Below are positions 1 through 34,978 of a DNA stretch of 34,978 bases, one piece after another. Below the pieces are notes generated by a model, which saw only the letters and a program-made list of their open reading frames with translations, did not search any database and was not told the origin of the DNA. Source of the stretch: Candidatus Enterousia excrementavium. Its GTDB lineage: Bacteria; Pseudomonadota; Alphaproteobacteria; Rs-D84. The stretch is taken from contig JADINE010000004.1 of assembly GCA_017694175.1 (NCBI GenBank), positions 1 to 34,978 on the forward strand. The letters run 5' to 3'. Position numbers and translations under genes: made by a program. The stretch's first letter is position 1; each line of letters opens with the position of its first letter.

Positions 1-1
1 C

Positions 2-640
2 TATCGTGGTGATATAATTAAAGAATTGCAAAAGTTGTGGACACAAACAAAAGATTCTGTGTATATGTCTGCGGCATATTTTGTCCCGGGCCAGGGCGGA
101 TTGGAACACATGCTGAACGAGGAAAAATCCGGTGTTCACATGACAATTGTTACAAATTCTTTGGCATCAACAAATGCGCCAACGGTGTATGCCAAATGGG
201 AAAAATATCGCAAGCAGTTGATTGAATCTGGTGCTGATGTATATGAATTTATGCTGTCGGCGGAAAACTTGCGTGGTCAACAACATGATCGTGAACGCAA
301 ACAATCCAGTTTTTCTGTGATGCACAGTAAAACAATTGTGTTTGATGACGATATTTCATGGATAGGAAGTTTTAATTTGGATCCGCGCAGTGCATATTAT
401 AACACTGAAAACGTGGCGATTTTTGAAAGCAGTGATTTTGCGGCCAAATTACGCGAAATGATTATACGTGATACAAAAACTTCGTGGCGCGTTACATTGG
501 ACAAAGATGGCGATCCGGTTTGGACGGGCAGTCGCTCCGGCGATAAAAAGCCGCGTGTATATCATCACAGCCCAGACACATCCGTGTTCCGTCGCGCATG
601 GAAGATTTTAACCAATCTGGTTCCGGAAAAATTCGTATAA
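2..640 (+). CDS. Phospholipase D / cardiolipin synthase-like protein, C-terminal part (5' truncated by window edge)
   Basis: Reading frame is open to the window edge. HxK motif context 'MHSKTIVFDDDISWIGSFNLDPRSAYYNTE' is typical of PLD HKD proteins. Confidence 0.85.
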   Translation, partial: YRGDIIKELQKLWTQTKDSVYMSAAYFVPGQGGLEHMLNEEKSGVHMTIVTNSLASTNAPTVYAKWEKYRKQLIESGADVYEFMLSAENLRGQQHDRERKQSSFSVMHSKTIVFDDDISWIGSFNLDPRSAYYNTENVAIFESSDFAAKLREMIIRDTKTSWRVTLDKDGDPVWTGSRSGDKKPRVYHHSPDTSVFRRAWKILTNLVPEKFV

Positions 641-648
641 AAAATATA

Positions 649-679
649 ATAAAAACACCGGCAAATGCCGGTATTTTTT
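649..679 (+). terminator. Rho-independent terminator
   Basis: accggcaaatgccggt hairpin followed by a T run, directly after the PLD stop codon. Confidence 0.85.
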
Positions 680-700
680 ACATAAAAAAACGCCGAAAAC

Positions 701-797
701 AAACGTTGAATTAGATTCAGCACCGTTTTCACAGGATAATTTTGCATGTTTCTCGGGCGACTGTCAATTAAAAAATGCCGAATCTAATTCAACGTTT
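701..797. repeat. 18-bp perfect inverted repeat with 61-bp spacer
   Basis: aaacgttgaattagattc (701-718) and gaatctaattcaacgttt (780-797) are exact reverse complements. Confidence 0.9.
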
Positions 798-817
798 TTG
801 TACCGCCCAGGGGGAAA

Positions 818-1465
818 ATGATGAGAGTTATAAACAAAATTTTAATGTCCTGTTTAACGATGTTGTTTTCGTGGCAATATGGTGCGCATGCATTTCATTA
901 CAATAAAAATTTATCGGCGGATTGTGACAGTTATTGTTCACAATACGGCGAAAAAAGCGGTGTGTCTGCGGGGCTTTTCCCAAATTATTATGGATATGAT
1001 TATGGCAGATTCGGCAGTTGCCATTGTTTTACATCGGCTGAAATAAGTATTATCAGAAATTGTTATAACAAAGCCTGTACAGGTGCCAACATGACTGGAA
1101 CAATGCGTGCGTATATTTATGTTCCTGCTTCCAGCATGTGGTGCAGTATGGCAACCGAAGGGGCTGTTGAAAATTGTGTTTGCAAATCTGGGTACTATAA
1201 CGTTTTTTATTCCAACGGTCAGGGATTAGTATGCAATCGGTGCATTGCCGGCCATTATTGCACTGGTGGAAAAACTTTTTCTTGCTCGCGGGGATATTAC
1301 AGCAATGCTGGTGCATCCAGTTGTTCGAAATGTCCGGATAATCCGCCGGCAACCAGTGCGTCGGCCGCCAATGGGATTAACAAATGTTATTTGCCGGCCA
1401 ATGTTACGATTTCGGACACCAGTGGTGATTATCTGTTTACGAATAATTGTTTCTTTGCTTCATAA
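818..1465 (+). CDS. Exported Cys-rich protein with GYY...CSKCP motifs
   Basis: N-terminal signal peptide-like region. Cys pairs CVCKSGYY, CNRCIAGHYC and CSRGYYSNAGASSCSKCP. C-terminal module matches the 28178-28819 protein. Confidence 0.8.
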   Translation: MMRVINKILMSCLTMLFSWQYGAHAFHYNKNLSADCDSYCSQYGEKSGVSAGLFPNYYGYDYGRFGSCHCFTSAEISIIRNCYNKACTGANMTGTMRAYIYVPASSMWCSMATEGAVENCVCKSGYYNVFYSNGQGLVCNRCIAGHYCTGGKTFSCSRGYYSNAGASSCSKCPDNPPATSASAANGINKCYLPANVTISDTSGDYLFTNNCFFAS

Positions 1466-1467
1466 AA

Positions 1468-2418
1468 ATGGCACCAAAAGTATCTGTTATTATTGCGAAT
1501 TATAACAATGCCAAATATTTACCAGATTGTTTGCGCAGCGTTGCGACACAGTCTTTTTCTGATTTCGAATGCATTGTTGTGGACGATGGTTCAACTGATG
1601 ATTCGGCAAAAATAATTCGAAAATTTGCACGCAAAGACGGACGATTTGTACCTGTGTTTCAGAAAAATGCCGGGGCATCTGCTGCGCGCAATCGCGGTCT
1701 GGATATGGCGCGCGGGGAATACATTGCGTTTTTAGATTCTGATGATTGTTTTTGTCCGGATGCATTGCTTATCATGTATAACCTGATTACGCAAAATAAC
1801 GCAGACCTGGTTGGGGGTGGCGGTGCGCTTGTAATGGATGATTTCAAGTTATCCGATGGTCACACGCAAAATTTCATAAATCCTCCGTTTCGTGTTTATA
1901 TGAATACAATCCCTGCATTAAAGCATATTGCCACGTTGGGTAATAATTACAGATTCGTGTGGGTATGGCGCCGAATGTTTCGTCGTGATGTTATTGGTGA
2001 AACGCGTTTTGATACGAATTTATACCCAGGCGAAGACACTTGTTTTATTTTGGAAGTAATGCCGCGTGCAACCAAAATTGTGGAAACGCCGGCTATGGTT
2101 GTATTTCACAGGTCTGCGCCAACGGCGATATCTGCGGCAGTGTTTAATCAGAAAACGTTTGCATATATAACCCCTACGATGCGCCGGTTACGTTGGATAA
2201 TGGATACAATGTATCCAGCAAATTTCAGCGCATGGTTTTACAAATATTATATGGAACTGGTGATAAATGAAACAATTTGTCGCGCCATGAAATATGGTCG
2301 ATTGCGGCACCAAGTTGCAGATCATCTGCGGCCGATATATGGCACACGTATTTTGCCAACTAAATATTTGCGGTGGCCAAAGCGTTTGATTTTTTGGTTG
2401 TTTATGAAGGTATTTTAA
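1468..2418 (+). CDS. Family 2 glycosyltransferase
   Basis: VSVIIANYNNAKYLPDCLRSVATQSFSDFECIVVDDGSTDDS...FLDSDD is a GT2 signature. ATG at 1468 is the preferred start within the 1447 ORF. Confidence 0.93.
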   Translation: MAPKVSVIIANYNNAKYLPDCLRSVATQSFSDFECIVVDDGSTDDSAKIIRKFARKDGRFVPVFQKNAGASAARNRGLDMARGEYIAFLDSDDCFCPDALLIMYNLITQNNADLVGGGGALVMDDFKLSDGHTQNFINPPFRVYMNTIPALKHIATLGNNYRFVWVWRRMFRRDVIGETRFDTNLYPGEDTCFILEVMPRATKIVETPAMVVFHRSAPTAISAAVFNQKTFAYITPTMRRLRWIMDTMYPANFSAWFYKYYMELVINETICRAMKYGRLRHQVADHLRPIYGTRILPTKYLRWPKRLIFWLFMKVF

Positions 2419-2419
2419 C

Positions 2420-3469
2420 ATGAAGTTATCGATTATTGTTCCGTGTTATAACGTTGCTCCATATCTGGAACGTGGGTTACGCAGTTTATCCAATCAAACA
2501 CTGCGCGATGATTTCGAGATTATTTGCATTGACGATGCATCCACAGATGACACATTGGCGATATTAAATATGTGGGCTCAACGCGATTTGCGTGTACGTG
2601 TTTTGAAAAATAAAAAGAACAAAGGTGTTGCCGCATCGCGTAATCGGGGTTTGGACATGGCGACCGGCGAATATATCGGTTTTATGGACCCAGATGATTA
2701 TGTTGACAGTGATTTTTTTGAACGGTTGGTAAACACCGCCGATGCCCAGAAATCCCAGGCCGCGTGTGGACAATTATGCGTCATAGAGGTTACCGGTAAA
2801 AAACACAAAGACCCTTATCGCAGTGTTACTGAATTGCGCAAAACGTTGCACAATTTCAAATATCACTATACTGCGATATACCGTCGCGATTTTATAAACG
2901 CACATAATATCAGATATCCAAATTTGTCCATTAACGAAGACAGCGTTTTTGAAACCATGGTAAAATGCGCAATGACGACAAATTTGCCTTTGGTATGTGG
3001 CACGTACTATTATTATTGCAGACGCATGGAATCGTTAAATGCAGATTGGTGGCCTGAATCAAAAATCAAAGAATCTGTGACAGGTGTTGAAACAATTATT
3101 GATATTTATAACAACACCCCAGTTACCATGCGAGATTATATATGCGGCGCATACGGATACTTTAATTATTTACGTGATGTTACTTTAATAAAGAACACAA
3201 AAACGAAAATATTTGTTGCTTCCAATATGTGTCGAATTTTCAAGAAAATGAAATATAAACAAAAACTGGGCACAGAAAACACCCCCCTGTACCTGGCGCT
3301 ATTAAACGATGACCCAAACGGCGTAATTGATGTATTGAAAGCACAGAAATGGTATACGCGCACATATAAATTATTTGGGCGCATCAAATTCTTGACTGTT
3401 GCATTTACGCGTACACGGCGTGACATCCGTCTTTTTGGCATATTAATTTATCGTATGAATTTAACCTGA
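2420..3469 (+). CDS. Family 2 glycosyltransferase
   Basis: LSIIVPCYNVAPYLERGLRSLSNQTL...DDASTDDT...FMDPDDYV. Confidence 0.93.
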   Translation: MKLSIIVPCYNVAPYLERGLRSLSNQTLRDDFEIICIDDASTDDTLAILNMWAQRDLRVRVLKNKKNKGVAASRNRGLDMATGEYIGFMDPDDYVDSDFFERLVNTADAQKSQAACGQLCVIEVTGKKHKDPYRSVTELRKTLHNFKYHYTAIYRRDFINAHNIRYPNLSINEDSVFETMVKCAMTTNLPLVCGTYYYYCRRMESLNADWWPESKIKESVTGVETIIDIYNNTPVTMRDYICGAYGYFNYLRDVTLIKNTKTKIFVASNMCRIFKKMKYKQKLGTENTPLYLALLNDDPNGVIDVLKAQKWYTRTYKLFGRIKFLTVAFTRTRRDIRLFGILIYRMNLT

Positions 3470-3499
3470 TAAAAACACCGGCAAATGCCGGTATTTTTT
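3469..3499 (+). terminator. Rho-independent terminator (hairpin also usable by the minus-strand gene at 3506)
   Basis: Same accggcaaatgccggt hairpin and T run; 31 bp identical to 649-679. Confidence 0.85.
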
Positions 3500-3505
3500 T
3501 ATTAT

Positions 3506-3700
3506 TTAAATTGTGTTTAATGGCCGGCGGACTAAATTCATAAATAAAATTAATTGCAGATTTGTTGGGCGCACAATGCCACGAACTATGTTTTGGTATC
3601 CGCGTTCGTTTGTATCAAACGTATTGCACATTTCCAACACAGGAATATTGCACTCGCAGCGAATTTTTTCTATTTCCTGGCCCAGTGATAACTTTGTCAT
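3506..3700 (-). CDS. Small XRE/HTH-like protein (64 aa)
   Basis: MTKLSLGQEIEKIRCECNIPVLEMCNTFDTNERGYQNIVRGIVRPTNLQL fits the XRE HTH pattern (GxxI..R...I.v.e....f...Y..I.rG...Pt). Bounded by terminators. Confidence 0.55.
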   Translation of the reverse strand: MTKLSLGQEIEKIRCECNIPVLEMCNTFDTNERGYQNIVRGIVRPTNLQLILFMNLVRRPLNTI

Positions 3701-3726
3701 TTTGCACCCCACGCTTGTTATGCAAC

Positions 3727-3754
3727 AAAAAACCACTGGAATAAATTCAAGTGG
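3727..3754 (-). terminator. Intrinsic terminator of a minus-strand leader/ncRNA
   Basis: Minus strand reads CCACTtGAATTTATTCcAGTGG followed by TTTTTT. Confidence 0.7.
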
Positions 3755-3892
3755 TTGGAGGATACAAACTATAATAGAGTATAGCGGGCTTATTCAACAT
3801 ATTCACCGCCCTCCAACCAAGAGTTGGAGATATTTCAATTACATAATTGCTCTATTGGGGTTTGTATGCCCCGCAACGGAACGCCCGCTGCG
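3727..3892 (-). ncRNA. Candidate structured RNA or 5' leader (about 166 nt), unidentified class
   Basis: Upstream -35 TTGCAT (3922-3927), 17-nt spacer, -10 TATAAT (3899-3904), and an intrinsic terminator at 3727-3754. Multiple perfect complementary segments in between. Confidence 0.55.
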
Positions 3893-3898
3893 CCAGGA

Positions 3899-3927
3899 AT
3901 TATAACACGGAAATTTTGCAAATGCAA
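3899..3927 (-). promoter_or_regulatory. Sigma70-like promoter for the candidate RNA
   Basis: TTGCAT-N17-TATAAT on the minus strand. Confidence 0.6.
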
Positions 3928-3982
3928 ACAGTGGCGGCACTTTTTCAATCTGTTTTTACAGTTGCAAAATTACGCCGATAAT

Positions 3983-4010
3983 AAAAAAAGCCGGCATTTG
4001 CCGGCCTTTT
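3983..4010 (-). terminator. Terminator of guaC
   Basis: gccggcaaatgccggc hairpin followed by TTTTTTT on the minus strand. Confidence 0.8.
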
Positions 4011-5102
4011 TTATTCGCCAAACACAGTATTTAATTGCGTATTTACCCGGTAAAAAGTTGTGCATTTTGAAACATCTTTTAACCGGCGTGCCCCGATATA
4101 GGTCATATACGATCGCAGCCCACCCAAAATATCCTGGTTCATTTTGTCGATGGAACCGCGCAGGGGCACTTCTACAACGCGGCCTTCGCTGGCGCGATAT
4201 TTGGGCATGCCGTGATAGTGCTTGTTTTGTGCATACTCAGACGACATTCCGTAAAACACTTTGAATTGTTTTGTTTCGATAACTTGCTTTCCGGTTTTTT
4301 CATCGATTTGATTAGTGATAAATTTTCTTTCGATAATATCGCCGGCGGCTTCGGCGCACCCAGCGTAAAACCCGCCCATCATTACAAAATCAGCCCCTGC
4401 GCCAAACGCTTTGCAGATGTCGCCAATATGCACCACGCCGCCATCACTGCAAATCATGCCGCCAATTCCGTGGGCAGTATCGGCGCATTCGAATATAGTC
4501 GACAATTGTGGCCGGCCAACGCCAGTAATTCTGCGTGTAATGCATGCGCTGCCACTGCCGATGCCGCATTTAACAATATCTGCGCCGGATAAAATTAAAT
4601 CTTCCACCAATTCCGCAGTAACTGCATTACCAACCATAAGCAGTATATCAGGGAATTTTTGCCGCATTTTGATAACCAAATCTTTCACCCGTGGGATATA
4701 TGCGTTCGGCACATCGATACAAATATTGCGGCACTTATCAGGATATTGCGTTAATATTGTTTCGATTTTTTCGTAATCTTCGTCCCGCAGCCCCATGGAC
4801 AAAAACACATAATCGCGGCAATCATTGGTTGTTATGAATTTTATTAAATCTTCCAACGGATAGTGCTTGTGCAGGCAACAAAACATTTTATTTTGCATCA
4901 TGTGCAACGCCACTTCAAAAGTACCCACGGTTGCCATATTTGCGGAAATAATTCCTGTGCCAACGATGCGGCGTGGGCACCATTTGAATTTGTATTCACG
5001 TGTAACTTCTACTTCTGATCTGGAATTAATAAAAGATCGTTTAGGTTTGACCAGAACATCTTTGAAATCCAGTTCTGTTTGTTCATAAATTTTCATACCC
5101 AA
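4011..5102 (-). CDS. guaC: GMP reductase (IMPDH/GMPR family)
   Basis: FKDVLVKPKRS, GTGIISANMATVGTFEVA, LSGADIVKCGIGSGSACITRRITGVGRPQLS, SDGGVV and KVFYGMSS match GuaC. Confidence 0.88.
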   Translation of the reverse strand: MGMKIYEQTELDFKDVLVKPKRSFINSRSEVEVTREYKFKWCPRRIVGTGIISANMATVGTFEVALHMMQNKMFCCLHKHYPLEDLIKFITTNDCRDYVFLSMGLRDEDYEKIETILTQYPDKCRNICIDVPNAYIPRVKDLVIKMRQKFPDILLMVGNAVTAELVEDLILSGADIVKCGIGSGSACITRRITGVGRPQLSTIFECADTAHGIGGMICSDGGVVHIGDICKAFGAGADFVMMGGFYAGCAEAAGDIIERKFITNQIDEKTGKQVIETKQFKVFYGMSSEYAQNKHYHGMPKYRASEGRVVEVPLRGSIDKMNQDILGGLRSYMTYIGARRLKDVSKCTTFYRVNTQLNTVFGE

Positions 5103-5118
5103 TCCTTTTGTTACCTTT

Positions 5119-5157
5119 GATACAATTCATAATATGCCGCAAAAATTGTATCTGCAA
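5119..5157 (-). promoter_or_regulatory. Promoter with overlapping 9-bp palindromic operator-like site upstream of guaC
   Basis: Minus -35 TTGCAG (5152-5157), N17, -10 TATTAT (5129-5134). Perfect inverted repeat gatacaatt (5119-5127) / aattgtatc (5144-5152). Confidence 0.5.
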
Positions 5158-5181
5158 TAAAAAAGGGTAAAAAAGGCTGTA

Positions 5182-5219
5182 AAAAAACACGAAAAAAACA
5201 TTGACGAATCGTGTTTTTT
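5182..5219. terminator. Terminator-like hairpin in a divergent intergenic region
   Basis: aaaaaacacga (5182-5192) pairs with tcgtgtttttt (5209-5219). Confidence 0.45.
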
Positions 5220-5277
5220 ATTTGCGCGCCTTGTCACAATGTGATAAAATAAGATGTAATAGAAGGGAAGATTTTGC

Positions 5278-7479
5278 ATGAAAAGATTAATTGCCGTTGT
5301 AAGTAGTTTGCTGGTTTTACCTGCATTTGCGGAAATTGCGCCCGAATATTATTACGCAGATTTGATGGCGCAATACGCGGATCAAATGCCGGATGCCCAG
5401 TTCATAGATGACGAGATTCCCCAGGAACCTGAATCCGAACCTGAAACGGACGTTGCCCCGGAACAGCCTGTGACGCCGGTGGTTCCAACGGCGGTAAGTC
5501 CCCGCAACGCCAGTGGTCGTTCCGCTGCCTCGCGTGCGGTGGTATCTAATACAACGACGTCCGCGCGAAATGTTGCGGCGCGCAATGTAACAAATGCGAA
5601 TGTGGCGCGCAGCGTAACAACGCGTCCAACCACGGTTTCACGCACGAACACAACCACGTCACGTGCGGCAACAACAACTGCTTCGCGTGCATCAACTGCG
5701 CGTGCCACGGCAACAAACACAGTTTCAAATCGTCCGTCGGTAACGGTTCGATCCACGGGCAATGTTGCGGCAAAACAAACGCCGGGTGTAACATCGCGTA
5801 ACGCGTCAAAAACAAATGCGAACACTGCACGTGCGTCAATTGTACAAACGGATACGGTGAATACCCCGCTGTATATCAGCAGCCGTGTTGGTGTAACCAA
5901 TCCGTCCAATGTAACAACGCGTGTACCGACGATTCGTGTTGGTTCGGCCACAACGGCCACAACCAGCACAACAACGTCGTCTGAAACGGTTTCCAGTACG
6001 GCATCGATTGATGAATTGGCGCAATTAACCGATTATTGCAAGGCTCAATATGTGGCCTGTATGGATAATTTCTGTAACGTTCTGGATGATAACCAGGGTC
6101 GTTGCAGTTGCAGTGCCAACCTGGATAACTATGCCGAAACCGAAGCGGCTTTGAAGCAAGCCACCGAAGATTTACAAGATGTTGCATTACAAATTCAATA
6201 CATCGGCCTTTCCGCGGATCAGGTTGAAACCCTGTTCACCCAGACCGAAGCCGAATTGGAAATGCAATCGTCCAGTGATAACAGCCAGTTAAAGAATGAT
6301 TTGGATAAAATCAAAAACATGATTGTTGATGTTAAATCTGGCACACCAACCACATCAACGGGGATGAGTTTTGACCTGTCGGGGCTGTTGGATTTCACAA
6401 TCGACAGCACTGGGTTTGATTTGTCGTCGCTTTTGGGCAGTATGAGTGGCAATAACAACAGCATCAGCAACCAGCGTGGCGATCAGTTGTACGATACTGC
6501 CTCGGCACGGTGCAAGGCTGCTGTGTTAAACAGCTGTGCGGCCCAGGGCGTTGATACAACAATCATTACCAATTCATATGATTTGGAAATTGACAAGGCT
6601 TGCATACAATATGAACGCGCATTGACTGAATCAAACGAACAAATGTCTGCGACGGTGCGTAACGCGAAAAGTGTATTGCAACGTGCACGTTTGATGGTTG
6701 CCCAGCAAAAGAATCAATATGATTTGCGTGGGTGCGTAAATGCATTGGATACATGTATGCAGGACGATTTCGTATGCGGCGACAATTACGAAAACTGCCT
6801 GGATCCAACCGGGAAATATATAGTAAATGGCGAAGTTGTCGTGGGCAGCACCCCTGGTGCACCTGGCGATATTGATGCCGCGATATATGAAACGTGGAAT
6901 TATGGCGCAGATGGTGCAAATAACGCGTGGGGCTCGCTGGAAACGGGTGGCTCGGATGCTGGCGCAGATGGCAGCACACCAAACACGTTAAGTGACTATA
7001 TAAATCAAACAGTTACGGATACGTCTGCTAAAAGTTCATCGACAAACATGTCAGAGTTCTTGCAGAACAAAATCGGATATCACGATGATTCAGATGGCAA
7101 GAATTATGGTATGTGCATGTCTGTTTTGAACATGTGCCAGGATGTAACATACAAAGGCAGTGGCCAAAACGCGGAATATAATCCACAAAATAATGTGATT
7201 AAAGAATTCCTGAATCGTACATTGGTTCAAATTAAATCCGCCCAGGATACAATTTTGGCGGACTATGCCGAAGAATGCATCACCGACGTTGCGTCTTGCT
7301 TGGCTCAAAATAATTATAATGTAGAAGCCACAGGTGAGATTGGTAACAACATCGCAATACGTGCATGCAAACCGATAATTACAACGTGTATGAGTTTGAA
7401 TGATGTTGATTCCGATGGTTCAGAAACGGGGGGATCGATTTCGGCCACAGACTGGATTAAAAACATCATGAGTAATTAA
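5278..7479 (+). CDS. Large exported protein: low-complexity T/S/R/A-rich N-terminal region plus Cys-rich repeat region
   Basis: Signal peptide MKRLIAVVSSLLVLPAFA. SD gaaggg upstream. Long A/T/S/R/N tract followed by multiple CX6C pairs. Confidence 0.85.
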   Translation: MKRLIAVVSSLLVLPAFAEIAPEYYYADLMAQYADQMPDAQFIDDEIPQEPESEPETDVAPEQPVTPVVPTAVSPRNASGRSAASRAVVSNTTTSARNVAARNVTNANVARSVTTRPTTVSRTNTTTSRAATTTASRASTARATATNTVSNRPSVTVRSTGNVAAKQTPGVTSRNASKTNANTARASIVQTDTVNTPLYISSRVGVTNPSNVTTRVPTIRVGSATTATTSTTTSSETVSSTASIDELAQLTDYCKAQYVACMDNFCNVLDDNQGRCSCSANLDNYAETEAALKQATEDLQDVALQIQYIGLSADQVETLFTQTEAELEMQSSSDNSQLKNDLDKIKNMIVDVKSGTPTTSTGMSFDLSGLLDFTIDSTGFDLSSLLGSMSGNNNSISNQRGDQLYDTASARCKAAVLNSCAAQGVDTTIITNSYDLEIDKACIQYERALTESNEQMSATVRNAKSVLQRARLMVAQQKNQYDLRGCVNALDTCMQDDFVCGDNYENCLDPTGKYIVNGEVVVGSTPGAPGDIDAAIYETWNYGADGANNAWGSLETGGSDAGADGSTPNTLSDYINQTVTDTSAKSSSTNMSEFLQNKIGYHDDSDGKNYGMCMSVLNMCQDVTYKGSGQNAEYNPQNNVIKEFLNRTLVQIKSAQDTILADYAEECITDVASCLAQNNYNVEATGEIGNNIAIRACKPIITTCMSLNDVDSDGSETGGSISATDWIKNIMSN

Positions 7480-7501
7480 AAGGTAATTTATGTGCATATA
7501 C

Positions 7502-7524
7502 AAACGCCCCAACGGGGCGTTTTA
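7502..7524 (+). terminator. Rho-independent terminator
   Basis: aaacgccccaacggggcgtttt hairpin. Confidence 0.75.
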
Positions 7525-7554
7525 TATTTACTGTACGCCACGGCGCGCCACGGC

Positions 7555-7583
7555 AAAAAATACCCCGCATTAATCGCGGGGTA
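7555..7583 (-). terminator. Terminator of the 7625-8650 gene
   Basis: Minus strand reads taccccgcgattaatgcggggtatttttt. Confidence 0.75.
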
Positions 7584-7624
7584 ATTGTCCAATATAAGTT
7601 AATTTACTGTTTTTTTATTCGGCA

Positions 7625-8650
7625 TTAAAACGCCAGGTTCAAACGAACACCAACTTCGGCTTTGACATCTGTGCCATTTTGAGAGTTAGCATGCGCTTCG
7701 TCGAATGTGTATTCGCCGTACACAGCAACCTGGACATTGTCTGTCAATTGATTTGCCGCAGACAGTGTTACGATGTATTCATCGAACCCATCGTTCATGT
7801 CGGACAGTTGGGCAATTAAACCATTGACCAATGCCGGGGCGGCCGGATGTGCGCCAGCGGGCAATTCTGTAGCCAAGCTTTTAACACCATTGTCGGCGTG
7901 GTGATTATATTTGAATCCCGCACCGAATGACCAACGGTCGTTTAACTGATAAAACGCGTTCAAACCAAAGTTGATTTCTGTTGTGGATTTCAGGTTAACA
8001 GAAATCTCACTTGGGATACCCAATGTAGTCACTGCTACTGGCCCCATGGGGTCCATTGGAACCGTCAACCCGGCTACATCAATCACGTTGTTGCTGTTGC
8101 CGAATGTTTTCAGAACTTCCACAAACGCGCTGGTGGTCAATTTGCTCCAAGTTTTACCAAAGCGAACACCGGCGTCAAAGCCCCAGCGACCGTTTGAATA
8201 GTTGTCATACTGGAAACCACGTTCCAATGTGTACGCGCCACGCATTTTGTTAATGCCGCCCAAATGAGCATCTGCATAAACATCCAATACGATATCGTCG
8301 GACGTTTCAACCGCACGCCAAATCAGACCCAAACGGCCGTGATTCATACCCTTGCGATCAATATCAGCGTCGTGTGTATACGCGAACGCACCGCGAATTG
8401 CGATACGGTCCGTGATACCCAGGCCTAAATCTTCCTGGATACGCCAAATTGGGAATTCTGTTGCGCCATCGTGACCCTTTTGAACATGGGCATCTGAACT
8501 GTCCGCAACCTTTAACATCAATCCGCCCGATGTTTTCGAATAGAATTCGCCAGCAGTCGGCATGTACAACGGATTTTCCAAATTAGCAGCCATCGCAGGT
8601 GTTGCCAAAACAGATGCAGCAACCGCCAATTTTAAACTTTTTTTCATCAT
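7625..8650 (-). CDS. Outer-membrane beta-barrel protein
   Basis: Signal peptide MMKKSLKLAVAASVLATPAMAA. Alternating amphipathic strands and a C-terminal aromatic (VRLNLAF). SD aaggag. Confidence 0.8.
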   Translation of the reverse strand: MMKKSLKLAVAASVLATPAMAANLENPLYMPTAGEFYSKTSGGLMLKVADSSDAHVQKGHDGATEFPIWRIQEDLGLGITDRIAIRGAFAYTHDADIDRKGMNHGRLGLIWRAVETSDDIVLDVYADAHLGGINKMRGAYTLERGFQYDNYSNGRWGFDAGVRFGKTWSKLTTSAFVEVLKTFGNSNNVIDVAGLTVPMDPMGPVAVTTLGIPSEISVNLKSTTEINFGLNAFYQLNDRWSFGAGFKYNHHADNGVKSLATELPAGAHPAAPALVNGLIAQLSDMNDGFDEYIVTLSAANQLTDNVQVAVYGEYTFDEAHANSQNGTDVKAEVGVRLNLAF

Positions 8651-8687
8651 TTAACTCCTTGTTTTCGATGAAATGAATCACACAGCC

Positions 8688-8738
8688 CCCATTATTGGCA
8701 AGACCGCGGGTCATATCCGCCCCGCCCATTATTGGCAA
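8688..8738 (-). promoter_or_regulatory. Direct repeat upstream of the beta-barrel gene, possible regulator sites or promoter
   Basis: cccattattggcaa occurs at 8688-8701 and 8725-8738. On the minus strand the distal copy gives TTGCCA-N17-TATGAC. Confidence 0.4.
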
Positions 8739-8894
8739 CAGCGCGTTTTTGTGATATGGCCGTTTTACAGGGTGCTATATTCCAAGAATAAAGTCAAAGA
8801 CAAAATGATTTTGTACCCAGCCCTTGAATTTTTTTGTAATCGCACTATAACACAAAGAACCGGTATAAAGGTTCGTTAACCAAAGGGGTATGCT

Positions 8895-9449
8895 ATGGCT
8901 GACGATTTTAATAAAAACATGCAAATAATTATGGGCAAATCGGCTCAACGTGATGTGGAATTATCCGCGGATGATAAAAAGAATTTATCCACGGCCTATC
9001 AAAAACTTTTTGCGAATTTAACTTATAATCACTGGTTGCGTGGTGGCACATTGGGCAAAGCGTGGTATAACACATTGACCCAAATGAAACAGTTTATTCA
9101 GTCGATGGGCACATCTGGGCCGGCGGCAATGTACCTGCGCCAAATGTTCGCATCACACAGTGCCGAATGGGCAAAGGTTATGATGACGAACCCGAATCGC
9201 GAAACTGTGCTGGATGTGGATGAAAAAACAAAATCTGAATGGAATCGGCGCACAGCAACTGATTTAACGGGTGCACGTGAATCGATTTTGGCAATGGTGA
9301 ATAAATATAAAGCCGCTGAAAAATCCGTGCGTGCGTCGGATAATAACGCAACAAAGTCCCCGGATATGTTTAACGCGGCCGCCCAAAAAATCCGAATGCT
9401 AATGATTTTGCGCATGCAACAAAAGCGTAATAATGGCATGGCTGCATAA
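8895..9449 (+). CDS. Hypothetical protein (184 aa)
   Basis: Intact ORF with SD-like aaggggt and a following terminator. Confidence 0.75.
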   Translation: MADDFNKNMQIIMGKSAQRDVELSADDKKNLSTAYQKLFANLTYNHWLRGGTLGKAWYNTLTQMKQFIQSMGTSGPAAMYLRQMFASHSAEWAKVMMTNPNRETVLDVDEKTKSEWNRRTATDLTGARESILAMVNKYKAAEKSVRASDNNATKSPDMFNAAAQKIRMLMILRMQQKRNNGMAA

Positions 9450-9450
9450 T

Positions 9451-9480
9451 AAAAAACACCGGCAATTGCCGGTGTTTTTA
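9451..9480 (+). terminator. Rho-independent terminator
   Basis: aaaaaacaccggcaattgccggtgttttt. Confidence 0.85.
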
Positions 9481-11475
9481 TTACCACAATTTCACGCGCT
9501 TTTCCGGGGCGATGTATAATTTATCACCCGGCGCCACACCAAAAGCGTCATACCATGCGTCTATGTGTGGCAAGATTCCATTTACGCGCCACCGTCCCAA
9601 TGAATGTTCATCCATTTTGGTTAAACGCAATACTTCTTCGTCGCGTATGTTTTGCGCCCACACGCCCGCATATGCTGTAAAGAACCGCATCGACGGGGTC
9701 ATGCCATCAATTACATTGCCGGGCGTGCCAAATTGAGTATATGCAGTGTATGAAACAGTCAATCCACCATAGTCCGCCAAATTTTCGCCCAGTGTAAATT
9801 CACCGTTTGCATGCACACCTGGGGCAACTTCGATATTATTGAAATAATCCCGCATAACATTTGCGCGTGCAGTGAATCCGGCGGCATCGTCGGCCGTCCA
9901 CCAATCGCGCAGGTTGCCATCCGCATCAAATTGTCTGCCTGAATCATCAAAACCATGTGTCATTTCGTGGCCGATTACGCTGCCAATGGCGCCATAGTTA
10001 AATGCATCGTCGGCCGCCATATCAAAGAACGGGTATTGCAAAATTCCGGCTGGAAAACAAACTTCGTTCGAAGATGGATCGTAATACGCGTTTACTTCGT
10101 GTGCGTTCATGTACCAGATGGTCGGATCTTTTTTCTGGCCGATTTTAGCAATCCAGAACGCGTCTTCGAATTCGGACACGCGAACGATATTGTCCCAAAG
10201 TGATACATCTGCATCGATATCTAATTTGGAATAATCGCGCCATTTGTCGGGATATCCGATTTTAGCATTGAACGAATTTAATTTTTCCAATGCTTGTTTT
10301 TTTGTTTCATCAGACATCCATGTTAAATTTTCAATTCGCATGCCCAACGCGCGCTGCAAATTTTTTACTAATTCTTGCATACGTTCTTTTGCATCTGGTG
10401 AAAAATATTCTTCCACATAAAGACGTCCGATTTCTTCGCCCAGTGTGTCATCCAGTAATGCCACAGCACGTTTCCAACGCGGCTTTTGCTCTAATTGGCC
10501 CGCCATAGTGCGATTAAAGAAATCAAATGATATTTCATATGTTGTGTCGTCCAACAAAGTATCTGCTGCGCTTATGATGCGGTATTTAAGATAATCGCGA
10601 ATAACCGCAATATCTGTATCGTTCATAATAGCGATTGATTCTTTGATGGCTTCGGGTTGATTAATATTAATTTCTTTTGCCGCTGTGGCGCCACGTGCAG
10701 TTAAATATGCGTCCCAATCAAAATTTGGAAATTCTTTTTTTACTTCATCCACGGTCATTTTGTGATAATTAGCGGCCGGATCGCGCAGTTTTTCTTTTGG
10801 GTAAAAAGATTTTGCCATGCGTTCTTCGAATGCATAAATTTCATCAGCATTTGCATCAACACCAAAATTTTCCAATTGCTTTGCGATGAATTCGCGATAT
10901 TTTGCGCGGATTTCCGCCGATTTTTCATCAGTATCAAAATAATAATCGCGCGACAGTCCAATGCCACCTTGGCCAATATTATACAGATAATATTCGCTGT
11001 TTTTTTCGTCCAGACCAACCCCGTCGCCCCAGAAAGCCGATGCAAAAGTATGCATTTTCCCAAGGTACGCAGGCAAATCAGCAACTGATTTAATATTGTC
11101 AATTTCGTCCAGATATGGTTGCACTGGTGTAACGCCGTCGGCATTTAATTTATCTGCATCCATGGCGATATCATACAGTGTGCCAATTTTCCCATCGTCT
11201 GTGCGCGCAATTTTGCGTACGCGTTCCAGGTTTGTATCGCGTAAAATTTCGAATGCGCCGTATCTGGTATAATCCGCAGGAATCGGATTTTTATTCCGCC
11301 ACCCCAATGTAGCATAATCGAAAAAATCATCCCCTGGGCGAACAGTTAAATCCATATTTTCAGTTTTAATGCCAGCGTTCATAATTTTCTCCTTTGGTCT
11401 GGTAATAAAATACGCTGCGGCTATGGCAACAGCCACTGCGATTATACCAATAATGTTTAATACTTTGTGTTGCAT
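9481..11475 (-). CDS. M13-family (neprilysin/PepO-like) zinc metallopeptidase
   Basis: VIGHEMTHGFDDSGRQFDADG (HExxH), NAYYDPSSNEVCFPAGILQ and GENLADYGGL motifs. Confidence 0.95.
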   Translation of the reverse strand: MQHKVLNIIGIIAVAVAIAAAYFITRPKEKIMNAGIKTENMDLTVRPGDDFFDYATLGWRNKNPIPADYTRYGAFEILRDTNLERVRKIARTDDGKIGTLYDIAMDADKLNADGVTPVQPYLDEIDNIKSVADLPAYLGKMHTFASAFWGDGVGLDEKNSEYYLYNIGQGGIGLSRDYYFDTDEKSAEIRAKYREFIAKQLENFGVDANADEIYAFEERMAKSFYPKEKLRDPAANYHKMTVDEVKKEFPNFDWDAYLTARGATAAKEININQPEAIKESIAIMNDTDIAVIRDYLKYRIISAADTLLDDTTYEISFDFFNRTMAGQLEQKPRWKRAVALLDDTLGEEIGRLYVEEYFSPDAKERMQELVKNLQRALGMRIENLTWMSDETKKQALEKLNSFNAKIGYPDKWRDYSKLDIDADVSLWDNIVRVSEFEDAFWIAKIGQKKDPTIWYMNAHEVNAYYDPSSNEVCFPAGILQYPFFDMAADDAFNYGAIGSVIGHEMTHGFDDSGRQFDADGNLRDWWTADDAAGFTARANVMRDYFNNIEVAPGVHANGEFTLGENLADYGGLTVSYTAYTQFGTPGNVIDGMTPSMRFFTAYAGVWAQNIRDEEVLRLTKMDEHSLGRWRVNGILPHIDAWYDAFGVAPGDKLYIAPEKRVKLW

Positions 11476-11477
11476 TT

Positions 11478-12536
11478 TTACCCCACTGTGTTTAATACGA
11501 TATCGTTCAAAACCAACATTCCGCGATTTGTCACAGCCAATCGATTTTCAGCTGTTATGTGTATTAAATCTGGGTTGGCCAAAACGTATTCTATATTTAT
11601 TATTTTTTGTACCGCCGTGTCAAGATAAACCCCGCGTACCGTGCGCAGCCCTGTGATTACGCGTTCGATTGCGCGTGCGTCGGCGGACAGTTTTTCGAAT
11701 TGTTCGCCATTGCCCATTTCTTCGTACCATACATCATCGATTAAAATCCGTCCAGCAGCCCCGCGCCCAATGCCAATATATGGCGCGCCATCCCATACAT
11801 TCATGTTGTGCCGGCATTCCTGGCCCGGGATGGCGTAATTAGAAACTTCGTACCGTGCCGGGACAAGGCTGTCCCCAATGGCGGTATACATATCGGCCAA
11901 AGCGTCATCAGAAGGCATTTGTAAATTCATTCGTGCAAACGGTGTATTTGGTTCCAACGTTAATTCGTACATTGAACAGTGTTGTAACCCCACAGAGTTT
12001 ATTTGTTTGCATGTTTGAATTACATCGCGTACTGTATCGCCCGGCAATCCATATATAAAATCAGCCGACACACGGATATTATTTTTCATTGCAGTATTGA
12101 TAAAATCCAACGCAGTTTTTGCATCGTGTCGTCGCCCCAGAAATTTTAATTTTTCATCATCAAACGATTGCACGCCAATTGAAATACGATTTACACCTGC
12201 GCTTATAAAATTTTTTAATTTTTCTGCATCAATGGTGCCTGGGTTTGATTCCAATGTAATTTCGCAATTATCGTCAACGCTAAAATTTTCGCGCAGCGCA
12301 CTAATTATGCGTTCAAAAATTTTAACAGGCATAAGCGATGGTGTTCCGCCACCAAAAAATACAGTTGGTACAGATGTTTTGCCCAACATATTGGCCCAGT
12401 ACCTGATTTCATTTATAATTTTGTCGGCGTATGCGTCCCAGTCGGGGTGTGCGCATGCGTGCGAAAAAAAAGCGCAGTAATTGCATTTTGATATGCAAAA
12501 AGGAACATGAATATATATGTTATGTGGCTGAATCAT
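11478..12536 (-). CDS. hemW: HemW-like radical SAM protein (oxygen-independent coproporphyrinogen III oxidase family)
   Basis: IYIHVPFCISKCNYCAFFSH, FFGGGTPSLM and RISIGVQSFDDEKLKFLGRRH. Confidence 0.93.
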   Translation of the reverse strand: MIQPHNIYIHVPFCISKCNYCAFFSHACAHPDWDAYADKIINEIRYWANMLGKTSVPTVFFGGGTPSLMPVKIFERIISALRENFSVDDNCEITLESNPGTIDAEKLKNFISAGVNRISIGVQSFDDEKLKFLGRRHDAKTALDFINTAMKNNIRVSADFIYGLPGDTVRDVIQTCKQINSVGLQHCSMYELTLEPNTPFARMNLQMPSDDALADMYTAIGDSLVPARYEVSNYAIPGQECRHNMNVWDGAPYIGIGRGAAGRILIDDVWYEEMGNGEQFEKLSADARAIERVITGLRTVRGVYLDTAVQKIINIEYVLANPDLIHITAENRLAVTNRGMLVLNDIVLNTVG

Positions 12537-12647
12537 ATCGGCATTTTATAACAAAAACATTGAAAATCCAGTATTTGATTCGTATTCCAAAAAAAGTACT
12601 TTTCATATAAATAATTTTTATGCTAGAATATATCTGTCAATGTAGGT

Positions 12648-14123
12648 ATGAAGAAAGGAAGTTTGGCATTTTTGTGCGGAATTCTGGCTCCTGTTACGGC
12701 ATTTGCGTCGAACGAGGGGGTGCCTTCGTATTATCAAAATAACGATACAACAACAGTAAACCGTGCCGCATACGGTGATTATGCAAACCAGGGCTATACC
12801 CAATACGTTGGTCAATCTGGTAATAAACAGATTGTGGGAAGTCGAACCACTTCGTACCAGGTTCCACGTCCGCAATTGCCTGAAACTGTCGGTACAATGA
12901 CGGCTAATGGTATTGCCATGCCAACCGAAGACAGAACAACCGTTTATGCTTCGTACACGCGGCGTTTCGCGGATTTCGAATTTAAAACGGGCGTAAATTC
13001 TGTGTTGGAATGGGACGATATGGTATACAATGAAATTGGTGTTGGGTTGCAACACAATTTCAGCGTTCGTAATTTTGATATGTTTGCTTATGCTCAATAC
13101 AGCATGGGCTTTATGTCGCATGGCGGCATGTCTATGGATTATGATTTGGAACCATATGATACGTCTGATCCATACAATGGCATATTTACAATTTCTGTGG
13201 GCGATCAAACAGGGCGCACGAATCATTTTAAAATCGGCATAGGGGCACATCATATTTGGGATGTTGGCGGGTGGAAATTATCGCCATCGATTGGGTACGA
13301 GATATTCAATCATAACCTGGAAATGTCCGATCATTACTATCCGAATCCTGGTATATTCTTGCCTTTGATGACAAATAATGGTGATTACGTCTATGGCGAT
13401 GTTGATGGGAATTATTATTCTGTGCCAATTAATATGGAACCCCAGGATGATTGGTACCAGGTTTGTATGTCGCCCGAGGATATTAAATTGGTTCAAACCA
13501 CAAATTCTGGTGGCATATTGGGGTTGGGAACATCGCTGGTAACGGGCGATTATAATCCTGATATGGGGTATGTACCATGGGGTGTGGATTCTGGGGAATG
13601 CGTGGTTATTGGTGGTGATGGTCCCGTTATTGTCGAGGGTACAACACATATTTACAACACAACTTGGTCTGGTTTTTACATAGGGCTGGAAATTGAAAAG
13701 CAAATGACGCTTTCCGATAAATTGCGTTTTTATTTCCAGGTTGGCTTGCCGAATTATTCATCCGAAGGAACATGGCCAAATCGTACTGATTGGCAACAGA
13801 ACCCCAGTTTCCTGGACGAGGGGAATAACGGCGCATATTCATACGCAGCCGAGATGGAATATAATTATCGCATTTCCGATCGCATGCAATTGGCGATAAA
13901 GGTTGACACAAATTATTTCCACGTTGGCGAGATTGGTGGCGAATTGTATTTGGCTGAATATACAAGCTGGCTTTTGGATGAAAACGGATATTACATTTTG
14001 GATGAAAATGGCTTGCCGATTTTGGAAACTGTTCCGGCCAGTACAGTGGAAATAAGTGATCAATTGGATCATGCCACATGGCAATCATTTGGGTTGCACG
14101 TTGGATTAAAATACTCGTTCTAG
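12648..14123 (+). CDS. Exported protein, putative outer-membrane beta barrel
   Basis: Signal peptide MKKGSLAFLCGILAPVTAFAS. Amphipathic strand pattern. C-terminus SFGLHVGLKYSF. Confidence 0.75.
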   Translation: MKKGSLAFLCGILAPVTAFASNEGVPSYYQNNDTTTVNRAAYGDYANQGYTQYVGQSGNKQIVGSRTTSYQVPRPQLPETVGTMTANGIAMPTEDRTTVYASYTRRFADFEFKTGVNSVLEWDDMVYNEIGVGLQHNFSVRNFDMFAYAQYSMGFMSHGGMSMDYDLEPYDTSDPYNGIFTISVGDQTGRTNHFKIGIGAHHIWDVGGWKLSPSIGYEIFNHNLEMSDHYYPNPGIFLPLMTNNGDYVYGDVDGNYYSVPINMEPQDDWYQVCMSPEDIKLVQTTNSGGILGLGTSLVTGDYNPDMGYVPWGVDSGECVVIGGDGPVIVEGTTHIYNTTWSGFYIGLEIEKQMTLSDKLRFYFQVGLPNYSSEGTWPNRTDWQQNPSFLDEGNNGAYSYAAEMEYNYRISDRMQLAIKVDTNYFHVGEIGGELYLAEYTSWLLDENGYYILDENGLPILETVPASTVEISDQLDHATWQSFGLHVGLKYSF

Positions 14124-14144
14124 GTTACACAAAGGGGTGCTGTT

Positions 14145-15221
14145 ATGATGGGGCGCAGTTTTATCGCACACCTTGCAGGTGTTGCGATGGTGATTTTATT
14201 ACCGTGTAATGCATTTGCAACGCGTGGTGCGTTTGATGTGGACAGGTGGTATGAAATTTTGGATAACGTACGTGCGCGTGCGTCGGAAAACGGAATTTCA
14301 GACGCCACAATCGATGCTACATTAAAATATCCTGCGTTTATCCCATCTATTGTAAAAAGTGACCGGAATCAGGCTGAATTCAAATTAACTTTGGATGAAT
14401 ATCTTGCACGAACGGTGAATTCGCGTCGCATAAAAAATGGTCTTGAAATGCGTAACACTTATCCAACTATGCTGTCGCGTGTGGAGCAAAAATACGGTGT
14501 ACAACCGCATGTGATATTGGCGTTTTGGGGATTGGAATCCAATTATGGTTCATATCGTGCGGCGCACAAATTAACAGACGCGTTTTTAACATTGATGTAC
14601 GAAGGGCGCCGTGAAACATTTTTCGGTAACCAGTTATTGGCGTTAATGAAAATAGCAGATGATAACGACCTGGATATAAACGACATTCATGGCAGTTGGG
14701 CGGGCGCCATGGGGCATTTTCAGTTTATTCCAACAACGCTGCAACAATATGGTGCCGATGGCAATGGCGATGGAAAAATAGATATTATTCACAGTGTTGG
14801 CGACGGCATGTTCAGTGCGGGCAATTACCTGCACAAATTGGGGTGGAATCCGAACGAACGCATAGTTCGCCGTGTGGCTTTGCCGGCTGATTTTGATATT
14901 GGTCTTTTGGACGGAAAAACGAAATACTTGCTGTCCCAGTGGGCGGCGATGGGGGTAACGAATCCGGATGGTACACAAATTCCATTGGCTGATATGACGG
15001 CGGGCCTGGTTGCCGACGTGAATGCAATCCAGGAACAGCGCGCTGCGGCAATCGCGGCCGCAGCTGCATCGGATCCGAACGCAATGGATACAGATGTCGC
15101 GCCCCAGCCCGTGATTTATGCGTATTTAACATATCCTAATTTTTATCGTATAAAAAAGTGGAACAGTTCAAATTGGTACGCAATTGCGATTGCAACCTTG
15201 GCCGATGAATTAAAACAATAA
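14145..15221 (+). CDS. MltB-type lytic murein transglycosylase
   Basis: FWGLESNYGSYRAAHKLTDAFLTLMYEGRR and GSWAGAMGHFQFIPTTLQQYGADGNGDGKIDI...GNYLHKLGW. Confidence 0.92.
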   Translation: MMGRSFIAHLAGVAMVILLPCNAFATRGAFDVDRWYEILDNVRARASENGISDATIDATLKYPAFIPSIVKSDRNQAEFKLTLDEYLARTVNSRRIKNGLEMRNTYPTMLSRVEQKYGVQPHVILAFWGLESNYGSYRAAHKLTDAFLTLMYEGRRETFFGNQLLALMKIADDNDLDINDIHGSWAGAMGHFQFIPTTLQQYGADGNGDGKIDIIHSVGDGMFSAGNYLHKLGWNPNERIVRRVALPADFDIGLLDGKTKYLLSQWAAMGVTNPDGTQIPLADMTAGLVADVNAIQEQRAAAIAAAAASDPNAMDTDVAPQPVIYAYLTYPNFYRIKKWNSSNWYAIAIATLADELKQ

Positions 15222-15292
15222 AAATAATTGAAAACGGCGGATTTCTTTGATATTCTTGATAGCATAGAAAAAAGAATAAAAGGAAAAATCTT

Positions 15293-16252
15293 ATGGCTAT
15301 CAAGGTTCGTGATTACGAAGTGCGTTTAACCAGAAACAAAGATGAACGACGCCAGGTGCGCCAATTGCGCTATGAAGTTTTTGTCGAGGAAGAGGGCGCA
15401 TACGCCACCGAAGAACAAAAAAATCTGCGCGAAGAATATGATTCTTTTGACCGCTATGCAGAATATTTGGCGGTGTTTCATAATGGAAAAATCGTTGGCA
15501 CATATCGTATCATAGACCGCAATAACGCTGAAAAATTGGGCAGTTTTTACACAGAAACAGAATTTAATATTTCAAAAATAAAAAAAGTCGATGGCAACAT
15601 TGCTGAAATGTCGCGCGCATGTGTTAAACGTGAATATCGCGATAATGCACTGGTTATGCGCATGTTGTGGGCCGGGCTGGGCGAATTTGTAATGCGCCGT
15701 AAAATTGCGATTTTGTTTGGTGTGGCATCATGGGTTGGAACAAAATCTGTGGAATCAGCCCAGGCTATTTCGTATTTGTATTATAATCATTTATCACCAT
15801 TGGGATTGCGTGCAACAGTTTTAAGCGAAAATTTTGCCGAAGGCATAAATCCAAAATTATCGCGCATGAATATTTTGCCGCGTGAATTTGTTGATGAATC
15901 TGATGCACGTCGCCAAATGACGCCTTTGATAAAGGGCTATTTGCGTTTGGGTGCCACATTTGGCAAAGGTGTATTTATTGACAAAACGTTTAATTCATAC
16001 GATGTATTCGTTATGTTACAGACCAAAAAAATTGATGCTGCATATCAAAAGCATTTCTTGGGTCGTGAAAATGCGTTACAGGATTTGGATGTTCGTGATA
16101 ATCCGTTAAAAACTGTTGGTAAAATTATGTTGTTGCCGGTAACGGGTTCATTCAAAGTAGTTCGTGCATTTTTGGAATTCTTGTTACGCGAAGATGCCGT
16201 TGACGCAGAATATATTGACGAAGAACATGATAGCAACAGGGAAAAAGAATAA
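15293..16252 (+). CDS. OlsB-like GNAT acyltransferase (ornithine lipid/hemolysin-like family)
   Basis: RQLRYEVFVEEEGA...EYDSFDRYAEYLAVFHNGKIVGTYRII...AEMSRACVKREYR. Followed directly by a PlsC-family gene. Confidence 0.8.
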   Translation: MAIKVRDYEVRLTRNKDERRQVRQLRYEVFVEEEGAYATEEQKNLREEYDSFDRYAEYLAVFHNGKIVGTYRIIDRNNAEKLGSFYTETEFNISKIKKVDGNIAEMSRACVKREYRDNALVMRMLWAGLGEFVMRRKIAILFGVASWVGTKSVESAQAISYLYYNHLSPLGLRATVLSENFAEGINPKLSRMNILPREFVDESDARRQMTPLIKGYLRLGATFGKGVFIDKTFNSYDVFVMLQTKKIDAAYQKHFLGRENALQDLDVRDNPLKTVGKIMLLPVTGSFKVVRAFLEFLLREDAVDAEYIDEEHDSNREKE

Positions 16253-17079
16253 TGGCACGCGTTCGGAAACAGAATTTTTTTAACACATTTGGTGCGGTGA
16301 TAAAGTTTGTTTCATTTTGGATTATGGTTGTAATCCAATTACCAATAATTTTAATTTTACCGCGTTCAAAATGGTCTGTTAAATACATGTCTTTTTTCAT
16401 GCGTGTATTATTGGTTTTGGCGGGAATAAAAATACGTGTACATGGGAAAATTTCATCACACAGGCCGTTATTGGTAATATCGAACCACATCTCGATTTTT
16501 GAAATTGCGACTTTTCCAGTTGCGTTTGGGGGCAGTTTTATCGCCAAAAAAGAAATGGAATCATGGCCATTGGTTGGATGGGTTGCGCGTAAATTTGGTG
16601 TTGTGTTTATCGACCGGCGTCCATCACACGCAGTTGATGCGCTGCAACAGGTCCAGCAAACTTTGGCAACAGTATCGTATCCGATTTTTTTATTTCCCGA
16701 AGGCACAACAACAAACGGCGCGTATGTAAAGCCGTTCAAAAGCACACTGTTTAACTTTGTTGAAAATTCTGATGTTGTTGTGCAGCCACTTGTGATGAAT
16801 TACCGTTTTCGCGACGGCAGTCCGATATCCGATGCAGACATGGCGGAACATTTCGCATACTTTAACAATTCAAACCAGGATATGGGGCCCCGGTGTTCGC
16901 GTGAACGCAGTGCATTTGGCCAGGTGTTTCACATCATGATGTTGGGTGGATTTATGGTTGAATTGACTGTGCTGCCACCACCGCCTTTGGCGGGTATGAA
17001 CAGAAAGCAGATTGCAGAAACGCTGCACAAAACAGTTTCTGATAAATATATGGAATTAAAAGATAAACATGCAAAATAA
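16252..17079 (+). CDS. PlsC/OlsA-like 1-acylglycerol-3-phosphate-type acyltransferase
   Basis: SNHISIFEIATFPV (NHxxxxE variant), FIAKKEMESWPLVGWVARKFGVVFIDRR and LFPEGTTTNGAYVKPFKS. Confidence 0.88.
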   Translation: MARVRKQNFFNTFGAVIKFVSFWIMVVIQLPIILILPRSKWSVKYMSFFMRVLLVLAGIKIRVHGKISSHRPLLVISNHISIFEIATFPVAFGGSFIAKKEMESWPLVGWVARKFGVVFIDRRPSHAVDALQQVQQTLATVSYPIFLFPEGTTTNGAYVKPFKSTLFNFVENSDVVVQPLVMNYRFRDGSPISDADMAEHFAYFNNSNQDMGPRCSRERSAFGQVFHIMMLGGFMVELTVLPPPPLAGMNRKQIAETLHKTVSDKYMELKDKHAK

Positions 17080-17092
17080 AGAGATTTAAGAA

Positions 17093-18529
17093 ATGAAAAC
17101 AGCAATTACACCGACTCGTTCGGAAAATTTCAGTGAATGGTATCAAAACCTGATAACCGCGGCCGATTTGGCGGAAAATGCGCCTGTGCGTGGATGCATG
17201 ACGATAAAGCCGTATGGTTGGGCAATTTGGGAATTAATGCGTGACGCATTGGACAAACGCATAAAAAAATGTGGCGCGCAAAATGCTCAGTTCCCATTAC
17301 TGATACCGATCAACTTTTTTAATCGCGAGGCTGAACACGTCGCCGGCTTTGCCAAAGAGGCGGCCGTTGTTACGCATTACAGGTTGAAAATGATTGACGG
17401 CACATTACAGCCCGACCCAGATGCCAAATTAACCGAACCGTATGTTATTCGCCCTACGTCCGAAACTATTATCGGCGAAGCAATGTCGCGTTGGGTACAA
17501 TCGTATCGCGATTTGCCGCTGAAATTGAATCAGTGGGTAAATGTTATGCGTTGGGAAATGCGGCCACGCTTGTTTTTGCGTACATCAGAATTTTATTGGC
17601 AAGAAGGTCACAACGCATTCGCCACACATGAAGAAGCCAACGTAGACGCGCGTAAAATGCACCGCGTGTATGGTGACTATATGCGCGAAATATTGGCCAT
17701 ACCGTCAATCATGGGTGAAAAAACACCCGAGGAAAGATTCGCCGGTGCTGATCACACATATACACTGGAACACATTATGCAGGATGGCAAAGCCTTACAG
17801 GCTGGAACTTCACATGACCTGGGCCAGCATTTTTCTAAATCATTTGGGATTCAATTTTTGGATACGGATGGCGCATTAAAACATGCCTGGACAACATCGT
17901 GGGGCGTATCCACGCGTATGATGGGCAGTTTGTTTATGACGCATTCCGACGATGATGGTTTGGTTTTGCCGCCCGCCATTGCCCCGTACCAGGTTGTGAT
18001 TATCCCAATCACGCGTGAAGACACGTCCAACGCATTAAACGCATTCGCACAAAAATTGGGCGAACAATTGGAAAACATCGATGTGCGTGTGTTGGTTGAT
18101 GTGTCTGATATGCGTGCACCGGATAAAATGTGGAAATGGATAAAACGTGGTGTTCCATTGCGTGTGGAAATTGGTGCGCGTGAAATGGATGAAAACAATG
18201 TGACGGTGACGCGTCGTGATTTGGGCAAATCATCAAAACAAACGATGTCAATTGATGCATTTGTGGCCGACGTGAAAAATATGTTGGAACAAATCCAGCA
18301 CGATATGTATGACGCAGTCGTTAGTCGCAATGAAACTATGATTCACGATGTGGCAGATTTGGATGCATTGGAATCAGCATTGGCGGCCGGTAAAATTGGA
18401 TTTTTCCGTATCAAATACGATTTGACAACAAATGAAAAATTTAATGCGTTGATGGAAAAATACAAAATATCGCGCAGATGCCTGGACGATAATGATCCAA
18501 CATACGTATATGTTGCAAAATCATATTAA
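17093..18529 (+). CDS. proS: Prolyl-tRNA synthetase, archaeal/eukaryal-type
   Basis: VRGCMTIKPYGWAIWELMRDALD, YVIRPTSETII, WVNVMRWEMRPRLFLRTSEFYWQEGHNAFAT and LQAGTSHDLGQHFSKSFGIQF. About 478 aa, no bacterial insertion domain. Confidence 0.93.
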   Translation: MKTAITPTRSENFSEWYQNLITAADLAENAPVRGCMTIKPYGWAIWELMRDALDKRIKKCGAQNAQFPLLIPINFFNREAEHVAGFAKEAAVVTHYRLKMIDGTLQPDPDAKLTEPYVIRPTSETIIGEAMSRWVQSYRDLPLKLNQWVNVMRWEMRPRLFLRTSEFYWQEGHNAFATHEEANVDARKMHRVYGDYMREILAIPSIMGEKTPEERFAGADHTYTLEHIMQDGKALQAGTSHDLGQHFSKSFGIQFLDTDGALKHAWTTSWGVSTRMMGSLFMTHSDDDGLVLPPAIAPYQVVIIPITREDTSNALNAFAQKLGEQLENIDVRVLVDVSDMRAPDKMWKWIKRGVPLRVEIGAREMDENNVTVTRRDLGKSSKQTMSIDAFVADVKNMLEQIQHDMYDAVVSRNETMIHDVADLDALESALAAGKIGFFRIKYDLTTNEKFNALMEKYKISRRCLDDNDPTYVYVAKSY

Positions 18530-18558
18530 AAAAAATCCCGCATCATGCGGGATTTTTA
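18530..18558 (+). terminator. Rho-independent terminator
   Basis: aaaaatcccgcatcatgcgggattttt. Confidence 0.85.
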
Positions 18559-18605
18559 ATTTTCCGCAATTTATGATATAATATTTGCGCAGGAGAGAAC
18601 GTAAA

Positions 18606-19535
18606 ATGAAAATAGCAATTATTGGCGTTGGTACGGTTGGTTCTGCGGTTGCGACCGCAGTTAAAAACACAGGATTCGTTCACGAAATAGTTTTATTTGA
18701 TCGCGACGGCGTGCGTGCACGCGCTGCGGCCGATGATTTGGGTCATGCCGCCAGTTTTGGTTTTGACGTAAAAATAACAGCGGTCAGTAATTATCGCGGT
18801 ATCCGCGGCAGTGATATAGTAATCGTTGCGGCCGGCGCGAATCAAAAACCTGGCGAAACACGCACTGATTTATTGACCAAAAACGCCGCTGTTATATCAG
18901 ATATTATCCCGCGCGTTATGGCCAACATAGATGCAAAAAACGTGAAAATAATAATTCTGACCAATCCGCTGGACGTGATGGTTATGTTGGCGCAAAAATT
19001 ATCGCGCCTGGCCCCGGGGCGTGTAATAGGTACGGGCACTATGTTGGATTCAGCGCGCCTGCGCACGATATTGGCGCGGCATTTGGGCGTATCCACCCAA
19101 TCAATAAATGCGTACGTACTGGGCGAACATGGCGACAGCAGTGTTGTGGATTGGACATCCGCCACAGTCGGTGCGCTGTCGTTGGATGAATTTTGTCGGC
19201 AAATGAAAATATCGATGCCACAAACAACGCGCAACACAATTGCACACCGTGTACGCAATGCAGCATACGAAATCATTCGCGGTCGTGGCGCAACATGGGA
19301 TGGAATTGGTGCGGCTGCGGCTGATTTGCTGCGGTGTATAATAAACGACGAACACAGAATTTTAACGGTCAGCACAGTATCCGGCACGGGTGCTGATATG
19401 GTTGCGATGTCTTTGCCGCGTCTGGTTGGGGCTGGGGGCGTTGTTGCCACGCTGCGACCAAAATTGTCTGCATCTGAATCGGCCGCCCTGCGTCGCAGTG
19501 GAAAAATTATTCGTAAAAATTATGATATGATATAA
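18606..19535 (+). CDS. ldh: L-lactate dehydrogenase (LDH/MDH family)
   Basis: IAIIGVGTVGSAVA, AAGANQKPGETRTDLL, ILTNPLDVM and GEHGDSSVVDWTSATV. Gln in 'NQKPGETR' favours LDH over MDH. Confidence 0.88.
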   Translation: MKIAIIGVGTVGSAVATAVKNTGFVHEIVLFDRDGVRARAAADDLGHAASFGFDVKITAVSNYRGIRGSDIVIVAAGANQKPGETRTDLLTKNAAVISDIIPRVMANIDAKNVKIIILTNPLDVMVMLAQKLSRLAPGRVIGTGTMLDSARLRTILARHLGVSTQSINAYVLGEHGDSSVVDWTSATVGALSLDEFCRQMKISMPQTTRNTIAHRVRNAAYEIIRGRGATWDGIGAAAADLLRCIINDEHRILTVSTVSGTGADMVAMSLPRLVGAGGVVATLRPKLSASESAALRRSGKIIRKNYDMI

Positions 19536-19609
19536 TTTTACATCCGATTACAATCCGATTAAAACGTCAAAGCCCCCGTGCTATAATCCGCATATGGGGG
19601 CGTTTTGAT

Positions 19610-19912
19610 ATGGCAGATGAAAAAATCACTTATGATATTTTTCCAAACGGTGCTGGTTTTTATGCCAATTGTAACGGACACCATGTTGGTGAAATAACTT
19701 TTGTACGTGTGGGGGCGGATAAAATGATAATTGATTATACCGCAGTCGCAGAAAAGTACCGGGGTGCCACCGTTGGGTTAAACTTGGTTCGTTGTGCGGC
19801 GGATTTGGCACGCCAACAGCGTCGCAAAGTTATTCCAATGTGCCCGTTTGCGTCCGCCATGTTCAGCAGGTATCCAGAATTTGACGATGTGCGATTGTTG
19901 CACACACGATAA
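19610..19912 (+). CDS. YjdJ/NATD1-like GNAT-fold N-acetyltransferase
   Basis: IDYTAVAEKYRGATVGLNLVRCAADLARQQRRKVIPMCPFASAMFSRYPEF. Confidence 0.85.
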   Translation: MADEKITYDIFPNGAGFYANCNGHHVGEITFVRVGADKMIIDYTAVAEKYRGATVGLNLVRCAADLARQQRRKVIPMCPFASAMFSRYPEFDDVRLLHTR

Positions 19913-19976
19913 AATCTTTGCTTGAATTAACAGGTTAATTTGCGATAGCATGCCTGCAACAAAGCAGGGGGATTTT

Positions 19977-21368
19977 ATGTCACGCAAATTACGCCTATGG
20001 TTAATATTTTTAATCTTTTTGAACGGGTATGTAAGTTTATCGTTTGAATTGGTTGTGCTGCGTCAATTGTCGTTTTGGGTTGGTTCCAGTGCAGTTATTA
20101 CCAGTATTATTATGGGGATATTTCTGGGGTTTATGTCATTGGGATATTTTCTGGGGTCGTCCGAACGTATTGCGCATAAGCGAATCAGAACAATTCTTGC
20201 CACCAGTTTTATTATAATCGCATTGTTTGCATTTTTTGCGGCCAGTTTTCCGTTGGTTATGGAATATTTTACGCACCTGTATCAATGGGGAATTACGTCC
20301 AGTGTGGCACAGACTTTTATATTTTCATTTTTGTTTTTATCAATTGGCCCATTTTTGTTTGGGTTCAATACAACGTTGCTGTCGCGTTGTCTGCACAAAT
20401 ACAATACGAATTATACAGGCAACATCATGGCGTGGGATACCATTGGTTCAGTGCTGGGATCGCTACTTACCACATTAATTCTGATGCCATTTATCGGTGT
20501 GAATCACACAGTGATGTTAATTGTTGCATTGGCCGGATTTGCAGCAATTGTAACGCGTCCGAAATGGTGGGTAATAACACTTGCTGTGTTAGTTTTTATC
20601 CCAACGGTATTGATTAACAGTGATAAAGTTCAACAATATAAATTTGGTATTTTAGTGAATAATGCGAATTCAACAATATCTGTATCGCAGTTTAGTGATA
20701 ATACACGTGTTTTGTACATGAATGGTTTGCCTATGTCGATATATAATCCAGCCACTGGTGCAAATGCAATGTATATCGATTATTTGAACGAGCATTTTAT
20801 TTACAATCTGCCTGCGAACAAACGGCATAAAATTCTGGTTTTGGGTGCGGGCGGTTTTACTGCTGGTTTGAACGATACGTATAACGATTATACATTTGTG
20901 GACATAGAACATACGTTACAGGAAATATCAGAAAAATATTTTCTTGGGCGTTCATTGCCTGCGAATAAAAAATTCATTGTCCAGGATGCAAGTCAATATT
21001 TGAAAAACAGCAACGAACAATACGATTTAATCTTGCTGGACGTATATTCAAATTCATTCCAGGTGCCCGAAGGCTTTATTACCGCTGAATTTATGCAGCG
21101 CGTAAAATCGCACGTTGCGCCCAATGGAATTTTAATTATGAATATTATCGCCAGTCAGTCATTTCGTGACAAATATTCCCAGGTATTTGATAACACTTTC
21201 CACACAGTCTTTACGCAAAATACCCAGCGCCAGGTTATAGGTTTTGCAAATCCCTATGTTCAAAACGATGTGGCGAATATCTTGTACGTTTGGTACAATC
21301 GCGAAAGTGACAATCGGATTTATACGATAAACAAAACGCCGGTTATTTACGACCGACACATAAGATAA
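19977..21368 (+). CDS. Multi-TM spermidine-synthase-like protein
   Basis: N-terminal TM segments followed by KILVLGAGGFTAGL..., FVDIE..., YDLILLDVYSNSFQVPEGFITAEF. Preferred start is ATG 19977. Confidence 0.82.
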   Translation: MSRKLRLWLIFLIFLNGYVSLSFELVVLRQLSFWVGSSAVITSIIMGIFLGFMSLGYFLGSSERIAHKRIRTILATSFIIIALFAFFAASFPLVMEYFTHLYQWGITSSVAQTFIFSFLFLSIGPFLFGFNTTLLSRCLHKYNTNYTGNIMAWDTIGSVLGSLLTTLILMPFIGVNHTVMLIVALAGFAAIVTRPKWWVITLAVLVFIPTVLINSDKVQQYKFGILVNNANSTISVSQFSDNTRVLYMNGLPMSIYNPATGANAMYIDYLNEHFIYNLPANKRHKILVLGAGGFTAGLNDTYNDYTFVDIEHTLQEISEKYFLGRSLPANKKFIVQDASQYLKNSNEQYDLILLDVYSNSFQVPEGFITAEFMQRVKSHVAPNGILIMNIIASQSFRDKYSQVFDNTFHTVFTQNTQRQVIGFANPYVQNDVANILYVWYNRESDNRIYTINKTPVIYDRHIR

Positions 21369-21396
21369 AAACGGGGCACACGCCCCGTTTTTTTTC
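21367..21396 (+). terminator. Rho-independent terminator
   Basis: aaaaacggggcacacgccccgttttttttc. Confidence 0.85.
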
Positions 21397-21398
21397 TA

Positions 21399-21677
21399 TT
21401 ATTCGTTTGGATTTTCAATATATCCCACCAACAACAATAATTTATACACAGGGATTTCGCAAATTCCATCCTCGTATCCGCGCAGTTCATCCGGGCGAAT
21501 ATTTAAATTACGTGCTATTTCTTGCGAAGAAATACCCTGGGCAACGCGCATTTCGCGCAAAACCCGCCCCAACTTTTGATAATAAACATCTTCGGGTGGA
21601 ACCCAATCAGATTTTAATGTAAGAACTTCGTATAATTCTTGTGTAGTCATATATTTGCTTTCTGTTAATAAAACCAC
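21399..21677 (-). CDS. XRE-family HTH protein
   Basis: LGRVLREMRVAQGISSQEIARNLNIRPDELRGYEDGICEIPVYKLLLL. Confidence 0.8.
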   Translation of the reverse strand: MVLLTESKYMTTQELYEVLTLKSDWVPPEDVYYQKLGRVLREMRVAQGISSQEIARNLNIRPDELRGYEDGICEIPVYKLLLLVGYIENPNE

Positions 21678-21803
21678 AACTAATTGCGGATGGTTGCGCG
21701 TTTATAGAATCCATAGGATTATATACCAATATTCAAACAATTTCCACAGGATAAAATTCATATGCAACTGTTGAATAAAATACATGCAAAAGGTAAAAAT
21801 GGC

Positions 21804-21832
21804 TTGCGCCATGCGCATCAGATTTCTATAAT
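21804..21832 (+). promoter_or_regulatory. Sigma70-like promoter upstream of the CPHC thiol protein
   Basis: TTGCGC (21804-21809), N17, TATAAT (21827-21832), SD aaaggag at about 21845. Confidence 0.6.
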
Positions 21833-21856
21833 GCAAACCATGACAAAGGAGAACTT

Positions 21857-22447
21857 ATGAAAAAATTATCACTGTTATCTGCTTTATTGGGCTTTTTCTT
21901 TATTGGTGCGGCATCTGCGGCCGACATATCGCTGTATTATTCACCGACGTGTCCGCATTGTCACCATGCGCGCGAATTTTTCACAGATCGTATTGTGTAT
22001 GAATATCCAGATTTGCGCATTGTTCAAATTAATGTTGCCAACCGTGCTAATTTGCCGAAATTCCAGGAAGTATTAAAAAAATGTGAATACGACAGTGGTG
22101 GTGTTCCTGTAATCGTTGTTGGTGATAAATGTTTCCAGGGTTATGCCGACTTTATGCAACAGGAATTGCGTGACGCAGTTGAGGTTGATATGTCAGACAC
22201 CCAGAAAAAAACAGCGGCCGAAAACAGAAAAGCTTTGGATGATAATGCTGATGAATTCAAAAAAGCACATCAAACACATCAGGCAACTGTAACCGAATAT
22301 TCTGCTGAAACAGAACAGGCCGCGGCTGACGACACGCAAAAAAAAAATAACGAATATTCGTCCATCTGGTTTTATGCGTTATTGCTAGTTTTGGTTGGTG
22401 CTTTGGCATTTGTATTGGTTCGTCCAAACAACAAAAAGAAAAAATAA
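21857..22447 (+). CDS. Exported thioredoxin/glutaredoxin-like protein (CPHC) with C-terminal membrane anchor
   Basis: Signal peptide, YYSPTCPHCHHAREFF, GGVPVIVVGD, C-terminal TM IWFYALLLVLVGALAFVLV plus a KKKK tail. Confidence 0.85.
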   Translation: MKKLSLLSALLGFFFIGAASAADISLYYSPTCPHCHHAREFFTDRIVYEYPDLRIVQINVANRANLPKFQEVLKKCEYDSGGVPVIVVGDKCFQGYADFMQQELRDAVEVDMSDTQKKTAAENRKALDDNADEFKKAHQTHQATVTEYSAETEQAAADDTQKKNNEYSSIWFYALLLVLVGALAFVLVRPNNKKKK

Positions 22448-22485
22448 AACCTGTTTAACCATAATCAGCATATTGGATACAGCCG

Positions 22486-23358
22486 ATGTTTGATTTTACT
22501 ATTTTGGATTATATTTATGTGGGCGTCCTGGTGGCGTCCACAGTTTGGGCCAGTGTTCGTGGCGGAATTTATGAATTGGTTGCAACGCTGTCATGGGTGA
22601 TAGCCGCGCTTGCAGCGCGTTTTGTATCACCTTTGTTGGACAGTTTGCTGCAAACATGTTTTGATTTATCTGCCCCAACGATGAGCACGCGTGTCGCATC
22701 ATATTTCATCATAATTTTTGTGGTGTTAATGGTATGCGGTTTTTTCAATCAACGCCTGCGCGAAAAAATCCAAAACAGTATTATGAAGGTCACAGATCGC
22801 ACATTGGGGATAATCTTTGGTCTGATTCGTGGCATAGTAATTATGGGCGTTGTGTATTGGGGCGCACTTTGGTATTATTCAGATGGCCAGCCCATGGGCG
22901 ATTGGGTGGCCAAAGCGAAAACACGTCCGATTATGCAGTTAACTGCGGTGACATTGGATGAACTGTTTTTCCCGCGCCCAGGCAGCAAATTATTGGAAAA
23001 CGATATGGCTGCGGATAAAAGCAGTTCTGTGGCCGATTACAGGAATATGATAAATCCTGCGGTCGAGGGCTCTCGGAAAGATGCATCAGATACAGAAAGT
23101 GTCGAAACTGGATACACAGCCGAAGAAGTTTCCGCGCTTAATAATACACTTTTGCAACTGGAAAAAGATGCTGTCGCCGAAGAAAACAGGGCGCGTGCCG
23201 CAGCCGAAGCGGCCGCCAATGCTGCCGCCGATGCATTACCGGTGGCCAGCGATGCCACTGCTGCTGCAACTGCGGAAATGGAAAACGCGGCCGACAATGT
23301 TGGTGCGGATGTTGCCTCGCAATACGGCAGCGAAGATGCCCCAGTTACATCGGATTAG
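22486..23358 (+). CDS. CvpA family membrane protein with Ala-rich C-terminal tail
   Basis: FTILDYIYVGVLVASTVWASVRGGIYELVATLSWVIAALAARF...DRTLGIIFGLIRGIVIM. Confidence 0.88.
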   Translation: MFDFTILDYIYVGVLVASTVWASVRGGIYELVATLSWVIAALAARFVSPLLDSLLQTCFDLSAPTMSTRVASYFIIIFVVLMVCGFFNQRLREKIQNSIMKVTDRTLGIIFGLIRGIVIMGVVYWGALWYYSDGQPMGDWVAKAKTRPIMQLTAVTLDELFFPRPGSKLLENDMAADKSSSVADYRNMINPAVEGSRKDASDTESVETGYTAEEVSALNNTLLQLEKDAVAEENRARAAAEAAANAAADALPVASDATAAATAEMENAADNVGADVASQYGSEDAPVTSD

Positions 23359-23375
23359 GTTATATAAAGAAATGC

Positions 23376-23405
23376 AAAAACCCACCGCAAACGCGGTGGG
23401 TTTTC
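23376..23405 (+). terminator. Rho-independent terminator
   Basis: aaaaacccaccgcaaacgcggtgggtttt. Confidence 0.8.
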
Positions 23406-23463
23406 GTTCCTGGTGATTTTTTTGTTTCACCCTGTCACAATGGTTACAGATGGGGGAAACATA

Positions 23464-24207
23464 ATGAAAAAAACAATATTTACAATTTTAACCGTAATTC
23501 TTACCGCGTCCGGCGCATTTGCAGCAGACAGCACAGATGCAGCACGTGGTGTTAATCCTGCGGATAATTTAACTAAAATAGAACTGTTGCCACAGTTGCG
23601 TGCATTTGGTGATTCTTCGATTACATCATTAACGTTAAAATACGATCATGCGATAAAACGTGTTTTCGGAATTAATGCAGAATTACCACTGGTGCGGTAC
23701 AGCGGCCGCGGCACATCGGACAATGGCATTGGTGATTTAACATTGCGTGGTCGTGCCCAGCACACTTGGGGACGTCACACCCTGATTGGTGCCGCAGAAT
23801 TTTTGCTGCCCACTGCAACCGAAGACACCCTGGGGGCCCAGCAATATACATTTGATCCTATTTTAGGCTATGTGTATTCGTTCGGGCATAATATTTTCGG
23901 TGCGCTGGTGGCAAAACAGTTTATTTCATTGCACAACACCGATCCTGCTATTTCGCCCGATATTAACCAAGGTCAATACAGAATGCTGTTGGGTTATGCA
24001 TCCAATAAAGGTTGGTGGGTGCTGGCTGATCCGCAAGTTTGGGTGAATTTTGAAACCGGCCGCCAGGAATTTTTGGCCGAATTGGAACTGGGCACCATGT
24101 TGAACAAAACGACTGGTGTTTGGATTCGCGCAGGTCATCGCCTGGGCGGGAATTGGCGTCGCAATGATTGGACGGTACTTATGGGTATTCGTTTCATGCG
24201 TTTTTAA
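23464..24207 (+). CDS. Exported protein, probable outer-membrane beta barrel
   Basis: Signal peptide MKKTIFTILTVILTASGAFAA (preferred start 23464, SD tgggggaaac). Amphipathic strands, C-terminal GIRFMRF. Confidence 0.75.
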   Translation: MKKTIFTILTVILTASGAFAADSTDAARGVNPADNLTKIELLPQLRAFGDSSITSLTLKYDHAIKRVFGINAELPLVRYSGRGTSDNGIGDLTLRGRAQHTWGRHTLIGAAEFLLPTATEDTLGAQQYTFDPILGYVYSFGHNIFGALVAKQFISLHNTDPAISPDINQGQYRMLLGYASNKGWWVLADPQVWVNFETGRQEFLAELELGTMLNKTTGVWIRAGHRLGGNWRRNDWTVLMGIRFMRF

Positions 24208-24234
24208 TCACAACAAAACCACAGGAGAAAACAA

Positions 24235-24750
24235 ATGTTTCTTAAATCAAAAATAGGCCTTACCATTTTATCTTTGTACGAAATTATCGCAGTTATATTG
24301 CTGCACAATCCGAAAACGTGCAACATAATGTTTGGTGTAACATTTTGCTATGATGCGTTTAAATATTTTGTGTGGTGTGTGGCGGTTCCACTGATAGTGT
24401 TTTTAATTGTGATGTGGATAATGGATATTGTTGATACTGCGCGCCGCAGACATTCGTTGCTGTACAAAGCAAAACATGCGGTAAAACAAATGGCATCAAA
24501 TATTCACGACCGAGTGTCTGAACATATATCCAGCAAAGACATGGAAAAAATGGTAACAGCGGCGTTGGTTATGGGTCTTAAAAAGTATTCAGAACGCAAT
24601 CCACGCGCCCGTCGTGTGTTGAATGAAATCATGGACGTCGCGCCCAACGAAATTGATACAGAATATGGCGAATACGATTACGCTGTGTACGACGATGATT
24701 CCGTGACCCCAAAAAACAAAAAATCCAAACCCACAAAACGTAAAAAATAA
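24235..24750 (+). CDS. Small integral membrane protein, unknown function
   Basis: Two hydrophobic segments, a basic/acidic tail, and SD caggag. Confidence 0.7.
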   Translation: MFLKSKIGLTILSLYEIIAVILLHNPKTCNIMFGVTFCYDAFKYFVWCVAVPLIVFLIVMWIMDIVDTARRRHSLLYKAKHAVKQMASNIHDRVSEHISSKDMEKMVTAALVMGLKKYSERNPRARRVLNEIMDVAPNEIDTEYGEYDYAVYDDDSVTPKNKKSKPTKRKK

Positions 24751-24777
24751 TCCCAGGCAGGGTGGGGTGGGAAAACA

Positions 24778-26121
24778 TCAAAACCGCTGTTGCATGGTGA
24801 ATTCAATGGCGGTTTTGTCATATTCACGTTGCCAGATGTTTGATTCGCGCCGCGTATAACTGACCGTCATTGTCGGCACAAATCCCCATATGTCCAGTTT
24901 ATTATTGGACAGTGACAACGCATATCGATGTGTAAAATCATGCTCAGTTATTTCCTGGAACGTGTTATCTTTGACCGTCCAACGTGGGTCGTCATATCGC
25001 GTCCAGTAAACACTGGGTTCTGCGTAAACATGAAATCCCCACGGCAGTTCTGCGCCGATTCCGACACTAATATTCGGTTGCCAGTATGAATACGTATCAT
25101 TGGCGGCGCGTTCACGCGATACGCCGGCGCGTCCCACCAAATAAACACTGGCGTTAAATGAATATATGAAACTCGTGTTCACGCTGTACGTTTGGCCGTC
25201 CAGAAAATCGCCATATTCATCATAGCGATTATTCATAAAACGCAAATACAACCCGCCCGATAATTTACGCGTAAAATCATAGTTTGTATCCAACCGCAAA
25301 CCATACGACCAATTATACGCGTCCCACCCATACCAACGGCGTGCAATCACGGGCGCAAACCACACGTCGCCACGTGTCCAAACGTATCGTGGCCCAGTTG
25401 ATGCCGATAAATACAAATCGTCATAATCATGTTTGTCATAAATATTGCTGTAAATATTCGCATCACTTTTCCATCGCCAATGGTCGGATAATTTAAACTC
25501 GTAATTGCCACCCAGGGTTAAATTTGCGCCAATGGCTTTTTCTGGTTCGGCCAAATTACGGCACATCAGCCCGAACATAGTCATCACGCATTCTTCGCCA
25601 CCAATACTGTTGTTTACATTATTATCAGGCGCGGCGCCAAAGTTAAACCATACGTTCCAATTTTTATTCTGGCGAATAACCCAACGATAATAATTCATCA
25701 GTTGGCGAACATTATCAGGCAAATCTTTGCCCGCCATGGCCAGACGCAAATGATAATCCGCCCGTCGCCATTTGTGTTGGTGCATATAACATACGGCCAA
25801 TTCAAATCGCACACGCGCCAAATCCGGCTGATCATTCAATATTTTGCGGTAAATCTGTATCGCGTTGTCAATATCGCCGGTACGCGATGCAATTTGTGCC
25901 AATAAAAACCATCGTTCGGTTTCCAGTGCCAAATTGCCGGTCTGGGGCACATGGTTCAATATATCCTGGGCCGTTTCAAATTTACCCTGTTCAACAAAAT
26001 TGCCGGCCAGTTGTATTACCTGGACAACATTCAGTTCAATGGTTTTCGTATCATTTGATTCTGCCCAACAAACGTTGGGCAGAATCATGACGAATAAAAT
26101 CAATACTGATTTTTTGAACAC
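24778..26121 (-). CDS. Slam-like surface lipoprotein assembly modulator (TPR plus outer-membrane barrel)
   Basis: Signal peptide, TPR-like repeats (QGKFETAQDILNHVPQ..., GDIDNAIQIYRKILNDQPDLARVRFELAVCYMHQHKWRRADYHLRLA), then a C-terminal barrel ending in F (FTMQQRF). Adjacent lipoprotein gene. Confidence 0.78.
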   Translation of the reverse strand: MFKKSVLILFVMILPNVCWAESNDTKTIELNVVQVIQLAGNFVEQGKFETAQDILNHVPQTGNLALETERWFLLAQIASRTGDIDNAIQIYRKILNDQPDLARVRFELAVCYMHQHKWRRADYHLRLAMAGKDLPDNVRQLMNYYRWVIRQNKNWNVWFNFGAAPDNNVNNSIGGEECVMTMFGLMCRNLAEPEKAIGANLTLGGNYEFKLSDHWRWKSDANIYSNIYDKHDYDDLYLSASTGPRYVWTRGDVWFAPVIARRWYGWDAYNWSYGLRLDTNYDFTRKLSGGLYLRFMNNRYDEYGDFLDGQTYSVNTSFIYSFNASVYLVGRAGVSRERAANDTYSYWQPNISVGIGAELPWGFHVYAEPSVYWTRYDDPRWTVKDNTFQEITEHDFTHRYALSLSNNKLDIWGFVPTMTVSYTRRESNIWQREYDKTAIEFTMQQRF

Positions 26122-26130
26122 AATATCTGG

Positions 26131-27711
26131 CTATTTTTTTGTTCCGCCAAACCCAATGACGACACCGATATTGCCATCTGGATTAATTCCCCCGTCATTT
26201 GGGCTGTATTGATAGTTTATCAATCCGACGGCCTCGTTTGGTGTGCCATTATCGCCATAATATCCCGTTTTGAACACCATTGTATGGTGTGGGTCATAAT
26301 CAGGATCGTTCATATCATGCGGATTCCAGTCGGCAGCATCCTTGATATTTTCTGCGGGGTTATCCTTGTCCAGGTGGAAACGTTCATCTGTGCCACCATT
26401 GCCACCGATGATATAGAAAGAGTTTTCGTTAGCATCATTCTTGACAACCTGAATCTTGTACCAATCCTGTGAAAAATCCGCGGTCAGGGTTTGATTACCA
26501 TCTGCGTCAAATACCAGGGTGGCGGCATTATCACGCAATCCTTCGGCTTTTAATGGAATATCAATACCGTTGCCATTATATGCATCTTCGTCACGCACCC
26601 TGACATCGGCAACCGCCAAACCGGTAAAGGTTATTTTACCATTTTCTGCCAGTTCGGTCATACGGTCTGCGTCAACCTGTTTGTCGGTATATCCGCCGGC
26701 AAATGGTGAACTTATTACGCCCCAAGCATTTAAAAATTCACGCAATTCTGCCTGGCCTTCGGGTGTCAGGGCTTCGGTATTAAATGTGCTGTTGCGAAAA
26801 TCTGTTTCTAAAACACCAAAATCTGAATACTTTAATCCCAAATCCTTGGCATAACTGATGTATTCGTTTTTGTGTTTCACCTCTAAATCGCCCAGAACAT
26901 TGTCCGGTGAAACAACATTCCCATCAGGATTTTCGTCCGTCATATCTTCTTTCGATAATTTATCTACATTTATAAAATACGCTGTATCGCCATCGCGGAT
27001 CATTGGTCCAACGGCAATATCGCAACCTTCACAGTTTGCTAACAGTTCCTCTGCTTCTGGATATTCAATCGATTCAATGCGACCGTCGGCATCAACATGG
27101 AATTTTAACGTTGTCAGCGTATCTGACCATGGCGTGGTATATAAATCCACACCGTCCAAGGTTAAAATTTCCGATTTTTCTTTTATTTCCTCGGCTGGTT
27201 TTTTAAATGCTTCACGACGTTCCAATATGCGTCGCGCGGTCTCGTCTGCATCGCCACCAACATAGCACCACATATCGTCCAATAATTTCAGCGCAGATTT
27301 AATTTTGTTTTGGTCGTCCTTGGAATTATTGAACATTTCCGTGATGTCATCGGCCGATGTATCATCTTTGGCCAGCCACTGTGCCAATTCCATCAATTCT
27401 TTGGCCCTGTCATAATCCATATCCCCTGTGCCGGCACTGGGGGCAAACGCCGCGCGATTGGTTGCACTGCGCGACACATCGCCCAATCCAACAGATTCCG
27501 CATCGGTGCCCAATTTACCCACAACATATGTGACGACCTGGGTTTGGCTGTTGGAAACCATACCCGTTATTTTTGAATTACTGTCTGCGACTGTATCCAC
27601 CGGGGCAGAAGGCCTTGTAATGTCCCCAGGCACGCCGGCACCCCCACCGCCAGAACCGCCACCACATGCGGCCAATGCCAATAAACTTGTTAAAACTGCG
27701 ATACGTTTCAT
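26131..27711 (-). CDS. Putative surface lipoprotein, candidate Slam substrate
   Basis: Lipobox LLALAAC followed by a GGGSGGGGAG tether. C-terminus NIGVVIGFGGTKK resembles TbpB-like barrel ends. Nine-bp gap to the Slam-like gene. Confidence 0.75.
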   Translation of the reverse strand: MKRIAVLTSLLALAACGGGSGGGGAGVPGDITRPSAPVDTVADSNSKITGMVSNSQTQVVTYVVGKLGTDAESVGLGDVSRSATNRAAFAPSAGTGDMDYDRAKELMELAQWLAKDDTSADDITEMFNNSKDDQNKIKSALKLLDDMWCYVGGDADETARRILERREAFKKPAEEIKEKSEILTLDGVDLYTTPWSDTLTTLKFHVDADGRIESIEYPEAEELLANCEGCDIAVGPMIRDGDTAYFINVDKLSKEDMTDENPDGNVVSPDNVLGDLEVKHKNEYISYAKDLGLKYSDFGVLETDFRNSTFNTEALTPEGQAELREFLNAWGVISSPFAGGYTDKQVDADRMTELAENGKITFTGLAVADVRVRDEDAYNGNGIDIPLKAEGLRDNAATLVFDADGNQTLTADFSQDWYKIQVVKNDANENSFYIIGGNGGTDERFHLDKDNPAENIKDAADWNPHDMNDPDYDPHHTMVFKTGYYGDNGTPNEAVGLINYQYSPNDGGINPDGNIGVVIGFGGTKK

Positions 27712-28013
27712 CTAACGTCCCCTTGGTTATATAAAATCAGACCGCCAAACAGGAATTTGACGGCCAGGGAGTTAGCTAATCACCAAATCGTTGACTCTGT
27801 TGACCTTTCGGCAAAACCGTATTGTATAATCAACAGCCCCCCGACCATTTTCTGGTCAGGGACACAATGGCACAAAATACACTTGCGCCATTACATCAGA
27901 TACAGTGCGACAAAATGTGTCGCCCCGAATAGTTAAGGTTTGCTACAGCCCCGAACCCAATTCCCATTGGATTCATCAGGAATTATAAAACACCTTATAA
28001 AAATTTACAAATT

Positions 28014-28041
28014 AAAAAACACCGCCCAAAGGGCGGTTGTT
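28014..28041 (-). terminator. Terminator of tRNA-Thr
   Basis: Minus strand reads aaccgccctttgggcggtgttttttaa. Confidence 0.8.
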
Positions 28042-28047
28042 TAATTC

Positions 28048-28123
28048 TGGTGCCGGATGTCGGACTTGAACCAACGACCTACTGATTACAAATCAGCCGC
28101 TCTACCAACTGAGCTAATCCGGC
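28048..28123 (-). tRNA. tRNA-Thr (anticodon UGU), CCA encoded
   Basis: gccggattagctcagttggtagagcggctgatttgtaatcagtaggtcgttggttcaagtccgacatccggcacca folds as a cloverleaf. Anticodon loop is TTTGTAA. Confidence 0.95.
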
Positions 28124-28177
28124 AACGTGCACCACTATACATTGCATCGGCATAAATTTCAAGTTAAAAATTTAATA

Positions 28178-28819
28178 CTAACCAAGTTCCTTTTCGATAT
28201 AGGCAATTGTATCCAGAACAGTTTGCATGTTTTGTAGATCTTCCTCGCGCACTTCGATACCAAATTCCTCTTCTATGGCCATCATAAAATCGACCACGTC
28301 CAAACTGTCGGCGCCGGTGGAAATCCATATATCTTCCCACCTGGTTTCGTACGTGAATTCTACTTCTTGTATATTCGCACCCAACTGTTCGTTCAGGATT
28401 TCCAGTAATTTTTCTTGTATTTCGTGTCTTGACCAAGAAGGCGGATTTGGTGTAGAGGGCTCAGTGTAATAACAATCCTGGGCGAACACGGTGTATTGTC
28501 CTGTGACGTCGGTTATGGTGGCGTCTTTGCTGATATAACAACTTGTAATATCAGTCGTTCCAGGCCCTGATGTAATCCCTTCGATTGATAAATACGATGG
28601 GCATTTACTGCACGCAGAACCTGTGCCGTAATAATTTTGCTGGCATCTGTATCCACAAACTGTTCCATCGAGGCATTTGCCAACCTGGACAGATATGGAA
28701 TAAGTTGACCATGTAACATCGCCAGTGCAAACGCCAGGACCACATATAGCAGCGGCATTGCCAAATGATGCCGCAATAACAACAAAACTTGTGGCAAAAC
28801 CACCGATTATTTTCGGCAT
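28178..28819 (-). CDS. Exported Cys-rich protein fused to a C-terminal acyl carrier protein domain
   Basis: N-terminal signal peptide MPKIIGGFATSFVVIAASFGNAAA, then CSKCP module, then EIQEKLLEILNEQLG...TGADSLDVVDFMMAIEEEFGIEVREEDLQNMQTVLDTIAYIEKELG (PP-binding/ACP, DSL motif). Confidence 0.88.
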   Translation of the reverse strand: MPKIIGGFATSFVVIAASFGNAAAICGPGVCTGDVTWSTYSISVQVGKCLDGTVCGYRCQQNYYGTGSACSKCPSYLSIEGITSGPGTTDITSCYISKDATITDVTGQYTVFAQDCYYTEPSTPNPPSWSRHEIQEKLLEILNEQLGANIQEVEFTYETRWEDIWISTGADSLDVVDFMMAIEEEFGIEVREEDLQNMQTVLDTIAYIEKELG

Positions 28820-28993
28820 TCCAAAGGGAGGAATTTTATGCAGAAAACCGATATTTTTTCAAAAAGAAAGGCCACCAATTTAATCGGTGGTTTTATTTCG
28901 GCATAACTATCGCTGCATATTATGCCAGTTTTGACCGAGTTTTGCAATAAAAATGCTTGCATTGTGCAAATAACAGTTAAAAATATAATCACT

Positions 28994-30253
28994 ATGATAA
29001 AATTACCTGAATTATTGGCACCGGCGGGCACGCTGGACGCTTTCAAAACAGCCATTTTATACGGCGCAGACGCAATTTATGCGGGGCTGCCTGGTTTTTC
29101 TATGCGGGCGCGTGCAAAAATCACAACCGACGAGGTTCGCACAGGAATCGAGCTGGCACACAGCGCCGGGCGTAAAGTATACCTTGCGTTTAATTTATTT
29201 GCGCACGAACGCGATTTTGAAAACATGTCCCGTGTAAGTGACGTGATTAATTATTTGCGTCCCGACGCATTGATTATATCTGACCCGGGTGTTATGCTGT
29301 GGGTGCGCGAACATCACCCCGATATGCCCATACACGTGTCAACCCAGGCAAACATTTGTTCAGCCGCATCTGTAAAGTTTTGGCAAAATGCCGGGGCGCG
29401 TTTGTGTGTTCTTGCGCGCGAAGTTTCGCATCCTGAATTTAAAATCATTCGTGAAAAATGCCCAGATATGGGGTTGGAAATATTTGTTCATGGCGCCATG
29501 TGCATGAGTTATTCTGGGCGTTGTCTGTTGTCGAATTTTATCACAGGCCGTCCGGCGAACCGCGGGGCATGTGCGCAACTGTGCCGATGGAAATACGATG
29601 TGGTTTTGCGTGAACACGAAACGGGCATTGAAATGCCAATCGAAGAAGATGAACGTGGCGCATACATAATGAACGCGCGTGATTTATGTTTAATGCCGCG
29701 CTTGGGCGAAGTAATTGCATCGCGCCCAGATTCATTAAAAATCGAAGGTCGCAACCGCAGCGAATATTACGTTGGGGCGGTTGTGCACGCGTATCGCGCG
29801 GCATTGGATGCGTATGCGCGCAATCCAGACTCGTTTGACCCTGCGCCATTTATGGCGGAATTAAATCGCTTGGAGGTGCGCGGATATACAACGGCGTTTT
29901 TCGATGGCCCGGCCGGTCCAGATGCTCAAAATTATGAAACTGCGCGTTCAACGTCTGATTATCATGCAGCCGGCGTGATAACCGCCACAGACAACGAAAA
30001 AATCACATTGGAATTACGCAATGAAATACGGTCGGGTGACACGATAAATTTCATTGTTCCGCGCAGTGATGTGAACATTTCTGTAAAATTGGAAAAAATT
30101 ATCAATGCAAAAAATGGCGACGCATTGCCAAAATTGTCCGCTGGTCAGCGTAACAGTTTATTAATACCGCGGGCATGGATATGTGGCACATCTGATGCAT
30201 TGGTTCCATACACATTGGCGTATAAAACAAAAATATCCCAAATGCCGGTCTAA
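28994..30253 (+). CDS. trhP: U32 peptidase-family protein, TrhP/YegQ-like tRNA hydroxylation factor
   Basis: LPELLAPAGTLDAFKTAILYGADAIYAGLPGFSMRAR, IHVSTQAN, EIFVHGAMCMSYSGRCLLSNFITGRPANRGACAQLCRW and SLKIEGRNRSEYYV, plus a C-terminal domain. Confidence 0.85.
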   Translation: MIKLPELLAPAGTLDAFKTAILYGADAIYAGLPGFSMRARAKITTDEVRTGIELAHSAGRKVYLAFNLFAHERDFENMSRVSDVINYLRPDALIISDPGVMLWVREHHPDMPIHVSTQANICSAASVKFWQNAGARLCVLAREVSHPEFKIIREKCPDMGLEIFVHGAMCMSYSGRCLLSNFITGRPANRGACAQLCRWKYDVVLREHETGIEMPIEEDERGAYIMNARDLCLMPRLGEVIASRPDSLKIEGRNRSEYYVGAVVHAYRAALDAYARNPDSFDPAPFMAELNRLEVRGYTTAFFDGPAGPDAQNYETARSTSDYHAAGVITATDNEKITLELRNEIRSGDTINFIVPRSDVNISVKLEKIINAKNGDALPKLSAGQRNSLLIPRAWICGTSDALVPYTLAYKTKISQMPV

Positions 30254-30315
30254 CTAAATCCTTTTATCCAGAATATTTTTGTGATATAATGGTTTAAAAG
30301 GAAAATGGAAAGGCA

Positions 30316-31395
30316 ATGAAAAAAGTCGGCTTTCTTGCGGCGTTGACTGGTATTTTGTTTGGCGTGCACGGCACGGCGGATGCGGCAACTTATCCGGTTT
30401 ATACCGGGTATCAGGGTACAAATGCCGCTGGCCAGGTTGTGTTATTGCCCACAACGGGCGGCACCGTTATGCAGACAAGCAATCCAAATGTTGCAAATCC
30501 AACGCGTGTAACGGGCGCCTTGCCGCGTGTTGGGTCGAATACCACGACGGTTGCGGGTCGCCAATATTATCAACCAACTGATTTTGACAGATTGGCGGAC
30601 AGCGGCCTGTATGTTGGATTGGCGGTTGGATATTCCGCCAGTGTAAGTGGGTCTGTGATTTCAGATTATATGGACGAAGAAGGCGGACAATTTGTCCCCG
30701 GCGCTTTTCAAGAGGCTGATTTTGCCACCGATACAGTAATTCCGTTACAGTTGTCTGTTGGTGCGTCTATTAACAACGATTTACGCATAGATTTTGGTTA
30801 TTTGCGCTATTCTGGGATTGCGTATCCGTCTATGGTAAAGTCTGCGGACGGAATTGGTGGTTATGTTGATGCGACTGTGGATGGTGGTGCCATCACAGCG
30901 AATGCCACAATGTTGAATTTGTATTATAATATTGACTCTTACACAGGCTATCTGGCGGGTGGAATGTTGCGGCCATATATTGGTATTGGCGCGGGTATTT
31001 CACTGAATACGATTGCCGACTATGTTGTGTACGATGATACTTTTTACTCGGAAATGGAACCAAGTGTGGCGGGGCCTGGCGATTTAACCGGGATATCGGA
31101 TGTGTATGCGTACCATAACGGCGGCACTTCTGAACAATTTGCTTTTATGGTCGAAGGTGGTTTAACAACGGAAATGGATGGCGGGATAAAAATCGATTTC
31201 TTTGTGCGGTATACCAACCTGGGCAAAGTGCGCACATCTGGCAGCATTATTGTTTCCCAGACAGAATGGCTGGGTGACGGCGCAGGCAGTGAATATCCGG
31301 CCCCGTATGACAGTGTTTACCATTACACCAATTGGTACGAAGGCGGCCGTTTAAGTATGATTGATTTAGGTCTGCGGTTAAGATTGCAGTTCTGA
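30316..31395 (+). CDS. Opacity-like outer-membrane beta barrel with N-terminal linker
   Basis: Signal peptide, LADSGLYVGLAVGYSASVSG, LRPYIGIGAGISLNTI and C-terminal DLGLRLRLQF. Confidence 0.8.
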   Translation: MKKVGFLAALTGILFGVHGTADAATYPVYTGYQGTNAAGQVVLLPTTGGTVMQTSNPNVANPTRVTGALPRVGSNTTTVAGRQYYQPTDFDRLADSGLYVGLAVGYSASVSGSVISDYMDEEGGQFVPGAFQEADFATDTVIPLQLSVGASINNDLRIDFGYLRYSGIAYPSMVKSADGIGGYVDATVDGGAITANATMLNLYYNIDSYTGYLAGGMLRPYIGIGAGISLNTIADYVVYDDTFYSEMEPSVAGPGDLTGISDVYAYHNGGTSEQFAFMVEGGLTTEMDGGIKIDFFVRYTNLGKVRTSGSIIVSQTEWLGDGAGSEYPAPYDSVYHYTNWYEGGRLSMIDLGLRLRLQF

Positions 31396-31440
31396 TATTC
31401 AAATGGGGCGCGTTGACATATGGCATCGCGGGGAGAGTGC

Positions 31441-33528
31441 ATGAAAGCAACACGGGCAATAATTCACTATTCGTTATTTGCGGCGTTAATCGGGGCAATG
31501 CCATATTGTGCTGATGCCGCGATGCGGGTGGGTAATAATTCCCGCAGTTATGCCCAGGCTTATCAGCAAGTGAATTCGATGCGTAATCCTGTTCAAACTG
31601 CGCAGCCACAAACACAACAGATGGTTGTTGTAACCCCATCAACTGATGTCGAAAATAATTTACCGGTGCGTGTCGCAGACGAAGAATTGGCCCAGGAAAT
31701 CGCCACACAACCGACCGACAGTGCCGCGTATGATCGCTTAACCCAATGTGCAATGATTTATCCAAACGGTGAATTTGCATGGGATTCCCCCACCATTGGT
31801 TCCGGTGTGGGCGGTGCTGACACATGTGTTGCTGTTGTTGAATTGCGTGGTTATCAGGCCGGCCCAAATGGCGAAGATTTGGTGTTGGCGCGTGCAAATT
31901 TGGCGGCTGGTGACAGAATTACTTGCAATATTGGTTCGTTTCCTGAATCTACGATGATTACAAGTGCGGTTGAAAGTTTTACTTTCCCCGCAGACAGGGC
32001 GCCCACGATGGACGATGTTGTGGCCCAAATGAACCAGGAACAAAAGCAAAACGCTGGCATGAAAATTGTGGCAGGCGCATTGATTGGCGGTTTGGGTGGT
32101 AATATGAGTGGCGCCAACGATCCAGGCAACGACAGTTTGTTGGGTACAGATCGTGGCAAGGTGCAAAATACAGTTATTGGTGCGTTGTCTGGTGCTGCAT
32201 TGATGGCGGGTAATGCCTATGCCGGCAAAGTCGCAGGCGATACAATTTTATCGGCCGGTGTTAATGCTGCGGCCGGTGGTGTGGTGGGTAATATGTCCGC
32301 ATCAGGTGATTCTGTGTTGCGCATTGAACGGTGCGAAATCAATGGTGAAAGCACAACTTGTCTGTGGGGCGCATTGGTTACATCTACGGCATTACCGGAA
32401 TCGCAAACTGCGTATTATAATATTGATACGGGCGTCACATATGTTTGCGATGCAAATGGCAATAATTGCAATGAACAAGACTTGGTTTCAATCAGATTGA
32501 CCGCTTTCCCAGACAATACGGTGGATGAACTGGAACGGGATCAAATTATCGAGACCATTAATATGGACGCAGGTAAACAATACTTTATGGCCATTGAAAA
32601 TGGCAAAATCAGCATTGTTTCTGCAAGTGATGCAACCAGTGCAAATTCTGAATATGCCGATAACATAGACGGCTTGGTTACATCTACGGCATTACCGGTA
32701 TCGCAAACTGCGTATTATAATATTGATACGGGCGTCACATATGTTTGCGATGCAAATGGCAATAATTGCAATGAACAAGACTTGGGTTCAATCAGATTGA
32801 CCGCTTTCCAAGACAAAACGGTGGATGAACTGGAACGGGATCAAATTATCGAGACCATTAATATGGACGCAGGTAAACAATACCTTATGGCCATTGAAAA
32901 TGGCAAAATCAGCATTGTTTCTGCAAATGATGCAACCAGTGCAAATTCTGAATATGCCGATAACATAGACGGCAGCCGCGGTATATTTGCTAAAATTGCG
33001 TCTGCTGGTACGATTAACATAGACGGCAGCCGCGGTATATTTGCTAAAATTGCGTCTGCTGGTACGATTGATCAGCAAATTCCCGCCATGATACAAATGA
33101 CTGACAAAGCATTCGGCATGACCAGCGAAGATTGGCGCGAATGGAAATCTGCAAATGGGGCAGGGCAGCCAATTTATGGACGGTCTGGCAATGGGGTTGC
33201 ATATGCGTTATCCAAACCGGGGGACATAAATAATTTCTATCCTATGATGCAAGATGCCACCGACGGCAGCCTGATCGATTTTGGTAACAAAGCCCGCTTG
33301 AAAAGCACTTTGATTGGTGCGGGTGTTGGCGGTGCCCTGGGTGGTTTTGCAGGATACCAAGGTGCACAATTGGATGTTCAAAATCGTTGGGTGTCCGCGG
33401 TGCGTGAATACGAAGATTCATTAACCAAAGTATATTGTGTAACCGGTGACAGATATTTAAGTAAATATAACGATGCTGTGTTTATTCCCGCAATAACAAC
33501 ACCGACTGCATCAGATACAGAACAATAA
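31441..33528 (+). CDS. Large exported protein with glycine-zipper segments and internal tandem duplications
   Basis: ATG 31441 preceded by gggagag; signal peptide MKATRAIIHYSLFAALIGAMPYCADAA; AGALIGGLGGNMSG and GAGVGGALGGFAGYQG. Confidence 0.8.
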   Translation: MKATRAIIHYSLFAALIGAMPYCADAAMRVGNNSRSYAQAYQQVNSMRNPVQTAQPQTQQMVVVTPSTDVENNLPVRVADEELAQEIATQPTDSAAYDRLTQCAMIYPNGEFAWDSPTIGSGVGGADTCVAVVELRGYQAGPNGEDLVLARANLAAGDRITCNIGSFPESTMITSAVESFTFPADRAPTMDDVVAQMNQEQKQNAGMKIVAGALIGGLGGNMSGANDPGNDSLLGTDRGKVQNTVIGALSGAALMAGNAYAGKVAGDTILSAGVNAAAGGVVGNMSASGDSVLRIERCEINGESTTCLWGALVTSTALPESQTAYYNIDTGVTYVCDANGNNCNEQDLVSIRLTAFPDNTVDELERDQIIETINMDAGKQYFMAIENGKISIVSASDATSANSEYADNIDGLVTSTALPVSQTAYYNIDTGVTYVCDANGNNCNEQDLGSIRLTAFQDKTVDELERDQIIETINMDAGKQYLMAIENGKISIVSANDATSANSEYADNIDGSRGIFAKIASAGTINIDGSRGIFAKIASAGTIDQQIPAMIQMTDKAFGMTSEDWREWKSANGAGQPIYGRSGNGVAYALSKPGDINNFYPMMQDATDGSLIDFGNKARLKSTLIGAGVGGALGGFAGYQGAQLDVQNRWVSAVREYEDSLTKVYCVTGDRYLSKYNDAVFIPAITTPTASDTEQ
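32374..32973 (+). repeat. Tandem duplication, 2 x 300 bp (2 x 100 aa), in frame
   Basis: 32374-32673 and 32674-32973 align without gaps and differ at only a handful of positions. Confidence 0.95.
32962..33069 (+). repeat. Perfect tandem duplication, 2 x 54 bp (2 x 18 aa), in frame
   Basis: aacatagacggcagccgcggtatatttgctaaaattgcgtctgctggtacgatt at 32962-33015 and 33016-33069. Confidence 0.97.
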
Positions 33529-33553
33529 AAAAACGCCCAATTGGGCGTTTCTT
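33527..33553 (+). terminator. Rho-independent terminator, possibly bidirectional
   Basis: aaaaaaacgcccaattgggcgtttctt. Confidence 0.75.
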
Positions 33554-33561
33554 ATTACAGA

Positions 33562-34935
33562 TTATCCATTTATTATTTCCATAACGCGCTGTGGCACATC
33601 GGATATCGCCACGCGTTCCTGTTGCATGGAATCACGATGGCGCAGTGTTACTGTTTTATCTTCCATTGTTTGGTGGTCAACGGTAATACAAACTGGCGTT
33701 CCGATTTCATCGTGCCGGCGGTAATTTTTACCAATGTTGCCGGAATTTTCCAATTCTATGCGGCCAATATGTAATTTACGTAAATCGTTTTCGATACCAT
33801 TCGCAATTTCCACCAATTCAGGCACATTACGCGCCAGCGGGATAACGGCGGCCTTTACCGGGGCCAGCGCAGGTTTTAATTTCAACACCACGCGCGATTT
33901 GCCGTCTGGTAATTGTTCTTCGGTATATGCATCCAGCATAACCGCGAACATGGCGCGATTCACACCCATGGCTGTTTCAATAACATATGGGATAAAACTT
34001 TCGCCCGTTTGTGGATCACTGTACGCAAGTTTAACTGTGCTGTCACGATTTTCCATCACATGCGCATTAATTTTGAATTCGCTTTGTGATTTTGTATGTG
34101 ACCCCAGGTCGAAATCTTGGCGGTTATGAATACCTTCGACTTCGTCAAATCCATCTGGGAATTCGTATTCGATATCGCCGGCGGCCTTGGCATAATGGGC
34201 CAGTTTTTCATGTGGTGTAAAACGCAATTTATTTGCAGGTATTCCCAACACATCAATCCACCACGCCATGCGGATTTTTTTCCACATTTCAAAATATTTT
34301 TCATCATCCGCAGGATTTACAAAATACTGCATTTCTGCCTGTTCAAATTCGCGCATACGGAACACGAAACCACGCGGTGAAATTTCATTACGAAATGCTT
34401 TGCCAATTTGGGCAATACCAAACGGCAATTTATGCGGACATGCATCCAAAACATTTTTAAAATTAACATATGTAGTGGTTGCAGTTTCAGGCCGCAAATA
34501 CGCGTTTATTTCGCCATCGGCCGTTGCGCCGATTGACAGCCCCATCATTAATTGGTATGCGCGTGGCGGGGTTAAATCAGTACTGCCACAATTATCGCAT
34601 TTTGTTTGGTCGCGCATTTTATCCTGGCGCATACGGGCGCCACATTTTTTGCATTCGACCAATGGGTCGGAAAAACTGGATTCATGCCCAGAATATTTCC
34701 ACATTAAACGGTTTGTGATAACCGCTGCTTCCAATCCTTCTATATCATTACGGGAATAAATCATAGAATTCCACCAAGCATTGCGGATATTTTTCATTAA
34801 CTCCACGCCGTATGGACCGTAATCATATGTACCGCCCATTCCCCCATAGATTTCAGAACCTGTAAAAATAAAACCACGCCGTTTGCATAATGCGACGATA
34901 TCATTAACAGTTTTTGCTGGCATTTTAACCCCCAA
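33562..34935 (-). CDS. glyS: Glycyl-tRNA synthetase, alpha2 (dimeric) class II type
   Basis: GFIFTGSEIYGGMGGTYDYGPYGVELMKNI, CKKCGARMRQDKMRDQTKCDNCGS, YLRPETATTTYVNFKNV and GKAFRNEISPRGFVFRMREFEQAEMQYF. Start may be 34923. Confidence 0.94.
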   Translation of the reverse strand: MGVKMPAKTVNDIVALCKRRGFIFTGSEIYGGMGGTYDYGPYGVELMKNIRNAWWNSMIYSRNDIEGLEAAVITNRLMWKYSGHESSFSDPLVECKKCGARMRQDKMRDQTKCDNCGSTDLTPPRAYQLMMGLSIGATADGEINAYLRPETATTTYVNFKNVLDACPHKLPFGIAQIGKAFRNEISPRGFVFRMREFEQAEMQYFVNPADDEKYFEMWKKIRMAWWIDVLGIPANKLRFTPHEKLAHYAKAAGDIEYEFPDGFDEVEGIHNRQDFDLGSHTKSQSEFKINAHVMENRDSTVKLAYSDPQTGESFIPYVIETAMGVNRAMFAVMLDAYTEEQLPDGKSRVVLKLKPALAPVKAAVIPLARNVPELVEIANGIENDLRKLHIGRIELENSGNIGKNYRRHDEIGTPVCITVDHQTMEDKTVTLRHRDSMQQERVAISDVPQRVMEIING

Positions 34936-34978
34936 ATTTTACCGATGTATTGTTATACAGAATTTATTTGTTTGCAAC

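Follow-up and report, generated by a model that had tools for sequence, protein, structure and literature searches.

A structured RNA leader as a probable C4-type, locus-specific transcription attenuator in Candidatus Enterousia excrementavium

C4, the antisense RNA of phages P1 and P7 (C4/c4-a1b1; RF01695, RF03163, clan CL00128), serves phage P1 for immunity and is released by an RNase P cut at its GGW start; its a' segment confers specificity and its b' segment covers the ribosome-binding site (PMC5320573), and c4-a1b1 is a recognised motif (PMC2864571). The phage P1 record annotates, in order, a1, b1, c4, a2, b2 and icd, and in its sequence the promoter is followed by a first hairpin, a hairpin with a1 in its loop, b1, a spacer hairpin and then the core. 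The C4-like “Group 1” sRNAs of Acinetobacter baumannii are reported to arise by processing of longer transcripts, with a cut at GGW (PMC5320573). sRNA-Xcc1 (RF02221), an integron-cassette RNA of Xanthomonas, is described as lying ahead of symE in such cassettes (PMC12444791); it stands outside the C4 clan in Rfam 15, and the one paper naming both in the literature searched lists C4 and sRNA-Xcc1 as separate families (PMC12189769).

The stretch of DNA analysed here (“the window,” 34,978 nt) comes from Candidatus Enterousia excrementavium, a member of Rs-D84, an uncultured alphaproteobacterial order of the gut whose genomes are close to 1 Mb in size (PMC12306168). Its 854-kb genome carries, at 3727-3892 on the minus strand of the window, an RNA of about 166 nt between promoter and terminator end (Table 1), which is likely to be an antisense-RNA leader of the C4 type, now a chromosomal, locus-specific transcription attenuator. 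An earlier note on this DNA had proposed a structured RNA bounded by a promoter, TTGCAT-N17-TATAAT, and a terminator, CCACT..AGTGG-TTTTTT; both are in place, and every pairing that it listed exists in the sequence. The predicted fold of 3727-3893 (minus strand) has an energy of -62.1 kcal/mol (z = -6.0 against 200 dinucleotide shuffles). A perfect TATAAT is the best -10 box in 50 of 98 non-redundant copies (shuffles, 4.6%), and 69 have the box 5-7 nt ahead of the P1 hairpin.

Table 1. Features of the RNA and its neighborhood, in window coordinates.
Feature	Position	Strand	Parts and pairing	Basis or remark
sigma-70-type promoter	3899..3927	-	-35 TTGCAT 3922-3927, N17, -10 TATAAT 3899-3904	sequence and conservation
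P1, first hairpin	3872..3892	-	3885-3892/3872-3879	covariation; at predicted transcription start
P2, a1 hairpin	3857..3872	-	stem 3869-3872/3857-3860, a1 in loop	far set z = 8.4
a1 (ATACAAAC)	3860..3867	-	partner a' 3762-3769, pseudoknot PK1	covariation
b1 (AATAGAG)	3850..3856	-	partner b' 3773-3779, helix P3	covariation
P4, spacer hairpin	3836..3849	-	3845-3849/3836-3840	covariation
P5, hairpin alternative to P8	3811..3829	-	3823-3829/3811-3817	covariation
P8, core closing helix	3753..3818	-	3810-3818 with 3753-3761; begins GGT	covariation
P6, hairpin with conserved GAAUAUAUUGAAUAA-type loop	3784..3809	-		covariation
P7, CTAT/ATAG hairpin	3769..3784	-	3781-3784/3769-3772; loop 3773-3780 contains b'	covariation
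a' (GTTTGTAT)	3762..3769	-	between P7 and P8 3' strand	covariation
intrinsic terminator	3727..3756	-	3750-3756/3731-3737 and T run; overlaps P8	sequence and covariation
downstream gene, 64-aa small HTH-like protein	3506..3700	-	start at 3700, Shine-Dalgarno GGGG 3707-3710	
upstream neighbor guaC (GMP reductase-like)	4011..5102	-		without functional link

Covariation was scored structure-blind, by mutual information with average-product correction, in an alignment of 101 non-redundant copies. The top-ranked pairs fall almost entirely inside P1, PK1 (a1:a'), P3 (b1:b'), P4, P5, P6, P7, P8 and the terminator. Because the model used to fit the alignment includes P1, PK1, P3, P4, P5, P6 and the terminator, it favors these; P2, P7 and P8 are part of neither of the two covariance models described below. 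In PK1, 98.7% of cells pair and 200 are doubly changed (at most 73 in shuffles); in P3, 97% pair and 348 are doubly changed (at most 130 in shuffles; z = 39.9). The terminator helix also covaries among the copies. P5 has 46 doubly changed cells and P8 has 39, with at most 16 in shuffles for each: the two helices share one strand, yet compensatory changes occur in both, e.g., GGTTGGAGT/ACTCCAACC and GGCAGGAGG/CCTCCTGCC, bearing out the earlier suggestion of an attenuator-type leader with exclusive folds beside a terminator. In far copies (those left out of model building), comparison of own with permuted partners gives z = 24.7 for PK1, 12.8 for P8, 10.5 for P7 and 8.4 for P2; these covariation scores come from permutation, not R-scape, and ignore phylogeny. 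On such scores covariation is very strong, alternative helices included: the helices already listed in the earlier note, here PK1, P3, P4 and P5, and its exclusive 9-bp pairing, here P8, all covary in about 100 copies. The additional pseudoknot that it drew between 3783-3789 and 3883-3889 is rejected, since the 5' side is an arm of the P1 hairpin, which covaries with its own partner.

As far as sequence comparison can, these results show two mutually exclusive folds and a locus-private code. Judged from their sequences, the pairing segments are self-complementary codes private to each copy: a' and b' match a1 and b1 of their own RNA, not those of other copies. The genome designated G010 has 36 distinct b' segments in 36 copies, and 17 of its 1260 non-self pairings approach self strength.

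In energy models the two competing states are a core closed by P8, and P5 together with the terminator. P8 beats P5 in 99% of the 101 copies (-15.4 vs -11.1 kcal/mol), yet P5 plus terminator, at -21.3 kcal/mol with nested energy parameters that ignore pseudoknots, is stronger than P8, so that the outcome should hinge on folding order and on the a1:a' and b1:b' pairings. In the window RNA the 3' strand of P8 runs on into the terminator, overlapping its 5' arm; because this strand is also the terminator base, P8 and the full terminator are mutually exclusive.

Comparison of the copies shows a common layout. Transcription has its predicted start at P1, and the transcript carries a1 in a hairpin loop, followed by b1. 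The core, closed by stem P8 and containing hairpins P6 and P7, exposes a' and b', which pair with a1 and b1 by the locus-private code; the 5' strand of P8 has two possible partners, a segment preceding it (P5) and the 3' strand (P8). The sequence of events proposed is as follows. If P5 and the terminator form, the RNA would end after about 166 nt and the gene would be off; this may be the favored default, on nested energies that ignore pseudoknots. If the core is instead closed via P8 and held by a1:a' and b1:b', the terminator would be weakened and the downstream gene transcribed. By analogy with phage P1, RNase P probably excises the core at the GGU start of P8; of 104 copies, 80 have a P8 that starts with GGU, and RCY follows it in most, which would fit continued cleavage by RNase P. 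Either the terminated RNA or the core once released could then bind a1 and b1 of new transcripts from the same locus, a trans step by which each locus would exert negative feedback (“immunity”) on itself, with no cross-talk from one copy to another.

The RNA is widespread among relatives of the window's source. BLAST with the sequence of the RNA found six copies in its own genome, and copies in 21 of the 40 genomes searched. A covariance model built from 24 copies (R1) raised the count to 17 in the same genome, with 27 in genome G003 and 47 in G010, and had matches in 49 of 59 genomes; a second model, built from 61 copies (R2), found the RNA in 135 of 142 sampled genomes of order Rs-D84. Across the class, R2 matched 18 of 240 genomes, all of 0.9-2.2 Mb, 15 of them outside the window's genus and in 11 other families. 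A sample of 299 Pseudomonadota yielded Enterousia plus one marginal match (E = 7.6e-4), and no others. Tandem arrays also occur: one locus (L139, G010:C3:142500-147300) has about eight copies at 1600-3212, mostly without ORFs between them, ahead of an HTH gene, and smaller arrays are found at L060, L070, L136 and L124. On a contig filed as viral (L239, IMGVR_UViG_3300024303_004416), which is probably bacterial DNA, a leader at 8443-8614 precedes an ABC-transporter gene.

In copies of the family, the T run is followed by a Shine-Dalgarno sequence and start codon, mostly within 15-35 nt. Among downstream proteins of at least 120 aa in the near set, 48 of 55 (87%) look exported by a crude signal-peptide rule, vs 23 of 91 background ORFs (25%; Fisher p = 9e-14). 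A Pfam search of 119 downstream proteins recognised HTH families in about a dozen and, in others, outer-membrane families (OMP_b-brl, Opacity, OmpA, OmpW, Surface_Ag_2, Porin_2, autotransporter), and revealed no common metabolic theme. The 64-aa ORF that the earlier note had called XRE-like holds up as an ORF, with its start codon and GGGG Shine-Dalgarno sequence; the XRE label is not borne out by Pfam, in which the protein has no match. It belongs to a small family (60-84 aa) whose leader-linked members are 25-43% identical, and true HTH_3/HTH_31 proteins lie behind other copies.

The gene upstream, guaC, is an accidental neighbor, since the element is missing from the site downstream of guaC in 20 of 21 named relatives; the purine ligand guessed from its presence is not supported. 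The one relative with an element at this site is the closest, and there the gene behind the RNA is a different HTH gene; its RNA is about 66-70% identical to that of the window, and its guaC 83%. When the slots after guaC are compared (window 3506-4010, L086 4045-4600), both hold a leader and an HTH gene, of differing HTH families: from the sequences this looks like module exchange, and leader-plus-gene units seem to come and go as modules. A GCCGGC-type hairpin with T runs lies between guaC and the leader (window 3982-4016), and a hairpin resembling it, at window 3477-3492, ends the convergent gene.

sRNA-Xcc1 shares the Enterousia core layout and forms a bridge to C4. The RF02221 model (cut-off 53 bits) matches two far copies, both alphaproteobacterial, at 56.2 bits (L173) and 51.7 bits; a copy in the window's own genome (C31:9451-9543), also found by R1, scores 44.8 bits, below cut-off, and the window copy itself has no match. 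The match spans exactly P8-P6-P7-a'-P8', and the Enterousia RNA has the stem with two inner hairpins and the AAUA..GAAUA internal loop of that family. Each of the 28 RF02221 loci examined has, 5' of the part that Rfam models, a stretch complementary to a', in most cases within a hairpin loop, and no more than 12 nt after it one complementary to b'; the joint a1/b1 score for these loci is 38.2, vs 20.2 +/- 2.2 for permuted partners. R2 finds four of the 28 unaided, each model thereby matching loci of the other. By the shared a1/b1 half and the cross-matches, RF02221 and the Enterousia RNA have a single architecture, of which the Rfam RF02221 model covers only the 3' half.

In five phages (L240-L244: Aaphi23, 4316, Mcat15, Rac-SA53 and Pmp3), RF02221 lies directly upstream of a gene in antirepressor position, i.e., an antirepressor (ant), KilA-N or hypothetical gene, with a second a/b copy ahead of the start codon and b2 at or near the ribosome-binding site, an arrangement like that of the C4 antisense RNA of phage P1. 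Shiga-toxin-converting phages also gave BLAST matches. GC-rich alphaproteobacterial RF02221 loci (L207, L219-L221, L208, L213, L215, L238) likewise have second a/b copies before the start codon; in several of them b2 overlaps the Shine-Dalgarno sequence, which would be a translational version of the switch. At two further loci (L227, L234) RF02221 leaders precede DNA methyltransferase-like genes, suggesting a role in restriction-modification control.

Other readings of the window RNA have to be weighed against this one. The earlier note had pointed towards a metabolite riboswitch; in its fullest form this would be a new class, with the pseudoknotted core as aptamer, the internal loop of P6 as pocket, and P5, P8 and the terminator as platform. 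Exclusive folds adjoining a terminator, a strongly conserved P6 loop, and an RNA that leads many genes are all what such a switch would offer, but the layout equals that of C4, a1 and b1 included, its codes are private, the AAUA..GAAUA loop is also present in phage RNAs ahead of antirepressors, the downstream genes share no metabolic theme, the RNA matches no known class in Rfam 15, and a ligand is unnecessary as an explanation; we consider the riboswitch improbable. As to particular ligands, GGDEF and RelA/SpoT domains were looked for in genomes G000, G003, G010 and G067 and not found, so that these genomes seem to be without c-di-GMP and ppGpp synthesis and neither compound is likely to be a ligand in Enterousia. 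The observations in the earlier note therefore stand, and its interpretation does so in part, as attenuator but not as metabolite or purine riboswitch. Rfam 15, searched with the window at gathering and permissive thresholds, gave nothing over the RNA on its strand; 6S RNA, tmRNA, T-box and attC were dropped as identities for want of Rfam matches and of any such features, and since the architecture found accounts for the covariation.

Another possibility is that the copies are independent trans-acting sRNAs with distant mRNAs as targets, the downstream gene being incidental. They do have their own promoter and terminator, some stand in ORF-less tandem arrays (L139, L060, L070, L136), and their relative sRNA-Xcc1 is filed as trans-acting; this is nevertheless unlikely, given a start codon with Shine-Dalgarno sequence that mostly lies at 15-35 nt, a strong functional bias of the gene that it starts, and a' and b' segments that fit their own a1 and b1 rather than those of other copies. 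A mobile DNA element (a cassette, MITE or attC-like site), folded for recombination rather than for RNA regulation, would be dispersed, multi-copy and at times tandem, as this element is, and could explain a guaC site occupied in one of 21 named relatives, with a different gene. Promoter, directional terminator and fixed distance to the start codon nonetheless indicate an RNA, and the Enterousia sequence had no match in the phage and plasmid collections searched, making this reading very improbable.

The preferred reading, a C4-type leader turned attenuator, starts from the order of parts, which is the same in C4/c4-a1b1 and in the Enterousia RNA: both open with a promoter and a first hairpin, continue with a hairpin loop that holds a1, with b1 and with a spacer hairpin, and then have a core of closing stem and two hairpins, with b' in the loop of the second and a' ahead of the closing 3' strand. 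The core features are seen by covariation in Enterousia, and a1 and b1 lie upstream and are complementary to a' and b'. P8, P6 and P7 correspond to C4 stems P1, P2 and P3, and the Enterousia P1 hairpin has the position that the first hairpin takes in the c4 leader of phage P1. A GGW start (GGT in P8) and RCC end are common to both, and phage P1 likewise has, 5' of its core, a strand (ACGCCC) able to pair with the closing stem.

Some parts of C4 are missing or faint. RF01695 and RF03163 have no match at Rfam cut-off on the window or in its relatives, a b2 target at the downstream ribosome-binding site is absent in Enterousia (z = 1.0), and an a2-like signal is faint (z = 4.0, mean gain 0.65 units vs more than 7 for a1), so that a2 appears at most vestigial. 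Nor is the target an antirepressor (ant/icd). Given the Rfam cut-offs and the lack of b2, the Enterousia RNA is not filed here as a member of C4 or sRNA-Xcc1.

It is about an even bet that a phage immunity RNA has been domesticated and multiplied into private-code attenuators, 17 to 47 per genome of about 1 Mb, that gate surface proteins and small regulators, each silencing only itself, and that a single superfamily of RNAs acting both in cis and in trans has sRNA-Xcc1 and C4 among its branches. If so, genome-reduced, uncultured Alphaproteobacteria would have a large RNA-based regulon, of which no description was found in the literature searched; a phage immunity RNA would have been turned into a switch that works through a terminator and has dozens of orthogonal codes, the private codes forming a natural set of non-cross-reacting attenuators; and sRNA-Xcc1, at present regarded as a trans-acting virulence sRNA or ORF-less cassette RNA, would be recast as the core of a C4-type leader.

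Among known systems, the A. baumannii “Group 1” sRNAs resemble the Enterousia RNA in being multi-copy chromosomal relatives of C4; they are reported without a defined cis gene and match the Rfam C4 motif, whereas the Enterousia RNA does not. In contrast to C4 of P1/P7, the Enterousia RNA has many private-code copies per genome, and precedes genes for exported and small HTH proteins rather than icd/ant. Where C4 has its ribosome-site targets, and where some RF02221 members have a2/b2 copies that overlap the Shine-Dalgarno sequence, the Enterousia RNA has an intrinsic terminator overlapping the closing stem.
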